Shown here piece by piece: positions 1-64,000 of a DNA stretch of 64,000 nucleotides. The position numbers and the translations under genes were made by a program. Position 1 is the stretch's first letter, and every line of letters starts with the position of its first letter. This DNA comes from Gyromitra esculenta (Eukaryota; Ascomycota; Pezizomycetes; Pezizales; Discinaceae): positions 186,001 to 250,000 of the forward strand of contig JBCAML010000010.1 of the NCBI GenBank assembly GCA_038503075.1, written 5' to 3'. The notes beneath the pieces are model-generated. The model had not been told where the DNA came from and made no database searches. It saw only the letters and a program-made list of their open reading frames with translations.

Positions 1-1566
1 CACACACCCAGCCTTGAATCCGTCAAAATACGCCACAACCGGGAGATCCGCATTGGAAATCTTCCGCAGTTTCTGACACTGAAAACAATCCTTTCAAAAG
101 TTAGAGGCGGACTCTTGGATCGCGTTTCGTACCGTAAAAGTCAACACACAGTCATCATCGTGTTCTTTGACCCTGATGCCGCGTGCAACTTCTATCAACA
201 CATACTCGCTTTCCCCCTCACCTACCCCACCACCAACAATCCTCTTGCTTCACAACGCTTCGTAAACGTTTTTCCGTTCGCCCAAGCTAACACGGTTGGG
301 CCAAACACCCTTGAAATTCGCGAGGCAGTCAGCCATGGAGCCACTCGATGCATCTTTCTTGGATTCCTCCCGACTAGCATCGGTATCAGAAAAATACAGA
401 GTGACATCATAGAGAGGTTTGGAGCATGTCAAAATGGCATGAACTGGGCCAGAACCAGTGATGAGCTGATAGAGTCGATTGAGGTGGTCCTTGAGCCGGA
501 CAGACTTAGGAGAGCTATATGCTCTCCTTCCAGGGAGACCGAGGGAAAGGGGAAATTTGAAGAAACAAGAGATGGTATGTCCGTAACCGTCAGGTTATCA
601 AGCATCAGCCTTGCCTTTGAGGCTATTGGATATTTCGGAACGCTTCCAGCGTATTTCTGTGTTGAACTGGCGTTTGTTGAGGACGAATGTGCGGGTCCGC
701 TGGAACGGCCAGCCGCTATGATGCCCAGCATGGGCGGGTCTGATTCCAGGTTGGGAGATAGCAGGTAGGCTCTAATATAGTCATTACATCCAGTCTCAAT
801 CTACATAAACTAACGATATTTGTATAGTTCACTTCACCGCGTGGCCAGTGCTAAGCCCGGGTGCCTCCAACCAGGTCGCTTTACAACACAATCCCAACCG
901 CTCATCCAACAAGCTCATTTGTTTGCGAGTATCAACAGCAGGGCATGTCAATCTTCTGATGCTTCCCAATCGCCAGACAGCAACATCGTTTACCTCGGCA
1001 ACCTCCCTCCTAATATAAGCTTCCAAACACTCGCCAGATGGATTCGCGGAGGAAATGTGGATACCATTCACCTATATAGCGATACCGAGTACCCCGCCAA
1101 GGAAGCTGTGATATTTTTCGTCGCAATTAAAAGTGCTCGCCAGTACCACAATTTTATTGCCACTCATGGCATGTTCATTGCAGGCAGGAAAATACTCGCA
1201 CTCAAATATATCCCTAATCATATCAAAGCGGCCCACAATCCCCTCTCATTTCTTCAGGGGTATCCTCAGAATGGTATCACTCGGTTCGTCAAGATTTGGG
1301 ATGTGGAAGACCCTCAACAGCTCCTGGACTGTATCGTAGGATTTTGCGACCAGGGGTTAGCAGTCGAGGAGGTGGAGGATAAAACCACCAAAGGCGTCCG
1401 GAATAGCATCATTATACATTTTATGGGTATGCGTGATGCTCTAAGAACTGTGCATCAGCTCGAGCGGTTTGACTGTTATCGCGGTCTCCGTACTGCGTAT
1501 GTCAGAGACCCGTGCGATGGAGACGTGATGGAATTAGTGAGGCGTGACGGTCAGCGTGGACGATAA
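1..1566 (+). CDS. RNA-binding protein with several RRM domains, 5' end cut by the window
   Basis: The reading frame is open from base 1, so the N-terminus lies outside the window. Exons are <1..764 and 828..1566. The 63-nt intron has GT at 765, a CTAAC branch site near 809 and AG at 827; the split Ser codon keeps the frame. About 500 residues are visible. RRM-like blocks with RNP2/RNP1-type cores appear four times: RIGNLPQFL and VIIVFF in the first, RCIFLGFLP in the second, IVYLGNLPP with AVIFFVA in the third, and TRFVKIWDV in the fourth. Four weak RRMs suggest a fungal Nrd1-like post-transcriptional regulator, but that family assignment is inference. Stop TAA is at 1564-1566, followed by a T/C-rich tract. 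The first visible ATG lies inside the protein and is not the start. Confidence 0.8.
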
Positions 1567-4500
1567 AAAACGCTCCGTGGTTTGTCGTACTAAATGATCG
1601 AGAGGGAAGGGCTATTTTAAGCCAGTTCTTTCGTTTTTCTTTTTTCTTTTTTCTTTTTTTCTTTGCTAGCCCTGTTCTATAGTTTGGGCTAAGTTCATAA
1701 ATATTATACCTGCATGTACTTGTTAACCATATTAGCAAGGTTGTTTCCTTCCACGTATAGCATCGTGCAATTGTGTAGAGCCCAGATCCACATCTCTATC
1801 AGTCAAGAGCAAGGACACATTTATTCTCGTGATAAAACCACCTTGACCTATAGACAGGGTCCCTATATCAGAGCTCGATATATATATGCATTGAAGATCC
1901 ACTACGCCAAGGCTGAGATGTCAAAATCGTCATGTATTCTCACTCGTTTACCTCGAATCCCAGAAACATGCAAACGCCTGAGAAGACAAATGGGTAACGT
2001 ATCCAGAGAAACTTCAGCTTGTGCCCACTTCTCCCTTTGAATTATGTAGCTCCATGCAAAAAAATTTGTTTCAACCGAAATTCTACTGAGTAATCACAAC
2101 TTGGCACTCGGTAACAAGCGGCATACCTCACGTGACATCTGTGTATCTATAAAAATCTATTTCAATCACTCTACATATTCAAAGTCGATAATGAAAACCT
2201 TCTCGTTGCCGCCTACTCTTGTAGCAGATTGGCTTTAATTTCTATTCATTTGAAAAAAACTGGAAAAGTATTTGCATCTGAAAAAAAGCGAGATTATCTC
2301 ACGGACACATGCTTTCTCAGCATCAATTCCCCGTTTTCTCGAACTTGGTCGACAGAAGAGGTGTCGCACGGAAGAAAATAGAAGGCGGAGAATTAATATC
2401 ACCTCCCGACGGATGATCCTAACCATTATATCGATATCACAAAAGCAATTCGAGGGTATCTCATCTCTCCACTGGAGATCTTAAGCTAGAATCTAGAATC
2501 CGGTAATACTGGCTATCATGTAAGAAAAGCGTTAATCACAGCGAGCATATAAAGAGGGCTTTATTTATTATAGGGCTGACTATTAATTCCCCTCGCAGTC
2601 AACTCTTCAACTAGCCCAGGGTCCGAGTGCTGCGGATAACGAATTTTGTGTTTCTTAACACGCCCCCCCCCGCCCAAGATTCCTCGTTTTACCCCGCTCA
2701 TATAGCTGCATTCTGGATCTCTAGGGTGCTTGATTTGTCCTTTAGCCTGTCTTGATATATAGATATAAGCGACCATACTTTTTTCTTCAATTTGATGCAG
2801 TAATTACCCCGCGGTCGGATGTATGTGTCCAATATCTGACCGGCCAGCAAGTGAGATAACGCTTACCCACTTACCGTGCCGGCTTGCTTACAAAAGTTTC
2901 AAATGAGCTTTTTCCGAAAATGTGATTGCGGCGGAGTTGAATTTCTCCGTGGGCCGTTGGGGGTAAAAGAGTACTAAATGGGATCCTATGAGCGAATGCG
3001 AATGATGGTCGATGATGAGGTCTGTGGGAGAGTGGATGTCTTTGTTTTTGTTTTTTCTCACCCGCAATAGGTACCGGTGTGATGTAGTTAAGTTTATACT
3101 CGCAGGCGGCTACCCCCCCAACCTAGAGATTGGTGTTTGTGTATGAATCCTCCCCTGGTATTCGGTTAAGACGTCTAGGGTGTGAATCTAAGGGGAAACT
3201 TGAAATTCCGAGGTATAAACACAGAAGCTCAACGAAACTGACCCAAGGTATTCTTAGCCATTAGCTCGAGTCCAATTTAACTATATTTGTATACGATACC
3301 TTAATGTCATACGTTCTCTATTGCCATAGGTACCGTAGATGCTTAGAGAGAAAAAATCATAGTCGTACGAAATCAACTCCAGAGATAGGAGACTAATAAA
3401 AATGGATGATATATGCTCATGGGTAGAAGTTTCAAGGGTTCGGGAAGCGAACTCTTTCTTTTCTTTTGTCTTGGACCCCCAAACCAACGTCGGAATCATA
3501 ACCATTAGCTCTTGATGATTACTTAGCGCTAGTTACCAGCTGCAGAACTACACATTTGTTACTCATAATTTTGATATTCTCCCACGGCATTGCCCAACAC
3601 AGCAGAGATTGTTAGTTGCTACCAAGCTTTGTGGCGCTCTATAACTGCAGGTATCTCCGACTTGTTGTTATTGAGTCTGAAAAAAAAAGCTATTCGGCGA
3701 CTGTCTGAAGGGGAACCAAAACCAATAGCGATTACTATTCAAGGCAAAAATAGCCTGCCAGCCTGCCCGCTAGGACGGCAGGTGAACCAAAAAGGGCTGA
3801 TAGTGCTCTATGCCGGACCCCAAGATTAGCAAAAGAATGTCTGGGATCCACGTGCTTTGACTTGAACAACAGCGCACGGAGAGATATCACCTCCCCCCTT
3901 TTTGACTTCGTGAGCTCGCGTGGATTTTCAACACCCCGCTGTCTCGTATCTCCTCATTTCCACGGTAAATTTAGGACAGCACTATTGCAACTGTCTCGGC
4001 TGCAAATTGTCGAATGTGATGTCATATCTTGCTCTAGGCGCACGTCAGGGGGGGGACACCGTGAAGTCTGTGGTCTCCCCCCTTGCAGCCAACGTCCAAC
4101 CACGGGTTTCCCAAGAGAAAGGCTTCTCTGCATCCTACCAAAACCTGTGCTTCTTGAGCTTCAGGGATTGTTCTCGACTCTGCTCATCATGTGGTCTTAG
4201 ATCCTGGTAGTCTAGGTCTGCACATCCTCTACTTAATTTCATCATTGTCCGCACCTCCGGGTTTGCTGAATCTAGGTAGGAGATGTGCTACTGGGTTCCG
4301 ACGCGTCGGTAAAAATTGCCAGATTTACCGAGTTGCGAATACGGTGTTTCTGAGTACGAGGGTCTGGGCTTTGCGGTTGTTGGTAAATCTCAGCGAGTGA
4401 GAGGTTGCGCCCCTCCTAGAGACGATTTAAGAGTGATATTTTTACAAGCGCTAAAGCATCTTTCACAGCGGGCCTGATCATGATCCGAACGCAGGGATTA

Positions 4501-4700
4501 AACCCCACCCTAAATTATAGTGATAAATAATATGGAGAAAATATTAAACTCCTGCTAAATCTACATAATAATAGCGGTACACTCTATAATATATATTTGC
4601 TGTACTATTACCTCCCCTGTTCCAACGCAAAGCAATCTCATTGATTACTTATTGATAAGCGGGCCCCCAATAAACCTTACTTAGCGAATATTCTTTGCTA
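1567..4700. other. Gene-poor interval
   Basis: Short open frames occur on both strands, but none has a convincing start, splice pattern or recognisable domain. A pyrimidine tract follows the RRM gene at about 1629-1662. The GC-richer part at 3860-4210 holds two overlapping open frames without domain signatures. I see no tRNA-like structure. Confidence 0.5.
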
Positions 4701-5388
4701 CTAATCGCAATCCGGCTTCTTCCTCTTCATGCTCTTGACTTGCACCAAGTGTAGTGGCGGAGCCAACATGCCCCCGTTGCCTAATCGTCCTAAAACGTCC
4801 CTCATGAAAACAGGAATTTCCTCCATCAACATCCCCAGCTCGCTATCAACACCTAGATCTTCCCGATAGTCTCCCCACTGTAGTGCAACCGTACTGGCTA
4901 GCAGTTTCCTCAACTCATCTTCCAGCATAGTAGTATTCATGTAGACCTCGCGTATGAGCTCTAGGCGCCGGTCGTCACATTGCCTCTCGTCTTTAACAAG
5001 GTCGTAAATTTTGGAGAGCGCCTCCTCCTGTAGCCTTGGTATTCGGAAGCGGGAACCAAGGATGTAGAGTCTTCCGTGAGTGAAGATCTGCTCGCCTCGC
5101 TCTCGACAAGATCGTGGGAGTGTGTAGTGTTGCCAGTACAAGAAGTTAACCAAAAGAGCAACAGTAGCTGGATCTGCGTCAAGGACAAAATCTGAGTAGT
5201 TGTGTGTTGGGAGGAGGAGACGTGAGAAGTAGTCAGATTTCGAGCAAAGGATGTCACGATGGACTTGGAAAGGTTTCTTGTCGCGTCCGACCAGGAGTGT
5301 TACGATGGGTCCTTGGATGGAGCTGAAAAGTAGAGAGTTAGTTTAGGGCACATGTATGCTAACCATCGAAACACGGTACAAACCTCAT
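4701..5388 (-). CDS. BTB/POZ domain protein
   Basis: Two exons, read 5388..5384 and 5322..4701. The 61-nt intron has GTTTGT at its 5' end, a CTAAC branch site and TTTTCAG at its 3' end. The start ATG at 5388 gives Met-Ser-Ser-Ile-Gln-Gly and a 208-residue protein. The BTB fold is typical of the large fungal family: VTLLVGRDKKPFQVHRDIL, then SDYFSRLL, then a loop leading to VALLVNFLYWQHY and YILGSRFRIPRLQEEAL. These proteins often bind partners or recruit targets to cullin-3 ligases, but no second domain is visible here and no target can be named. The C-terminus is basic (KSMKRKK). An upstream exon cannot be excluded, because codons before this ATG also stay open for a short way. Confidence 0.72.
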
Positions 5389-6402
5389 ATTTTTCAGACT
5401 CTGTTCAAGGTCGTCTAGTTGATTTCTATGAAGCTCAATAATGCCACTACAAGGGAGGAGGAAAAGGCGTATAAATGTAGGTAGAAGTAATTGTAGATAA
5501 CCTTAGCGGGAAGTACTGATAGTAGGAGGGGGAAAGTTGGTGCAGAGCGATGATATCCCCTCGCCATCCTTTTATGAGAGCGCTGAGCCCGTGAAAGCCA
5601 ACACGGCGCACAGACAGCAGACCTATTTAATATCCCTTTGTGGAGTTGATGGTCTTAGATATGCATTATCCCCGGCTGTGGCGTTCTTCCCGATAAAGTA
5701 CCGTAGGGGGGACTCGAAAGAACCGTCCGGGCGGATATTAGAACCCTGGTCGCTTTCACCCATCCAAAGCCCTGGCTAACCACCTCCAGCCAATAATGAG
5801 AGCACCCCAAAACTTCTGCCTGGGAACTTCTTTTGAGCCCTACTAACTGTGATGGTCTTGAACTGAGACAGCATGACAAATTCTGTACGACTGACACTTC
5901 CACGGAAACACCCGCCCTACCCCGGTTTTTGACTAGTTTCTTGCTGTAAAGTGCAGCGTGGAATGTAAAATGTAACGTCGCCCTGCGTTTCCCAGGATTA
6001 TGATTCGTAATGCCGTTGGCTGGTATGCGATGTGATAGTTCGAAACGCTACGTACGCGGATCTCTACATTTGGTTTTCTTTTCTGGAGTGCTGGGCTAGT
6101 TCGCAATGCAACCCGCAAATAATACTTATATTGTACCTAGTTGTTAGCTTTTCGGTTGCCTGCGCTATCGGATGTTTTAGATTTTGAATCGTCCTAATTT
6201 TAGGCAGACTTGGATGGATAGCACATGTGTAGAACCGGAACAGGTAGAGTATCCGGAAGGTTGTGGATTCTCTTTGACGTCATATATTCTCACTCATGCC
6301 TTTCGATTCTGCGCACGTAACGGGGTTTCTCTCTTTGGTGAGCCAACAAGTGTAACAGTCGCCTCAGCACGTTTGTTATGATATTTTGGCTCCACAGGAA
6401 CA

Positions 6403-6637
6403 CAGCCGCGTCTCAAAAGTCTTTGCACCCCTTGCAACCTAAGAGCACGACAACAAATCGCCAAACCGCCCTGGAAGACAGCAATTGAACAGGAAAATAT
6501 AATTACGATTATTAGAATGCCGAGAATACGTAGTATTTTATCGCTTAAATGATCTCCTTATAACGAAATCGTAGTTTCAATCCGTTGGGAGTTAGGCTCA
6601 GTAGTAAGAGGGCACAAAGACTTTTGAGACACGGCTG
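6403..6637. mobile_element. MITE with 28-bp terminal inverted repeats, Tc1/mariner-like
   Basis: The ends 6403-6430 and 6610-6637 are inverted copies matching at 25 of 28 positions, beginning CAGCCG and sharing GTCTCAAAAGTCTTTG. The right end is followed by TA; the left end is preceded by CA, which could be a mutated TA duplication. The 235-bp body has no coding capacity. CAG ends with a TA target are typical of Tc1/mariner elements, so this is probably a non-autonomous derivative. Confidence 0.7.
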
Positions 6638-7119
6638 TACGCAAATTAATGCATGCCGATCGTGCATCAACTAGCGTGTTAGATTGAGAGATCTAGGGCA
6701 CGTTGCTTTTTTCCCCCGTGTACCAATGAGCAGAGTTGGTAACTTTTGAGAGACCCATAGATGTATTTTTGAAAGGAACAGTTCTCACATAGGCCAAACA
6801 ACTAGATAGGTAACGAAGAGCGGGAATTTCGAACCGATTATAGGCACGATGCGGATACAACCTAAAAGTATAACTCACCAAACTAAAGGTCTCAAGATAG
6901 CACCGTATTCGATCAAGCAACTTCAGGGGACGTCATAGGTAACCCTTGCATGCTCCTCTAGTTCTAAGCTGAAGATTAGCGCTTTCTATTTGTCCTCCAA
7001 GATATGAACACGGAAGCAGGGGGGTTGTGGCTTTAACGTCAAAGGCATCAGGCACAGGTTCCATACGTACAAAGCCACCCCACCCCCTTTTTCCGGGTTC
7101 TTGTCCTGGGAGACAAGTA

Positions 7120-7292
7120 CAGTCGCATCTTGTTATAAGGGACGTGCATAGTTCGTGGGAATCCGTTCGTTATAGCAGATTTTTCCTTACAGCAAATTTT
7201 GGATGGTGCCAGGAACTCAAAGCTGCATCCAATTTCCGTCCGCTACTGCAAATTTCCATTATATCGAGGTTTCTTATATCAGAGTCCGACTG
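7120..7292. mobile_element. Decayed MITE-like remnant, pogo/Fot1-like
   Basis: The left end starts CAGTCG after TA, and the right end finishes CGACTG. Both ends carry TATAAG-type motifs (GTTATAAGGG on the left, TTATATCGAGG on the right) that recall the terminal repeats of fungal pogo/Fot1 elements. The inverted match beyond the first six bases is poor. The 173-bp body is non-coding. Confidence 0.42.
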
Positions 7293-8007
7293 TGTGACCA
7301 GGACAGCGGCTCAGACTCAAGGCTCTCTGCTAATCGCTCAAAAGTAGGCTCAAGGCACTTGCACTTGCACTAGCTTATAATTAGTTAATTAGTACTGATT
7401 AGCACTAGGAACCGGAGACGGCCGGTCCCATCGTTGTGCTTGCACTAAAAACTCAGGGATGATATACCACTTCCCAGAATTCCGAGGAGAGAAGGCTGAT
7501 CCGCTTTTTTGGGGGGATTTGCTAGTAGTTGGATCTAGAGGTGAGAAATTGAAATAGTATTCCAAACTATTCCCTGATCATGAGATATCACTTGCTTCGA
7601 AATAGGCTTGAAACTAGTCTTTCGAGATGAGACGGGTCTCTATCCTACCAAGAGCACTACTAGAGACTGGAGAGAGTATATTTTCGAGGAGCGAGGCTGC
7701 CTCGTTGGCCTTCTGTAACCAGGGAGTGAAGTACTATCTCACAAAGATGTTGATATCCGCACACGAGTAATTTGCAATTAGAATATAGATGGATGGACTG
7801 ATGGATCAACTTCACTAATGATACTTACCTCTGATAAATGAAAATAAACTCACCCCTCGGACTTGATGTGTTGGTAGTGAACATAGACCACTTCGTCATA
7901 TGTGAAAGCATAAAGCTGAAGGCTAGAAAAGAGGCTAAGATTCTTTATAATCCCGTGCACCTCTTAGAATCCACTACTTCACCTCCTTCGTAACTCCACC
8001 CCACGAC

Positions 8008-8379
8008 ATGATGAACAAGAAAGACTCTTCTGAATCTCACCCAGGGCAAGCCGTACCGCTCCCAGAGCCAAGTGGTGGTAATGCATCAGGCAGGAGCAGC
8101 AGAATTAGGCCTAAAGTACAGTTAACGGAAGAGGGATTAATGGCCAGACGGAGAAGTAACAAAATTTCAGCTGCTGCGAGCCGGATCAAGATGCATCTAA
8201 TACGCGAGGGCTGGAAGAAGAGGAAGAAGGAGGGGGAGGATACTTTAATGGTGTTGGAGAATAGATATAAAACAGCACAGATGGAGAATATAAGGTTGAA
8301 GGGCCTTGTGAAGGAGTGCTGTGAACCGGAAGAGTGGCCTTTTTTACTTGCAAGCGTGGAGCAGGCCCGTGAGAAGTGA
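8008..8379 (+). CDS. Small bZIP-type protein with a degenerate zipper
   Basis: Single exon, 123 residues, starting at a double ATG (MMNKKDSS). The basic region RRRSNKISAAASR keeps the bZIP DNA-contact signature N-x7-R (residues about 50-58). The expected zipper heptads after it read Trp, Gly, Leu, Ala, Leu, so dimerisation is probably weak or depends on a partner. The N-terminus is Ser/Pro/Gly-rich and likely disordered. The gene lies about 700 bp upstream of a second bZIP gene on the same strand. A transcription-factor role follows from the family; targets are unknown. Because the zipper is poor, a decaying paralogue is a fair alternative. Confidence 0.6.
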   Translation: MMNKKDSSESHPGQAVPLPEPSGGNASGRSSRIRPKVQLTEEGLMARRRSNKISAAASRIKMHLIREGWKKRKKEGEDTLMVLENRYKTAQMENIRLKGLVKECCEPEEWPFLLASVEQAREK

Positions 8380-9089
8380 AGGGAATGGATGAGTGAGGTG
8401 ATTAGTTTTTTGAGTTGGTATTTCCGTGTTCACTATTCGTCTTTCATATCCCCAACGCCCGACAACCAGTGTTGTATCAAGTAGTGTGGTTTGAGACCGG
8501 CTTGGTTGGGTTGATATATAATCCACTTGACATCTTTGTCCCAATCTCTGTCCATGGTGTCGTAGTGTTGCAGAGGCGGGCAGCTGATTTCGGCGCGCTC
8601 CTACCCGTCGTGCCAATTCCTCCTGTTTAGCAGCGACTAGTACTATAGTGTGCACCTTGAATTCACCAGAAACAGCTATCAAGATTTGAAAAGCTCATTT
8701 ATGCCATGTAGTTGATTATTATTTCCGCTTGAACATTTTCGATCTTAGATTGTGATTGCTACACTAGATGAGAGGAGTGCAGCTTGTTTCCATATACATT
8801 TTCATGTTCCAGCATGTATCCCAACATAACATGCTCTCAACATTAGTACGTGAAGCATCCCGTGAGCACAACCCAGGAAGTTAAAAACGGAGCTATATAC
8901 CCCCTCCCCCAATCATGCTGTGACCTTTGTGCTTGCCATACCTCCATATAGTTCCTGTAGCCACATCTAATCCACAGCACCGCTACCACCTATCATTCAC
9001 TAGCTAGCTAACCTTCACATAGCTACCATACACACCACCAACATCACCATCACCACTACCACCAACTCTACAGCTCCCTCAATCACCAC
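8380..9089. other. Spacer and promoter region between the two bZIP genes
   Basis: Non-coding. The last 90 bases before the second bZIP start are CA-rich (CACCA/CATCACC repeats), which looks like a typical fungal 5' leader. No clear operator or terminator is visible. Confidence 0.4.
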
Positions 9090-9932
9090 ATGTCCAGCAA
9101 ACCATCTTCCTCGAAGAAAATCCGCCAGCTCCTAAGCCCTGCCGACGTCAAGCTCGACCAGAGACGTCGAAACGCCGAAGCAGCCGTCAAGTCCCGTGCC
9201 CGGAAGAAGAAGAGCGAAGCGGAAATGAGAGAAGCAGCCTTGCAGGTCGAGAAGAGGATCGAGAAGCTAACACAGGACGTCAAGCTGCTAGAAGAGGAGA
9301 ATGAGCGCTTGGAGGGCATTTTGGAATCTAGGATCCTGGGCGACTGGATTCAGGATTTGGAGAAGCAGAGTGCCCTTGAACGTGAGCGTGAGCGTGAGCG
9401 TGAACGTGTGGCCGAGGGTGTTGGAGTTTCTGGTTCCCAGGGTGAGGTGTTGGTGCAGCAGACTGGAATTGAGGGTGTAAAAGAGAGCGGAGAGGTTTTT
9501 AATCCCCAGGGTAAGGAGGAGGAGATTGGGCAGATTGGTCTAGGTGGTGAGGTTGTAGAGGAGGGCGGTGGTGAGTTTTTTAGTTTCCAGAGTGAGGAGA
9601 TTAGACAGACTAGTCTTGGTGACGAGTTTACGGAGGAGAGTGTGCAGCTTTTTAGTCAGAGTGGGTTTGGACAGACTGGCCTTGGTGACGAGTCTATGGA
9701 CATGAGTTTCGAGGGGTGTGGTTTCCTGAGTGGGGAGTCTGATTGGGATGAAGACGCTTTTGAACAGGAACCGGATGATGGTGATAGAGGCCAATACTGG
9801 GTCGACTTGTGTGCTCCTTTGTCGCAGAGCGAGATAGTATGTTCCTTGGGTTCATTTCGTATTTGACGCTTATACTGACTATTGGGTTAGGACGCTGCTA
9901 GGAAACAGGCAGAAAAAGAGGGTTGGAGATAG
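9090..9932 (+). CDS. bZIP transcription factor with an internal repeat region
   Basis: Exons 9090..9836 and 9891..9932, 262 residues. The 54-nt intron has GTATGT, the branch site TACTGAC and TTAG. Splicing replaces a short unspliced tail with a charged C-terminus (AARKQAEKEGWR). Without splicing the frame stops at 9866. The basic region RRRNAEAAVKSRARKKK (about residues 26-42) has N-x7-R, followed by a zipper with Met, Val, Leu, Leu, Leu at heptad spacing. An Arg/Glu microsatellite (9379-9408) follows, then four imperfect 22-25-residue repeats starting QTGIEG, QIGLGG, QTSLGD and QTGLGD. The acidic, Phe-containing repeats resemble activation domains. Fungal CPC-1 or CYS-3 types are possible relatives; targets are unknown. 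Confidence 0.8.
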
Positions 9933-10205
9933 GCTTGGAAATGGTTGGGCGTAACGGGAAAGACTGTATATCAATTTTCGGAGACTTGAGAAAGACATTT
10001 CATTTGCTAATTTGGATCTTCCTTCCAACCAATGAGGTGCTTTAATTATCGCTTGCCCCAACTCAGTCCTCTTCTTTTTGGGACAAGTGCTACTACTAAA
10101 AAGAAAAACGCTTTCGCTGTAAATAAAAGCCCACACGCCATCCTGATACAATTCCAGTCTGAGCTATCATTACCATATATATTTATTACCACCCCAAACC
10201 TTTGC

Positions 10206-12076
10206 CTACAACTTACTCTCCTTCTTCCCCAGCCATCCAAACTCCAGTTTTGTCTCACTGCCGCTCTCAATAATTAAATTAATCACACTCGGCCCCGCTC
10301 CGTACTCCCAAGCCTCCTTAACCGCGACCGCCAGCTCCTCCTCGTTCTTAACTCTCCACCCTTTACCCCCCAGCCCCTCGGCCACAGTATGATACGCCGT
10401 CTCGAACCCGAGCGCAGTAGACGGCAGCACCACACCGGCCCTCTTCCCCTCCGGATCCGCCTCCCACACATCCGTGCCCCAGCTCGGACTATTATCGCTC
10501 GTCCCTCTGTAGACCCCGCCGTTATTAACAACAACGACAATGATCGGCAATCGATACCGCGACATAGTCTCCACCTCCGGCAGCGAAAATCCAAACGCGC
10601 TGTCACCCTCTATCGCCACGACCCGCTTGCGCTCCCGGGTCCCCGTCTCGCGCGTGTGGTTGTACGCTATCTCGGCGGCGATCGCGTACCCGAGCCCGAC
10701 CCCCATGGTCGCATACGTGCCCGCGTCGAGCCGCTGCCGCGGCTTCGACACGCTGAAGATGGAGCGCGAGATGTCCATGGTGTTGGCGCCCTCCGAAACG
10801 TAGATGATGTTGTCGGCGGACCCGCCCGCAAGTGCTTCAAGGTACATTTTCAACAGCGCGAAGGAACGGTGGTAGGATAGTGGGGATGTCACGGCTTGTG
10901 CTTTCTTAGCTGCGGAGGCGAGGTTTTTGGCGCTGGAGAGACTGAGCTGGTGCTGCCAGGTGGGGGAGCTGAAGCGCCAGGAGCCAAGGGTCGCGGTGAG
11001 CTGCGTGAGGACTTCGTGGATGTCGCCGGTTATACTGAGGGCTGGGTCGGCGGTGCCGCGGCCGAGCTCGTCGGCGGAGATGTCGATCTGGGCGATTCGG
11101 ACGGTGGGGGACCATTTCGGGGGCTCGCCGAAGTGGAGGATCCAGTTGAGGCGTGCGCCAAGGAGGAGGACGACATCGGTGTTGCACAGGGCGGTGGAGC
11201 GCGCGGTGGCAATGTTGAGGGGGTGGGAGTCGGGGAGGACGCCTTTGCCTTGGGGGGTGGGGAGGAACGGGATGTTGGTTCTGTATGGTGATTAGTTTAT
11301 GTTGGAGATAGTGGAAGGGGGAGGGGGGATGTACGAATTGATAAACTCGTGCAAGATGCCTTCAGCACGGGCGTACGCAGCGCCTTTCCCAATAATTATC
11401 AACGGCCTCTTTGCACCCCTCAGTGCATCCGCCAATGCCCTAATCCTCGAAGCCGACCCACCGATCTTTGGCTGCTCCTCCACCGGCGCAATTCTCACAA
11501 TCTCTCTAGGCGTACCCTGAATATAATCCGCCGGCAAATCCACAAACCCAACCCCTGGCCGCCCCCAGAATGCAGCTCGATACGCATCCCTAATACTCTC
11601 CGGCAGCAGCTCCAAGCTCGGCGGCCGAACCGCCAGCTTCGTATGCGGTGCCAACAAAGCCACCGCATCCAGCTGCTGAAATGCACCTTTAGTCGGCCCC
11701 GCTGACGTCTCCGACGACCCCGCCAGCAGTAATAGCGGGAACGTTGCATTCACAGTCGAGTTTCCAACCTAAGCATTGTTTAGCCAATCTAACCCTAACC
11801 CTGAGCGGTACAGCGACTTACTCCAGCCATTGCGTGCAGGACGCCTGGTCCGCCGACCACCAGACATACTCCGGGCCGTCCGGTGAGATAGCCGTATGCG
11901 GAGGCGGCGTAGGAGGCGGCTTGCTCGTTGCGGAACGAGACGAATTTTATGCCGAGCGCGATGCAGGCTTCGGCTACTTCGATTACGGGGATGCCGACGA
12001 TGCCGAAGATTACCTGGACGCCGAGGGATTTCAGGGATTGCGCGATTAGCTGGGAGCCGGTATTTGGAGATGCCAT
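10206..12076 (-). CDS. Peroxisomal 2-hydroxyacyl-CoA lyase (thiamine-diphosphate enzyme)
   Basis: Exons read 12076..11822, 11768..11335 and 11280..10206 (587 residues), with introns of 53 and 54 nt. The N-terminal pyrophosphate-facing block [27 protein letters not shown] and [11 protein letters not shown] is characteristic of HACL1/oxalyl-CoA decarboxylase enzymes; Glu in RNEQAA is the expected cofactor-activating residue. The C-terminal diphosphate-binding motif GDSAFGF...VVVNNGG is intact. The last three residues are SKL, a perfect type 1 peroxisomal signal. The family cleaves 2-hydroxyacyl-CoA to a shortened aldehyde and formyl-CoA in alpha-oxidation; oxalyl-CoA decarboxylase is the alternative, though SKL favours the lyase. 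Intron 1 holds two tandem TTAGGG units. Confidence 0.92.
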
Positions 12077-13712
12077 TGTGGTTGATTGGAGGGGGATGAA
12101 GGTGGAACCTGGGGGGAGAGAGGCGGGTTTTAGAGATGTGGTGCTGGGATGTCGCGAGCGACGGGGGAATGACGGAATTGCGGTCCCGGTGGGAGATGCG
12201 GGCTCCCGATCGTCCCGCGGCTGGGATGAGACAGCATGGGCTTAATTGCAGCCGAGGTATCGCTTCCCTGTGATTTTGGTCCTTTTTCTTCACTTTATTT
12301 TTGTGCGGTTTTGTTTTTGCGGGACAATCAATACTGGCTAGTTCCGCTGTCGAGGACTGTTGAGCCGCGTGGGTGAATGCATCTGGCGTTCTTGGCGGGC
12401 ATTGAGTCCCACTCTCGATATTCTCGGGGGCTGCCGCTCTAGGGATCTCACTATTCAGTGAAACGAGGCGGAGTATGGATCCGGGGGAGTGATCCTGGAA
12501 TTCCCGTGATGCTATGAGCTAATTGGGTTATCGCTTGGGAGGATGGGTTGATCGTATGTGTGCATGCGTTGAATTACGTGAGGGGAGCAGATCTTGGGCG
12601 CTGAAGCTATACTGCATTGTGAGTTGTGGGGACAGAGAACAAATCACGATACAAATAGAGAATTTTGGGAGGAAATAGCACACCGATGGATGGGGAGACA
12701 TTAGAGCAAAATGTATTTGCTGGTATAAAAAGGAGCCTGCGTGGTCTGGATGCAGCAGTACTCTGGGCCAGCACTATTCTAACTTAACCGCCCGTGAGAG
12801 GAAATTCCACCCTTCACAAGGGCGTTCTGTCAGCGTTATGGTGGTGCCTGTTTTCTGTGGGGCTTGTGGGGTGGATTGTGGGGTAGATGGGATGGCGATA
12901 GTGCATGTGAGCAATGGCAGGACGATACGTGTGCCAACCATCCATTCGCAGCGGGTTGGGGTGTCTGGGGGTGGTTTGGGCCAGTTGTTTGCCCCACGAC
13001 AGCACATATCCCTGGCCGGTTGCCCAGAGTGCTCTTGCTGTTTTTCTCCTGAATGCCTGAGCCACGATAGATACATGTGTGGGGTGTTTCCCAGCAGGCG
13101 AATCCTGCTGCTGTGCTGTGTTGCTCAGGGCCGCTCATCACAGGATCTGGTAGCAATAATCACACGAATGCCATACTCGCCATGTGTACAAAGGGGGGTC
13201 TCCTGTTCAATTGTCTCCTCCCACAGTGTTGTATTGCTGGGGACGAACGAGATCAATTGCTTGCTTGCTAGAGGTGGGCATACGGCCCCTATCTAAAAGC
13301 TCTCTCGGGTGTCCGAGTGTCCGAGTGCTCGGGTACCTGTCTCTCAGTCGTTTCCAACTCCGAAGCCACGCCCGTGGAGGCACCCGGTATTAGGAAGCTT
13401 CTCCAGCACACAAACCACATCCACCGCCGAATGATATCCCATGATCCTTGGCGCCAAGACTTACCCTGCCTCGCCCGGAACTTCGCCTCGACGCTCCGAG
13501 CACCTTGATCAGGCAACGCTGCTGGCCAGACGACGAGATCCCCCTCGACTCTCGCTTCTGCCTCCTGTAACAGAAGCTCTCTGTCCCTCTTTGCGCCTAC
13601 ATACGCCATCTACGCCCTCTCTGCTTCTTGTCTAGCGCTTGCTGACTGCTCTTGGAGCCCCCTCCCCTAAACTCGTTACAGGAGAGCTCCTTAACTCCGT
13701 TCGTTGGCCATC
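12077..13712. other. Divergent promoter interval between the lyase and phosphodiesterase genes
   Basis: No supported gene. Open frames at 12774-13609 overlap each other in several phases and lack domains. The interval includes one copy of a dispersed repeat (13258-13410). The last 100 bases before the ATG at 13713 are CT-rich, as in many fungal leaders. Confidence 0.45.
13258..13410. repeat. Dispersed repeat, copy 1
   Basis: This stretch matches 20580-20735 in the same orientation. Shared blocks include GGTGGGCATA, GGCCCCTATCTAAA, GTGCTCGGGTACCTGTCTCT, GACTCCGAAG or a close variant, CCGTGGAGGCACCC and GTATTAGGAAGCTTCTC. It lies about 300 bp upstream of the phosphodiesterase start. No terminal inverted repeat or coding capacity is visible, so the family is not identified. 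Confidence 0.8.
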
Positions 13713-15956
13713 ATGGCTCCTGCGCGCGGTCTCTTCTCTCTTCGCTCCTACGACGCTGACGCGTCTGCTTATACTTCCGTTCCCACTACTACCTCGCCGC
13801 GCCCGGATGATGTCGACTCGGACTCGGATGTGGAGGCGGAGCGTGGCGGGTTGGAGGATATGGATGTGCTGAGGGAGGAGGAGGAACGGGAAAAGTTGCT
13901 GTCTGGCGGGGATGGGCTGTTTGGGAGCATTGGGAGGAAGGTGGGGAATGGGAGTATCAAGATTGGGAAAAAGGTCAGGGGCATGGGGCGGAGGAAGAAT
14001 GTGAGTGAGGTGGTGGAGATGATGGGTGGGAAACGACTGGGTATGGAGGAAGGGGGCGAGTTTGGCATTGGAGATGGGAGCGAGAGCGAGAGCGAGCTGG
14101 AGGAGGATGGGCTGTTGGCCGAGAAGCTGGCTTTTGAGAGGAAGGTTCGTATTTCCCGTGGGAAGCACTCGTGATATTCGTGACACTGGGTGCTGACGTT
14201 CTTGAAGCCTCGCAAACCGACGCCTAGAATATATTTTCTCGTCACGACTCTGCTCCTCAGCTTTTTGCTCCTGCTTATATTCGCCTCTCTAACTCTCTCC
14301 TCGCATCGCCTGTATCCAATCAACCCCCGCCCTGCCACCCTCTCCAACGGAACCCACGCCTACCGTCCCACAACTCTCCTCATCTCCCTCGACGGCTTCC
14401 GCGCCGACTTCCTCTCCCGCGACCTAACTCCGGCTCTTTCCAGCTTCGTCGCCTCGGGTCTCTCCCCACGCTTCCTGACGCCCAGTTTCCCTTCAGTTAC
14501 TTTCCCGAACCACTGGACCCTCGTTACCGGCCTGTATCCCGAATCCCACGGCATTGTGGGCAACACCTTCTGGGACCCAAAACTGAAAAAGGAATTCTAC
14601 TATACGGACCCTGCACGCTCTCTAGGTAAGCAATGGTGGGGCGGCGAACCGATCTGGGCCACTGCCGAAAAGCAAGGTCTCAAAGCCGCAGTGCACATGT
14701 GGCCTGGTTCCGAAGCCGTCAACGGCTGGGGCGCAAGCTATATCGACCACTACAACGGGACCGAATCCCTCGAACGCAAAACCAACCGCATCCTCAATTG
14801 GCTAGACCTCCCTCTCGCCGAGCGTCCCCAACTCATCGCCGCATATGTACCAGACGTTGACGTAGTGGGCCACAAGTTCGGCCCCAACACCACCGAGACC
14901 AACGCTGTAATCAAGTCCGTCGACACCATGGTCGGAAACCTCCTCGCCGGCCTTGAGACCCGAAATCTCACCGAACTAATCAACATCATTATCGTCTCCG
15001 ACCACGGCATGGCCTCAACCTCAAACGACCGCCTCATCTACCTCGACGACATCATCGACATGTCCCAAATCGAGCACACTGACGGCTGGCCACTCTACGG
15101 CCTCCGCCCACACTCCAACGTCAACCTCACCGAGCTCCACTCCATCCTCGCCTCCGAGGTCTCCGCTAACACCGCCAAAAGTAGCAGCCACTGGAACGTG
15201 TACCTCCGCGATGTGGACATGCCCGAACGCTGGCACTTTAGCAATAACGAGCGTATAGCACCGCTCTGGATCATCCCGGACACGGGGTACTCTATCGTTA
15301 CACGCAAGGAATTCGACATCGCCACTGTCGCCCCAGGCACTAAGTACAGTCCGGCTGGACTGCACGGATACGATAATATGGACCCACTCATGAGAGCCAT
15401 CTTCGTGGCGCGAGGACCGGCGTTTAGACACCTCCATGGAGCCGGAAGGGCGTGGATGGATGAACATAGCATTGAAGTTGACGTGAGGCCGGGTCTGGTC
15501 GAGGAATTTGGGAACTGGGAGGTTTATAGGATCCTCTGTGAGACGCTGGGGATTACGGAGGGGGTGGGTGGAAATAATGCCACGTTGACGGGACTGGGGG
15601 GGTTTAAGTTGATTGAAGATAATCCGAGTGTCAGCGAGGACAAACAGGACGGTCAAGACGATCAGGGTGAAGGAGAGGAAGATGAAGCCGAAGGCGAGAC
15701 CGAAGGCGAAGACGAACAAGTCGCAACACTAGCTTCCACCCCGCTTCCCACAGTGCCTACGATCGCGCCCATTGAGGTTGACATCCCCACTCCAGTGCCG
15801 ACGACCCACCCTACGGATAGTACGGAGGACGACGATAGCGAAGCTAATAAGGAGGCGATGGACTGGCTCGAATATGTCAAGATGAAGGCGGAGAAATTGA
15901 AGGATGCGTTGGATAAATGGTGGGAGGGTGTTTGGATAGATGGTGGAAGACGATGA
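13713..15956 (+). CDS. Type II membrane nucleotide pyrophosphatase/phosphodiesterase (ENPP family)
   Basis: Exons 13713..14144 and 14208..15956 (726 residues). The 63-nt intron starts GTTCGT and has a GCTGACG branch site. The start ATG has A at -3 and G at +4. The first about 150 residues are acidic and predicted cytosolic. One membrane span follows (FLVTTLLLSFLLLLIFASL), then the lumenal or extracellular catalytic domain. Metal and nucleophile motifs of the alkaline-phosphatase superfamily are present: LISLDGFRADF (~203), FPSVTFPNHWTLVTG with the catalytic Thr (~237), YVPDVDVVGHKFGP and IVSDHGMAS (~407). The family hydrolyses phosphodiester or pyrophosphate bonds of nucleotides and sugars. 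Several N-x-T/S sites suit the secretory pathway. The C-terminal about 120 residues are acidic and Thr/Pro-rich. Confidence 0.93.
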
Positions 15957-17029
15957 TGATGGCTTGTAATTGTTTTTTTTTTCCGGCTGTAGCTATAGTT
16001 ATTTTTATAGAGGAGGATATTTGCCCTTTTTGATATATATTCATTTACGTGTGGTTATGTGTGTGCGGTTGTGAGGATTTGGTCTGGGTTTTGGGGTGGG
16101 TTGGGTTATGGTGCGTGCGGGCGTCTATCATATCATGCGCCGGTCTATGGATTTAATTATGGGTGATGGGGATTCGTAGTGGATGAGGTGGGGGAGGGTG
16201 GAGTAGTTGATAGATTATGGTGTGTTGAAGGTGATTCTTGGACATTGTTTTTTTTTTTTGCTTAGCTTGTTGGTCGTGTTATATACAATGAATTGAGATT
16301 ATGTTCAGCTTCAGCTTCAGGTGGTTCGTGAACATGGACGTGGACGTGGATTTGCGTGTGGGTGTGGCGATCGAGTGAGTTTTCGTGATTGAAATTTTCG
16401 TTGGTGTTTATGCGTGTCTGGCTGGCTGTCTGCATATCTGAGAGCGCTCCTGCTGATTTACAGTGTCGTGGGATTCTGCATCCTGTTTAGCACGACGTTG
16501 CTATCTTCTGCGGGTTGGTCTTGATGATATTTTGATACAGTTCGTTCACGGTCTTCAGGATTCATCGTTCACGTCTGCAGCACAGCTAGCCTATAGCACA
16601 GCCAACGTGCCCCGCAATTTGTCCTGCATAGTCTATGCCTATGCAAGGATGATGCTGCTGCGTTGGATCTGTTTGGGGTGTCTCCATTCTATGGTGGATT
16701 ACATAGATATCCAAATAGGTGGAGCCCCAATCCCCAACACCACCTGACGAGCACCTGACCACCAAGACTCTATCTAGCGAGCGGCCAAATTGATCTGACT
16801 CATATCAGTGACTGCTTTTGTTTTTTGAAATCTAATACTGTTACCCGGAGGAGAGTATAAAGTCGCAGAGATTCCCCCCTTCTCTCTCTTCCTTCTCCAT
16901 CATGAGAACCACACCTTCGCATCCACACTGAAATTTATGCTGCCTCGACAATCTGCCATGCGAGAAAATTAATTATTTAATTCATCAACAACAAGAGTAA
17001 TTTCATCAACAGCAACACGAAGGATTTAG
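15957..17029. other. Downstream region without a gene
   Basis: T-runs follow the phosphodiesterase stop. A TATAAA motif at 16856-16861 precedes a CT-rich tract and an ATG near 16902 whose frame closes after nine codons. This may be a promoter of a non-coding or multi-exon transcript I could not model. Confidence 0.35.
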
Positions 17030-19020
17030 TGTCATCCTATTCATATAGCGTATAGTTATGCTGATAGTTCTATTGATCTATCAGCAACAACGATAACTCG
17101 GGCGATTCAAACACCATATTATTCATACGAGCATACAGTTATGCTGCTAGTTCTATTAATCCATCAGCAGCAAGAACGATTCAAACACTTATATTCAGAC
17201 GAGATTCGATCATCGTCAAATTCAAAGAAGCTTTGGGTTGGGCTTTTTGTATTATTTCTCTCAAACCATCCGCAGTTTGGGTATCTTCCTTCCGTCTATC
17301 TGTCCGTCTCCTGTTTCGCTGACCTTTTATTCCGCTAGGATTTCTGCTCTTCATTTAAGAAGATGGGACCGCAAGGATGCCGGAAAACCAATATCATCAT
17401 TTATTCAAACCAAGAAGTTTAGGTACCATCTATCTGTTTATCGGTCTGTCTCTGTGCTGTTTCGCTGACTTTTATTCTGCTAGGTTTCTGCTTCTTTATT
17501 TAAAAGGATCGAATAGGCCCTCTACCGCTTGCGTTCTTCGCGACGGCGCATTCGGAATACCTCTTTTGATATATCGATTCAATTACATAGCCATCAAGAA
17601 CTTTGACTGATGATTAACATTTCCAGCTATCGAGAACTTTGGCTAGCACTTGTCGTTTCTGCTCTTCTGAATTCCGGTTAGACGCTATCGTGGTCACTAA
17701 AATATTCAAAACACGCCTAAATGGATTATTCGATCCTATTTAATTCATCAATCTACTCTGAATTGTTGGCTAATTCGGTCTATCATACAGCGTTTAATCG
17801 ATCTACCGACCTGAAAACGTTGAACATTTAATCCAGCGACTCGACTTTGATGTCTTGAGATTTAATCTAGCAAAATATGGAAGATCTTTTTATTTAACTT
17901 GATAACTAATGCCCGCTCTGTAGGGCAGTTCAATCGATTCAGCACTCGACGACCATTTTATTCAACTGATACAATATACTGGATAACTATTCATTCAATC
18001 GATTCAACACCGGATAGTCATTTATTCAACCTCTAGTACCTCAGCTTCGTTCGATCCGTCGATATTATTCAATCCATCAAAATCTGGATAATCGTTTTAT
18101 TCAACAACCATAAAACTCGGTATTCCCGCTTCATTCAACGATCCTAAAATCCGACATACCCACTCCATTCAACGTTCTTAAACTCAGCATCACCGCTTCA
18201 TTCAATCACCATAAAACTCAGCATCACCGCTTCATTTAACCGTCGCACAACTCGAAATAATCATTTCATTCAACCTCTCGGCTTCATTCAATCCATGAAA
18301 CCGCACAATCACTTTATTCCAGCGCTATCAAATTTATACCATCGATTTTATTCAATCTATCAACTTCACTCTTTCCTTTCCTTTGATGTTATTCAACCTA
18401 CCAACTCCACCTAAACCCTCGATTTTATTCAAATCCATTCACCAAATCAACGCCCTTCAACCCATCTATTCAGAGTCGGCAGAAATCAGCGCCCTTCAAC
18501 CCATCTATTTAGAGCCAACAGCAATCGATACCTATCCCGACGTACTGGGATATTTGGATCTTGTCCTGTAGCGTGAGATCCCTGGGATATTCGGAGTATG
18601 TTTCCCTTAATCCCTCTCAAACTTGTTGAATTCTCCTGATACGATCTCCGGAAAGTTTCTTCCATTAGTTTCTTCAGTCGGATCCATCAGATTTTTATTC
18701 AACTCCGTATCGAATATTCATCATATTTAACTCTATAGCAACGCATGGTCACACTAAGTAAGCGAACTAAACTCATTCCTTTCGAACTCGCTGAACTTTA
18801 CTGATGCTGTCTTAGGCATTTAAATCAGCTCCTGAGCGTTTCGTTCATTACTTCAACGAACTGCAACGGACCCGCATTTAACTCTATACTCACACCTTTA
18901 CCACATTTAACTTCGTACAGAACCATCTTACTCGAACTTGTTGAACTCTGCAGACGATATCTTAGGGATCCTAGCAGCTCCTAAAATTTTCATTAATCAC
19001 TTCAGTCAGCTATCTAGAAC
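17030..19020. repeat. Mosaic of diverged tandem repeats
   Basis: Three repeat types lie head to tail. (a) 17035-17510 holds diverged duplicates: TTATGCTG..AGTTCTATT..ATC.ATCAGCA occurs twice, and CTGTTTCGCTGAC.TTTATTC.GCTAGG occurs twice. (b) 17900-18400 holds many TTCATTCAA or TTTATTCAA motifs, locally with a unit near 34 bp (TAAAACTCAGCATCACCGCT is repeated). (c) 18618-19020 holds three copies of a unit of about 160-170 bp beginning GAACTTGTTGAACTCT or close variants. No coding frame is credible here. Confidence 0.65.
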
Positions 19021-19113
19021 GAATTCACATCAAGGTAGGTATATTTTCGACATCTACTCAAACAGCCATTAGAACATGAAATTAACAGACTCTTTGTAGC
19101 AATATGCTAGAGC

Positions 19114-19835
19114 AACGAATGAATTTAACAGGTTATTTGGATAAAACGATTCACAACTAAAACCACCGCCCATTACCACCAAAATGAGCTAGAACAACGA
19201 ATGAATCTAACAGGTTATTCGGATAAAACGATTCAGAACCGAAACCACCACCCATTACTACCAAAATGAGTTAGAACAACGAATGAATCTAACAGGTTAT
19301 TCGGACAAAACGATTCAGAACCGAAACCACCACCCGTTACTACCAAAATGAGTTAGAACAACGAATGAATCTAACAGGTTATTCGGACAAAACGATTCAG
19401 AACCGAAACCACCGTCCATTACCGCACAAAACGAACTAGAACAACGAATGAATCTAACAGGTTATTCGGATAGAAAGATTCACAACTAAAACCACTGTCC
19501 ATTACCACTATGGACTAGAGCAACGAATGGATCTAACAGGTTATTCAGATAAAACGATTCACAACTAAAACCACCGTCCATTACCACTACGGACTAGAGC
19601 AACGAATGAATCTAACAGGTTATTTAGATGAAACGATTCACAACTAAAATCACCGTCCATTACCACTCGAAGCGAACAACGAATGAATTTAACAGGTTAT
19701 TCAGATAAAACGATTCACAACTAAAATCACCGTCCATTACCACTCGAAAAGAACAACGAATGAATTTAACAGGTTATTCGGATAAAACGATTCACAACTA
19801 AAATCACCGTCCATTACCACTCGAAACGAAAGGCT
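19114..19835. repeat. Tandem minisatellite, unit 82 then 79 then 77 bp
   Basis: The phrase AACGAATGAAT.TAACAGGTT starts at 19114, 19196, 19278, 19360, 19443, 19522, 19601, 19678 and 19755. Spacings are therefore 82, 82, 82, 83, 79, 79, 77 and 77. Each unit also holds AAACGATTCA and CCATTACCACT or a close variant. A degenerate extra unit follows at about 19860-19945. The drop in unit length along the array indicates step-wise amplification of shortened variants. Confidence 0.93.
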
Positions 19836-21580
19836 CTCGGTAGTCACAGCGATATTTTAGAACAAGAGCGAATTCAATGAGTATTCTGGATAAGATACGA
19901 TCCACAATAAAAACCAATACCCATTACAACTCAAAATCGAAGGCGCAGGTGGCGGTTGGACCTGCCTGCGGGTTCGCGCCATGTGGGGCTCCCTCTAGTG
20001 GTGTGTGTATGCAGTACTTGGGGCCAATATTTGTCAGTATGGCTGCGAAGCGGTATTCAGAACTGGATTCATCGGGGAGTAAGCGAAACTGGTTGTAAAA
20101 ATGGAAAAATGGAGGAAATATTGATAGGGAATGGGAGATATCCGGAGACGTGCACTCAAAGCGCTGGAAGCTCTATTCAAAGAGGTTAAAAAGGATTCAA
20201 GGATTTCATTTCAAATATCGAAGTTTGTTACTAACTAAATTATTGAGAATCATGTTAGTTTCATATTTTCTTTAGTTATTAAGCAAGCATTGATATGTAA
20301 TGTCATGGTGCTCTTTGCACGGATTCAGAAGAAAATTTAAATACGAAATTCGCAGAAAATCAAAAGAAACTATGTACCCATCCTATCGTCGTGATACCAC
20401 CACCAGTGAGGCAATCAAAAGGGTCGGGGTTCCGAAATTATGCACGCCGTGCTAGATATCCCGCGGATACCCGGTAAGCAAGGAAAACTCAGTATCATAG
20501 CTTGTCACTCGGTACGAGCGTAGCTACGTTTGTTGTAATATTGGGGCACGTAGGGAGGAATAGAAGACTCAATCGCTTGTATTGCTTGTTTGCTAAAGGT
20601 GGGCATATGGCCCCTATCTAAATAGCTCTTCGGGTGCCCAAATGCCCGTGTGCTCGGGTACCTGTCTCTCAATCATTACTGACTCCGAAGCTACGTCCGT
20701 GGAGGCACCCCGTATTAGGAAGCTTCTCTAACAACATTTCAGAGAATTAAGACTAGCTAGGCAGCACTGGATCTCACGTATGAAGATATCGTGTGGAGGG
20801 ATAAATTTGACTTGTGTCGGGTGAGGTTGCCCCTCACAATTTAGGGATCGGGTGGCCTCACGCCATCTGGCTGCTGATGCTGCGTGTTTTCGGTCACGAG
20901 TGTGTTGTTCACATCGTTTTCTGGAGCAGGAGCTGTCTACACCCAAGTGGCTTTCTTTTCATTATGCTATTCCTTCTCGGTATTTATGGGACGTGTATTC
21001 TTTTTTGGTTGGTCTGCACTCCCCCCTCATCGGCGAAAGTTCGCAAGTTAGTGATATCGTCGCTTCTTCAACCACTAGTCAGTCACCTGCGGATCACTCG
21101 CTGTGGCCGGCGTAGATATAGCCTTAATTATAAGAATACTAGTGAAAAGTCTCATCCAGCACATCTACCATTACAACGCCGATTATAAATAAAAGCTGAT
21201 AACTTCCGCTAAAACGACGAGAAAAACATGATTTAAGAATAACTAAAATGAGCATTACGGTTTTATACACAGCAAAACCCCCACCAAAATCCCTCTCAAA
21301 GAGGTAAGCAGAAGCCTTACGTGACATAAAGGCTCAACCGCATTACCCATTTCTGATATTCGATTTCCGTGATTTTGGCGAATTTGCCGCAGCAGTCCAC
21401 TTACAGGTGAGCTTGTACCCCCGTTAACCCCGGTCCAGAACTAACAATGAAACTCGAACTCAAGGCTATCTAGAAACATCTCAGAGTTGGCGATACGCCC
21501 AAGATCATGCTTGGGAGACAGTAGCAATGGGCAAAAATACCTAATGCGCTAATATCTAGACTTGTCTTGTTTTGGAAACA
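19836..21580. other. Gene-poor interval with dispersed repeat copy 2
   Basis: Contains the decayed end of the minisatellite and the repeat at 20580-20735. Short open frames (for example 20814-21188) have no recognisable domain or splice pattern. Confidence 0.45.
20580..20735. repeat. Dispersed repeat, copy 2
   Basis: Counterpart of 13258-13410, same orientation, with the same ordered blocks. The upstream similarity is patchy (TGTTGTA..T.TTGGGG about 50 bp before both copies), so the true left edge may be further out. Confidence 0.8.
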
Positions 21581-22273
21581 CTAAAGCTGGCTCCTCTCTT
21601 GGCAGTCTTGAGGCCTTGGCATAATTTCCCTTATTTCCTCGGAAGCTTCCGCAATATTAAGTGCCATTTCCTGGCCCTCTTGTTGGGCCCTTGATAGGAT
21701 CTTCTTTTGTCCGCTTTCGCTGTCCATCTTCGTAATCTCTGGAGCCTGGCATTCCATTTCAAGCTGTGTTTGTTTCCACAAATGGATTTGCAGGTTGGTC
21801 TGGAAATTCTCGGAACTGTTGTCCTGGAGAGAAGACCACTCCTCGAGAATAGAAGTAGTGACAAACTCATCAGTAGGGTCTTGAGCAATATATGACTCGT
21901 TTTCAGAATAGTAGTCAGCCATCTGATCTTCCGTCGAAGCTGTTGAGGCGATGGTTTCTAGGTCCTGGAAGAGGATAACCCAATTTGGATCTGGATCTGG
22001 GCCCGAGGACGGATGGGTTGGGAGACCATAGCTCGGCATTACTGTGGCGTACCAATACTTTAGGTGATTAAAAGGGACGTGTTGAGGCGGAGGAGTGTTT
22101 GTGCCCGTAATGGGAGCTCCCGCCTCGCAGGCCGCTACATCGCCTAAAGAGGCTGTACTTCCGCGAGAAGGAGTTTCGCCGGTGAACTCCTGCAGATCAC
22201 AAGGAGGGGTAGGATATCCGAAGTTGTCATCGATTGGTGGGGTCGGTTCACGACAGAGGATCTGGGAAGCCAT
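21581..22273 (-). CDS. Hypothetical acidic, low-complexity protein
   Basis: Single open frame of 230 codons starting at an ATG at 22273 (MASQILCREPTPP). The N-terminal half is Pro/Thr-rich with repeated TPP motifs, the middle is acidic, and the C-terminal third is Glu/Gln-rich and may form a helix. I recognise no domain. The length without stops in an AT-rich region and the balanced composition favour a real gene, but there is no independent support. A transcription-related or scaffold role would be guesswork. Confidence 0.5.
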   Translation of the reverse strand: MASQILCREPTPPIDDNFGYPTPPCDLQEFTGETPSRGSTASLGDVAACEAGAPITGTNTPPPQHVPFNHLKYWYATVMPSYGLPTHPSSGPDPDPNWVILFQDLETIASTASTEDQMADYYSENESYIAQDPTDEFVTTSILEEWSSLQDNSSENFQTNLQIHLWKQTQLEMECQAPEITKMDSESGQKKILSRAQQEGQEMALNIAEASEEIREIMPRPQDCQERSQL

Positions 22274-24326
22274 CTGTGTGAATGAGCGCCGGATGCAGGG
22301 TGTGTTTGGTAGCGGATATCAAGGGATAGGTAGACGATATCGATCTCGATGTATTCTGTTAGCGGTCAGTCTGTCGAAGGGAAACAGCGAGCTGCTGCAG
22401 TGACGGGCTGTAGGTTGGAGATGTCATTTTCTCAAGGGATGGTGGTACCAGTCTTACTTGAAATATCACCGACGAATCTTGATATCGTCCATGTTCCCCG
22501 CAATGAAACATAAGGCTAAGCCGATTTTGGTACCGTATCAATGCTACGGTGCTGCCATATACTAAGAACTCAAAAAATTAAATCGAAATGCATCCGCAAA
22601 ATCTGGAATGAAATGGTTATATCTTTTTGTAAGATCGCCAAGCTGATACGCCGAATCCAGAGCACTGTATTAGCTGACGACGAACCTAGCAGTGGGCTAA
22701 ACCAATTCCAACATAGCTCAGACCCTGAAAATAGATAAATAATGCTAAATCCTACCGCTTGGTAGCGAAACTTCGAGACTGGCACCACACCCTAGTCCTA
22801 ACCACTTCGTCGCCGCTACCAAATAGAAAATTAAGGGATAGCCTCAACTGTACCGTTAAAGCGAGTCAATCCCACCTTCAGAAAGCTCTTGATGCTGTTA
22901 CCAAAAAAATAAATACCTATTAGCTTAAATTTTCCAACTCCAGATTCTGGGTCTCGTACTTATAAAACGGTATCTTTTGCGTGTACGATAGACGCACATG
23001 GATGGCCTAGCATAAAAACCAGACGATACGCTATACATGTATCTATAAAATCCACGCATACATCTTGGCACAGGGGCTTGGTAAAACTGAAGTCGAGGAT
23101 CTGCGGTTTATACTACTGAAACCAGGCCTATCACGATCGTAGTTTACCTACAGGCAATCATGCCGATTCACACATATGGCAAGAGATGCAAATAGGAACA
23201 TGATTCACTTTCGGATACCAAATTATTAGAGAGAGATTTTAGATCGCATTAACATACTTTTTCTGCTTGGCGATCATTTCTTGCTAATAGGGATCCAAGG
23301 GGTGAATCAACTGACGCAGCTGCAGCAGAGGCACGAGTGCGTCTAACTACTTGCAGTTAACTGTTGCTTGTTATAATATACTCTAACTGCATTTAGAACA
23401 GCCATAATGATTCGATAGATGGACAGGTTTCTAGAGAAAATAAATTGGCTGGTTGAGACGAGTGATATTGTATGTTTTGCAAGAGGGGCCAGATGCATAC
23501 GCCTCTTTTCTGGGCACCCTACCATCTTACCAAATCGGCATCCTGTAGAGTTTACTGCTTCTATTATATTACCACATCAAATTCTAGGGGAAACGATCCC
23601 ACTGCTCCTATGGGCATTTGCTTGATGGTGGGATCGGTTTTGATCAGATAGGGGTTCTCGCTTGTTGGTAGGTCTTGATACGGTAGCTTATGCTACGGCC
23701 AGTGTAAATTTCTGAGCCACCAGTAAAATATTTCTTCCATGCCACGCGTGATAAGTCATCCGCCAAACGATTCAAGCTGCTAGAAACGCTAGTAAGTCGA
23801 ATAGTCAACGTCAATCATCAACATCATCACCAACAACAGGCAACCTCCGAATCTCAAGGTGACAGAGCTAGGACAGGCCTTAGTTCACTGCATTTCCCGC
23901 GTTTTCTTGCTGCCGAAGTCTATCCGGGCCTGTGGGGGATTTAGGAGCCGGGAGAACACAGTTGACAGCGTGAAATCGTGTTCTAGCAGAGCCTAGGCTA
24001 TGAAACCACCACGACCCAATAATGGAGACGGGAGGAGACCGGATTTTGGGCTAGGTTTCGAATTATGGCTTGCGATGAAAGATAAAGTGAGAACTCGCAA
24101 GCATATGGCAACCTACATCAATTGAATTATGGAAGTATAGGATGCAGGGGTAGGATATAAGACGACTCCTCTAGGGACCACTCCTTCCTGCTCGCAATCC
24201 AGCACAATAAAATTACAGGTGCCAAAAAAAAAGCAAAAAAGAATGCACTTAGACTCCTTTTGATTAAAACAATCATTTTTCTCCAAAAATCCACAAGTAG
24301 CCTATTTCCCTCGCGTAACACAGCAA
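22274..24326. other. Gene-poor interval
   Basis: No supported gene or RNA. The open frames are short and lack domains. An A-run at 24225-24240 lies downstream of the P450 gene. Confidence 0.45.
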
Positions 24327-26012
24327 TCAGCCCCTCATGACCGGATAAAGTTTTACTCTCGTAGATTTTGGTGCCATGGTCAATGAGACATCGATCGTAA
24401 AATCGGATAATGGGTCCGCAAGCTCGACTCTGTCATACTTTTGCAATATGCGGATAACTGTGTAAGAGGCCTCAGTGAGCGCATATTGTTCTGAATTAAA
24501 ACTCCTACATTAGCACAATCATACTGAAATAATTGCAGGAAATCTAGAGATTACTTACGTCCTAAACAAATTCTTGGCCCACCATTGAAGGGAAGATATT
24601 CCCAACCTTTGCCCTGGCCTTCGCCCCACCGCTCCGGCCGAAACTCCTCAGCATCTTGTCCATATATATCCTTTCTTAGGTGGAGCGCTTTGACAGAATA
24701 ATCGACTCTCTGACCCTTAGGAACAAAGACAGGAGAAAGGCCATCGGGACCGCCGCCTCGGGGGAGTACAGTGTTTTTGTTCGCATAGCGGCTGTTTAAA
24801 GGAACAGCAGGGTGTAGCCGAAGCACTTCGATCCATGTTATCAGCATCATTAAGCTGGTGATCGAAGACTAGATACTTACCTTCATTCATGACATATCTC
24901 AAGTAAGCCACATCCTTCATTCCAGAGAACGTGGGCTGCCTTCCATTCCCATCTCTTCCAGTTCCAAACGCATCGATAATCTCCCGCCTCAGCTTATTGA
25001 ACACCCTAGGATGTTTCGCTAATAGCAAAAAGATAAATCCAAGCAACGAGGCAGTTGTGTCTCGCCCTGCAAGCAATATATTCAACAGTTGATCCCTAAG
25101 ATACTTCGGATCCTTATTATCTTCCACGATAGCATCGAGGAAAATATATCTTTTCCTTCCCGATTCTATTTTCGATGGGTTCTTCTCCGGATGTAGTGCA
25201 AGATCAACGAAATGGTCAATGAACTGGTGGCAAATTTTATTGGAATCTCTGAACTTCTTGGGATTGATGAGCCAGTATAGCCCACGCATGCGACCACGGA
25301 CAACTAAATACCGCTGGGAAGTGGTGAAAGCCTCTCCAAAGCCGAGTTTGTTGTCTTCGAAGCTTCCCGAGAGCTTTGCAGGGGGGCTTTCTGACCAAAG
25401 AAGTGAGTCGACACTTTCACCCAAGAGGAACTCTGTTGCCGAATCGAGCGTAAGGCGGTAAAATAGCGGCTGGAGATCTACAACCTCGCCGGCTTTCTCA
25501 ATGCAGTTTATCAACCGCTGGACGTGAACTTCAAGACTTTCCAAGTCGCTGACCTGATCCCTTGAGAATTGGGGTCGTAGGAGTGCCCGAGAGTGTTCCC
25601 ACGCTGCGCCATCAAGCGTGAATATTCCATCGCCAAGAAGTGGGAAAAAGTTGCGATATCGGATAGGCCCCAAATCAAAGTCTTTGAATGAAGTTGCTAA
25701 AATTGCCTTCAAGTTCTCTGTTTCGATCGTTCCCATTGCCGAGCCTCCCATAACCATACCACTCCAGGTGTTGCCATATTTCGTGTAACGAGAGCAGATA
25801 ACATCGATATGTTTGGAAATCTTAGCAGCCTTATAGACATTCCACCAGTTGATCATTCCAAAGTATGGGGAGTCGAAATGTGCAGGTGGAAGACAGCCAT
25901 GAGCTTTTGCGAAACATCGGTTTTCATAGGCTCGCCGAGCGGAGGAGATAACTCTGGAGGTGACGTAAAAGGCAGCAAGCGCAAGCGCAAGGAGCAAGAC
26001 ATTATATGCCAT
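24327..26012 (-). CDS. Cytochrome P450, CYP52-like (alkane/fatty-acid hydroxylase type)
   Basis: Exons read 26012..24881, 24825..24559 and 24490..24327 (520 residues), introns 55 and 68 nt. The start is the ATG at 26012 ([17 protein letters not shown]), giving an N-terminal membrane anchor for the endoplasmic reticulum. The I-helix oxygen-binding motif AGRDTTA is complete, the K-helix E-x-x-R (EVLR) is created exactly across intron 1, and the haem loop is [10 protein letters not shown], interrupted just after by intron 2, which restores [11 protein letters not shown]. These motifs and overall layout match CYP52-type n-alkane and fatty-acid omega-hydroxylases; the substrate is inferred. A partner NADPH-P450 reductase would be required and is not in the window. 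Confidence 0.93.
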
Positions 26013-28671
26013 TGTTCCGTGGTGTTCAAGAATCACTCGCGGTGATACCGAATACCGATAGGGGGGACAACTGAATCCAAGAAATTTAGCTGGGGATTAG
26101 GAGAGTATATTTATCCCAGCTAGACGTTTCCTGGTTTAAGTTTGAGCGTCTCCGGACTCCGAACAACATGTATGGACGTGTCTCGTGCCGGTATCGGCAA
26201 GCAACCGCATACCGCAACGGCAGAAAATTCAGCGAATCCCCATTCCCTACCAATTACTAATCATTACTAATTTGGTACCATTTGCGTACAAATAGTCTGA
26301 AAATAAAAGAAAAAATTAAAACCGCATTCTTATAGGATTCAAGAACCAATAATTGCCGCCTTACACGTATTCATGCACTTTCTACCCTCCTTGATTAAGG
26401 AATCCAGAACATGTAAGTTCAATGTTTGCTTTGGTATGTGACTATTCTGCACCAGCTAGTTATGTGATCGACAGCTATAAAGCCAAATGTGGATACGTCC
26501 GATAACGGGCATTTCGCTATTTTCATTTAATGCGTTTTTGTCTCGACACGCATGATACTGGACCTCGGGACATCTTTTAAAATCAGATACTAGGGGCTCT
26601 TGTTGCTCACCGATATGCCGGAAAGCATGTGATGCCTAACTGTTCAGTTTATTAATTGCGAATTGTTTATTACAGCCTACTCAATATAGTTAGAGGCTGT
26701 TCTAGAACGTGAAGAGATTTGCTGGGTAGTTAGTTACATGTACTACTTATCCGCTTTGTCCGAAAATAGAGTCGATTTATCTCCTTACCCACCACGTATA
26801 TTTAAATGCACACGCGGCCAACGCAAATATAGCTTTGAATCAGTGAGTTTAGGAACAGAGCCAAGGGATTATTGCATTCATTCAGCTATCCATCCACTCA
26901 ATTGGTTTGAATATTTACTATAGTTAACTTATCTCCAATCTAGCTCACTCTAGCTAACTGAAAGCAACGCATATCCCCGTTAATACAAGTTTTTATAAGA
27001 GTTCCTAATGGAATATTTGACCTCGACGTTCAATATCCAGCCTTCAGCTCCGGGGTGGTGTGATAAAAGGAATCAAAGTGCTGCTTTTGATGCCGTGAAA
27101 CAAACTGTGGAGTGCGATATCAAGAATTCCTGTGGGAGGTTTTGATGCGTACTTAGACGATCGCTTACGCATGTGACCAAGACTTTTCAACATTCTTAAG
27201 CGCAGACTTCGTGGTTGTGGGATGCGGAGCCAACGCAGATGTCATCCCTCGGGTTGGTGAGAGTCTAAAGAGAGGGTAGGAGATGGTAAAAGCAAAATGT
27301 GATAGACTCGCGGTTGGCAGGTACATGCATTTGACCGAATACATGTAGTGGGTACTTCTATCTTTTAAAAATAATATTGCTTTGATTCTAATGATTCTCC
27401 TCCTGTTAAACACACCAGACAAGTGAAGCCAAACTTTGGTCTTCACGTAGTATCACTCGTGGATTCAGCAATCTACAACCCTTCCAGACACACACAAACG
27501 GTACGCTTTTAGGCCAGCACACAAGAACGGATCTTGTTTCATCCACCAAGACGGATATCTGCCTAATGTGACTTTCGCATGGAAGATCGGCAAGGCGGGC
27601 TCCCGTGAACACCATGTTCTCCTTGATTAGATATAGCTATACCGACATATCGGTACCAAGGACCAGGTTATCGTATGTCTTACAAATCGAGAAGGTAGGT
27701 ACTGAGCCTGTAGCATAAATCAAGGGGCCAGAAGCTTGGTCGGATCGGAACAATATTTGTAGCATACGTTTAGTGATCAGACCCCCATATACGCACCCTT
27801 TCTTGCTTCTAGAGTTAATGCAATTAGCTCTCGGACATTAACATGGATGCTCTCTAGGGTATCCATATCTACGTACTCTACACTTATTTAAATCATGCGC
27901 AGACAGGGTGGTGTGCACGGGGCAACAATTCATCCGGTTTCGGTGGTCCCGGCGAACTCTGCGGACCACTGCTCTACATCCAGCCAAGAACATAAAAAAG
28001 CGAGACTCTGAGTTTCCGTGATTTTCCAGACGTACGATTATTGCACATAAATGTGAATCTGGCCGGCCGATATGTTATCGCTAAGCTAGGCTCATTTCTA
28101 CCTGCATGTATACTTCTTTTGGCTTTATAGAAACCATAAAAGAAATATCGTAGGTGGGAGTGTGGTTTCCGTTAGTGCCAAGCCGTAGGATAAACTGTAA
28201 GCCTATTCTGTATGCGTAGACCGAGGCTGATCGAAGAGTTTCGACCAGAAATCTATATACTATGAGGGATGTGCTCTAGGAAAAGCTGTGCAACCCTTCG
28301 CTTGCTAGATATCCTATTCTCGAATTCGTTATCGCTCTCAGTTTCATCAAGCAGATTGTCATCATACTCTATCACTCGACTTCGTTACTTTCAAAATCGT
28401 GAAAAATGGAGTAAGTAAGTAAGTAAGTAAGTAAATTTCATATCGTGAAAAATGAGTTTCTTGATGGGTTGTTATTATATAGGTACAAGTATAAGTTAGA
28501 CTACTTGCAGAGTACGGTTAACTGTGATGGTGATAGCAGTGATGTTGATGGTGATGCCTAGAAGTAACTTAGGGTTTCAGGGGGAGAATTGCCTCGAAGT
28601 AGTTTTCATTATAAGGAATCAATGCCACCAAAAAAAACCCGCATATAATCCAAAGACTATCACATAATAAT
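26013..28671. other. Gene-poor interval
   Basis: Presumed P450 promoter followed by AT-rich non-coding DNA. An (AGTA) tetranucleotide run lies at about 28412-28434. No gene, tRNA or mobile element could be supported. Confidence 0.45.
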
Positions 28672-28790
28672 GTGTTCGGTCATAGAACGATGAGAATGAG
28701 CCATCCCGTCCGCTCTGGCATATCCAAGCATTGTATCGCCTGGTTAGTACTGCAGTGGGTGACCATGTGGGAATCCCAGGTACTGAACTC
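28672..28790 (+). rRNA. 5S ribosomal RNA gene
   Basis: The core CATCCCGTCCGCTCTGGC, AAGCATTG, GGTTAGTACT, GTGGGTGACCATGTGGGAAT and CCCAGGT matches eukaryotic 5S rRNA, including the internal polymerase III promoter. The ends GTTCGGT (28674) and ACTGAAC (to 28788) pair to form helix I. Length is about 119 nt, and a T-run terminator follows (28797-28804). Single dispersed 5S genes are usual in filamentous ascomycetes. Confidence 0.9.
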
Positions 28791-31700
28791 AATTTACTTT
28801 TTTTGTCATATCTTATTGCTTCGTTTATTTTTCCGTGCTATTCTGTTGAGAGGAGTGGATAGTACAGTCTTATCAGCAAAGAAACTAATCGTCGTCCTGC
28901 CCGCATGAAGCATTGGGCGAGCGGGCGTAATGTAGCCAGCCTTTCAGATGGAATTTTTTGCTGCCGCTCAGGTGCGGGCTCTTAGGGACCGGGGGTCGGG
29001 TTCTCTACGTGTTGTATGTGTAGGTAGCACTAGTACTTTCAAAGTTTTTTTTGCAAAATATGCCTTCAGACAATACCTCCCAAAGATTTGCTCGCCTAGA
29101 GTGAGCATGTGGGATTTTTATTGTCACGCCGAAGAACCTGCAGAGTTGATGTCATCTAGGAGCTAGAATAAAACATATATCATTTCGCATTTAGCAGTTC
29201 TCCCGGTAGTGTCTGGGGCTCGTATGCTTGTTTTCGCTTTTCTATGTATCTATTGATCTATTGATCTATTGATCTATCCATATGTCGAATGAAAGTGTTA
29301 ATTTTCTTCTCAGACCACCTAAAAGTGGGTTTTCGGTCGGCGATTAACCACACATTATGGTCTCTTAGGTAATAGTCTTACATATCGATTCAGCATCATT
29401 CTCGGCGTTTTAGATCACTAGTATCGCCCTCGGCAGTCTATAAAACATATATATAACTCCTAATAGCCCCCAGCTTGATTCTTAGCGTTCCAGATAGTCC
29501 CTAGAACTCCAGCATCGTTTTTCGGCATCATCATAAAACCATCATTAGAAAGTTGAGCGGTATCTGGCAGGGGCGTTGCACCGAGTTGGCATGGAAAAAC
29601 TTTCCCCCACTCACTCGCTAGTGCCCCCTCGATTATTTCGCTCGCAGTTTTCGCTCGCAATTGTAACTTTAACCATTCCCAAGACTGCATTCCACAGGCA
29701 CGAAATCAGTCACAACAGGAATAGCTTTACCTGACTACTTACCTATGGGATTATGGGGTAGGGAACCAAACATCAGTACCCGCTCCAACACGCCCGGTCC
29801 GTCCGGTCCGTCCGGGGTCCGGCTATAATCTGCCGGATGGGCTGGATGGGTGACATCGAGATGCTTAAAATTTGTGTGCCTTGTTATGTCTTGTTCTAAG
29901 TCTTATTTGCATCAAGCAAGAAGTTTAGAAAACAAGGGAGATTCCTGATCATGAGGGGTGCCGATTGGCCAGAAGACTTAAAAGTCACGGATTCTACCTT
30001 CCCTATTCGCCACAAGAATTCCAAACTTCTTGCCTGACGCGGGCGCTCTTAATCGTTTGTAGCAAAATTGGCAGTCCAAATGGTCTGCCTCATGGCCGGA
30101 TTTCAAATCTGGACGGTAGTCGGACTAGTTCCTATCTAGACTCTAAATATTAGGTAAATACAGATTATTGCAAATAGGGACTAAGAAGGGGGCGTTCAGG
30201 ATAATATCCCAATTAGAGAGGAGGGGAAGCCAGTCTGGGGAGTGTCTTTACCTCAAACAGACATGAAAGGCCTCAGCTGAGCGGTCCTGCTCTCTGATGT
30301 GTTGGTTTGGTGTTGCGAATTGATCACCTGAAAGGTAAAGTATAGTTTATCAAGCCCCTCCTTTGCAATAATCTGTACTTGTTAGCAAGCATACGGGCTG
30401 AAAAATATGGGGAAGGAGTGGCGGCTTTGTACGCTGCGGTATTGGGCACGGATTTTGTAGCATATAAAGCCACACACCCTGTTTTCTGGTTCTCGTGCTT
30501 ACTGACAAGTATCTTTTTTTAATGAGTTTATTATTTCTTCTCTTAGGAAGATAGAATGAAAAGATAGACCCTTGATGGGCATTCATCCTACGAACAAGTA
30601 TCTGTCCATACCTACATCTAGAGTGCTTTATTTACGGCGTCCCCCAATACGGCAGTATTTGGTTAAATTCGTTCCGGCGCTAGTTGGTAAAACATGCATG
30701 TAATCTGTTAATACTCTACATTTAGGATGCTGTTACGAGGTTTTTGGCGAAAAATCGCGGGGAGTCGACATGTCTTATGCACGTTTTACCTTGGCCTACT
30801 ACCGCCTAAACGAATTTACCAAACACTAGGCAGTTTTTTGCCAAGCCCAACCCCTGTGGTTGGTCCGGTCATGACGATTGAAGTAGTCATTAATAAAATA
30901 GATGAGGAGCCGTGTATAATATTGTCAGTATTTGGAGCCAGAGATCCACAGAATGCTATTATACTCGTTGCCCCCCCCCGCAGACAATCCCGTTTATGGT
31001 AATCGAGTAAAGGATAGCGGTCATCGTTTTAAGGGATCCGACATCTACAGAGATCTGATCAAGTCTCATATTTATTTCTGTGTTGATCTAAAGTTCAAGT
31101 ATGTTAGTCTTTCTGAACGTTATCTAGGTTATCAAGTAGTGGATACTTACGTTCAAGAGTTGAACAAATTTTTGCTCGTTTTTGATATCGAGCTTCTCGT
31201 TTTTACCTTCGACCTTAGTATCTAGTCATTCGTACCATCGCTTTATAAGCTCAGTTATCAACCATTAATCACAGGCTCATAATGCAGAAACAAACATCCC
31301 ATTCAAGCAGGCTGCGGTTGTTCTCTCTACTAGAAAGAGCTTCCTCTTCCTCATCCGGTACGAGCCCGCCTTTGGTGGAAGTACGGCAAAAAACCATAAC
31401 GGAAACAGGGTTCAGCATTGGCATTATTCCTCGACGAACGGCCAGCCGGCCGATGTAGAAAGGCATTTAGTGACCCTATCGATGGATTATGTGGAGAGAG
31501 TGAAATAAAACAGAGATGCAGCTAAAGGTAAAATATTGTAGGGGGAGAGAGGGCAATAAGACAACAATCCAACAGGAGATGGTAATCTTATGAGTAGGTA
31601 ATATGGGGAAAAAAGCAACACAAAGAGATGAAGCAGAAGATAATTATCTATGTGTAGGTTGACAATGAGATGTAGTGGAAGATGATCGCCTTGAGTCTTA

Positions 31701-33680
31701 CGGATGGTTGTGGGGAAAGAAAGTACGGAAGATGGTGATTCACTAGAGGTCTCAGTTTCTATAGCATATATAACGATCTGCTAGTCGTCCACTTAGTCAT
31801 CGCTACTACATCGATACTCATGTCACTAGTTTCCAACTCGATCATGTGGTCAGTTAATAGGCAGCTTAAATTGTTACACAAGCTGGAAATCGGTGACATG
31901 AGCTGTGATGTTCAGGCATCGGCATCTGGCGAATTCAACCATAATCCGCACAGGTTGCAGACCTGAGCCCACAACCTGCACCAGCATACATGTAATTTAC
32001 AATCATAGAACACTGTATTCCAATTGATAGTGGCGAGAGTTTTTATTCCTAGCTCACATTATATTTTTATTCTCAAATGTACTCTTTAGTTATTTTTCAG
32101 TGAAGTAGACTAGCTCGGTTCGGGGTCTCTCAGGCGTAGGTTAGGGTTTCCGACTCGCTCAATAGTTTTGAATTCGAGAGTAGAGTAGAGCAAGTGTATG
32201 TGCATCTTATGTTCTACCATAAGTACCTGAAGACATAGGTATGAGCTTGGCTACATGTAGCCAAACTGTGAAGCACTACCGCAGGGAAGAATTGGGGATG
32301 TTGCCGCCAAAGGGACTTTTGGCAGAGCACGAATACTAAGGTATGGACATAGTGGACATTTGAACGTACTAGGCGCAGGTGGCGTGTGTACGAACGTACT
32401 TGATTAGCAACGTATGGAGTGAACCAGTGTATTGATCGCTGGTGACACACGAACATGCAATTGGACCAACGTGTTGGGCGTTGGGTGCACATGAACGTAC
32501 CATATTTAGTCATGTGCCCACGTGCTTCCTTTTTTGCTAATGTAGCCACTGTATTATTGTCGCTAAAAACTAGATAACGTAATTTCGTCCTGCCTTTAGC
32601 TGCTACGACCTGCACCCCACTAATTAAATATCGAATTTAAATATCAACATTTCCGAAAGATCTGACTTTTCCTGGGGCACTGTTGGCGAGGTACTACATG
32701 TAGAAGCATACAAGGGGTGAAGTTGGAACGGCCAAAGTACTAAAGAACAGTTTTTCGAGTAAATACGTACAGTATATGTGAAGGGTTTATCGAGCTAGTG
32801 ATTCCAGCCCCTCGATGCCCAGGTGAGAGAATTAACGAAGCGACCGTATTGCATTGATCTTCAACAGGTGTTGCGAGACAAAACGCAAGATGGGTTAAAG
32901 TGAGTCTCAGAGTTAAATCCTGAGACAAAGTCCCGAAGGTGACTTGTCTCACGTCCATCAGGATATGCCAGTATACCAACCTTTAGTTGGACGCACAACA
33001 CTCTTTGCTAAGAAATACGCCCGCAAAAACGGGCAAACGTCCGTGACGAAATATAGCCCCGCAAAAACTACGTTGATTAAGAGCTGAGAGTTGTCTCTAG
33101 ACACCGCTAACTTTAACTTTTACAGGTGGCTCCCTGATATGGACGCACCTCGAGATTTCGCAAAGCGTCATGTAAACTCCTGGAACACGTGTACGTGGTG
33201 AAAGAGCAGTTATATATGGTACGCTCGCAAATAAACGTGGCCAACTAAGTCTCATTACGCCTCTGTCTTACCGAAGATGCCAAACCACTCACCAAATTTA
33301 GTAAGGAGCCCTTCTAGCTAGATACCTAAATCGGCTATACTAATTTTTAAATACGTGCTCTCTCTCCACAGGAGCCCCAAAAGCCAACCCCCAAACGCAG
33401 AAAAGATGTTAGTAAATACTGCGTATATTTAGTCACGATATTGGTATTCCTTAGAACGTTCTACTTTGCACCAACAAACTTAAGGCACTGCAGCAGAACA
33501 TATTAGGGTTACAGCAAGATGGGTTCTCCATTCTATGACCATATGGAACCACCGTAGGAGAATCCCAAACTTACCTCATCCCCATGACCCGACTCGGGTA
33601 TTTCATATGCTCCCATATTCAAATGAAACAGGCCATCTAAAATATGAACTAGTAGAGGTAGCAAATATCAAATATCATAG
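28791..33680. other. Gene-poor interval
   Basis: No convincing gene in almost 5 kb. Includes a microsatellite of TCTATTGA units at about 29248-29276, a probable MITE relative at 30379-30502, and a G/C-rich patch of CGGTCCGTC repeats near 29798-29820. The open frames at 29460-29690 and 32214-32615 lack support. Confidence 0.45.
30379..30502. mobile_element. Diverged relative of the 47656-47800 MITE
   Basis: Shares ordered blocks with 47656-47800: GGGGAAG followed by GTGGC or GTGGCGG, GGCTTTGTA.GCT, ATTTTGT.GCATAT and CCCTGTTTTCTGGTTC. The ends are poorly conserved, so the edges are approximate. Confidence 0.5.
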
Positions 33681-33684
33681 GCCT

Positions 33685-33725
33685 CTACGGGGGCGCGTTG
33701 CTACCAAAGTCCAATTAAGGATTTT
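33685..33725 (+). repeat. Left terminal inverted repeat of the transposon
   Basis: Starts CTACGGGGGCGCGTT. Preceded by the target duplication GCCT at 33681-33684. Differs from the right repeat at positions 15 and 31 only. Confidence 0.95.
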
Positions 33726-34021
33726 TCGAAAATCTCGCTTAGCTGCAAAAACCTTTGCTGCCCACTGGCACACCTACTACATGCGAGAAAAGGAACATGT
33801 ATAGAACTAATTTCGCTTTGCTAGCGACTTGTGGCAGCATGTTAGTCAAAGAATATATATTAAATATCCTCTAGGGTTGAATATTTTACTGGTCATGCTG
33901 GGTATCTCTAATTTGTTGATTTTATTGTGGTTTTACCCCGCCTGTGACCACTACCTGCCTTCACTACCTACCTCCACTACCTACCTCCAGTACCTACCAG
34001 CGCCCTCCACTACCTGCCAAC

Positions 34022-35461
34022 ATGCCGGAAGCTATCACTTATTTTGACATGCAGCGCATGATTTCCTCCCAAGTACCCTTTGATGAATACATCCTAGAAT
34101 TGCATCCTCACTGGCACAGAAAAGTGTCCAGTAAAATCGCTACTGTTGAAAACCCTGAGCTTTTAGAAGCGATTAAAGGTTTTTTTAATTTTAATACCAT
34201 TATAGGTAATTTTCTGACAAATAATAGGAAAGACATTTTCTTTTCAAGGCTCGAATGTTCAGTTTCATGGGAAACAACTTGGGATTCCTTTGGTAGATGG
34301 TATTTGGCTGCGAGTACAGTTTGCTCTACACGGTCATGGGTTACCTGCCTGTAGAGAAGAGTACAATAGCATGGTTCAGGCCTGGGATAAAGAAGAAGAC
34401 AAAAGAAAACATATATATATTCAGGGAGCAATTGTTGGACCGAAGATGTGTGTTATTTTGGTGGATCGGTAAGTATCCCACATATTTATTTTATTAAAAA
34501 AATATATTTCTAATATTTTTACAGAAATAGGCTTATGACTATTACAGCCATACGGGCTACCAATTCCATTTGGTACAATACCTCTTGGGCACCATGTCCA
34601 ATCCAAGAACCTGATGCGTTTGAAAAAAACCTTCGCCTTTCCAGCACCCTATGATCTCCAAAAAGAACCTCTGCTATCTACAAAGAAATGACCAATTCTG
34701 CCAACAATAATCTATGGAATGGTATTGGTACGAGCCATGCTGTTGAAATACTTCATCGAGCCAAAATTCACCCTGAGCACTTTACAAATGACATTTTTCA
34801 AAAGTCAGATTTCAAAAATAGACTACTGGCAGCGATTAGATTATTCTTTGAGATGGCCAACTCCCAAGAATATAGACAGCGAGTCCCTGCAGGAACAACC
34901 TCCAACCAAGCCTTTGATTTCTCAGATTCTGTCACACGCTACATCAACTCCCAGTTTACAAACGCATATAGGAAATCTGAAGTTGGTCTATCGCTTGCAG
35001 ATTATAATATGCTACAACAAAAAAACCTGCTACACCCTGATAGCGAGCCATTGAAGGAAGGATGGGAGGAAAATCTCTATACAAGTACAGGAAGACTTGT
35101 GAAAAAAATTGTACCTGTTTACACGATTGAATTAAGGAGTAAAAAGGGAGGAAAGATGGATCCTGATGAAGATGAAGAAAATATTGAGAAAAAAGGCAAA
35201 GCTAAGTACACCTATACCTGCATTTTTCCTCAGGCCGGAGCAAAAAATGGGAGAATTCTTTCAAAAGAGGAGGCAGAAAAAAAACAGAGGTATTTAAGCA
35301 AAGATGGAAACAAAGCTGAGATTGGAATTGCTAGTTTTATGGATACTATCCTACAAATGCGGTTGAGAAAAGAAATAACTATTTCATCAAGTCATGTAGT
35401 ACCTATTCCATCAGGTAAAAGAGGGAGGCCTAGGAAAAGAAAAATAACTGAGGAAGATTAA
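34022..35461 (+). pseudogene. Unknown transposon gene, interrupted by one in-frame TGA
   Basis: Proposed exons are 34022..34205, 34249..34468 and 34525..35461, with introns of 43 and 56 nt (GTAATT..AAG with a CTGAC branch; GTAAGT..CAG with CTAAT). All three exons share one continuous frame of 446 sense positions except for TGA at 34652-34654. That codon is one transition from CGA, so the copy is probably a recent nonsense mutant; the downstream ATG at 34688 could still give a 257-residue fragment. I recognise no domain. The C-terminus is basic (SGKRGRPRKRK, AT-hook-like), and an acidic patch precedes KKGKAKYTYT, hinting at nucleic-acid binding. Acceptor 34547 is an alternative for intron 2 but changes frame. 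Confidence 0.6.
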
Positions 35462-35841
35462 ATATCCTCATCTGTAGTATAACTATTATCGCTATCTGAT
35501 ATATCACTTTCATCTTCTCCGAAAAATTCTGCCTCAATATCTACATGTTTGGCTCTATGATTTTGATTTTCTTTTGGCTTTGGTAATAGCGATAATGTAG
35601 GAGCTTTGTTTCCTTTAGCCACATGCCTTCTAATATGATGACGTAGAAAACAATACATGCTGTAATGAGCTTTTTCTCCAGTTGGTAAATTGTCCTCATA
35701 GCTAATATTAAGTGGAAGCCCTGCTTTTTTTAACAAAGCCCCACAGTACGCCATTGTACCATCCGGTAGATAGGCATCATGGTCTAAATTAATCAGTAAA
35801 TATCCAACAATAGTACTAGTATAAAACCTTTTACGCACCAT
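35458..35841 (-). CDS. Small unknown transposon protein with acidic tail
   Basis: Open frame of 127 codons from ATG at 35841. It overlaps the last 11 bases of the transposase gene in the +1 frame, and its stop overlaps the stop of the opposite-strand gene (TTAA at 35458-35461), so there is no spacer on either side. The protein starts MVRKRFYTST, has a His/Arg-rich centre (RHHIRRHVAKG) and ends in an acidic tail (DESDISDSDNSYTTDEDI). No family recognised. It could be an independent gene, or a C-terminal part of the transposase reached by a frameshift or by splicing I cannot see. Confidence 0.5.
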   Translation of the reverse strand: MVRKRFYTSTIVGYLLINLDHDAYLPDGTMAYCGALLKKAGLPLNISYEDNLPTGEKAHYSMYCFLRHHIRRHVAKGNKAPTLSLLPKPKENQNHRAKHVDIEAEFFGEDESDISDSDNSYTTDEDI

Positions 35842-37685
35842 ATAATCGACCAGTCTCCAAATTTTTAAGTTTTTGATCCCTAATTTCAGCTATCTTTGTG
35901 TTGGAAGGTTGGGAGCCGTAATCTGTTATGCCAGTTGGAGGAAAATAATAGTTGTAATATGGCTCACCCGTTGGAAGGTTTGGTCTGTTGGATTGTTTCC
36001 TGATTTTATGGTCATTCCACCTTTCAACAAATTGATGTAACTGAGCTCGTAATAGGGGGAGATAAATATATAAAAGGCATATAGTATCTTCCATATTATC
36101 TTCATCAAATAATCCGTTTTGCTGCAGTAACCGAAAATGTTTCTGGAAATAGATATTAGTATTAAAATTTAAAAAATAATTAAATGTACTTACTTTCCAA
36201 TCTGATGTAGCTCCCTTGGTTAATTGCCCCCACCAGCTTTCTATTCTAACATTTCGTGTAGAGGTTCCATACCAAAACACTTCAGGGAATGTTACATTCT
36301 CTTTATCCACTCGATGAAGCTTCCAAAATGATTCCGCCACCAGCATTGTTTCAGACCCTCTATCGGCCCTTAGATGTAGTGGAATAGTATTATGCATTTC
36401 TGCCACCTGTAAAAACTGGCTTAATACGCTTATTCCAGTTTTACCTGAGACTCCACAATAAAACCATGTTATATACCGTGAATAGGAATCTATTGCAGCA
36501 TATATTTCAATTCCAAACATTTGAAGCTTCAAATGACCATCGATTGACCAACACCAATTAGGCCCTGGGCATACAAAGTGTGTATGGTGTCTATTGACTC
36601 CTCTCCATCGATTTTCTACCCCTACTGGGTCCACAATTCGTAATGCTCGCCCAATTCTATGCCTACACAAAAGTTAGCTATTTAAATAAATAGTTTTACC
36701 TAGATAATTATAATATACCCAGAGGCTAGGATACCTATATTCCTTAAGTGTACCCAAACAGAACGACGGCCAGAAAGTGTAATATTTCCTTTGTCCAACT
36801 CTTTTTCAATGATGGCCTGTAATTTGGTATCTGCTTCTTCTCCTAAATCCTTTGAACAAAGCCGTCTAAACATTCCCATAGATTTGCGGATGAGAACAAG
36901 TCTCCGATGCTCAATTTGGTAGCCATGGATTTGTAAGATCTATATTTAAATTAATTATATATTATTTGAAATATCAATAACTTCTAGACTTACTCGTAAA
37001 ATCTTTGTATCACTCAGACATTTTTTCCAAAATAAAAAGGTCTCACGGTTGTGCCTCAGGTTAAGCCCTTCAGTATCCCTGAAGGTGAGCAGTGCTACTT
37101 AAGCGAGGTGACAACACGTTTGAAGAGTGCAGCGTGTTCTACAAGTTCTACGAGAATATCTTTGTCTCAAGGCGAGATAGATGCAGCGAGGTAAACAGCG
37201 ACAGCGAGGATTCTGAGGTAGAATCGAGATAGTATTCCAATGATTTACAGCAGAAGATAACGAGAACGTTGCTTAAGGAAAGAAGAAAGAGAATACACAA
37301 ACGACAAAACTCCCTCGCTTATATACCCCGCTTTCCCGTCGCACAAACAACAATCCAGTGATAACCGAAACACAACCGAACAACAAAGCCATTATAACCA
37401 TATAACCCTATTACTACAAACCACTTTATCCTAACCCATTACTCGATCTCATCCGTGAAAAAAGGCCAGTTCAACACGAAGAAAGGATGTATCTTGTGTA
37501 AATTCGTGTTTATTAAACTGCCACTCCTTGATATATTTCATGAATGATGAACGAGAACATTTAACATTTTGTGAATGTAAAATATTTAATGTATCAGAGA
37601 TTGTTTTATTTTCTTCAATGTATAGGTGGTATATGTTGTATTTTTGTAGTAGTAATTGTTCTCGGACTGAAGATATGCGGGACAT
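35831..37685 (-). pseudogene. HTH-integrase transposase gene, split by a solo LTR
   Basis: Exons read 37685..37461 + 37035..36994 (one exon split by the LTR), 36939..36719, 36662..36194 and 36142..35831; introns 54, 56 and 51 nt. Without the LTR and one duplication copy the frame is open for 422 residues. Residues about 1-60 resemble the Clr5-type helix-turn-helix of fungi (ISDTLNILHSQNV, then SFMKYIKEWQFNK). The catalytic core is a retroviral-integrase-like DDE domain: Asp in WCWSIDGH, Asp in LRADRGSE, Glu in RNVRIESWW, spaced D-x58-D-x40-E. Trp-rich flanks and VERWNDHKIRKQ are typical of fungal integrase-core proteins. It would cut and rejoin the transposon ends. With the LTR present the first exon runs into a stop soon after the insertion. 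Confidence 0.82.
37041..37460 (-). mobile_element. Solo LTR of the same gypsy family
   Basis: 420 bp flanked by AAAGG on both sides (37036-37040, 37461-37465). It shares with the intact LTRs the ends TCTCA and TGAAA, the blocks GAGCAGTGCTACTT, ACGTTGCTTAA.GAAAGAAGAA and CGCTTATATACC.CG, and the same orientation. It is clearly more diverged from them than they are from each other, so it is an older insertion or a subfamily. Confidence 0.92.
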
Positions 37686-38246
37686 TTGTGATAAATAAAA
37701 AATAAAAAATTAAGTGTGGGATTTCGAGTGATATTAGGTGACCAAAAATGAATATGACAATTTTAAAAAAATGTAACAATGCAAGAAATTTTTATTTATA
37801 TATTACGGGGCAGAGTCATATAACCCAAGTTAGGAATCTAGAGCCATCAGGCAATCCATACGTTATGATATTGCTATCTTTTATGTGTCAAGATTTTGTT
37901 GATATCAATAAGACATTTACTACTGCAGTACAACACGGACCTACCACAACAAAAACGGTGATAATATACTTTTATACTAAAGTGTGTGTGATTAGAATGC
38001 ATAAAATGACTTAAAAATATAAGACTAATAAACCCCTTAAATACAGCAGTACTTACTAGTTTAGTAGTCTTCGCATAAATATCCTAGATTGATACAAATG
38101 CATTTATTGTGATCTGTGTATATATAACTATACTATTTTCTATGTTACCCCCTATACTTCTACACACCTTTTTCTAAACACCCATTCCACTGGTACCCTT
38201 TCTATTTTCTCTCTTTTTTTTTACATATTTCTCACTTCCACTTAAA
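37686..38246. promoter_or_regulatory. Divergent intergenic region between two transposon genes
   Basis: AT-rich, 561 bp, between the start of the transposase gene (-) and the start of the second unknown gene (+). It probably holds both promoters. An 88-codon open frame at 37748-38014 has no support. The last 60 bases before 38247 are T/C-rich. Confidence 0.4.
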
Positions 38247-39044
38247 ATGTCTACCTCTCACGCACTTCCAACTGAATATTGTGGGCAACGTGAAAATACC
38301 ATCCACTATCCTACCACCGATAAGGTTTTCCGCTGTTGTGGAGAAAGGGTTCCAGTATATCTTCGTGAACCTGAGCCTGCCGCTGCAAGTACCAGTATTA
38401 GTAGAACCTCCAAACGCAATACCAATCAACAACCTAAAAAACAGAAAAGACAAAGTAATGTTCCGGAGACAATTATAATTTCCAGTCCTATAATGTCTCC
38501 TACTAAATCAGCTGTTGTTAAAGCAGGTCAGTTTACCCATCGTCAAATCGTTGAACTTTACAGAAAAGGATCTATAACAAAAAGCTTTGCAGAAAAAAAA
38601 TCAAAAAACAGTTCAACGTATGGTATTTCTACAGCTATATCTGCTCCTGTTAAAACTGTAAAACAGTCTATCAAGGCAAGAGATTCTCGGAAAATTGTGG
38701 TTTATGTTGGATCTACGTCTGATAAATGGTCAGCATTTAAAAACTTAGGTAAAAGATTTTCTCCCCCAATTTACATTGACCCACATGAAGTAATAAAATT
38801 AATTTTTACAGGTGTTTCTTCAAAAGTATTTGATGATTTTGAAGAAATAATATCTGATGTATCTGATTTTGCTCAATCACTACTTGAGTCATCGCCAAAT
38901 TGGATAGATGAAGAAGCAGTTAATGTTGACTATTTGGATATTCAACAAATAATTCCTGCAACTTTTTTCAGTCCGAAAGAGGGGCCTCATCGATTGGAAG
39001 TTAGAAAAAAACCAATTACCGTTGGTGAATTTTTGTTGGATTTT

Positions 39045-39455
39045 TCTCAAGGAGCGAGATTCTCGTCAAGCTCTCAGGTATCCCCCGAGATGAGCAGTGC
39101 TACTTGAACGAGAAACTAGCGACGGGAGAGTGTGCGAGGATTCTACAGGCTCTACCAACGGTTCAAGTTATGACGACTTGAAGACGGCGACGGCGAAAGA
39201 TTACGAGGTGTAATCTAAGTTTGTATTCGTGGGATACAATGAGTGTGCAATAGAAGACGTTGCTTAAAGAAAGAAGAAGGAAAAGTACAAGATGAGGGGA
39301 AATCCCTTCGCTTATATACCACGTTCCAACCCTTTCGATGACAAAGACATGACTCATTATAACCAGAAACTCATAGAAACACAAAGAGCAACAACGAAAC
39401 CCGACAACCATGTACCCATGTACCTAACCGATCGACATAACAACCATCCATGAAA
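39045..39455 (-). repeat. 3' LTR of the gypsy element
   Basis: 411 bp, from TCTCAAGG to CATGAAA as written on the plus strand. A TATATAAG box lies on the minus strand near 39310-39317. I count eight differences from the other LTR, all transitions. Confidence 0.95.
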
Positions 39456-39466
39456 GTAGCCCCCCC

Positions 39467-42400
39467 TCATAGCCGTGAGCTCCTGCGAACACTAACCACT
39501 TCTTCCCTTGGTTTATCCGGATATCGTTGGTAGAAAGAATCTACAGCTTCCGTCTCTTCATGGTACTCCGCAGGTTCCCAGGTGGGTAATGCATAGCCAG
39601 TCCATTCGACCAAGTATTGAAGTTTTCCACGGTGTAAACGGGAATCCAGGATAGCTTTGATGAGGTATTCCTCATGGTCATTAACTTGAACTGGCGGGGG
39701 CGGCATAATAATCTGACCGGGGAGTGGATCGATGGGAGCTGCTTTGATCAACGAGACGTGGAACACGGGGTGATACTTCATTGATCTTGGGAGGTCAATT
39801 TCGTAGGCGTAAGCTGAAATAACACGTTTCACCGGGAAGGGGCCACTCCATTTCCAATCCAGCTTCCTTGAATTCCGTGTTGTCCTCATGTTCTTCATTG
39901 ACACAAACACTTCGTCCTTCTCCTTGAACACTGGGGCGGGAGTACGATGTCGATTTGTACTTGACTCGAAGATGTCCTGGGCCGTCCTCATCTGTACTCG
40001 GAGGAAGTCTCTAAGTTCTTCCATCTTGGAGGCGAAACCGTCGGCATCGAGGGTCTGGGGAGAGCGGTCATTAGAGACGATTGAAGTGTCGAAGCGAGGG
40101 TGGTAACCATAATTCGCAAAAAAGGGTGTAGCCTTAGTACTTGCGGATTCCTGGTTGTTAGCAGCAAATTCAGCGATGGGTAACCACTTTGACCAGTCGT
40201 CTTGTTGATAGGAAACATAACAACGGAGGTATTGCTCCATTACGGCATTGAGTCGTTCAGTTTGTCCATCGGTTTCTGGGTGGAAGGAGGTAGACATGCG
40301 GGCGGCAATATTCAAACGCTGGCAGAGGTGCTTCCAAAACTTTGCAGTGAACTGCGTTCCTCTATCAGAAGTAATATGAGAAGGAAGTCCATGGAGTTTC
40401 CAAACGTTTTGGAGGTATAGCTCGGCAGTTTGTTCGGCGTTAACGGTGGTATTACACGGGATAAGGTGCCGCATCTTTGAAAGTCGATCCACGATGACCA
40501 TGATGGCATCAAAGCCATTGGATTCCGGGAGACCAGTGACAAAGTCCATCGACAATTCCTCCCAGGGGCGGTTGGGAATCGGGAGTGGTTTTAGAACACC
40601 ATGAGTACCGAGGGTGCTTGGTTTTGCTCGTCGGCAAATATGGCAATTCCGGGTATATCGTACAATATATTCCCTCATCTTTGGCCAGTAGAAGCATCTT
40701 GAGATGAGTTCAAAGGATTTTTCACGTCCTGGGTGGCCAGCGGAGGGGGCGTCATGATGTCGCTGCAGGATAAGAAGGCGAAGAGGGTCATGGTCAGGGA
40801 TATAAAGTTTTTGTCGATAAAAGAGGCGGCCGTTCATCTCGGTACAATCGCCTAAGGTGATTTCCTTGGATTGTCGTTCGCCGTTCCTAAGTGCTGAAAG
40901 GATTTTTTGTGGGAACGGGTCAGCATTATATCCCTGGTTCATTAGAGTTTCAAGGGTGGCATCCATTTCAGCGGGTTCATTTGATAAAGAACCCGAAAAC
41001 AAACTCAGCTTGGGGTCCAAATTCTTTTCCTTCAGGACTACTTGGTGTTGGTGTCGTAGTCTTTCATCCCCTTCTTCAGGGAGATCTCCTGATCTCCGAG
41101 TCAATGCGTCCGGCTTTCCTCCTTGTACTCCTGGTCTGTACGTAATGACAAAGTCAAAGCGTGAAAGGTATTCTGCCCATCTGACTTGTCTTCGGTTCAA
41201 TTGCTTTGTGGTCATAAAATATTCCAAATTTTTATGGTCCATGATAACAGAGATGGGGAGTTCAGATCCTTCGAGCTCGGGGCGCCATTCTTCAAAGCAA
41301 CGGATAATGGCTAGTAATTCTTTATCATAGATTTCGTAGTTACACTCAGCAGGTGAATGCTTCTTGGAAAAAAATGCTACAGGGTGGAGTACGCCGTTAT
41401 CGTCGAGTTGGGAGAGGACACCGCCGGAGACGAAGTCAGAAGCATCAGATTCCACAAAGATCTTCTTTCGAGGGTCAAAGTGGATGAGTACGGGGGCTTT
41501 GGTGAAGGCATCTTTCAGGGCTTCAAAAGCGAGTTCTGCTTCGACTGTCCATTCGAAAACAATGCCTTTCTTTGTAAAAGCGGTAAGGGGTGCCGCTAAC
41601 CGCGAGAACCCTAGGATAAATCGCCGGTAGAAGTTCGCAAAACCGAGGAAGGCTTGAACATCTTTGATGCATTTTGGGCGGTTCCAATCTCGTACGGCTT
41701 TAAGTTTCTCTTCGTCCATCTTAATCCCTTCAGGTGTGAGGATCAATCCGAGGTATTTTATGGATTGGACGTGGAATTCACACTTCTCAGGTTTGAGGAG
41801 TATGTTATTGGCTTTCAGGGCATCGAGGACTTGTCGGACGTGGACTTTATGTTCGGCGAGGGTATCACTATAGATAAGGATATCGTCGAGATAGGCCGTG
41901 CAAAAGAGGTCCAAGTATTCTCGGAGAGAATCATTGACAAAGCGTTGGAAGGTACCGGGGGCATTGGTGAGGCCGAATGGCATAACCATATATTCATAAA
42001 GGCCATAACGAGTCCTAAAAGCGGTTTTCCATTCTTCTCCCTCAGCGATGCGGATTTGGTGAAATCCATCTCGAAGGTCTAGTTTGGAATACCATTGTGC
42101 TTTAGCGAGGCGGTCGAGGGTCTCTTTGACGAGCGGGGAGGTATATCGGTCTTTGACGGTAAGGGCATTAAGGCCTCGGTAGTCTACACAGAGGCGTAGA
42201 GATCCGTCGGGTTTTGCGGCGAAGAGAACGGGAGAACCAGCAGAAGATGAACTGGCACGGATAAAGCCCTTCTCTAGGTTGTCTTCGATGTACTTCTTAA
42301 GAACTAGAAGTTCATCTCGTGACATACCATAGAGGGGGCCGAATGGTGGTTCCTTACCTTCCTGGAGGGTAATGCGGTGATCATAAGGGCGACGGGGAGG

Positions 42401-43147
42401 GAGTCCTTGGGCCTTCGCCTTATCAAACATGTCTAGGTAGTCATGATACTCAGCGGGTATTCTTTGTCTCCATTCCTCTTTTGTGGTTTTGCTATCGAGG
42501 ACTTTATTTATTTCATATAGAGACATTGAATAGACTTGAATACCCTTTTTCCGGGCGAGCATGCGGAAACTGGCGGCTCCAATAAAGGCGGCATTAAGTT
42601 TGGCTGGAGGCGGGATGGCAGCGGCGGAGACGATAGGTTGTTTGGGGGCACAGTGGGTGGTGCAGAACTCAGAGTTGAATTCAATGCTTTTGTTGGCGAA
42701 TTGTAGGTGGACATCATGGAGATTCATCCATGGGATACCGAGCACTAGGGGGTAGTGTCCTAGTTTGGTGACGAAAAAGGGGGCTTTCTCATTATGTTGT
42801 TGAATAGAAAGCTCCAAGTGACAAAGATCGGTAATATCTCCCGAGGCAATTGTTCGGCCGTCAATGACTTCTAATTGGCGAGGGTTTTTAAGGGGAGATA
42901 ACGGTAGGGAATGGTGACGCACAAAGTTTTCATCAATGAAAGCGAACCCTGAGGCTCCAGTGTCAAGAAGTGCGTGTGTTTTTATGACTTTATTTTGGTG
43001 GGAAAGGCTACATGAAACTACAAAATGTTCCCCATCCAAATTATCCTCCACGCACACATCCGACACTGAAAACCCAGAGATAGAAAACGCTGACAAAGAA
43101 GAAAAAGAAACCAGAGCAGGGTCACAAGGCGACTCTGGTTGAACTAG
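39467..43147 (-). CDS. Gypsy Pol: protease, reverse transcriptase, RNase H, integrase, chromodomain
   Basis: Open frame of 1226 residues if entered by -1 frameshifting at 43147; there is no suitable ATG at its beginning. Domains in order: aspartic protease (HALLDTGASGFAFID), reverse transcriptase with catalytic YLDD (TAYLDDILIYSDT), RNase H (VESDASD, then EIYDKELLAI), integrase with an HHCC zinc region (HHDAPSAGHPG, then CHICRRAK) and DDE core (SMDFVTGLP, TSDRGTQF, HPETDGQTERLN), and a C-terminal chromodomain (YLVEWTGYALPTWEPAEYHE). The chromodomain is expected to guide insertion to histone-H3-methylated chromatin. No stop or frameshift interrupts the frame. The TGA at 39467-39469 abuts the polypurine tract. 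Confidence 0.95.
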   Translation of the reverse strand, partial: LVQPESPCDPALVSFSSLSAFSISGFSVSDVCVEDNLDGEHFVVSCSLSHQNKVIKTHALLDTGASGFAFIDENFVRHHSLPLSPLKNPRQLEVIDGRTIASGDITDLCHLELSIQQHNEKAPFFVTKLGHYPLVLGIPWMNLHDVHLQFANKSIEFNSEFCTTHCAPKQPIVSAAAIPPPAKLNAAFIGAASFRMLARKKGIQVYSMSLYEINKVLDSKTTKEEWRQRIPAEYHDYLDMFDKAKAQGLPPRRPYDHRITLQEGKEPPFGPLYGMSRDELLVLKKYIEDNLEKGFIRASSSSAGSPVLFAAKPDGSLRLCVDYRGLNALTVKDRYTSPLVKETLDRLAKAQWYSKLDLRDGFHQIRIAEGEEWKTAFRTRYGLYEYMVMPFGLTNAPGTFQRFVNDSLREYLDLFCTAYLDDILIYSDTLAEHKVHVRQVLDALKANNILLKPEKCEFHVQSIKYLGLILTPEGIKMDEEKLKAVRDWNRPKCIKDVQAFLGFANFYRRFILGFSRLAAPLTAFTKKGIVFEWTVEAELAFEALKDAFTKAPVLIHFDPRKKIFVESDASDFVSGGVLSQLDDNGVLHPVAFFSKKHSPAECNYEIYDKELLAIIRCFEEWRPELEGSELPISVIMDHKNLEYFMTTKQLNRRQVRWAEYLSRFDFVITYRPGVQGGKPDALTRRSGDLPEEGDERLRHQHQVVLKEKNLDPKLSLFSGSLSNEPAEMDATLETLMNQGYNADPFPQKILSALRNGERQSKEITLGDCTEMNGRLFYRQKLYIPDHDPLRLLILQRHHDAPSAGHPGREKSFELISRCFYWPKMREYIVRYTRNCHICRRAKPSTLGTHGVLKPLPIPNRPWEELSMDFVTGLPESNGFDAIMVIVDRLSKMRHLIPCNTTVNAEQTAELYLQNVWKLHGLPSHITSDRGTQFTAKFWKHLCQRLNIAARMSTSFHPETDGQTERLNAVMEQYLRCYVSYQQDDWSKWLPIAEFAANNQESASTKATPFFANYGYHPRFDTSIVSNDRSPQTLDADGFASKMEELRDFLRVQMRTAQDIFESSTNRHRTPAPVFKEKDEVFVSMKNMRTTRNSRKLDWKWSGPFPVKRVISAYAYEIDLPRSMKYHPVFHVSLIKAAPIDPLPGQIIMPPPPVQVNDHEEYLIKAILDSRLHRGKLQYLVEWTGYALPTWEPAEYHEETEAVDSFYQRYPDKPREEVVSVRRSSRL

Positions 43148-44391
43148 TTTAAAGACTCGACTGAGTCTGCTGCATCGAAGGCAGGGAAACGAGGAGGGAG
43201 AGGCGGCGGAAAAACAGAAGGGGCTGGGGGTGTAGCGGCGGCGTTGGTGACGGCTCCTCTCATGGCGGGGCGCTTGGAGGCAGAAGGGCAGTTTGAGAAG
43301 ATATGTCCTTCCCCGGCGCAGAACAAGCAGCGATTATTGGTTTGTCTCCAGGATTTCTCCTCAGGAGACAACTTTCTTCTCCCGTTTATTTGAACATAAC
43401 GTTGTTCTGGGGCGGGACGAGAGGTGGAGGTACGACCGAAAGAGAGATCCATGGGGACAAGTCCTCCAGGGGCGAAGGAGGAGGAGGCGGGGGTATAGGC
43501 GGCGGGGGGGGCGGCAGGGGCGACGAATTGTCCCATGGTGTTGCGGGTGGCATTTTTCTTCTCCTCCCTTCTTGCTCGGATTCGATTATCTAGGCGGAGG
43601 AGGAAGGCGCAGAGGGAGGTGAAAGTGGTGGGGAAGTCGGCGACCGTTACTACTGCTTCTTTCAGCTCATCCGACATGCCGAATTCTAGAGCATCGTTCT
43701 TGGCTGATTCGTCGTAATTAAGGCTTCCCATGATGCGTTGGAAGTCGGCAAGGTAGGCGGAGAAATCTCGCTTTCCTTGTCGGAGTTGGTGCAGTTCACG
43801 GCGAGCGGTACCAAGAGGGTTGGGATCGCCGAAGGCGGTTTCCAAGGCGGTGATTAGGTCGGCGGCGGAGTTCCAGGTGGTAGTTCCGTCTGGAAGGACG
43901 GAATGGCGAACTTGTTCGAGGGCGGCTCCCTCGAGACGGCTAATAGCATACAACACCATATTGTTGCTGCTGGAGAATCGGTCGGCGTTAACCGAGAGCT
44001 TTGACCTGAGTTGCAAGACGAACCCGGGGAGTTTATCGCGAGACCCATTGAACTTATCTGGGTCGGGCATTTTGTCTGAGCGGCCTCCTTGAGTGTGAGC
44101 AGGAGGGGGGGGCGGTGATGGTGCAGGAGGTGGGGGAGCAACATTCTGGAGGCGGGCGATTTCCGCTTCTGCTGCCTGTAGTTGGGACTGACAGGTATTA
44201 AACCTGGCCGTCATGTTATTCCTCTCTTGAGTTGCTTCCTCAAGCTGTAGGTCTGCATAGGTGAGGTTATCCACCCGCTGTTGGTAGTGTGAGCGGATTT
44301 CCTCATAGGCGGAGGCGAGGTCGGCATTGGCGGCGGCTTGGAAATTCTCAAAGGTGGGGAAAGTCCAGGGGGCGGGGGCGGGGTTGCTCAT
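43144..44391 (-). CDS. Gypsy Gag
   Basis: 415 residues from ATG at 44391 (MSNPAPAPWTFPTF). A Gag capsid-like helical region follows a coiled segment (ERNNMTARFNTCQSQLQAAE) and a Pro-rich linker. The C-terminal CCHC zinc knuckle CLFCAGEGHIFSNC fits C-x2-C-x4-H-x4-C and would bind the genomic RNA. An upstream in-frame extension exists but lies towards the primer-binding region, so this ATG is preferred. The last codons are Leu-Asn then TAG, and they form the slippery heptamer described separately. Confidence 0.93.
   Translation of the reverse strand: MSNPAPAPWTFPTFENFQAAANADLASAYEEIRSHYQQRVDNLTYADLQLEEATQERNNMTARFNTCQSQLQAAEAEIARLQNVAPPPPAPSPPPPPAHTQGGRSDKMPDPDKFNGSRDKLPGFVLQLRSKLSVNADRFSSSNNMVLYAISRLEGAALEQVRHSVLPDGTTTWNSAADLITALETAFGDPNPLGTARRELHQLRQGKRDFSAYLADFQRIMGSLNYDESAKNDALEFGMSDELKEAVVTVADFPTTFTSLCAFLLRLDNRIRARREEKKNATRNTMGQFVAPAAPPAAYTPASSSFAPGGLVPMDLSFGRTSTSRPAPEQRYVQINGRRKLSPEEKSWRQTNNRCLFCAGEGHIFSNCPSASKRPAMRGAVTNAAATPPAPSVFPPPLPPRFPAFDAADSVESLN
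43147..43153 (-). promoter_or_regulatory. -1 ribosomal frameshift heptamer at the gag-pol junction
   Basis: On the minus strand the bases are T TTA AAC in the gag frame, a canonical X XXY YYZ site, with the gag stop TAG (43144-43146) directly after it. A -1 slip continues into pol as CTA GTT CAA. A downstream pseudoknot was not assessed. Confidence 0.85.
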
Positions 44392-44448
44392 GGTGACGTT
44401 GAAAGTAAATGGGTAAGGGTAGAGGGTGTAGATAAGGAAGCAACGTAA

Positions 44449-44859
44449 TCTCAAGGAGCGAGATTCTCGTCAAGCTCTCAGGTATCCCCCGAGATGAGCA
44501 GTGCTACTTGAACGAGAAACTAGCGACAGGAAAGTGTGCGAGGATTCTACAGGCTCTACCAATGGTTCAAGTTATGATGACTTGAAGACGGCGACAGCGA
44601 AAGATTACGAAGTGTAATCTAAGTTTGTATTCGTGAGATACAATGAGTGTGCAATAGAAGACGTTGCTTAAGGAAAGAAGAAGGAAAAGTACAAGATGAG
44701 GGGAAATCCCTTCGCTTATATACCACGTTCCAACCCTTTCGATGACAAAGACATGACTCATTATAACCAGAAACTCATAGAAACACAAAGAGCAACAACG
44801 AAACCCGACAACCATGTACCCATGTACCTAACCGATCGACATAACAACCATCCATGAAA
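44449..44859 (-). repeat. 5' LTR of the gypsy element
   Basis: 411 bp, flanked outside by ATTTT (44860-44864). It contains the TATATAAG box near 44714-44721 (minus strand) that should drive gag-pol. The sequence just inside (TTACGTTGCTTCC on the minus strand) should hold the primer-binding site; I could not match it to a tRNA. Confidence 0.95.
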
Positions 44860-45619
44860 ATTTTCCAGGAGGAGCTGCCACAAAAATATATCTAATAGTA
44901 AAATATTGGACGGCCAAAGATAGAGAACAGAACCAGCAACAGCAAAGTGAAGTTTCTCAAGTGTTTATGAGGAAATTCAAGCGAGAAACTGGGTTGGACT
45001 ATGCCAGTGATTCAGATACGGAGGTAAAGGAGGAACATACTAGATACAGAATGCTATCTGTAGGGCACGAGGTAAAAAGTACTCCTAAATTAATATAAAT
45101 TAATATTAACATTATAAAAAAGAAACCACAGCCCATGAAAAGAACAGCTTCCGGCCGGCAAATTTTTGAGGATAATGATTCATCTCAGTCCCCTCCAGCT
45201 ACCAAACGGCACAGAATAGAATCACCTGAGTTGCCAGTACTTCCTGTTCTCGAGTATTCTTCTCCTTCAGGTTCACCAATACTGCCACCTATTACCTCTT
45301 CGCCTCCACATGTTCAGAAAGCGCCTTTAAAAGAGAAAGAGAAACGGATAAAAGGAAAAGCTTTAGAGACTGAAAAGGGAGAAAGTGGGCTAGGAGGAGA
45401 GGCTATAGAAGTTGAAAAAGCTCCTGCAAGGATTACAAGGCTGCGTGTTAGGAAAAAGACAAGCTAATTAATGTTTTGCTATTTTGTATTTTGTATTTTA
45501 GAGTTCTTTTTCTTATTTGTATTTATTGGCGGTCTCTTATTTTTATTTTTTAGCAGTCTCTAATTTCTATTTTTTTGCATTCTCATTTTTTTTGCATTCT
45601 CGTTTTCGTTGCAATGCCC

Positions 45620-45660
45620 AAAATCCTTATTTGGACTTTGGTAGCTACGCGCCCCCGTAG
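45620..45660 (-). repeat. Right terminal inverted repeat of the transposon
   Basis: Reads CTACGGGGGCGCGTAG inwards on the minus strand. Followed by GCCT at 45661-45664. Its outermost 16 bases can fold back on themselves (CTACG paired with CGTAG); the left end has lost this by one change. Confidence 0.95.
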
Positions 45661-45664
45661 GCCT

Positions 45665-46922
45665 CAGACTGGAGAGCAACTTTATGATGGCGATCTCTTC
45701 GGGGATTGGGCGATGAGAGTAGAACTTGCACCGCTCAGTGCGTACAAGATCCCAAACTTATGTTTACTATGTACATGTAGTAATAGCCTCCGATTTGCGT
45801 TGTCTCGGCATATTTACGGCTTGGCTATCCTATTTCAGATTTTAAGACATCTGTATCTGGCTCATCGATACTTTAAATTCCCTTATCTGGCTGAAGAAAT
45901 TTTTCCATTTACAGTCTCTTATCAGACCACTTGGGTCAAATGTGTACCAAATTGCTAGCTCTGAGGCAGTTTCTATAGCTAGGGCGCTATTAGCAGAATA
46001 ACCGTAGCGATTCTCTGACGAAAATCTCTCTGGCGCTTACTGCTCTAGTATTGGTATCCCGATCCCCCATCGTTCTCGCCCAGAACACGTCATGCATGTT
46101 TTCCCAACTAGCACAGGCCAGAGTCCGCTTAGTCAGAAAGCTTAGTCTCATGCTGTGAACCTTAATCTATGAGGTTGGTTAGCTAGACGTTGTTAATTAC
46201 TTTATTGTGATAAAAAATCTCAGCATAATTTACTATATAAGAAAAAAACATATTGAATTGACGGGATTAGGTCCCTAAGAAGATCAATCGTTGTCCCGGC
46301 CCTGCAGGGATAGATAGAATTTTGTCTGCACCGTTGGTCATGAGTAAAACACCTTTCTGTCTCCTATTATAATGCTGAGCTTGGGCAAGACATGTACATC
46401 TATCAAACCCAATGAAGTATCAGTTAATTCCAATCGAACAAACCCAGTCAAGGAACAATTATGTTGGTTGTCACCAACCTCCACGAACAGCAGGCCGACT
46501 AATGTACAGACTAACTTGTCACATAGCGGCCACGATACTCGGCGACCTAGATATGCGGATATCGTAGCGATGTGCAATCACTTGCTCCCATTTCTTTTGG
46601 GATATCAAAGGGATCTTCCAATCGGAGCCAAATTTCGATTTCAGCTCACTCGGAGCTCTTTCTCCATATCGACTCTCGACGCGCAATAGTTCAGGGTAGG
46701 AAGTAAATCCGTAAACGCAAGCGCTTCCACAAGTCCTGAGATCATTGGTAAGGTACGAGCGAGGCAGCAAATCAGCTGAAAATGGTTGAGAGAATTCTGT
46801 CTATAAGTACTCTCCTTCGCCCGCACATCCAGTTTATCACCATCAAATTCATTCACAACTCCCACGCATCTCACTAAGAAATCACTTCCAAAACTCAACC
46901 TAGTCCACTTTTCAGATTCAAA
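45665..46922. other. Gene-poor interval and promoter of the secreted peptide gene
   Basis: No supported gene between the transposon and the peptide gene. A TATAAG motif at 46802-46807 lies about 120 bases before the peptide ATG, followed by an A/C-rich leader of the kind seen in strongly expressed fungal genes. Confidence 0.5.
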
Positions 46923-47330
46923 ATGCAATTCAAATCTATTATTCTCTCCCTCTTTGCTGCTGCGGCTCTCGTTCAGGCCCTGCCCACTGTACGTTCAAAC
47001 ACTTTTTCCACAATCGCCAGAACATGCATCCTCTACTTCCAGACATAACTGACGCCGATTTCTTGAACTACAATTACAGGAATATGATAAAGTGGCCCGA
47101 GAACTTGACACAGGCAACGTTATAAAGCGCGCTGGCGATCCCGTGGCATGCGCGTAAGTGCTTCCTCGTTCTTGTTTTTTTTCGCTTCCCCATGATATAT
47201 ATCATCTAAACGAGGTCCGCCTACTAACCCCCACCCTAGGAATGGTTGTAAGGCAGGCTGCGAAACCCTCCCGGAAACAATGGCGGGTATCTGTATGGGT
47301 ATCTGCATGGGTCAATGTGGAATCAACTAG
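46923..47330 (+). CDS. Small secreted cysteine-rich peptide with a Kex2 site
   Basis: Three exons, 46923..46988, 47080..47153 and 47240..47330 (76 residues). Introns of 91 and 86 nt have GTACGT..CAG and GTAAGT..TAG ends, and the second has a CTACTAAC branch site. A signal peptide is clear (MQFKSIILSLFAAAALVQA). A propeptide ends in Lys38-Arg39, a Kex2 processing site, giving a 37-residue mature peptide starting AGDPVACANG. Its six cysteines (46, 50, 54, 65, 69, 73) form C-x3-C-x3-C-x10-C-x3-C-x3-C, a mirror-symmetric pattern suggesting two short helices joined by disulphides. No family recognised; effector, antimicrobial or signalling peptide are possible. A TATA motif lies about 120 bp upstream. 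Confidence 0.82.
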
Positions 47331-47655
47331 ATGTGAATTGGGAGCAAGACTTTGGGCCCTGAGGTTGTGTATGGTCCAAATGGAATTTATGTATTCGGAA
47401 TATGCTGTACACGTTCTTTACTTCTCATTTGTAAATCCAGGAATACGCTCTTTTCATTCATTTGTATTTATCATACCACAGCTGGAAACATCAAGCAGAG
47501 AGAGAAAAGCTACTATCGGAAATTTGAATATTTTACGTTGCATAATACTGTTTAGCCATTGAAAAAATATATATACCACTTATAGCTATCGTCGCCCAGA
47601 ATCATGTATAGTCACTCAGCAAGAGCTGGGGCACCACTCATGATCTCGGTATATA

Positions 47656-47800
47656 CTCGTTTCCGGGCATATGAACAGGAAAACGGGGAAGTGTGGCTTT
47701 GTATGCTATGGAAGTGGCTTCGTATAAATGTAGCCTGAGAATGGTTTTGTGGCATATGGTCGCATCCCCCTGTTTTCTGGTTCATATGACCGAGAACGAG
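47656..47800. mobile_element. 145-bp MITE with TA target duplication
   Basis: The ends read CTCGTTTCCGGGCATATGAA (left) and CTCGTTCTCGGTCATATGAA (right, inverted) and are flanked by TA on both sides (47654-47655, 47801-47802). The inverted match continues into GGAAAAC/AGAAAAC and GGGG. Non-coding; a Tc1/mariner-type target site. Confidence 0.72.
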
Positions 47801-48189
47801 TAGTTTATTCGTTCCAGAAAGTGCATATAAATGCAGTCCCAACAATGTCTCCAGCTTCTATTCACAGCGACTTACAAGATCTCAAGAAACTACGGACCTG
47901 CGCCAACGGGCCACTTGACTCCGATACTGACTGGTATCTTAGCACGGCCTGGGTGGTCGATCTAGCCTTAGGAAAAGCTATGCCACGGGCATGCGTCTAC
48001 AACCGAGTAGATTTTTCTATCTCAGAGCGAGTAGCATTAATGACCATCTATCATCACTCGATCTGATGTTCCAGGGTGCTGTGTGATGCATGGTAACCCT
48101 AACTGAGACCTTGCCAAGCGAATAGAACACCACAAAACGAGACACCTCTACTATCTTTTTTTGATACCCCGAGCTGAGTTTGTCTTAGT

Positions 48190-48568
48190 AGTCGCAACTC
48201 GATATGCAGGATGCCAAGTATCGGGTGGATTCCGTACGTGACAGCAAATTATTCGTAACAGCAAATAATTCCTGGACCTAGGGTACCGTAAAAACTCAGT
48301 CATAACGAACTGGCCTGGACTGAGACAACATGATAGAACGAGTAGCGTAATTGGTGCGACTGCTTGAGGCTCAGTGCTGGCTAGTAAATAAACAGGTATG
48401 TTCAACCCAAACCCTGGGTTTTAACCATTAAGGCCGGAGGTATTTCCTATTGTCTCAGTCCAGGTCAGTTCGTTATGACTGAGTTTTTACGGTATGTACC
48501 GTAGTGGTAAAATTTGTGCGTGACAGCAAGGGATCTAGGGCCGTGCGATCGCATATCGAGTTGCGACT
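48190..48568. mobile_element. Outer inverted-repeat element hosting a nested MITE
   Basis: Perfect 18-bp inverted repeats AGTCGCAACTCGATATGC at 48190-48207 and 48551-48568 enclose the inner MITE at 48286-48492. Further inner similarity (GTGACAGCAA on the left against GTGACAGCAAGGG in the same orientation on the right) is irregular. No clear target duplication. Confidence 0.6.
48286..48492. mobile_element. 207-bp MITE with 43-bp inverted repeats, Tc1/mariner-like
   Basis: Arms 48286-48328 and 48450-48492 are inverted copies with one mismatch, starting CCGTAAAAACTCAGTCATAA. TA flanks both sides (48284-48285 and 48493-48494). The body between the arms is only about 120 bp and non-coding. Confidence 0.88.
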
Positions 48569-49930
48569 GTAGTGTGTTTGCGCAATCGGGGTTGGCTTCG
48601 TTTTAAGCTTTCTTGGCGCTAAGAAGCCAAGACCAGGCACATCCATCCACAGCATCGCGAAATTTGATCCCTTTCTATTAGCCACTTATAACTCAGTTGT
48701 CTGAAGGCTACCTATCTGTCAGACATTTACCTATAAGAACTTCGGATCATGCAGAGGAATCAATCCATAAATTACTGTGAATCTAACAGCCTTATCTGTG
48801 GCACAGGAAATTTGTAGTTCTTAGGTTTACTGAGTTGCTACCTCCATCCTCACACCAACAACTTGGTCATGGTATTCGGACTCTGCGATCGCGATCGCGA
48901 TCGTAGATAAGTATGTATACAACGAGTACGGCTGAATAAAACTTGACGAGTACAGTGGAGCGGGAATCAGCAAAAATTCAGCATTGAATAACTGCAACCA
49001 TCAGGCTCCATGGTCTTGCACCTTAAACACCTTTAGAGTTGTTAGTAAACTAACTTCGCCGAAGCTTAAGGCTCTTGGTCTTGTGCCAGTCTCGGATAAG
49101 TCAAAATTAGCTATAGGCTTAGCCTGTTTCTGTAGTTTACTTCACCAAGCTTAAGCTATTGTCTCGCGTTTCTATTTTTGTTTTTTAGAATGATATTGAG
49201 TGGGAGTCTGCGATAGAAGTGATGGGAAAGTACTCCTTCCTTAAGCTTGTTGTAGAATTGGATTGTAACCGCAGTGGTCTGGTATGTGAGGGAAACTTGC
49301 GAAAAAAATATTCTTGGAATGAACATTTGTTTTCTGGCAACGGAGGTAGCAGCTGCGCTGCTGCCTCTATAGATTTGTTTTAAATCCTAGCAACTGAGAG
49401 AGCAAGGACTGGGAACAAGCGTGCACTCAGCTTATATTACTGCATGTGCTCCACTGTACTCGTTATTTGCTCACTGTAGATATATAGGCCAACTGACCCA
49501 GAGTCATCTCCAGGATAAATACTTCCCTTCCCACGATAGAGCGCGATTGAGTATTATTCAAGTTTTAGGTGCGGAACAAGGTTCAGACTTATGTAACCTC
49601 GATATACAGTAGTTCGGCCGGTAGAAGAGCTCCCAGAGTCTGGCGCTCAAAGTAGCCTTGGCGTAGCCCGAATCTTTGCTGAATAAACAGTAGTTACACG
49701 TGATGGGGTACTAGTAGGGCATAATACTTCGAGCCCCGATTAAAGCGCCAGAAAAATATAAAAACCCGTAGGTTCCTCCCCAGTTGTTCTTGTGTTTACT
49801 ATGTGTAATGGCGACCCTCATAAAGTCTTTGCTACATATACAGCTCCAAAAAAAACATGTAAAAACCTAAAACCACACCATTATTACATTACATCATCTA
49901 CAGTCCTATGAAAACCACATATACAGTATA

Positions 49931-51872
49931 CTAGTACTTCTTACAAGTATTAAATTTTGCAATACTCGGATCGTGATCCGACACCTGTCCAGTCTTCGTA
50001 TTCCACGAATTGATATGAATCTACCCTAGGTCAGCGCCACTCTCATCGCCCCTACTAGAAAGAGGAGGGAAGTAAAAGCTTCAATACTCACATGTTCATA
50101 CTGCGCCCCATCCTTCAGTGAATACGAAATCAACATATGATCCAACTGCTCACTATTCTGATCAAACCCATATGTATACCTCTCCTCGACTGGGATCCCC
50201 ACAACTTCATCCATGTCATACACAACCTTGTCAAAAGCCTTCATAGGTTTTGCATAAGCGAACTCATTGAAGTCACCCGCAACCACGACGAGCGCGTCTC
50301 TATCCTCTTTCTGAATATCTTTGATGAAGCTTGTGACCGCTTCAGCCTGCAACTGGCGTTCCTTGACACCGCCATTAACGGGAGGTCTTGCGTCGCCTTG
50401 GAGTGAAGTTGAACCACCCTTAGACATGAAGTGCACGTTGATCGTGAAGATCGTGTCTCCGCTGACGGTGTTCCATGCAGCAACGAGGGGCTTGCGGGAG
50501 TTTGCCCATGCGGGGTTGAGAGGATCGATAAGGCCAGGGTTGAACTTTAGTTCCGGGCCAGGGAGAACCTCGTTTTTGTCGGTGCTAGAACCAGGATTCG
50601 GTTTACGGAGTGTGAAAAGCTCGGGTTTGTAGAAGTATGCAACGCGGATGTTGCCGCCAGGCTGGCCGCCGTCTTGGTTATCGACAGGGTCGATATTGAG
50701 GAAACTGTATGTGACGCCTGAGAGCGTTTTAATTGCGTCGGCGAGAGTCTGGAGAGTTACATCTGCGGAGACGATGGAGCTGTTGGTTGGACCGTCGTTG
50801 TCTTGTATCTCTTGCAAGAACATGAAATCGGGGGTGCCGAGGTAGTTTACAATGTGATCCGCAACGCGGGGGAGGTGAGCGGATGTTGGAGCGAGGTTCT
50901 CTACGTTGTAGGACCCAAAAGTAAGACCCTCACAAGTCCCGTTAGATTTGAGGATTGTCGGAGGAGGGAGGAGTGGGAGAGCATTGGCGGTAACGGAGAG
51001 TGCGGTGAGGGGTAAGATATAGTAGAAACCAAAGGTGTGGGTGACAACACCAGTGATGTCGTTCAAGGAGTCTCCGAGTTTAGTGGCGGCATTGTGAGTT
51101 CCATCAAGAGGACTGCCGATAACTATTAATTGTTAGTGGGTATAAAAATAACGGATGGTATGGAAGTCATACTGATAGCTTCAGGATTCGCATCTGCACC
51201 GATGCCTGGGACAATAGTCAAACCGCCTCTCTTGTTCTTTCCCGTAACTCGGTAGTTTCCACGAACCCAGACTTCGCCATAGTTATTTGGAAGACCCAAA
51301 GCCACCGGAGCCTTCACAGATACCAGTTCTCCAGTCAAGCTCTCCCAGAAATCTAAACCATACTTGTCCTGCTGGAGTGTGGCATTGACCACCGAGATCA
51401 AGCTCCTATTATTAGGCAAGCCAAACACGTCGTTGTCATCGAGTTCAGAATATCGGTAAGTAGGCGGAGACCTATCCACTCCGAGCACAATCGGCTTCAC
51501 AGCATTGCCTGACGAAATTTTCCTCAAGTTTGTAGGAGAAGCAATTTCGGTGAGGTAGAGGTAGTCTTTGCTTGAGCGGTATTCTGAAACCTTCCCATCA
51601 ATTGTGACGATGTCTCCCGCCGCGACCCGACTCTTTATAACTGCCGACGTCGAGGTGAAGACGTAGATTGAGTTTGAGCTTTGGACATTTCTGTCCGGAG
51701 TTGTATCGCGGAGGAAGAACCCAGAGGGACCAATGGCAGTAACAAGCCCAGTAACGTTTGTCACGCTCTTGTTCTCATACGGAGACCGAAATGCTGGGCC
51801 ATTGATCGCCGAAATTGTGATCGCCGAGACGAAGGAGGGCAGCAGCCCAGAAACCAAAACGAAGAACTTCAT
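49931..51872 (-). CDS. Secreted nuclease with OB-fold and endonuclease/exonuclease/phosphatase domains
   Basis: Exons read 51872..51173, 51122..50092 and 50020..49931 (606 residues); introns 50 and 71 nt. The start ATG at 51872 gives a signal peptide (MKFFVLVSGLLPSFVSA). Residues about 25-120 match the OB-fold module found in front of bacterial and fungal extracellular nucleases (TNVTGLVTAIGPSGFFLRD). The catalytic domain follows: FGSYNVENL, FMFLQEIQDND with the metal-binding Glu, NVHFMSKGG, VVAGDFNEF, and SDHDP carried by the last exon, without which the catalytic His is lost. The family cleaves DNA or other phosphodiesters with a divalent metal, here outside the cell, probably for nucleic-acid scavenging. 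Exact substrate is inferred. Confidence 0.9.
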
Positions 51873-54124
51873 TATCGTCAATTTTACAAGGACAGTGATA
51901 AGGAAGCTCCCCAACGTCGTGCGCTGAACCGCAAACATACAGCGGTATGAACCGATTTTATACCCCGCGAAGCAGCATTGCAAATGAGCTCATAGGTACT
52001 GCCTAGAATCCGGGCTGATATATCTGCGTTTGACCGGCTTAGCCATCTTGCAAATATCCTAAAGCGAAGATTCGTTAATAGACGTTGTGGATAATTTGCC
52101 CTAGATAAGAACAGCGGCGCACTTACAGCTGGACCCAAGAACCCACGATACCCACACGTTTTCAGACCCCAAACCCACGTGTAGCCTCAAGCTGATTTCC
52201 TGCAGCCAGCTAACCTCCCATCAGCTGTTAGCACACCGAAATAGAGTAAGGTACCGCAGGAAACAATCAAAATCCCGAATCATCGCCACGTCCGTTGGGT
52301 AGGATCCCGTGTCTCTTCTCGGCGAAATTAAACGAGCAGATTGACTGATCGCGCGGGGTTGCTCACCTTCCGTTTCGCGACTTTGTTCCTGCAGGTAGAT
52401 CTTCCGCAGCCAATCAACTTATCTCGTGGGAGATCTAGGGGCACAATCGCAAATAGGAAGGTTGGATTGTGGAGGGGAAACATCTGCGGGGCTTCATTCG
52501 CGGAGCACGGAGACCGCCTGGATGCAAGGCACCAAATCTCGGTGACAGGGAAGTCAAACGGCAATCCCATGCAATACCATAAATCAACATCGTAGGATAG
52601 TGGGATTTTAGAAAAACGGCAGTAAGAACCGTAGCATATTAATTGGTGGCACCAGCGATCGAGACTGAAATTAAACTGTGAATACCCCCAAAAATAAATC
52701 AGTGGTCCCAATGGAAAATAGAGCGCTCTAAAAACAGTTAAGGTTTACTTTCTATACGTCTGAATATTAGATAAAACTAGAATAACGTCTGCATAACCCG
52801 AAACAAGCAACTTTGTTCTGCATTCTTCCTATCCTCTATGTTAAACTTTGGTTTTACACGGATTTTCCATGACTCCCTTAAACCAGTGTCAAGATCTTCC
52901 AAGCGATAATATCCATTTCCATGCCTAAACAAGGACAAAAACTATCTGAACCCACGCTCTGTCTAGTTGAGATCTGCTAGCTTATAGTTGTAAATTAAGC
53001 AAACCTAATTGTTTCTTATTCGCGATGTAAAATTTGTTTTTTCGCAATGGGTAATATATAGAAAGTCAACTATTTGTGACACATACGATTGTTTGTTTAG
53101 CCTCAAAAGAAGCACGGATGCCTACATTTCTCGACTTGCTTCATTTGCTAATAAACAAAATCAGCGCCCAGAGGTTAATTTCGACATACTGCCCAGTCCA
53201 GACCATCCTAGAAGCGACAGTAGAGAAGGGCTGTTGCAGTGTATTTTGTTTCCTAGGCTCATCTAAATTAATTGTAGAAGGCTGACCAGAAAGCAAACCG
53301 TAGCAGCATTAATGGATTTATATATCCCATATTTCAAGCAGCGGACCATCCTAAAACTTAAACGAAGGGCTGATGACCACCGATTGCTAGTTTTTGAAAC
53401 ACAAGTTCCGTGTATTGCAATACCAAGTCTGGTTCCGTAGAAATATCCGAGATACGTTGATACTTGACTTTCACACATGTCTCACATCAGGGGTCAGGGC
53501 TACCAAAGAACTTGAGTTGGACTGTCTTCCCAAGAAGCTTCCTCATAGAGGTGGGGGTAGGTGAACGAGTCATAAGTATCTTGACACTTTTGATATTCCT
53601 ACGTCTGAAGTTAACCTTTAAAATTTTTTGAGAAGAAGAGACATAGAGGTGGAGAGATAGGGGATGGAACACAATATGCGATGTTTTAAAAAGTAGAATA
53701 GCAAACCCCGATTACAAGCTCGGGTGATATATCATGACTAGATGATCTATCATAACCAAGCACCAAAGCCAGAAATGTTTTACATCAAGTGGTATGGCAC
53801 TTAATTGATGAATTCAATGTGTTGAGGAACTGATGAAATGGAGGATGGATTGATATGGAGGACAGAGGATAGTTTGTTCGATAAGTGATGGCATCGTGAT
53901 CACGTGATAAAATTAGACGCGTCAAAGATGTATGAGGAAACATAAGGAAGGGATGAAAACGTGATAAATTTCTTTTTTATCTAATTCATTAATGTTTTAA
54001 ATTTATTTGATTATTATGACATCATCTCCACAGCGCGTCACCACTCAACGCGTCCAAATCCCAGACTAAACGCGAAAACTATTCTCTATGCGCCAACGTC
54101 AATTCCCAAACCCCACCCCCCACA
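51873..54124. other. Divergent intergenic region
   Basis: Between the nuclease (-) and PSO2 (+). The open frames at 52328-52711 lack domains. No mobile element is evident. The final 80 bases before PSO2 carry ACGCG motifs (CGCGTCACC, AACGCGTCC, AAACGCGAAA); ACGCGT resembles the MluI cell-cycle box, but function is unproven. Confidence 0.4.
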
Positions 54125-57100
54125 ATGTTCCGCAAACCCCACCTCAGCGTTCCTCCCAGTCCTGTCTTCGAGGAGACATCCTCTACTTCTTCCAGTACAA
54201 CTCCTGTAGCTAAAAATGGCGATACTGTAGCTCCCATAGACATCGATTCCTCACCACCATCAGTAAAGAAGCAGAAGCTTTCCCACCCAACACCCAGTAA
54301 ACCGACTCCTGTAAAATCTACTCCGAAGCAGTCGCTGTTGAGACCATATGCACCTATTGGAAGTAGCGCAAAGAAATCTCCTTTTGGGACCTCTTCATCT
54401 TCGCAGTCGGCTGGGAAAGGGACGGTTCAGAAGAAGAATACGTCGATTTTGAGTTTCTTTAAGCCTGTTACTCCGAGTAGTGGTGGAAAAGCATCAAATA
54501 CGGCAAAAAATGGAAAATTAACAGGAACGCAAAGTGACGAGCTATTTGCACGCCATGGAGGTTACGATCTCGATGTATCCGATCCGGAAGATAACGAAGA
54601 GGAGGAGTTGGAGGATGGTGGAGGATGGGCAAGGGGCAGGAGCATTACTGGGGAGTTGCAGCTAGCGAGGAGCGAAGCGAGCAAGGAGGAGGAGCTATTT
54701 TCTTCGCCCATCGGAATAAGGTCAAGGTCTTTGGCATCACTAGTAAGTACTAAAGAGGCGAAGGATGAAGTGGTGATAGTCGACGAGGATGCCAAAATGC
54801 AAGAGGAAGATGAGATAGAATCAACAGCTCCCACAGCCCTACCGGAAAAGTCTCTTCCCGAGCCTGTAACACCAGAACGACAGCTACCAGGAAATGGTCT
54901 CAAGTTCAACCCAGCAAGCCTGAACCTCGATAGCTCAAGATCAATTCTTTTTTCAAAGAGAGGAGCAACTCCAAGTCCATTCAAGAAACTTAAGAAATCT
55001 CGGCCGCGAAGCTCATCTAGCTCAAGTGCAGAAGAGGCAGGATTTCATGAATTGGACGATGAAATATTGGGAATATCGGCAGCGGATAGGTCTAATCGGG
55101 ACATTGGAGAGTTCTTGGTTGAGAAGAAGACTACAGTCAAAACTGAGGGAAAAACAAAAAGGGATCATGATGAAGCATTCAGGCGAGATTCAATAGAGTC
55201 GACGAGTGATATTGGTACGAAGAAAGAGGATGAAACAAAAATCGAGGATGAAATCGAGGATGCAGTATCTCCGAAAGTTGAAGAGAAGCTTGAAGACTGC
55301 AGCCTAGAGTCCAAACCTTGGATGAAGAAATTTATGAGCAATTTCCTTGACGACGAAATCGAAGACGACGACTTTCCAGATGGGGAAATTGGCTTCGAGG
55401 AGCAAGAGAGTCATAGCTTTGACCCTTCGGGTCGGGCAATTGAAGCCGGATACGATGAGTTCGACGGGGACCTTGGAGCCTTCGACGACTCGTTTAAATA
55501 CAACGACATTGAAGACACAGAAGACGAAACTCCAAGCGGTTCCAACGATGTAAAATGCCCCATCTGCGCCGCGGAAATTGGATTCCTCTCGGAGAATGAC
55601 GCCAATAATCACGTTAATCACTGTCTAGATGGCAATCCTATACCACTCCCGACACCCCCCCCCAAAAAAGCACCAGTAAAATCCAGCAGTGCTGTCACTT
55701 CTCCTTACTTTGGCCAAGCCTCCATAATATCACCATCAGTCACTGCACCCTCATCAAAACCTCGTAAATTGTCAGCCTTCGCGAAAATAATGGCCCAAAA
55801 CACCGAGTCCGCATCGGCCGCCAAAGCCGAGGTAGAATCCCACGGGAAAAAGGTCGCACAACGTACCTGTCCGTTCTATAAAATACTCTTCAACGGTTCC
55901 GTCACTGTCGACGCATTCCGTTACGGCGCCATTCCCGGATGTAAAGCTTACTTCCTCTCTCACTTCCATTCAGACCATTATATAGGCCTCACTTCTAAGT
56001 GGGACCATGGGCCCATCTGGTGTTCCCGCGCAACTGCCAATCTAGTACGGAGGAAGCTCGGGGTTAACCCGAAATGGGTGAAGGAACTGCCGTGGGAGGA
56101 GTGGACGACATTTGAGGTGGAAGGCATAAGAGTACGTGGGCTGGACGCAAATCATTGCCCGGGAAGCATGTTATTTCTATTTGAACGCGGGAAGCAGCGG
56201 GTGTTGCATTGTGGAGATTTTAGAGCATGTCCGGAACACTTGAAGCACCCATTATTAACACCAGGGAAGCATGGGGCGAAGGGGCAGCGATTGGATACGG
56301 TATATTTGGATACGACGTACCTAGATCCCAAATATGCTTTCCCGAGCCAGAAAGGTGTTATCGATGCTTGCTCCACGCTGTGTGTGGAAATGGAGAAGGA
56401 AGCTAGTGAGGGAATACCCTCGAGCGTACTTGATAAGAAAAAGCAAAAAGGCGGAGTAGGAAGTTTCCTAAACACAACTAGCAAGGGGACTGGAAAAAAA
56501 GGGAGATTGTTAGTTGTGGTGGGAACATATAGTATCGGCAAGGAACGAGTATGTCTAGGAATCGCCAAAGCCCTAAACTCCAGGATCTTCGCACCGCCAA
56601 ACAAAATGAAGATCTGCGAGAGTCTCGAAGATCCAGAACTAAACGCAAGACTCACTAGCGACCCGAAAGATGCACAAGTTCACATGACGCCGCTCATGGA
56701 AATACGCGCTGAGACATTGCAGGAATATCTCAATACTTTCAAGCCATCTTTCGACCGCATCGTTGGTTTCCGGCCCTCTGGGTGGAACTATAAACCTCCA
56801 AACTCACGGTTTACTGAGTCCCCGACTGTGAGCACAGTGCTACACTCGGCGGGGTGGAGGAGTGAGTATAGTATAGACGAATTAGTACCACAGAAAGGGA
56901 GTTCGAAGGAGAGTAAATGCTTTGCTGTACCATATAGTGAGCATAGTAGCTTTAGAGAATTGAGTATGTTCTGCTGTGCGCTGAATATCGGGAAAGTGAT
57001 TCCGACTGTTAAGTATGGCACTTCTTACCCTTAGTGATTGAAATAGAACTAACAGCAAGTAGTGTTGGTAGCGAAAAGAGTAGAGGCAAAATGAAAATGT

Positions 57101-57183
57101 GGATTGAAAGATGGGAAGCCGAGAAGAAGAAAAACGGGCTTTTCAAGGTTGATGAAGGTGATGGGGAAGGCGGGATATGGTGA
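54125..57183 (+). CDS. PSO2: DNA interstrand cross-link repair nuclease PSO2/SNM1
   Basis: Exons 54125..57012 and 57063..57183 (1002 residues). The 50-nt intron (GTATGG, AACTAAC, TAG) splits Asn in PTVNVG; without splicing the frame ends early at 57034. Disordered N-terminus with a PIP-box-like NTSILSFF (105-112, Asn for the usual Gln), which may contact PCNA. A UBZ4-type zinc finger CPIC...HVNHC lies at about 476-500. The metallo-beta-lactamase core has HFHSDH (~613), LDANHCPG and HCGDFR; the beta-CASP part follows with VVGTYSIGKER and VPYSEHSSF. SNM1/PSO2 proteins are 5' exonucleases that digest past cross-links in the nucleus. All core metal motifs are present, so the enzyme should be active. 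The length exceeds yeast Pso2 because of the N-terminal region. Confidence 0.95.
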
Positions 57184-57432
57184 TTTGGGGTTGTAATGTA
57201 TTGTCTTGTATTTTTAATTCTAAGACTTGTAATTACTTAGTCTCTGATTAGGGAAGGAGTTATTTCATTTTACGGGTTGATTCTTTGGGGTTCTCATATA
57301 AGCTTTGCATTGAATATTGTGATCAAGGTGCTAGGTCATTCCACTAAGTACCACATTTTCCCTTATGAGCCGTCTCATGTATGCGAAGGGAGTGCAATAT
57401 CCAACTATTGCCATTCTCCAAGCCATAAAATC

Positions 57433-57993
57433 TCATAAATCCGAATCTAACCCTTCTCCCCAGGCGTATTGTTTCCTGATATAAAGGTCCTGTAAAAACA
57501 CTCTATCCAGCATCGCCCTACGCTCCTTATTATGCTGGACAGTCAACTTATCCGACCATCTAACACTAACAAATATAACCGACTCCTCTACTAAATCATA
57601 CTTCCGAATCGCAGCTACCGTAACCTGAGCGTCTAGATCCAAAACTCCACATAACACCTCCAGGGTCTCTCTACATCTCCGCATATTATCTCCCCTTACC
57701 CCCTCCGGGAACGGCTGCATCTACACTACTAGCGATTTCGTTGCATCCAGGGCCCAACCTGGTAGCAGATGCATTGAATGTCCTTCTTCCATGTGAGTTT
57801 TTATGCCAGACAGATCCAGCTCTATAGTATCTATTAATCTCTGTTTAGCGGTCGTAAGCTTAAGCCAGGCTGCTGTTTGGGCGTGGAGGAGTTCGTCGCT
57901 TTGTTTGCGGATTTTGAAGATTATGGCGGATGCGAGGGAGCCGATTGAGTAGGTGTAGGGAGTTGTGTCGATTTCTGGCTCGGTGGTTGACAT
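57433..57993 (-). pseudogene. Hypothetical gene with an in-frame TAG
   Basis: From ATG at 57993 (MSTTEPEIDTTPYTY) 90 codons run to TAG at 57721-57723, and the same frame continues with ATG at 57720 for another 95 codons to 57433. Both halves look coding: the first is helical (FKIRKQSDELLHAQTAAWLK), the second likewise (CRETLEVLCGVLDLDAQV). I could not place an intron that removes the TAG. The options are a nonsense mutation (CAG to TAG), stop readthrough, or two adjacent genes. No domain recognised; it resembles a small fungal helical protein of unknown role. Confidence 0.45.
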
Positions 57994-58986
57994 CCTGGAG
58001 ATTGTGGTGGTGGTGTGGTGGTGAGGGTAATGGGGTGGAGAGAGGGGAGGGAAGGCAGACTTCTTATAATGGTGTGGAGTTGTTAGGTTGTCTATTTGCA
58101 ATAAAGGTATTGGGAGGATAAACTGTCGTTTCTTATGGTAAGCGTGTAAGGATCTTGGTCGTTTGAGAATCATGGAGAATACATGTAGCTGATCGTTAAT
58201 TTAGCTCTCTACATATCTGTGGCTTTCTCACAGTAGACTTTCGGAGAATTTGACCCAGAAGAAGTATGCGTGCAGCTACGTAGCGAATTGAGCCTACTGT
58301 ATTTGGCCATTGGGTACCATAAATTACTGCCAATTAAACAACAGTATCGTGAAGGGGTGAAATTGGTACGGTATTCGTATATCATTCTTATGAACGCGGG
58401 AGTAAATCGATAGTACTATAGCCATGGCCAAGGAGCTCTTGAAGTTAATGCGGTAGTTATTCTGACTTATTCATGCGTTTTCTAAATCTATTGTAACCGC
58501 ATGGCTTAATACGAGTTGCTCGCAATACGAGGATCCTCTAACCAAGAAGCTGGCAAGACCAAGCTGCAATACAGACTTCAGCTCGTTTCGATACCACTGT
58601 CAATCAGAGCTGAACATGCCTAACGAAACAATCTAATAAGTATAAAATGACTAAACCCTGTTTTTGCATATGCACTGTGGATTTAAAGTAAAGCCATTGG
58701 TCAGATTCCTCTTATTATATTTCAGTTTAAAATTATCCAATTGGCTCTAAAGAACAAAGTTATTTCGCTGCCTGCCTGCCTACAAAAATACATGTGGTCT
58801 AAATTTCCATTCAGAAAATTCGGTATGTGGTATAGATACATGTATATAAGTGCTAACTTGACGCGGGTTGGCGGGTTGACGGGTGACTTGGCTCTGTGGA
58901 GTGTTGTTTCTACCCGAACGTGTTTTATATTATCCTATCTATTTAGAGATTTGAGAGAGAGAGAGTAACAAAAAAAAGTAACATTT
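57994..58986. other. Gene-poor interval
   Basis: A CCACCACCA-rich leader for the minus-strand gene lies at 57994-58030. The rest is AT-rich without a supported gene. A short (GA) run lies at 58952-58966. Confidence 0.4.
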
Positions 58987-59105
58987 GAGTTCAGTACCTG
59001 GGATTCCCACATGGTCACCCACTGCAGTACTAACCAGGCAATATGATGCTTGGATATGCCAGAGCGGACGGGATGGCTCATTCTCATCATTCTATGACCA
59101 AGCAC
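58987..59105 (-). rRNA. 5S ribosomal RNA gene, second copy
   Basis: Same 119-nt length and core as the copy at 28672-28790 (CATCCCGTCCGCTCTGGC, GGTTAGTACT, CCCAGGTACTGAAC), with a T-run terminator following on the minus strand. I count six differences, all transitions; two weaken helix I (GCTTGGT at the 5' end), so this may be a variant or a decaying copy. The gene lies about 420 bp upstream of PEX6, divergent from it. Confidence 0.85.
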
Positions 59106-59523
59106 GATGTTTCCAAGCAGTTTCTCCATTGTAAAAAGAGTTTCGAAGACAGCAGTAGATGCCGAACGCCCCTTGTAAATAATAAATAAATATAGTTGCA
59201 ACCAATCACAGTCGATCACTCGAGGCGAAAATTGCTGGTTGGCCAGGAAACAACAACTGAAGCTGATGTTTGGCTTGGCAGATTCAGCTCTCCCCTGAAC
59301 TTCACCATCACGGGCCGCGGCTCTTCCTTTCCCCACCAAAAAGCCAACCCAGGCCTCGGCACTCCTCTTCAGCGACACATCACCTCCCTCGCCTTCACCA
59401 AAAGCTCTCCCCGCCGGTCTCGCGGTAATCCCCGTGCCCCCACAAACGCACCTCCGAGTATATCTACAACTACATATCTCATATCTACGGACTCCACCAA
59501 CTAGCTCTCCCACAGTCAAATCG

Positions 59524-62500
59524 ATGACACCCTCACTCCACCCCGCAGCAGCAGCAATGGCAGCAGCAATGGCATCTGCATCAGCTTCCCAGAAAGACTC
59601 AAAAGAGCCAGCGCCCCCGCGCCAACCACTCCGCAAAAAGCGAAAAAACCGCTCCCCGATAGTTGCTCGTCTCGTCGTCGACGAGCTCCGTGGTGAAATC
59701 GGATACATCTCGGAGGACATTTGGCGGGATGTATTCGGCTTCATCAAGGAGGAGCCCAAGAAGCCTGAACAGCACGCCGAGATCATCAACGGCGAGACCA
59801 TCATGATTGACGATGGTAACTAAACTATGCCTCTAGCTCCGAAACGACAAAAGCTACAGAGCTAACGTATTATAGAGGAACCCGAGGATCCGCCAATACC
59901 GCCAACCCTGCATCTTGCCGTCACGCCGCTTTCCAGCTCCCGCGAAACTGCATCCCAGAAATGGTCAATCTTCCCCGTTACGCTGCTTCCAGACATATCC
60001 CAGTTTCCGCGACTCCCACCATCCACCATACTCCTTCCAAGCAGTATGACACTCCCACCACAGCTCTCGGCCGCCGGCGAAAAGGGTGCAAAACCACTCG
60101 GTATACTAGTTGTAGACGTCGTCCCTGTCGGGCTCGAAACTGTAATCGTCAACGTTAAAGTCCCAGCCGGTATGTCAAGCGACCACGACCAGGACCTCGA
60201 AGACCGCGTCAAAGAGGCTCTTACTGCATCAAAGATAGTGCGTGCAGGCGATGAACTACCTCTCCGATACGCCCACGGCCGGATTGAGCGCGGTCAGGCT
60301 AGGATCGAAGTATGTGATCCGGTCGAGCAGGGTCTTCTACTACCGGAGACAAAAGTCGTGATACTGAAGGAAAAGGATACACATCAAGTGCGGAAACCAC
60401 GGCTTGCAGTTGATGGTATCACTGTGTTTGATGGGCGCCGAAGCCACGATGAGGCGCTCTCGGAAGGCGAGGATCTGGGGGATGATGATGAGGGCGATGC
60501 TCTCGAGTTCTCGACGTTCCTTTCGTTTCCAAACTCTAGCTCCTTGTCGTATCCGTCGATCTCGGCTACTCCGTATATGAGGAATGGTGCAATGTCGCCG
60601 AATAATAACGCTCAGGCATCTAGTGCTGGGAAGGAGTTTAGAGCGCAGTCACTTACCATACCGATTCCGTCGGGGTTACTGTTCCCGAAACCGAAGGATT
60701 ATGATGATGACGAGGCTAGGATTTTTGTTAAGGTTGGGGATCTTGCGAAGCTGGGTTGCTTCTCTGGTGACTGGGTAAGGATTTCACTACCTGCACCGAA
60801 CTCGGAAGCTGGGTCTGCAACAGTGCTACGGACTGCGGCAGATACTGTGATGAGAGGGAGAGGGCTGGGAGTGCCGAGCAGAGGAGTCAATGGGAGTAGG
60901 CCTGTATCAAGAAACCCACGGGATAACTCCTCAATCCGTACAGACGATGCAGACCTTGGCCGCCCAGTCAGGATATATTCCCTCCCCGAAGGCTGGGAAA
61001 GCACCTCAGCTAGCGACAAAAAGCGACGACGTAGTGAAAAGGGAAAGGAAATCGACAATGGGGACCAAAAGCGGGACTCTACAATAGTCTACCTCTCCCC
61101 AATCCTGCTTGCCAATATCTCACACTCTATTGCAACAGCAACAGATGTCTTACTCTCCCCATTCGCAATCCCGAATGCCTCTCCCCGAGACCCAACCCCG
61201 GCCTCCCCCCCCCCTGCAAAAGAAGTAACCCTCCTCCGCATTGCCAGTCCCACATCCACCGACCGCGCCCTCCAGCCCAGTCTCCTCCTCCAACTCAAAA
61301 GCTACTTCGAGTCCTGTCGCCGCCTTGTTAAAAAAGGAGACGTAATCGGCGTCGGCATCGACGAAGTTCTCGCCCGTAGTCTCTACGGCGACACCGGCGA
61401 AGATGGTATCACCGAAGAGCTCCTCACCGGCTCTACCGACGACAGCAAACTCACGCGCAAGACCTGCGTAGCCTGGTTCCGTGTCGGAAGCATCGTATCC
61501 CCCGACGACCCTAACCCCGGCGACCGCAGCCCCGTTGGTCCACGCCGTAGAGAACACATTGAAGACGCCTGGTGCGGCGTCGTCTTTGTCGACCCTGCCA
61601 CAACACGCATGGTGCAAGCCGGCAGCGAAAAACGCAAAATCCCTCCCACCATGAGCTCAACATGGGAATACTACCTCGGCCTGTCACCACCACCCACCCG
61701 TCTCGCAGCCGAACAAAGCAAACCCGCAGCCCTAACCTTCCCCACCCGCTACGTCAACCAAACCCAGCGCCGTCTTCGCGAACTCGTCTCTGCAGCCACC
61801 AGCCCGCGTGCAATCCAGCTCGGCCTGCAACCAATCGCTATCCTACTAACAAGTACCCAGCGCGCTATCGGCAAAAAGACCATCGCCGCACGGGCAGCCT
61901 CCGATATCGGCGTCCACGTTTTCCATATTGATGCATACGACATCATATCTGATGGCGGCGCAGGCGACGTTAAAACAGAGGGCTTCCTACGCGCACGCGT
62001 CGACCGTGCACTGTCATGCGGCAAGGAGAGCTGCGTATTGCTACTAACTCACATCGAAGCGCTCACCAGCGCGAAGATGGGGGAGGTATTAAAGGATATC
62101 GCAAGTCAGATGAGGATCGTAGTGGCAACTACTACAGAGGTTGATAAGCTGAGTGACAACGTCCGCAACGTATTCACACACGAAATGGATGTTGGAGCAC
62201 CAGACGAGAAGGAACGTGCGGGGTTACTAGAGGCAATTGTGGATGAGCGACGGGTACGGCTAGGTAAAGAAGTAGATCTCGCTGGTGTCGCGGTCAAGAC
62301 CGCTGCGTTGGTAGCCGGAGACCTCGTCGATGTTGTAGAACGTGCAGTCGCAGCCAGCGGCGAGCGTGTTGCGAACATGGCAAGAAAGTGCAGAGCGAGA
62401 TTAAAAAGCATCGATTCCGCAGATGGTGCTATAACAATAAAAGATCTAGAGATCGCCGGCGGCGACGAAGCAAACACCGTCCTCAAAAGCGACTTTGAAG

Positions 62501-63884
62501 TCGCTGTCGAAGCAGCACGACGTAACTTCGCCGACAGTATTGGCGCTCCAAAGATCCCGAATGTCAGCTGGGACGACGTCGGTGGTCTTGCTAACGTTAA
62601 GAGCGCTGTTATGGAGACCATTCAACTCCCGCTCGAACGGCCCGAGCTATTCGCTAAGGGTATGAAAAAACGCTCAGGTATCCTCTTCTACGGTCCCCCC
62701 GGAACCGGAAAAACCCTCCTTGCAAAAGCAATTGCTACCGAGTTCTCCCTCAACTTCTTCTCCGTCAAGGGTCCCGAACTACTTAACATGTACATCGGTG
62801 AATCTGAAGCCAACGTACGAAGAGTATTCCAGCGCGCACGCGATGCCCGTCCCTGTGTTGTATTTTTTGACGAACTCGATTCCGTGGCGCCGAAGCGTGG
62901 TAACCAGGGTGATAGCGGTGGCGTTATGGACCGTATAGTAAGTCAGTTGCTCGCGGAACTAGATGGTATGAGTGAGGGGGCAGAAGGATCTGGAGGCGTG
63001 TTTGTGATCGGTGCTACGAATCGACCGGATTTGTTGGACCCGGCACTACTGAGGCCGGGGCGGTTCGATAAGATGTTGTATTTGGGGGTTAGTGATACGC
63101 ATGAGAAGCAGTTGACTATTTTGGAAGCTTTGACGAGGAAGTATGATTTCACCCCCTCCCTGGTGGCTTGGTTTTGGGGATTGTGGGGTTAAGTGTTTGT
63201 TAACGGGACGATAGGTTTGCACTGCACCCGGATATGTCACTGCGGAGTATTGCAGAGACGCTTCCGTTCAATTATACCGGTGCAGATCTATACGCGTTGT
63301 GTTCTGATGCTATGTTGAAGGCGATTACACGCCAGGCCGGTCGTGTAGACGAGAAGATCAGGGTCCTGGGTGAGCGGAATGGGGAAAGTATGAGTACGGC
63401 GTACTTTTTCGATCATGTTGCTAGCGAAGAGGATACGACAGTTGTTGTTGGTGAAGGGGACTTTGCTGCAGCGAATGAAGAACTGGTGGGGAGTGTTAGG
63501 TATGTCTTTTTTATCCCTGGATCGTCTTGTCGGTGGTAGGGGAGCTAATGGAGAGGGTGCAGCGCGAAGGAACTGGAGCATTATCAACGCGTGCGAGAAC
63601 AATTTGAAAAGGCGGAAGACGAGGAGAGCAAGAAGAAGGGGAAAGGGAAAGGGAAAGCCGCTGAAAGCCCTCTAGAACCAGAAACAGTCGATCGTAAAGG
63701 CAAAGGGAAAGCTGTGATGATCAGCCACGAAGATGGGCGTGAGGTCGAAGACGTTGGACTTAACTCTGGGCCTGCCAGATTGCAATTAGATATAGCTGCT
63801 AGCGATACCACAGATGGGGCACCGAAGTGGGAAGATGTAGCAGAGGGGGATGAAGAAGAGCTTTATGGTGATAAGGGCTCGTGA
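59524..63884 (+). CDS. PEX6: Peroxisome biogenesis AAA ATPase PEX6
   Basis: Exons 59524..59815, 59876..63140, 63215..63499 and 63563..63884 (1387 residues); introns 60, 74 and 63 nt, each restoring frame within conserved sequence. The N-terminus has the PEX6-type block RKKRKNRSPIVARLVVDEL and EIGYISEDIWRDVFG. The D1 ATPase is degenerate (TSTQRAIGKKTIA for Walker A, CVLLLTHIEAL for Walker B), as known for PEX6. D2 is intact: GPPGTGKT (~1036), FFDELDS (~1091), GATNRPDLLDPALLRPGRFD, then LPFNYTGADLYALCSDA. With PEX1 it forms the hexameric motor that pulls the receptor PEX5 out of the peroxisome membrane. The C-terminus is Lys/Glu-rich. Confidence 0.96.
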
Positions 63885-64000
63885 ATCGAAGGATGGAGGG
63901 CTAGTAGGGCGAGTGCAAGAGTGAGGAGAAGACTGGTTGTGAAGGATTTGGTGGTATATTGGGAGGGTGTTCTTGCAGATATGGGGGAATGATCGGGACA

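Follow-up and report, generated by a model that had tools for sequence, protein, structure and literature searches.

The closest described relatives of the element reported here are the IS3EU DNA transposons, which in general have TA..TA termini and a target site duplication (TSD) of usually 6 bp (PMC10045372). In the published account of rust fungi, IS3EU elements have 6-bp TSDs, terminal inverted repeats (TIRs) longer than 30 bp and ends of the form TAYGG..CCRTA; fungal DNA transposons of this kind, in rusts and in Tuber indicum, have captured TET/JBP genes, which sit between the transposase and alpha-kinase genes, are thought to aid escape from methylation and are interpreted by the author as anti-silencing factors (PMC12730594). 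Styx of Zymoseptoria, with an IS3EU-related transposase and a 6-bp TSD, has four ORFs and degenerate copies that are mobile when served by intact ones, and the partners named in that account are GATA, CCHC and DUF3577 proteins (PMC10853768). GingerRoot, characterised from clubmoss and compared here by description only, likewise has a 6-bp TSD and mostly TA..TA termini (PMC10045372).

The window, a 64,000-nucleotide stretch of Gyromitra esculenta DNA, contains a TIR transposon at 33686-45659 that we place in the fungal IS3EU type by its match to the published description; the nearest named homologues, too, point to a probable Pezizomycete host. Because its 6-bp TSD, TAYGG..CCRTA-type ends, long TIR and helix-turn-helix (HTH) plus DDE integrase transposase (Clr5 and rva_4) all fit published fungal IS3EU, it does not represent a new superfamily. 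The original prediction of an undescribed fungal family is consequently too strong at superfamily level. At family level, searches of the open-licence PMC literature turned up no description of a gene set that combines an Fpg/Nei-like gene, the transposase and a new protein, nor did they return a report of any transposon carrying an Fpg/Nei-like gene. Where the TET-bearing elements have their TET/JBP and alpha-kinase genes, the window element has instead the Fpg/Nei-like gene and a protein without a detectable alpha-kinase domain; the partners listed for Styx are not Fpg/Nei-like either.

The ends were fixed by seven further end pairs found genome-wide, giving a set of eight; C12, where just one end can be recognised, and several isolated ends for which no partner was located fall outside this set. 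Inverted repeats are present as predicted (33685-33725 and 45620-45660 are 95% complementary), but the leading C of the proposed 41-bp, CTACGG-ended repeat is not part of the element, since it precedes both ends in only three of the eight pairs. The element instead starts with TACGGGGGCGCG, and the TIR is 40 bp long, with 38 of 40 positions identical in the window element and 34-39 of 40 across the eight pairs. TACGG stands at both ends in six pairs; the right end of C18a, TATGG, still fits TAYGG and that of C23b, TACAG, does not. The 47.1-Mb genome contains seven occurrences of the 13-mer CTACGGGGGCGCG and none of the same 13-mer reversed, which served as control. Flanking sequences match exactly over 6 bp in all eight pairs and over 7 bp in none, so that the TSD is 6 bp (GGCCTC at the window element) and not the 4-bp GCCT first proposed. 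Copies with ends lying elsewhere had been named in advance as evidence against the proposed ends, and the comparison did go against them. A genome search for a paralogous empty site returned just the element's own two flanks.

Table 1. Positions of the parts of the element in the window
Feature	Position	Strand	Basis or remark
TSD left copy (GGCCTC)	33680..33685		end-pair comparison
Left TIR, 40 bp, TACGGGGGCGCG...	33686..33725	+	38/40 identical to right TIR
Left gene (Fpg/Nei-like) exon 1, ATG CCG GAA = MPE	34022..34178	+	intron placed by comparison with relatives
Left gene exon 2, HGKQLGIPL... hairpin region	34228..34468	+	left boundary inferred: 49-nt intron, 43-nt alternative exists
Left gene exon 3, H2TH-like NGIG..IHPE	34525..35461	+	in-frame stop at residue 176 in window copy
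Transposase exon 5 (C-terminus)	35458..35783	-	gene models
Transposase exon 4	35839..36142	-	gene models
Transposase exon 3, rva_4/rve core, D-D-E codons 36539-36541, 36362-36364, 36239-36241 (DD40E)	36194..36662	-	Pfam and alignment
Transposase exon 2	36719..36939	-	C13/C12 gene models mapped by eye onto window
Transposase exon 1 (Clr5 HTH), ATG 37683-37685, split by solo LTR	36994..37685	-	gene models and Pfam
Solo LTR insertion	37041..37460		5-bp duplication AAAGG at 37036-37040 / 37461-37465
Right gene exon 1, conserved C/H/CC N-terminus	38247..38748	+	ORF and relatives
Right gene exon 2, portion ahead of the Gypsy insertion	38812..39044	+	ORF and relatives
Gypsy/chromovirus LTR retrotransposon insertion	39045..44859	-	5-bp duplication ATTTT at 39040-39044 / 44860-44864
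Right gene exon 2, second part	44865..45071	+	C13 frame
Right gene final exon, basic tail rich in serine and proline	45123..45467	+	intron inferred: stop between ORFs and P0016
Right TIR	45620..45659	-	end-pair comparison
TSD right copy (GGCCTC)	45660..45665		end-pair comparison

Two LTR-type insertions, each with its duplication (AAAGG and ATTTT, both present twice) as originally proposed, split the transposase and right genes of the window copy. One is a solo LTR, a label that rests on short matches to Gypsy LTRs, and the other a Gypsy element with reverse transcriptase, RNase H, integrase, chromodomain and gag, whose two LTRs are 97% alike over a 300-nt stretch. By arithmetic the insert-free element measures 11974 - 425 - 5820 = 5729 bp rather than the 5731 bp first given. 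A natural copy uninterrupted at both LTR positions exists at C13:1449940-1456408; it lacks both the solo LTR and the Gypsy element, and its transposase and right-gene frames run continuously across these positions. This copy has an insert of its own of about 0.78 kb, its right gene contains an in-frame stop, and the frame of its left gene is broken in the third exon. The original prediction was right in that the element is a TIR DNA transposon, nested, with partner genes and a transposase of the integrase (rve/DDE) type.

The genome contains 23 transposase matches, a subset of which we examined in detail. Models of the C13 and C12 transposases are open over 526 and 536 aa, and that of C13 matches the Pfam families rva_4 (7e-32) and Clr5 (2.1e-6), the latter confirming the Clr5-like HTH that had been proposed. 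The DDE triad is present in all 19 aligned transposase sequences, and pN/pS in the core is 0.17. Pfam detects no H2C2 domain, which agrees with IS3EU transposases in having no HHCC zinc domain upstream of the integrase-like core. Short copies that lack the genes also occur. C10, C13, C12 and C23b share one order of left gene, transposase and right gene; the left gene and the transposase gene converge, and their stop codons overlap.

The left gene is intact in none of the copies examined in this genome: besides the single in-frame stop in the window copy, C12 has no clean first exon, C23b has three in-frame stops ahead of the C-terminus and the left gene of C18b, whose interior was fetched in part, is split. 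Between subfamilies pN/pS is 0.24-0.33 (quoted instead of dN/dS because dS is near saturation), a value that indicates purifying selection on the coding sequence. The original prediction counted its product as unrecognised. On sequence grounds we find it to be distantly homologous to the DNA glycosylases/AP lyases of the Fpg/Nei (MutM/NEIL) fold, with a predicted activity of that kind. Like MutM and NEIL1 it has an MPE N-terminus, a GK hairpin and an H2TH-like region with HPE, although it is very diverged and has a long additional C-terminal part. MPE is kept in five of seven N-termini (window, C13, C18b, C23b and P0007), the other two, TPE and MQE, belonging to decayed C23 copies, and the hairpin GK/Lys aligns in all four proteins compared (window, C12, C23b and P0007). 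The H2TH-like region aligns too, with a block pLDDT near 90. In it the Asn of GxGN is replaced by Thr, and no C-terminal four-cysteine zinc finger was seen, the C-terminal third of the structure model being of low confidence; because of these two changes catalysis could have been lost. NEIL1 is likewise without zinc.

We therefore read the locus, with a probability of roughly 0.72, as an IS3EU-type DNA transposon that carries its transposase, an Fpg/Nei-like gene and a new protein, the likeliest role of the glycosylase-like protein being to counter host silencing or hypermutation. By analogy with the family, the five-exon transposase, with its Clr5 HTH and DDE integrase core, would recognise the 40-bp ends starting TACGG, excise the element and join it across a 6-bp staggered target, leaving the 6-bp duplications, and it may also mobilise the short copies that lack the genes. 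The targets of the glycosylase-like protein would have been bases of the element's own DNA that were modified or mutagenic as a result of cytosine methylation, oxidation or deamination, and its action on them may have countered silencing or hypermutation by the host, in parallel with the TET/JBP dioxygenases of other fungal IS3EU; a role against cytosine-based silencing or mutation is our best guess. It is a possible though doubtful extension that this lineage encodes an Fpg/Nei-type glycosylase of its own with which it removes or mends bases in its DNA that derive from methylation. Such an enzyme would supply the excision step of a demethylation pathway, the oxidation step being carried by sister IS3EU elements in the form of TET/JBP. 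Against our reading, a search for the signature of RIP gave no strong signal: TA/AT ranged over 0.90-0.95 among four copies or parts of copies and was 0.81 in window positions 1-30000. If the reading is correct, transposons would recruit base-excision enzymes besides TET/JBP, and the gene makes it possible to test directly if mobile elements bring their own demethylation or anti-mutation tools.

Alternatively, though we think this rather unlikely, the protein could be part of the transposition machinery itself: a DNA-binding fold of H2TH type that may lack glycosylase activity and that binds or bends the ends or handles gaps and nicks at integration. The company and gene order shared by C10, C13, C12 and C23b, the overlapping stops, a purifying selection resembling that on the transposase, and the altered H2TH Asn and zinc finger would all suit such a role. 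However, the MPE N-terminus and the hairpin Lys are needed for Fpg/Nei chemistry and not for binding, and it is these that are largely kept. Moreover, around the less closely related rva_4 copies of C11 and C4 no credible left homologue lies within 13.7 and 13.5 kb, the matches there to the C12 left protein reaching just E 0.47-0.52, and so the left protein may not be generally needed by this type of transposase. The same two intervals held no right-gene homologue.

That the left protein is no Fpg/Nei homologue at all, its likeness being convergent or due to chance and the gene of some other kind, we regard as very unlikely, even though the individual matches are weak, identity to Fpg/Nei is only about 12-18% and the predicted structure is of poor quality (mean pLDDT 53.7). 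A profile of the left family searched against the PDB gave 24 matches, all to Fpg or NEIL1 (E 0.01-0.93, weak), and a second alignment did the same (24 of 24, E 0.17-1.7); the 24 sequences, 15 NEIL1 and 9 Fpg, are not independent because many are variants of one protein. In hhalign the family matches Fpg/Nei at 88% with a score of 51.0, over P0007 residues 59-267 and thus outside the MPE start, whereas 150 column shuffles reached at most 22.7 and reversed and unrelated profiles stayed below 25, less than half of the real score. Foldseek agrees, with Fpg/Nei-type glycosylases in all 50 matches listed (best E 2.9e-8, TM-scores 0.18-0.36, rmsd 9-17 A), a result not independent of the profiles because the model derives from the same alignment. 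H2TH is the Pfam family matched by the most members of the left family (8 of 20), and the four members scanned with NCBIfam match Fpg models only, weakly. Other Pfam matches, to 11 families, were judged to be chance; they fall in single members, except DUF6280 in two, and the best, PV_NSP1, exceeds H2TH in one member (E 0.0033 against 0.0063). A single-sequence phmmer search of P0007 against the PDB returned two unrelated chains (E 0.13 and 0.62) and no Fpg/Nei; in one protein search, scoring was limited to the 7992 candidates with the most words in common. The Fpg/Nei homology points to an unrecognised, strongly diverged branch of the fold. The host encodes an ordinary Fpg of its own on C22, with which as query a scan of bacterial genomes gave nothing informative.

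A Ginger or Polinton element in place of IS3EU is an assignment to which we give almost no weight and which we rejected: the integrase-type DDE would suit both and Polinton shares 6-bp duplications, but TSDs are given as 4 bp for Ginger1 and 4-5 bp for Ginger2 (PMC10045372), Clr5 and not H2C2 precedes the core in Pfam, transposase relatives match NCBIfam models of IS3 (three of six proteins, best 3.1e-12) and IS481 (five of six), all below cut-off and with no match for window exon 3, and Pfam scans of the element's ORFs found no polymerase or capsid gene.

There remains the right gene, which had been counted as more than one of three unknown partner proteins. Neither an alpha-kinase reading nor the database name 'GIY-YIG homing endonuclease' of P0004 has a corresponding Pfam match, and Pfam matches of the family occur in single members only. 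The structure model (mean pLDDT 45.2) revealed no fold, and the PDB profile matches (E 0.29-1.6) were confined to acyl carrier chains and to chains of mitochondrial transcription elongation factor. As predicted from its exons, the gene encodes one protein of a new family, and the element has two partner genes, since the ORF at 45099-45467 most probably forms the final exon of the right gene, an arrangement shared with protein P0016 of Morchella conica.

In Gyromitra esculenta, a 13-mer of the terminal inverted repeat (TIR) of the element occurs seven times in the 47.1 Mb genome and its reversed control not once, so that the inverted repeats noted for this element are present and not due to chance. 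Left-end DNA used as a query matched 20 places in the genome, including both ends of the window element, and from the flanks at these places plus one diverged copy we read eight end pairs: those of the window copy on contig C10 and of the copies C13, C8, C18a, C18b, C23a, C2 and C23b, named after their contigs. All eight are bordered by an exact 6-bp target duplication (GGCCTC, CCCACC, GCAACC, GCCAGC, ATTGAG, ACGGAG, CGCGTG and GTCAAG) and none matches over 7 bp; the 4-bp duplication GCCT of the original prediction is thus part of the 6-bp one. The ends had also been taken to start with a C before TACGG, yet this C is found at both ends in only three of the eight pairs. From the duplications and the inconstant C together, the element therefore has the extent listed in the table. 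A joined-flank search of the genome found no empty second copy of the insertion site. Two short non-autonomous relatives on C8 and C18 have the same ends and type of 6-bp duplication as the window element and are about 78% alike over the larger aligned block.

Features located in the window (positions without a contig) and on other contigs of the same genome
Feature	Position	Strand	Length	Duplication
Whole element	33686-45659			6-bp
Solo LTR	37041-37460		420 bp	AAAGG (5-bp)
Gypsy element	39045-44859	minus	5815 bp	ATTTT (5-bp)
Short non-autonomous relative	C8:1021803-1024117		2.3 kb	6-bp
Short non-autonomous relative	C18:213166-214747		1.6 kb	6-bp
Region of inverted repeat blocks	C4:1331000-1344500
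Broken TET/JBP-like stretch	C17:1015945-1016316
Host's ordinary Fpg gene	C22:1015282-1015551

The window element is interrupted by a solo LTR and by a Gypsy element that carries reverse transcriptase, RNase H, an integrase with H2C2, a chromodomain and gag. A natural copy of 6469 bp on C13 possesses neither insertion and aligns with the window copy in four blocks that are 98.4, 94.8, 99.1 and 98.9% alike. Its transposase frame runs continuously across the position of the solo LTR and its right-gene frame across that of the Gypsy element. The C13 copy has an insert of its own, a repeat of about 0.78 kb upstream of the right gene, which is also found near other copies (C18:1404k and C17:1200k).

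The transposase gene lies on the minus strand between the left and right genes and comprises five exons and four GT-AG introns; in C13 this model gives an uninterrupted reading frame of 526 aa, and in the diverged C12 copy one of 536 aa. Pfam matches to rva_4 (7e-32), rve (0.0013) and Clr5 (2.1e-6) agree with the integrase-type transposase and Clr5-like HTH of the original prediction. All 19 aligned transposase sequences carry the acidic residues D, D and E, and the second D is separated from the E by 40 residues. Six of the 17 homologues are named and every one of these is fungal (Morchella importuna, Coniochaeta, Paracoccidioides, Talaromyces, Daldinia and Hypoxylon), that of M. importuna having 74% identity over 68%, and a precomputed Clr5 domain accompanies rva_4 in five of the 17. 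When six proteins were scanned against NCBIfam, three matched IS3 (best 3.1e-12) and five matched IS481, all far under the curated cut-offs; exon 3 of the window transposase, scanned alone, gave no match.

Published IS3EU families carry TA..TA at their termini, and their target duplications usually measure 6 bp (PMC10045372); those families found in rust fungi have 6-bp duplications, TIRs longer than 30 bp and the ends TAYGG..CCRTA (PMC12730594). The IS3EU-related Styx of Zymoseptoria has four ORFs and 6-bp duplications (PMC10853768), and IS3EU has been annotated in Colletotrichum lupini and Ganoderma too (PMC11645255, PMC8955403). The present element agrees with published IS3EU in termini, 6-bp duplication and TIR length, and by these structural criteria it is probably an IS3EU element. 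The suggestion of an undescribed fungal family goes too far at the level of the superfamily; for the gene set, we found no description of an IS3EU element with the left, transposase and right genes in the open-licence PMC literature searched.

The partner genes had been taken for three unrecognized proteins. The right-hand ORFs are instead best read as a single gene of three exons, interrupted by the Gypsy element, whose parts are united in the 376 aa Morchella conica protein P0016 (50% identity over 89%). A structure model and PDB profile and Pfam searches found neither a fold nor a family for the right protein; conserved Cys/His residues at its N-terminus suggest that it may bind zinc. The left gene encodes a remote Fpg/Nei homologue, clearly distinct from the product of the host's ordinary Fpg gene on C22 (H2TH E 1.1e-21).

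The genes are under constraint, with pN/pS values of 0.24-0.33 for the left gene (among the window, C12 and C23b copies), 0.17 for the core transposase, and 0.48 and 0.15 for the first and second exons of the right gene. The order left-transposase-right is common to C10, C13, C12 and C23b. None of the left-gene copies examined in this genome is undamaged: the window copy has one stop, C13 a frame break and C23b three stops ahead of the C-terminus, C12 is without a clean first exon, and C18b is split. Two rva_4 copies that are more distant, one on C11 and one on C4, have no credible left- or right-gene homologue within 13.7 and 13.5 kb, respectively, which suggests that the gene set is particular to this element's lineage. 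The diverged rva_4 copy on C4 has several blocks of inverted repeats around it, about 300-650 bp in length.

Transposition would proceed by cut-and-paste chemistry. The left protein may be active as a glycosylase. It may also have an anti-silencing role, which is suggested by the parallel with TET/JBP-bearing IS3EU elements and by the activities of Fpg/Nei enzymes. In the main alternative the left protein would play a structural part in transposition. A TET/JBP search of this genome gave a single match, a broken stretch on C17 with four internal stops (Pfam E 1.3e-8).
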